DNA of 6,685 bases, from contig PKYZ01000143.1 in the NCBI GenBank assembly GCA_003132865.1, forward strand, positions 1 to 6,685, written 5' to 3'. The notes under the pieces were generated by a model, which saw nothing but the letters and a program-made list of their open reading frames with translations, did not search any database and was not told the origin of the DNA. How positions within the stretch are numbered: position 1 is the first letter of the stretch; the number at the start of each line of letters is the position of its first letter. The position numbers were made by a program, and so were the translations under genes. This document shows, one piece after another, positions 1 to 6,685 of this stretch. This DNA comes from Bryobacterales bacterium (lineage in GTDB: Bacteria; Acidobacteriota; Terriglobia; Bryobacterales; Bryobacteraceae).

Positions 1-124
1 GACATCGTGGAAGCGGTCGCGATAGAATGCCGGCTTCCGCGGGGAGGGCGCGGTCGAGACGCCATTGGTCGTTGACAGGAGAACCAATCGGCGCCAGAAT
101 CGTTATAGCCTTGGAGGTCCGTAA
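1..124. other. Upstream flank with possible decayed 3' end of a gene
   Basis: No intact gene is visible. On the plus strand one frame reads open from base 3 to a TGA at 126-128 that overlaps the next ATG (ATGA arrangement); its last residues, GEPIGARIVIALEVRK, look protein-like, but the first half is arginine-rich and unconvincing. Another frame starts DIVEAVAIE and stops at 73-75, and a third contains AVETPLVV. These fragments vaguely resemble a TonB C-terminal domain split by frameshifts, which is a weak guess. GGAGG at 113-117 serves the gene starting at 125. Confidence 0.15.
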
Positions 125-812
125 ATGAGGCTCCTTCTGATTCTTCTTCCGGCGTGCCTGTTCGCACAGGCCGGCTCTCCTGCGGCGGACCTCCGGCGCG
201 ATTCGCTCGCGAAGTGTGCCGCCGCGCCTATTGCCGACGTTCTAAGAGGCGCGGATGGATGGTTACAAACGTACGAGCGCAACGGTCCCGATCCACACGC
301 CCGCCCACCGTATTTGACGCTAGCCCGCTTCTACGCCTTGAAGGCCATCCGGACCGAAGAAATCCCGACGCTGTTGGAAAAGGGCGTTCACGAGCTTTCT
401 GCTCCCGGCTCGTACACACAGGCGCGTACGCATGGGAACTCTCCGTTCGAAGCCGATATCGAACGGGCGCTCGCGGCCAACGTCTACACCCAGATTAGGT
501 TGTATGACAAAGCGGGTGAACTGTTTGGCCCGAACCGGTAAAACTGTCGATCATACGAACGCCGCAGAACTCGACATGGGCAAGGCCCGAATCTTCGAGG
601 CCTTGCGGTTTCAATATTGGGACGGGATGACTCGTTTGGCAATTGCACAGGGCCGCAAAGACGACGCGCTGACCTGGGAACACGCGATTCTTACCAATCG
701 GAACAACGTTGCATCGCCGAGCCTGATTGAAGAGCACCGCCAGATAGCCCAGCAGCTTTGGAAGGAACTGGGCCGATCTGACGATTTCCAAAAGTGGCTT
801 TCGGGGGAATGA
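125..812 (+). pseudogene. Exported helical-repeat-like protein, frameshifted
   Basis: This gene of unrecognised function is broken by a single frameshift. It starts at ATG 125, which has GGAGG at 113-117 with a 7-base spacer. It opens with a short signal peptide (MRLLLILLPACLFAQA); the Cys at residue 11 is a poor lipobox because Pro is at -2. The first frame continues through helix-rich sequence (LARFYALKAIRTEEIPTLL, YTQIRLYDKAGELF) and stops at 539-541. The +1 frame then carries on sensibly (LARTGKTVDHTNAAELDMGKA, later LTWEHAILTNRNN) to TGA 810-812. Removing one T from the run at 524-526 would join them as GELLARTGKTVD, about 228 residues. The style recalls the helical region found before thioredoxin domains in some Acidobacteria TlpA-like proteins, but no CxxC thioredoxin domain follows. 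A sequencing error is an alternative to true decay. Confidence 0.7.
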
Positions 813-1187
813 GTAAGCGTCTCGGAGAGGAGAGACGAATTGAGGCCCGCGGAAGCGTGTGCACTGGGGGTGGGCACTGGCCCTCAGACCGACGGCCAAG
901 CCTAGCCTGTTGCCGAACCTCGCTGTCCGTCGCCGAGGGGGTTCCATGGCCTTGCCGGCCACCGCTCGCCCCGAACGTGTTCTACTGAAGATATCGGATT
1001 CCAGTGACCTCGGGGGGACTTGCCCCTCGCCCGATGGGCCGAAACTATTCGGAGCCTCGCTTGGATTTGTGTGCAGGTTTGGCCGGCGTTGCTTTCGCAA
1101 TCCCTTCCAACGAGCACAACCCCGTGGGACGGTTCGAATTCCGGCGCCTCGCCCGCCCCGGCGCGGCGGCCCGGCGCCGCGTCCACC
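813..1187. other. Gene-free GC-rich stretch
   Basis: I see no credible gene here. All frames are short or rich in Arg, Pro and Gly, with none preceded by a good ribosome-binding site, and no RNA gene or strong repeat stands out. Around 1050-1115 one plus frame reads hydrophobically (SLAWICVQVWPALLSQS) and could be the eroded signal peptide of the propeller remnant that follows. Confidence 0.5.
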
Positions 1188-1370
1188 CGGCGCGAGTACT
1201 TTCGCCGGTTGCGGTTCAGCCCAGACGGGAAGTATGCGCTGGGCCAGTCCGAGACCGGGATCGCGGTCCTCAGTGTAGAGCCCTTCCGCGTTGCATCCCG
1301 GGTTCCCGCTGAAAACGCCAGCGACACAGAGTTCACCTCCGACGGTCATTTTGTATTCCTGACCGGTGCG
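1188..1370 (+). pseudogene. WD40/PD40-like beta-propeller remnant
   Basis: One plus frame reads REYFRRLRFSPDGKYALG, then TGIAVLSVEPFRVASRVPAE and TEFTSDGHFVFLTGA. Two blades with the (F/Y)SPDGK-type turn (RFSPDGKYAL and EFTSDGHFVF) are typical of WD40/PD40 propeller repeats. Only about 60 residues survive: no clean start codon or ribosome-binding site precedes them, and the frame soon runs into the KTSC remnant and loses propeller character. A full propeller needs several times this length, so I read it as the N-terminal relic of an exported propeller protein. Its exact right end is uncertain because the next remnant overlaps in another frame. Confidence 0.6.
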
Positions 1371-1606
1371 TCGCACGCCAGTTCGCGCGAGCTCACGTAC
1401 GTCCATTCCCCCGCGCGACGCGTTCGCGCAGACGCGGAAGCTGCTGAAGCAGATCGGTCTACCGCTACTTCGGCGTTCCCGTGCAGATTTGCCAGGAGTT
1501 GTTGTCGGCCGAATCCAAAAGTGGCTATTTCAATTACCACATCCGGAACCGCTTCGCCTATACCCAGGTCCATCATGCAGCGTTGACCTCCGATTCACGG
1601 CACTGA
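1366..1606 (+). pseudogene. KTSC-domain small protein, frameshifted
   Basis: KTSC domains are small (about 60-80 residue) modules of poorly known function. The frame from 1454 to TGA 1604-1606 reads SVYRYFGVPVQICQELL, then AESKSGYFNYHIRNRFAY. It matches the family pattern of a Y-x-Y aromatic stretch, VPxxxyxxLLxAeSkGxYFN and a closing IRxxxxY. This frame is closed just upstream by TGA 1445-1447. The likely N-terminus lies in the neighbouring frame from a GTG at 1366 (VRRTPVRASSRTSI), resembling the usual opening with a conserved SS. About one extra base near 1445-1453 would explain the shift, and the strand between the two parts looks eroded. No ribosome-binding site is obvious. The C-terminal part is clear; the N-terminal join is inference. 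Confidence 0.6.
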
Positions 1607-1742
1607 CGTCCTCACGACGACTGATCAGCGCCTTGACAACCGGAGAGCGCCTTCATAAAGCATGCCCGCTGTCCTCGAAGATCCGCCTCTGCCCGGCCAA
1701 AACTATGCGGCATTACGCTGAGAGCGTGCGCCACATCGGCGA

Positions 1743-1751
1743 TGGTATAAA
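1743..1751 (+). promoter_or_regulatory. Candidate extended -10 promoter of the glycosidase-like gene
   Basis: TGGTATAAA matches an extended -10 element (TGn followed by TATAAA, 5 of 6 to TATAAT). No good -35 lies 16-18 bases upstream, as is common for extended -10 promoters. Transcription would begin near 1758, about 20 bases before the ATG at 1778 and just ahead of its ribosome-binding site. A TTGACA at 1633-1638 has only a poorly spaced partner (CATAAA, 15-base spacer), so it is a weaker alternative. Confidence 0.4.
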
Positions 1752-1777
1752 GTAAGATCTTCGCCCGAGGAGAAAAC

Positions 1778-3022
1778 ATGATCCGCATTGCATCGGCGCT
1801 CCTGTCCGTTGCCGTTTCGCCCTTCGCGGCCGCCGCGCAACAGTTCCCCACCCTCGAACCTCCAGCGCCGAAAAGCTTCGCCATTATGGCCTGGGGCGAC
1901 GCGCCCTCCGATATGGCGCAGTTGCGCGGAATGCGCGATGCCGGCCTGAATATTGCGGGCTTTTGCCGCGCCGAAGACCTCGACAAGGTCCGCGACGCGG
2001 GACTGGCCTGCTTCGTCTCCGATCCACGGATCGGCGGCTACGATTGGCAAGCCCTGCCTCCGGACAGCGAGATCCGCGGCCGGATTGGCGGCCTCGCGCA
2101 CCAGATCGGTTCCAACCCGGCGGCCATCGGATTCTTTCTCCGGGACGAGCCGCACGCGGCGTTGATGCCCGGATTGGCGCGCGTGGCGAAGATCGCGCGC
2201 GACGCCATGCCCGGCATGTGGCCCTATGTCAACCTGTTCCCGTACCGCGTGAGTCCGGAGCGCCTGGGAACCGATACCTACGACAAATATGTCCGCATGC
2301 TCGTCGATACCATCGGCCAGCCTTTCCTCAGCTACGACAACTATTCGCTGGTTGGCGGCCAGATGCTGGACTATTTCTACACCAACCTGGAGATCGTGCG
2401 GCGCCTGTCCATCGAGACGCAGACGCCGTTCTGGAACTGCATCCTGGCCAACGCGCACTTCAACTACATGGAGCCTTCCGACGCCACTTTCCATCTGCAG
2501 GTTTACGCCACGCTGGCCTACGGCGGCCGCGGCATTCAGTACTTCACCTACTTCGCGCCGGATGTCGGCAACTACCGCTTGGCGGCCATCGACCAGTTCG
2601 GCAACCGGACTCCCACGTGGGAGCGGCTGCGGCGGATCAACCTGGAGATCGCGGCCCTCGCGCCCACGATTTTGAAGCTGCGCAGCACCGGCGTGTTCCA
2701 TTATCCGGACGTGCCGGATCAGGCCAAGCCGCTCTCCGCCAGCAGGCTGGTGCGGTCCATCGATATAACGCAGCGCTTCGTAAAGCCGCCCGTCGCCGGA
2801 CGATTCCTGGTGGGCGAGTTTGAAGACCGCCAGGGACGCCCCTATGTGATGATCGTCAACCGAGACCTCAACAACAGCTTTCAGTTCCATCTGCATCTGG
2901 TGAAAGAAAACGCCAAGCTGATCCGCGTCTCGCCTTACACAGGCAAAGAAGAAGCGTTCGGCGGCGAAATGGACTGGCTGGCGCCGGGGGCTGGCATCCT
3001 GCTGCGGATCGTCGAGGAGTAG
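1778..3022 (+). CDS. Secreted TIM-barrel protein, putative clan-A-like glycoside hydrolase
   Basis: This intact 414-residue protein has AGGAG at 1768-1772, 5 bases before the ATG. An N-terminal signal peptide (residues 1-20, ending AAAA before QQFP) sends it across the inner membrane. Residues about 33-305 read as an alternating barrel: SFAIMAWG, the strand end GFFLRDEP (Asp123, Glu124, Pro125), SYDNY at 185-189, TPFWNCILAN, and GGRGIQYFTYF at 249-259. A DEP strand end followed by a GxxGxxYFxY strand is usual in clan-A beta-glycosidase-like folds such as GH42 relatives; Glu124 is a candidate catalytic acid. Residues about 340-414 (GEFEDRQGRPYVMIVNRD, YTGKEEA, LAPGAGILLRI) look like the C-terminal beta-sandwich that follows such barrels. 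Substrate and exact family are unknown, and the second catalytic carboxylate is not clear. The gene is a single unit; its stop overlaps the edge of the first tandem element. Confidence 0.7.
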   Translation: MIRIASALLSVAVSPFAAAAQQFPTLEPPAPKSFAIMAWGDAPSDMAQLRGMRDAGLNIAGFCRAEDLDKVRDAGLACFVSDPRIGGYDWQALPPDSEIRGRIGGLAHQIGSNPAAIGFFLRDEPHAALMPGLARVAKIARDAMPGMWPYVNLFPYRVSPERLGTDTYDKYVRMLVDTIGQPFLSYDNYSLVGGQMLDYFYTNLEIVRRLSIETQTPFWNCILANAHFNYMEPSDATFHLQVYATLAYGGRGIQYFTYFAPDVGNYRLAAIDQFGNRTPTWERLRRINLEIAALAPTILKLRSTGVFHYPDVPDQAKPLSASRLVRSIDITQRFVKPPVAGRFLVGEFEDRQGRPYVMIVNRDLNNSFQFHLHLVKENAKLIRVSPYTGKEEAFGGEMDWLAPGAGILLRIVEE

Positions 3023-3067
3023 TACGAAAGTGGGTTTTCAACCGACCTCATTTTGGAGTATGCTAGT

Positions 3068-3097
3068 AGCGGGACCGGGGGGACGCCCGATCCCGCT
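3068..3097 (-). terminator. GC hairpin after the small ORF, copy A
   Basis: A perfect 7-base stem, AGCGGGA with TCCCGCT, encloses a second stem (CGGG with CCCG). On the minus strand it follows the TAA at 3104-3106 that would end the repaired small ORF. The inner stem differs in sequence and length from copy B but still pairs. There is no T-run after it on the minus strand, so it is a structured 3' end rather than a canonical intrinsic terminator. Confidence 0.4.
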
Positions 3098-3116
3098 CGG
3101 CCATTACCGGTGGCCC

Positions 3117-3185
3117 TTACGGTGCCAGACGATAATGATCGTGAACTTGCCGAATGAGCGGCAGCTCAACTAGCAATTTGATCAT
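3117..3185 (-). pseudogene. Small hydrophobic peptide ORF, copy A, frameshifted
   Basis: On the minus strand, ATG 3185-3183 follows GGAGG (3199-3195) with a 9-base spacer. The ORF begins MIKLLVELPLI exactly as in copy B, then an extra base within 3152-3157 throws it into another frame (RQVHDHYRLAP) and it stops after 22 codons. Removing that base restores LIGKFTIIIVWHRKGHR and a TAA at 3104-3106. Compared with copy B the repaired peptide differs only by basic-for-basic changes (Arg/Lys and Arg/His), plus a silent Leu change. This suggests the peptide was once maintained in both copies. Confidence 0.5.
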
Positions 3186-3204
3186 GTAGTTGATCCTCCT
3201 TTCC

Positions 3205-3252
3205 GCTTCGACTGGAAGGCCCGGCCAGGAACCGGGCTTTCCCGGTCGAAGC
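3205..3252 (-). ncRNA. Leader hairpin upstream of the small ORF, copy A
   Basis: GCTTCGA (3205-3211) pairs perfectly with TCGAAGC (3246-3252). Inside, GGAA pairs with TTCC and GCCCGG with CCGGGC, making a long hairpin. On the minus strand it ends immediately before the Shine-Dalgarno of the small ORF. A segment farther upstream on that strand (TCTTTTCC, complement of 3294-3301) can pair with the GGAAAGG overlapping the Shine-Dalgarno, with one G-U pair. This would make a closed multi-stem leader; the folding is inferred by eye. Confidence 0.5.
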
Positions 3253-3376
3253 TCCGGTGCTTCTCTTGAGAACCCGCTCTTCCAATCTCCACAGGAAAAG
3301 ACCTCCGTATGTGCACTGCGCCAACCAGTGCCGGTTTCTCTTTGTTCCAGTCAGGCCTGGGACGGCTGCGGCTTGC

Positions 3377-3396
3377 GGGGTAGTACGGGGTAGTAC
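3377..3396. repeat. Tandem 10-mer GGGGTAGTAC x2 at the copy B edge
   Basis: GGGGTAGTAC occurs twice head to tail, the second unit forming the left edge of copy B. GTAGTACGAAA is also the left edge of copy A. The extra unit may mark how the second copy was inserted or duplicated. Confidence 0.8.
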
Positions 3397-3438
3397 GAAA
3401 TGGGGTTTAAAACGGACCGCGTTTTCGAGTATGCTAGT

Positions 3439-3470
3439 AGCGGGACCGGGGAGACGACCCCGATCCCGCT
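3439..3470 (-). terminator. GC hairpin after the small ORF, copy B
   Basis: AGCGGGA (3439-3445) pairs with TCCCGCT (3464-3470), and inside it CGGGG pairs with CCCCG around a short loop. On the minus strand it lies 7 bases after the small ORF's TAA (3479-3477). No T-run follows, so it may be a transcript-end stabilising structure rather than a classical terminator. Confidence 0.4.
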
Positions 3471-3476
3471 CGGCCA

Positions 3477-3557
3477 TTACCGCCTGCCCTTACGGTGCCA
3501 GACGATAATGATCGTGAATCTGCCGATCAGCGGCAGCTCAACTAGCAATTTGATCAT
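3477..3557 (-). CDS. Putative 26-residue hydrophobic peptide with basic C-terminus
   Basis: On the minus strand, ATG 3557-3555 is preceded by AAAGGAGG (3571-3564), a near-perfect Shine-Dalgarno 6 bases upstream. The peptide starts MIKLLVELPLIG, continues with a hydrophobic FTIIIVW stretch and ends HRKGRR before TAA 3479-3477. A single short hydrophobic run with a positively charged tail is the look of a membrane-active small protein. The same design is found in type I toxins of the Ldr and Ibs kinds, which also sit in tandem repeats; that comparison is by architecture, not sequence. The frame stays open upstream to about 3791, but a start at 3557 is favoured by the Shine-Dalgarno and because the upstream frame is not conserved between copies. 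A leader peptide, or an ORF carried passively by a structured RNA, are alternatives. Confidence 0.45.
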   Translation of the reverse strand: MIKLLVELPLIGRFTIIIVWHRKGRR

Positions 3558-3573
3558 TGAGATCCTCCTTTCT

Positions 3574-3621
3574 GCTTCGAAGGGAAGGCCCGGCCGTAAG
3601 CCGGGCTTTCCTGATCGAAGC
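3574..3621 (-). ncRNA. Leader hairpin upstream of the small ORF, copy B
   Basis: GCTTCGA (3574-3580) pairs with TCGAAGC (3615-3621); within it GGAA pairs with TTCC and GCCCGGC with GCCGGGC around a CGTAA loop. Compared with copy A, the terminal loop and internal linkers differ while the stems are kept, and the upper stem gains one pair. On the minus strand it directly precedes the Shine-Dalgarno. Upstream TCCTTTC (complement of 3664-3670) is an exact complement of the GAAAGGA in the Shine-Dalgarno region, so the start could be masked. Confidence 0.5.
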
Positions 3622-3762
3622 TCTGGTGCTTCTCTCGAGAACCCGTTCTTCCAACCTCCACAGGAAAGGACTCCGCATGTGCAGTGCGCCAATCGGCGCC
3701 GGGTTCTTCTTCTTCTGCTCCGGCCGCGAACCGAATCGTAACGATTTGCGAGATTGCCGCGC

Positions 3763-3791
3763 GTGACTTCTCGGCCCGCATTTGCTAACAT
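3763..3791 (+). promoter_or_regulatory. Candidate promoter for the S1 gene
   Basis: GTGACT (3763-3768, 4 of 6 to TTGACA) and TAACAT (3786-3791, 4 of 6 to TATAAT) are separated by 17 bases. Transcription would begin near 3798 and leave a leader of about 150 bases before the chosen start codon. The promoter lies just right of tandem copy B, which points the other way. Confidence 0.4.
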
Positions 3792-3804
3792 ATTGATCTG
3801 TTAG
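3785..3804. promoter_or_regulatory. Inverted repeat over the S1 promoter, possible operator
   Basis: CTAACA (3785-3790) and TGTTAG (3799-3804) form a perfect 6-base inverted repeat around TATTGATC. It overlaps the candidate -10 and start point, a position where a bound regulator would block initiation. It could also be a small hairpin at the 5' end of the transcript. No cognate regulator is visible in the window. Confidence 0.3.
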
Positions 3805-3949
3805 TGCCTTGCTGGTGAATCAGGCGGGCCGGTTTCGATGCAAATTCCTGGAATCCATTGAGATCGCACCATTTCCTCGCTTGTGTTATGTCTCGCGGCT
3901 GTAAGTCCCCGGCAATCGGCTGATGGAGTGTCTCGCGGAGGCGTCGGTA

Positions 3950-5668
3950 ATGGCCGTCGATCAGGGCAAAGAGCAGGTGGACGACTTGGTCCAGCCGGAT
4001 AGCGAAAGCTACAAATCTTTGCTCGACGAGTATACCCATCTGGCCCCCGCAGAGGGCGAGGTGCTCCAAGGCACCGTCCTCAAGGTCAATGCCAAGGACG
4101 TGATCGTCGATTTCGGGTACAAATCCGAAGGTCTCGTGCCTATCGAGCAGTTCCTCAGCCCCAGCGGAGAGCTGAGTGTACAAGCCGGCGATGTCGTGGA
4201 CGTGATGATCGATCACGGCGAGCAGCCGGAAGGCTACATTCTGCTTTCCCACGCCAAAGCCGCCCGCGTGCGCGTGTGGGACAACCTGGAAAAGGCCTTC
4301 GCGGATCAATTGGTGCTCCTGGGGCACGTAATGGGGAGAGTCAAGGGCGGGCTTTCGGTGGACGTCGGCATTGAGGCCTTCATGCCTGGCTCGCAGGTCG
4401 ATCCGCGCCCTGTGCATCACCTCGACTCGTTCATAGGCCAGGACGTTCCGGTCAAGATCGTCAAGGTGAACCGCCGCCGCGGCAACGTGGTGGTTTCGCG
4501 CAAGCTGGCCGTCGAGCAGGAGGTCAACCAGCGCAAGGCCGCCACGCTCGATCAACTGCACGAGGGCGCCGTCGTTACGGGTGTGGTCAAGAATCTGACC
4601 GAGTACGGTGCCTTCGTCGACTTAGGGGGCCTGGATGGCTTGCTGCACGTCACGGACATGTCGTATGGCCGCGTGGGACATCCGTCGGAAATCGTGCACG
4701 TGGGCGACACCATCACGACCAAGGTGCTCAAGTTCGACCGGGCCAAGGAGCGCGTCTCGCTGGGCCTGCGGCAGATGGCGCCGGACCCCTGGGAAACCGT
4801 CGCCGAGCGATTCCCGCTGAACGGCCGCGTCATGGGCCACGTGGTGAATGTCACCGATTACGGGGCGTTCGTGGAACTCGAGGCCGGCGTGGAAGGTCTC
4901 ATCCACATCACCGAGATGACCTGGTCGCGGCGCATGAAGCATCCTTCGAAGGTGGTGCACGTGGGCGACCAGGTGGAGGCCGTCGTGCTGGAAGTGCACC
5001 CGCGGGACCGGCGTATTTCCCTCGGCCTCAAACAGCTTGAGGCCAACCCCTGGACGACCATCGACAGCCGCTACAGCATCGGTTCCGTGGTCGAAGGCCG
5101 CGTGCGCAACATGACCGATTTTGGCGCCTTCATCGAGATCGAGGAAGGCATCGACGGACTCGTGCATGTCTCGGATCTCTCGTGGACCAAGCGGGTCAAG
5201 CATCCGTCGGAGGTTTTGAAGAAAGGCCAACTCGTGCAGGCGGTGATTCTGAATATCGACGCCAAGGGGCACCGGTTGTCGCTGGGCATCAAGCAGCTCC
5301 AGCCGGACGCCTGGGAGACGTACTTGCAAAACCACCAGCCGGGCGATATCGTACATGGGCGTATCTCTCGCCTGGCGGGTTTTGGGGCATTCGTGGAATT
5401 GGCGGAGGGCGTCGAGGGACTTTGCCATTTTTCGGAAGTGCCGGGCTACTCCGGGCGGCGCTCGGCGGAGCCTCCCGTGGCGGTGGGCCAGGAGTATGAT
5501 TTCAAGATCGTCAAGATGAGCGAGGCGGAAAAGAAGATCGGGTTGAGCCTCAAAGCGGTCACCCACGACGAGGAGAAAGGCCGCCTGGCCGACTATCAAC
5601 GGCAGGCGGCGGCGGGCGCTGCCACCATCGAAGAGGTGCTGAGCCTCAAAAATCGCAGCGCGGAATAG
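3950..5668 (+). CDS. rpsA: 30S ribosomal protein S1 (six S1 domains)
   Basis: S1 binds single-stranded mRNA and brings it to the 30S subunit for translation initiation. The 572-residue product has six S1 (OB-fold) RNA-binding domains at about residues 35-102, 119-186, 203-274, 289-361, 376-449 and 463-535. Domains 3-6 show the classic YGAFV/FGAF(V/I) plus GLxHxx(D/E) and RxSLGxKQ signatures; domains 1 and 2 are divergent, as usual for the ribosome-binding end. Length and domain number match proteobacterial S1 (about 557 residues). I chose ATG 3950 because GGAGG at 3937-3941 sits 8 bases upstream; the in-frame ATG 3923, nine codons earlier, lacks a ribosome-binding site. A tail of about 35 residues (EEKGRLADYQ onward) follows the last domain. 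The following HU/IHF gene echoes the rpsA-ihfB order of enterobacteria. The leader holds an 11-codon reading frame (3888-3923) without a ribosome-binding site. Confidence 0.93.
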   Translation: MAVDQGKEQVDDLVQPDSESYKSLLDEYTHLAPAEGEVLQGTVLKVNAKDVIVDFGYKSEGLVPIEQFLSPSGELSVQAGDVVDVMIDHGEQPEGYILLSHAKAARVRVWDNLEKAFADQLVLLGHVMGRVKGGLSVDVGIEAFMPGSQVDPRPVHHLDSFIGQDVPVKIVKVNRRRGNVVVSRKLAVEQEVNQRKAATLDQLHEGAVVTGVVKNLTEYGAFVDLGGLDGLLHVTDMSYGRVGHPSEIVHVGDTITTKVLKFDRAKERVSLGLRQMAPDPWETVAERFPLNGRVMGHVVNVTDYGAFVELEAGVEGLIHITEMTWSRRMKHPSKVVHVGDQVEAVVLEVHPRDRRISLGLKQLEANPWTTIDSRYSIGSVVEGRVRNMTDFGAFIEIEEGIDGLVHVSDLSWTKRVKHPSEVLKKGQLVQAVILNIDAKGHRLSLGIKQLQPDAWETYLQNHQPGDIVHGRISRLAGFGAFVELAEGVEGLCHFSEVPGYSGRRSAEPPVAVGQEYDFKIVKMSEAEKKIGLSLKAVTHDEEKGRLADYQRQAAAGAATIEEVLSLKNRSAE

Positions 5669-5669
5669 C

Positions 5670-5698
5670 TTGCAAAAATCGCCCGTTCAAGAGATACT
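5670..5698 (+). promoter_or_regulatory. Candidate promoter for the HU/IHF gene
   Basis: TTGCAA (5670-5675) and GATACT (5693-5698) each match consensus at 4 of 6 positions with a 17-base spacer, in the 65-base gap after S1. The start point would be near 5705, ahead of AAGGAG (5720-5725). It would allow HU and HIT expression independent of S1; no terminator-like hairpin separates them, so read-through is also likely. Confidence 0.4.
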
Positions 5699-5733
5699 GC
5701 GGTAACGGCTTGAGAGGACAAGGAGAATAGCAA

Positions 5734-6063
5734 ATGACCAAGGCCGATCTGATTGAAGAGGTCTCGCGCGTGGTCGAGATGACGCGGAAAGAATCCGAAG
5801 TCATCGTAGAGGCCATTTTTGACAGCATCGTGCGTTCGTTGCGCACCGGCGACAAGATCGAGATTCGCGGTTTCGGCAGTTTCCGCACGCGGCAGCGCCA
5901 GCCCCGCATCGGACGCAATCCGAAGACCGGCGCGCGCGTCGAGGTGCCGGCCAAGAAGATCCCTTATTTCAAGCCGAGCAAGGAACTGAAAGACGTGGTG
6001 AACAGTTCCGTCGCGGCGCCGGCTTCCGATCCCGCTTCCGGCGAGCCCGCGCCCACGCTCTAG
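5734..6063 (+). CDS. HU/IHF-family DNA-bending protein
   Basis: This nucleoid protein binds DNA as a dimer and bends it by inserting a proline from each beta-arm. The 109-residue sequence shows the whole fold: N-terminal helices (MTKADLIEEVSRVV, SEVIVEAIFDSIV), the GDKIEIRGFGSF signature at 39-50, the arm PRIGRNPKTG (57-66) with the intercalating Pro63, and the closing IPYFKPSKELKDVVN. GRNPKTG plus GFGSF looks closer to IHF-beta than to classical HU, and the position after rpsA matches ihfB of enterobacteria, but HU and IHF cannot be separated safely here. An 18-residue Ala/Pro-rich tail (SSVAAPASDP onward) extends past the usual 90-95 residues. The start is fixed by AAGGAG at 5720-5725, 8 bases upstream. 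Confidence 0.92.
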   Translation: MTKADLIEEVSRVVEMTRKESEVIVEAIFDSIVRSLRTGDKIEIRGFGSFRTRQRQPRIGRNPKTGARVEVPAKKIPYFKPSKELKDVVNSSVAAPASDPASGEPAPTL

Positions 6064-6070
6064 CGGCGGT

Positions 6071-6553
6071 ATGGATTACCTCTGGAGTCCGTGGCGTTAT
6101 CAGTACGTGACCACCGCGGACCAGGCGGCCGAGTGCATTTTCTGCGTGTTGCCCGCGCAGCATCGCGACCGCGAGAACTACATTGTCTACCGCGCTCGCC
6201 TCAATTTCGTGATCCTGAACCGCTTTCCCTACACCTCGGGCCACCTCATGGTGGTTCCGTATGAACACGCGCCGGCGCTCGAAAAAGTGGCGGAAGATAC
6301 GGTGATGGAGATGATCCTGCTGGCGCGCCAGGCGGAGACGCACCTGCGCGCCAACTATCAGCCAGATGGCCTCAACATGGGCATCAACATCGGCAAAGCC
6401 GCCGGCGCCGGCGTGGCCGGACACATTCACATGCACGTGCTGCCCCGCTGGGTGGCGGACGCCAATTTCATGACTTCGGTGGGCGAGACCCGCGTGCTGC
6501 CGGAGGATCTCGCGACGACCTACGAGAAGCTCTCGCGCGCGTGGAGCCGGTAG
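6071..6553 (+). CDS. HIT-domain protein, Ap4A phosphorylase/hydrolase-like
   Basis: HIT proteins cleave nucleoside phosphoanhydrides through a histidine nucleotidyl intermediate; relatives with this N-terminus act on diadenosine polyphosphates such as Ap4A in the cytoplasm. The 160-residue protein begins with the WSPWRYQY motif typical of that branch and has CIFC (Cys22, Cys25), a likely zinc pair. It then has FVILNRFPYTSGHLMVVP and the catalytic HIT motif GHIHMHVLPRW (His118, His120, His122), with His120 the expected nucleophile. A GINIGKAAGAG loop precedes the motif. The length is near the family norm, with nothing missing. The start lies 7 bases after the HU stop with only a weak GGCGG before it, so translation is probably coupled to HU. 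The exact substrate cannot be told from sequence. Confidence 0.88.
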   Translation: MDYLWSPWRYQYVTTADQAAECIFCVLPAQHRDRENYIVYRARLNFVILNRFPYTSGHLMVVPYEHAPALEKVAEDTVMEMILLARQAETHLRANYQPDGLNMGINIGKAAGAGVAGHIHMHVLPRWVADANFMTSVGETRVLPEDLATTYEKLSRAWSR

Positions 6554-6558
6554 GAGGG

Positions 6559-6576
6559 TGGGCTTTTTTAAGCCCA
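6559..6576. terminator. Hairpin after the HIT gene, possible terminator
   Basis: TGGGCTT and AAGCCCA form a perfect 7-base stem with a TTTT loop, starting 5 bases after the HIT stop codon. There is no T-run on the 3' side on either strand, so intrinsic termination is uncertain. It could equally be a REP-type palindrome belonging to the transposase gene that follows. Confidence 0.45.
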
Positions 6577-6594
6577 ACACTGTTCACTTCGGTG

Positions 6595-6616
6595 GGACAG
6601 GCCTCCTGGCCTGTCC
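6595..6616. repeat. REP-like palindrome upstream of the RAYT gene
   Basis: GGACAGGCC and GGCCTGTCC form a perfect 9-base inverted repeat around TCCT, followed by TTCT. It lies 22 bases before the ATG of a REP-associated tyrosine transposase. RAYT genes are normally flanked by such palindromes, which makes a REP the best reading. A terminator for the HIT transcript remains possible, given the T-rich bases after it. Confidence 0.55.
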
Positions 6617-6638
6617 TTCTGCGGGTTACAAATACGTC

Positions 6639-6685
6639 ATGAGCTACTACGAACGGAATCTGCCACACTGGCAACCTGAGGGTGC
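6639..6685 (+). CDS. REP-associated tyrosine transposase (RAYT, IS200-like), 5' fragment
   Basis: The window ends 15 codons into this gene. The visible start, MSYYERNLPHWQPEG, matches the opening of Y1-type transposases of the RAYT group, which usually continue with an FVTxRLxGSLP-like strand. These enzymes nick and move REP palindromes at single-stranded DNA hairpins using a tyrosine nucleophile, which lies beyond the window. No clear ribosome-binding site precedes the ATG. The start is chosen because the motif begins right after it. Whether the gene is intact cannot be told. Confidence 0.6.
   Translation, partial: MSYYERNLPHWQPEG

Follow-up and report, generated by a model that had tools for sequence, protein, structure and literature searches.

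The described systems closest to the cassette analysed here are type I toxin-antitoxin loci. Ldr/Rdl and Ibs/Sib are arranged in tandem copies, as the cassette is, with an opposing antisense RNA such as is predicted for the cassette, but the geometry of their promoters and terminators differs from it. The aapA/IsoA loci are likened to the cassette by arrangement, and we know of no sequence similarity between the two. In Helicobacter pylori, AapA3 comprises 30 aa and IsoA3 80 nt (excerpts of PMC6733600). By its sequence, the cassette resembles aapA/IsoA (excerpts of PMC6733600) in the small ORF, the antisense RNA overlapping it in cis, the presence of several copies on the chromosome and the leader or ORF hairpins that would sequester the Shine-Dalgarno (SD) sequence, but its predicted antisense RNA would have about 175-195 nt instead of 80 nt and would end at the leader hairpin of the putative toxin. 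Ldr and Ibs of Escherichia coli share with the cassette the multiple copies and, as toxins, tiny hydrophobic peptides (IbsC and LdrD in excerpts of PMC8309996) like most of those that the cassette encodes, but their peptides are by eye unrelated to those of the cassette. According to the same excerpts, type I toxins are hydrophobic, membrane-type peptides with cationic residues near the C-terminus, and LdrD carries cationic C-terminal residues as the cassette peptides of groups I-III do. Cytosolic type I toxins such as SymE and RalR exist, too (excerpts of PMC12390103 and PMC8309996).

Up to the cyanobacterial case reported in 2025, the type I systems identified all came from Proteobacteria, Firmicutes and Tenericutes, a narrow range thought to reflect a bias of the search methods (excerpts of PMC12390103). 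This case, msoT1/msoA1 of Microcystis aeruginosa, is, like the cassette, type I-like and found in a host that belongs to none of the three classical phyla, but this host is a cyanobacterium (excerpts of PMC12390103). For Acidobacteriota, no type I toxin-antitoxin locus was found in the literature searched, and the string "acidobacteri" has no occurrence in the main text of PMC12390103.

Two tandem cassettes in the window

In the window, i.e. the whole stretch of 6,685 nt that was analysed, a repeat search revealed direct repeats of 111, 73, 68 and 44 nt (87%, 85%, 93% and 86% identity, respectively) at a spacing of 369-373, which merge in the alignment into two direct copies of about 350 nt each. 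On the minus strand both copies exhibit the same order of leader, long GC hairpin, AAAGGAGGAT, ATG, short ORF and GC hairpin, and the SD together with the ATGATCAARYTNYTNGT motif occurs twice in the window compared to none in 200 shuffles. Repeats, alignment and motif count thereby bear out the two minus-strand copies with a common order of parts claimed in the preliminary description, but the tiny ORF that it assigned to each of them is intact in copy B only. Copy A contains one extra base after codon 11, leading to a stop after 22 codons, and the 26-aa ORF exists in copy B alone. We read copy A as a decayed copy; in the MAG bog_159 (L001) the copy at the equivalent position has an open ORF. 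The copy B peptide is identical in locus L002 and shows one change in L001. Both copies, which belong to the training set of the covariance model, are matched by it (copy B at 3628-3476 with 157.6 bits, copy A at 3259-3103 with 153 bits). The features of copy B are:

3387..3745 (approximate limits), minus strand: copy B of the cassette (repeats and alignment)
3477..3557, minus strand: ORF of 26 aa, MIKLLVELPLIGRFTIIIVWHRKGRR (alignment; group I coding test)
3562..3571, minus strand: SD sequence AAAGGAGGAT (alignment, motif count)
3574..3621, minus strand: outer leader stem, arms 3615-3621 and 3574-3580 (alignment; family-wide helix 1)
3583..3611, plus strand: predicted terminator hairpin of the antisense RNA, with a T-containing tail from 3607 (TTTCCTGATC); read on the minus strand, this DNA is the inner leader hairpin (family tail T content, wobble asymmetry)
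3406-3411, plus strand: antisense -35-like TTTAAA
3430..3435, plus strand: antisense -10 hexamer TATGCT (-10 scoring)
3439..3470, minus strand: 3' GC hairpin directly after the ORF; predicted 5' end of the antisense RNA
3439..3616, plus strand: predicted antisense RNA of about 178 nt, spanning ORF and SD (from promoter and terminator)

The corresponding features of copy A are:

3016..3372 (approximate limits), minus strand: copy A of the cassette (repeats and alignment)
3117..3185, minus strand: frameshifted ORF of 22 aa (alignment)
3193..3202, minus strand: SD sequence AAAGGAGGAT (alignment, motif count)
3205-3211 and 3246-3252: arms of the outer leader stem (alignment; family leader-stem test)
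3214..3242, plus strand: predicted antisense terminator hairpin (on the minus strand the inner leader hairpin)
3035-3040, plus strand: antisense -35-like TTTTCA
3059..3064, plus strand: antisense -10 hexamer TATGCT (-10 scoring)
3068..3097, minus strand: 3' GC hairpin; predicted 5' end of the copy A antisense RNA
3068..3247, plus strand: predicted antisense RNA (from promoter and terminator)

Much of the cassette signal, namely the antisense -10 hexamer and the terminator-like hairpin, lies on the plus strand, which the preliminary description had left unread.

Predicted promoters and hairpins across the copies

Altogether, 63 copies were processed. L058_1, L061_3741 and L067_3659, which are cut, lack SD and ORF or are decayed, were omitted from the hairpin, promoter and coding counts, and in L073_3753 and L099_240 the 3' hairpin scan located no hairpin. 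Six further copies were removed manually because their hairpin was not cleanly located: L066 (assembly gap), L081 (contig end), L097, L101, L096_3218 and L060. This left 52 copies, from which 27 representatives sharing less than 25% of their 8-mers were taken.

Just outside the 3' hairpin a -10 hexamer is found on the plus strand. Within 22 nt outside this hairpin the best -10 score of the representatives was 7.34 compared to 1.58 in shuffles (sd 0.51, maximum 3.04), and over all 52 copies 7.85 compared to 1.49 (sd 0.40). The letters of the hexamer vary (TATAAT, TATGAT, TATACT, TACAAT, TAGAAT, TATAGT and others) and are -10-like throughout. Of the copies set aside, L060 (TATGCT), L101 (TAAAAT) and L097 (TAATTT) carry such a hexamer, too, L066 and L096_3218 do not, and L081 has no sequence there. 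The controls scored 3.23 on the opposite strand of the identical stretch, -0.28 on the antisense strand 45 nt farther out and 0.48 on the sense strand about 50-70 nt out; part of the signal thus appears on the other strand, because such hexamers are partly palindromic. The antisense -35 scores weakly (1.20 compared to -0.03, sd 0.50, in the representatives), and a sigma-70 promoter on the sense strand did not rise above chance (4.30 compared to 3.74, sd 0.33).

In the leader stems 92.7% of the aligned cells were paired and 13 of 15 pairs had changed on both sides, whereas shuffles gave 80.0% and 7.7; such both-sided changes bear on the proposal of the preliminary description to look for compensatory changes. 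The outer leader stem (helix 1) was paired in 97.6% of the cells family-wide, with both-sided changes in four of its five pairs. Strand-specific wobble was seen in the inner leader hairpin, which on the sense strand contains 38 A.C oppositions (G.U on the antisense strand) compared to 17 G.U, while the 3' hairpin shows the reverse (46 G.U compared to 26 A.C). The 10-nt tail of the inner leader hairpin contains on average 6.26 T on the antisense compared to 3.48 on the sense strand, the antisense value being higher in 25 of the 27 representatives and lower in one. Read on the plus strand, the inner leader hairpin therefore resembles an intrinsic terminator, with tails that in many copies do not amount to a complete run of T. 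Together, the antisense -10 and this terminator-like hairpin predict for each unit an antisense transcript of about 175-195 nt that spans both SD and ORF. At the level of the sequence, a candidate antisense RNA gene overlapping the putative toxin mRNA is present.

The 3' hairpin has a stem score of 32.9 compared to 18.1 (sd 0.78), and 23 of 27 hairpins exceed all 20 of their own shuffles. The SD pairs with codons 2-4 at a mean of -10.08 kcal/mol (28 copies), whereas swapping the ORF starts between copies gave -7.56 (sd 0.36). After synonymous recoding of codons 2-6 the value was still -9.14 (sd 0.47); therefore, what exceeds the swap control is mostly explained by the peptide sequence itself. 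A predicted mRNA structure hiding the SD, as in several type I systems, is thus present on average and goes modestly beyond synonymous recoding. Copy B of the window has the weakest SD hairpin among the 28 folded copies (-4.8). A switch between mutually exclusive leader helices (GAAGC-GCTTC-GAAGC) was considered as well and is not claimed, because a crude helix test yielded 8.48 compared to 8.19 (sd 0.30) in shuffles.

Peptides and distribution of the cassette

Coding selection was scored per peptide group as the mean BLOSUM62 value of changed codons compared to column shuffles. The scores were 1.53 for group I (16 sequences; shuffles -0.12, sd 0.33), 3.23 for group II (12 sequences; 0.18, sd 0.53), 1.36 for group III (11 sequences; -0.26, sd 0.30) and 1.38 for group IV (5 sequences; -0.18, sd 0.34), and the remaining five frames scored lower in every one of these groups. 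By this test the ORF is under protein-level selection in four peptide groups. This result and the SD, placed 3-12 bases upstream of the start codon in most of the 63 copies, speak against the plus-strand RNA being the main product, i.e. a trans-acting small RNA with an anti-SD stretch (CCUCCUUU) beside a secondary ORF. Its own predicted promoter and terminator and the strong 5' hairpin would suit such an RNA, which we nevertheless regard as improbable.

Across the groups intact ORFs encode 22-42 aa, within the size of type I toxins (below about 60 aa); two group V copies (L096_3218 and L099) run longer. The hydrophobic-cationic trait of type I toxins is present in groups I-III (mean net charge +3.8 to +6.0, mean GRAVY 0.75-1.14), weak in group IV (GRAVY 0.42) and absent from group V (3 sequences, GRAVY -0.08, charge +1), in which the cassette is unchanged and the motif IPxGYR...DGxxEhxLEP recurs. 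The near-neutral group V with its motif and the weakly hydrophobic group IV would fit non-toxic small membrane or accessory proteins whose level is tuned by the antisense RNA, the cassette being a regulated micropeptide gene and no addiction or defence module. We hold this to be unlikely, since multiple, patchy and tandem copies and decayed ORFs beside kept antisense promoters fit addictive modules better, which is an argument from habit. By eye, six of the 63 copies have broken ORFs (copy A of the window, L061_3741, L063_49, L067_3659, L068_3880 and L092_3974), and five of these retain the antisense -10 and the 3' hairpin.

Peptide searches of Pfam, NCBIfam and PADLOC revealed no relation to a named toxin family: ten peptides gave no match in Pfam or PADLOC and one match below the cut-off in NCBIfam, libraries which may lack some type I toxins. 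Rfam gave no match at the window element, and the single element match at seven other loci was a snoRNA model (E 0.33, below the gathering score).

Within one Acidobacteriota family, the covariance model matched 41 of the 237 genomes; 36 of the 41 were inspected, and at least two of these matches are plain hairpins. The independent copies that the preliminary description had suggested searching for thus exist in dozens of genomes. Of the 41, 22 were also matched by model R1 and read, and in each of 14 others a single locus was read; among the latter, G070 and G133 are plain hairpins and G153 and G205 look decayed. G158, G201, G215, G229 and G230 lie outside the inspected set. In the class sample beyond the family all ten matched genomes were inspected, and SD and ORF are present only in G240 (L120), the other nine being plain hairpins. 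In the phylum sample, 8 of 396 genomes were matched, namely G001 and seven weak ones, of which G323, G367 and G370 are plain hairpins and G601, G637, G688 and G692 are unlike the cassette.

At the family loci the cassettes are nearly always intergenic and tandem arrays recur. No neighbouring gene is common to the whole set; similar neighbours form 14 clusters with 2-4 members, and several of these clusters lie inside one locus. Among 20 rpsA loci an upstream element (model R2) or the 414-aa neighbour was found only at that of G001 (L142), and no clean empty-site junction was obtained because some loci have little upstream sequence. One exact pattern each for groups I, II and III matched no stretch of the viral contigs, and blastn gave no match for the window pair against plasmids and phages, nor for single copies of groups III and II when compared with plasmids.

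Dispersed, mostly intergenic, multiple and tandem copies are what a non-coding mobile repeat (MITE- or REPIN-like) with an incidental open frame would show, too, and one imperfect inverted pair (2946-2967 and 3693-3714, 77% complementary) brackets most of both copies. However, its arms fall within the 414-aa ORF and within copy B and do not mark the ends of a unit, and no inverted pair of a single copy's own is among the listed window repeats. Coding selection, strand-specific wobble, promoter hexamers kept in kind with varied letters and the small share of broken frames (6 of 63) argue against it as well. A repeat without a conserved ORF, the case named in the preliminary description as contrary to its proposal, does not agree with the frame conservation seen in the coding tests, and this already disfavoured explanation is very improbable.

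Proposed mechanism and significance

The two possibilities raised in the preliminary description, a type I toxin-like system of Acidobacteria or a novel family of structured RNAs that includes a small ORF, are both supported by independent copies, leader stems, coding selection, tandem arrays and a predicted antisense RNA gene. Judging from the conserved units, the protein-level selection on the ORF, the antisense -10, the terminator-like hairpin and the average SD hairpin, the cassette looks like an undescribed type I toxin-antitoxin-type system, and each unit of about 350 nt probably works like a type I locus. The minus strand would be expressed as an mRNA for a tiny, mostly hydrophobic, basic peptide. 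On the plus strand, transcription would start at the promoter immediately beyond the 3' hairpin and yield an RNA of about 175-195 nt, which would traverse ORF, start codon and SD and stop at the leader hairpin acting as an intrinsic terminator. While it is made, the antisense RNA would pair with the mRNA in the cell and block translation, and the SD hairpin with codons 2-4 may help to hold the mRNA closed. A fall in antisense synthesis would be the trigger: the presumably toxic peptide would then be made and perturb the cell membrane.

The family was found by anatomy and not by toxin similarity, in Acidobacteriota and with dozens of natural variants. Strand-specific wobble and -10 conservation may generally locate such loci without RNA-seq, and the comparative set and the covariance models are ready for studying the origin, duplication and decay of such loci and the exchange of their peptides. 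Tentatively, the cassettes might form a modular class. Its RNA chassis, consisting of antisense promoter, 3' hairpin, SD hairpin and leader terminator, would stay constant, and the peptide would be replaced by others of at least five different-looking types, some hydrophobic-cationic and others near-neutral and perhaps beta-hairpin-like. One silencing chassis would then serve different toxins or effectors, perhaps as a diversifying repertoire for addiction or for defence against phages, of which some genomes contain about a dozen copies.

Cassette copies in the window

The preliminary description had placed two direct minus-strand copies with the same ordered parts about 370 bases apart, which was borne out by repeat search and alignment: the spacing is 369-373 bases, and both copies contain leader, GC hairpin, AAAGGAGGAT, ATG and GC hairpin. 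The tiny ORF claimed for each copy is open in copy B (26 codons), but interrupted in copy A by an extra base after codon 11.

Features of the window around the copy pair
1778-3022, plus strand: ORF of 414 aa
3016-3372, minus strand: copy A
3387-3745, minus strand: copy B
3923-5668: rpsA-like gene with six S1-domain stretches (Pfam search)

The pair lies in the gap between the 414-aa ORF, for which no Pfam match was obtained at E 0.01, and the S1-domain gene. The N-terminal stretch of the 414-aa ORF resembles a signal peptide. Two overlapping plus-strand ORFs in different frames (125-541 and 432-812), neither with a Pfam match, look like a single gene split by a frameshift. No named family had been recognised in the cassette beforehand, and none of those tested matched it.

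Distribution and arrays

An exact pattern scan of 84,980 species (one genome per species) matched 2 stretches, both in the MAG bog_159 of the Bryobacterales, an order of the Acidobacteriota (taxonomy look-up). The first corresponds to the window's own locus in a related genome, with 90.7% identity over 3631 to 5774, and also has two copies, one broken by N; the second is located elsewhere in that genome. The whole bog_159 genome gave 9 blastn matches spread over 7 contigs, and at least 8 of 200 genomes of its family were positive with the best 3 candidates scored per genome. Covariance model R1 (trained on 18 sequences) matched 22 of 237 family genomes and the retrained model R2 (61 sequences) 41. 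Inspection of 36 of these 41 showed at least 2 to be plain hairpins. Two genomes, G050 and G163, had at least 12 scored candidates each with R2. The nucleotide and covariance-model search across Acidobacteria genomes proposed in the preliminary description has yielded copies in further family genomes by blastn, R1 and R2. In an even class sample R2 matched 30 of 399 genomes, 20 of them family members; among the 10 others, SD (Shine-Dalgarno) and ORF occurred only in G240. In the phylum sample 8 of 396 genomes matched, all weakly except G001, and the 4 newly met weak matches did not have the appearance of the cassette on inspection.

Tandem arrays in a single orientation recur, with adjacent R2 matches on eight contigs of the family scan (G050:C615 with three, G050:C679, G001:C326, G187:C97, G187:C8, G118:C94, G163:C28 and G031:C379). 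Start-to-start spacing is 339-434 bases, about one unit, except in G001:C326 (contig end). Crude ORF calling puts the copies in intergenic stretches; the two exceptions are overlapped by a long called ORF. The inspected loci have no flanking gene that all copies share. The minus-strand stretch L101:2097-2539 matched the cspA thermoregulator at 42.9 bits (E 9.2e-8), under the Rfam gathering score of 78.

Peptides and structure of the sense RNA

At least five peptide groups occur on a common chassis.

Peptide groups (ad hoc names)
Group I: MILLLVKFRSVVGRLTALIVWTRKGRR and the window's own peptide
Group II: MLTLWLKIVTVVVTIRMKLTIRKAR
Group III: MSLLMLFVVLILVLLRKRRIKFKIDIDL
Group IV: VTLSLKIVFLTFTVEIIFRRKR, GTG start
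Group V: VIHLIIPKGYRLTIKVSPDGFVEITLKP, GTG start

In groups I-IV, to which the coding test applies (group V has too few sequences), the annotated frame shows conservative codon changes, to a greater degree than any of the remaining five frames. Because this conservation is frame-specific, the ORF of these groups is, judged by its codons, a protein gene. The peptides were unmatched in the protein family libraries searched; a predicted-protein search with the two longest found two and one proteins, the sole name given being 'hypothetical protein'. Group V peptides are near neutral, not hydrophobic, and the sole type met outside the family (G240, L120). Those of L096, L099, L101, L095, L116, L120 and L123, encoded in the same cassette, have in common a recurring IPxGY(R/K)...(D/N)GxxE(V/I)xLEP-like motif, and the ORFs of L096_3218 and L099 run past the point where L096_3609 ends. 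In L084:3907-4059 the group IV ORF would, by alignment, start with ATT, a rare start codon if real, where its group mates have GTG or ATG.

As to the compensatory changes in conserved stems sought by the preliminary description, the outer and inner leader stems have 13 of 15 pairs changed on both sides (7.7 in shuffles) and 92.7% of cells paired (80.0% in shuffles, at most 58.1% when slid), figures towards which the alignment is biased, being fitted to structure. The 3' hairpin stem scored 32.9 against 18.1 (sd 0.78) in shuffles, and 23 of 27 representatives (copies sharing under 25% of 8-mers) exceeded all their own shuffles. The SD pairs with codons 2-4 and covaries between groups (GGATC/GATCC, GGGTC/GATCC, GGAAC/GTTC, GTGAG/CTCAC, GTGT/ACAC, GTGG/CCAC). 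Its hairpin averages -10.08 kcal/mol in 28 copies, compared to -7.56 (sd 0.36) with downstream halves swapped and -6.47 (sd 0.42) shuffled; the gap to synonymous recoding is small (-9.14, sd 0.47). Window copy B has the weakest of the 28 (-4.8 kcal/mol). A leader switch looked plausible by eye, but the helix test was not above chance.

Antisense strand and type I reading

A hexamer lies directly beyond the 3' hairpin on the antisense strand; its letters vary by copy, yet it is near the -10 consensus throughout. Its mean score in the 27 representatives was 7.34. Dinucleotide shuffles gave 1.58 (sd 0.51, max 3.04), the same 22 nt read on the sense strand 3.23, and antisense sequence 45 nt farther from the hairpin -0.28. 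The hexamer is two to eleven bases from the hairpin, so that antisense transcription would be expected to start near the hairpin base. An antisense -35 is weakly supported (1.20 vs -0.03, sd 0.50). The leader hairpin tail is more T-rich on the antisense strand (6.26 T in 10, compared to 3.48), the antisense content being greater in 25 of the 27 representatives and less in 1; in group III the tail is as clear as GCGGGGTTTTGCATTTT. In the leader hairpin there are 38 A.C clashes on the sense strand (G.U on the antisense strand) against 17 of the opposite kind, a bias reversed in the 3' hairpin (46 vs 26). Such wobble asymmetry indicates which strand folds, and it would favour antisense folding of the leader hairpin and sense folding of the 3' hairpin. 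Taken together, the -10, the T-rich tail and the wobble bias are the hallmarks of an antisense RNA gene over the ORF; that such a gene overlies a real micropeptide gene is very probable. Three representative predicted antisense RNAs, as cut for folding, measure 185-193 nt.

Antisense -10 and 3' hairpin are kept in five of six copies whose ORF was judged broken by eye, including window copy A; two of the six (L063_49 and L068_3880) end alike and may be a variant rather than broken. The stretch L061:3741-3869, which lies next to the intact copy L061:4024-4180, seems to have lost SD and start codon and retains, by eye, the antisense -10 (TATAAT), the 3' hairpin and the GC hairpin with T tail. It seems to be an antisense-only remnant.

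In the part of the literature searched (without preprints), no report was found on type I toxin-antitoxin systems in Acidobacteria, on small proteins combined with antisense RNA and transcriptomes in Acidobacteria, or on small RNA combined with antisense in Bryobacter. For small RNA and toxin-antitoxin systems in Solibacter only a survey of type 2 systems was found. The type I reading is weakened by the character of group V and by a promoter scan of cassette copies, which recognised none on the sense strand. The components of a type I toxin-antitoxin locus are present in the cassette at sequence level: a toxin-like tiny ORF, an overlapping predicted antisense RNA gene, an SD-hiding structure and a tandem multi-copy habit. 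The cassette probably works as such a locus.
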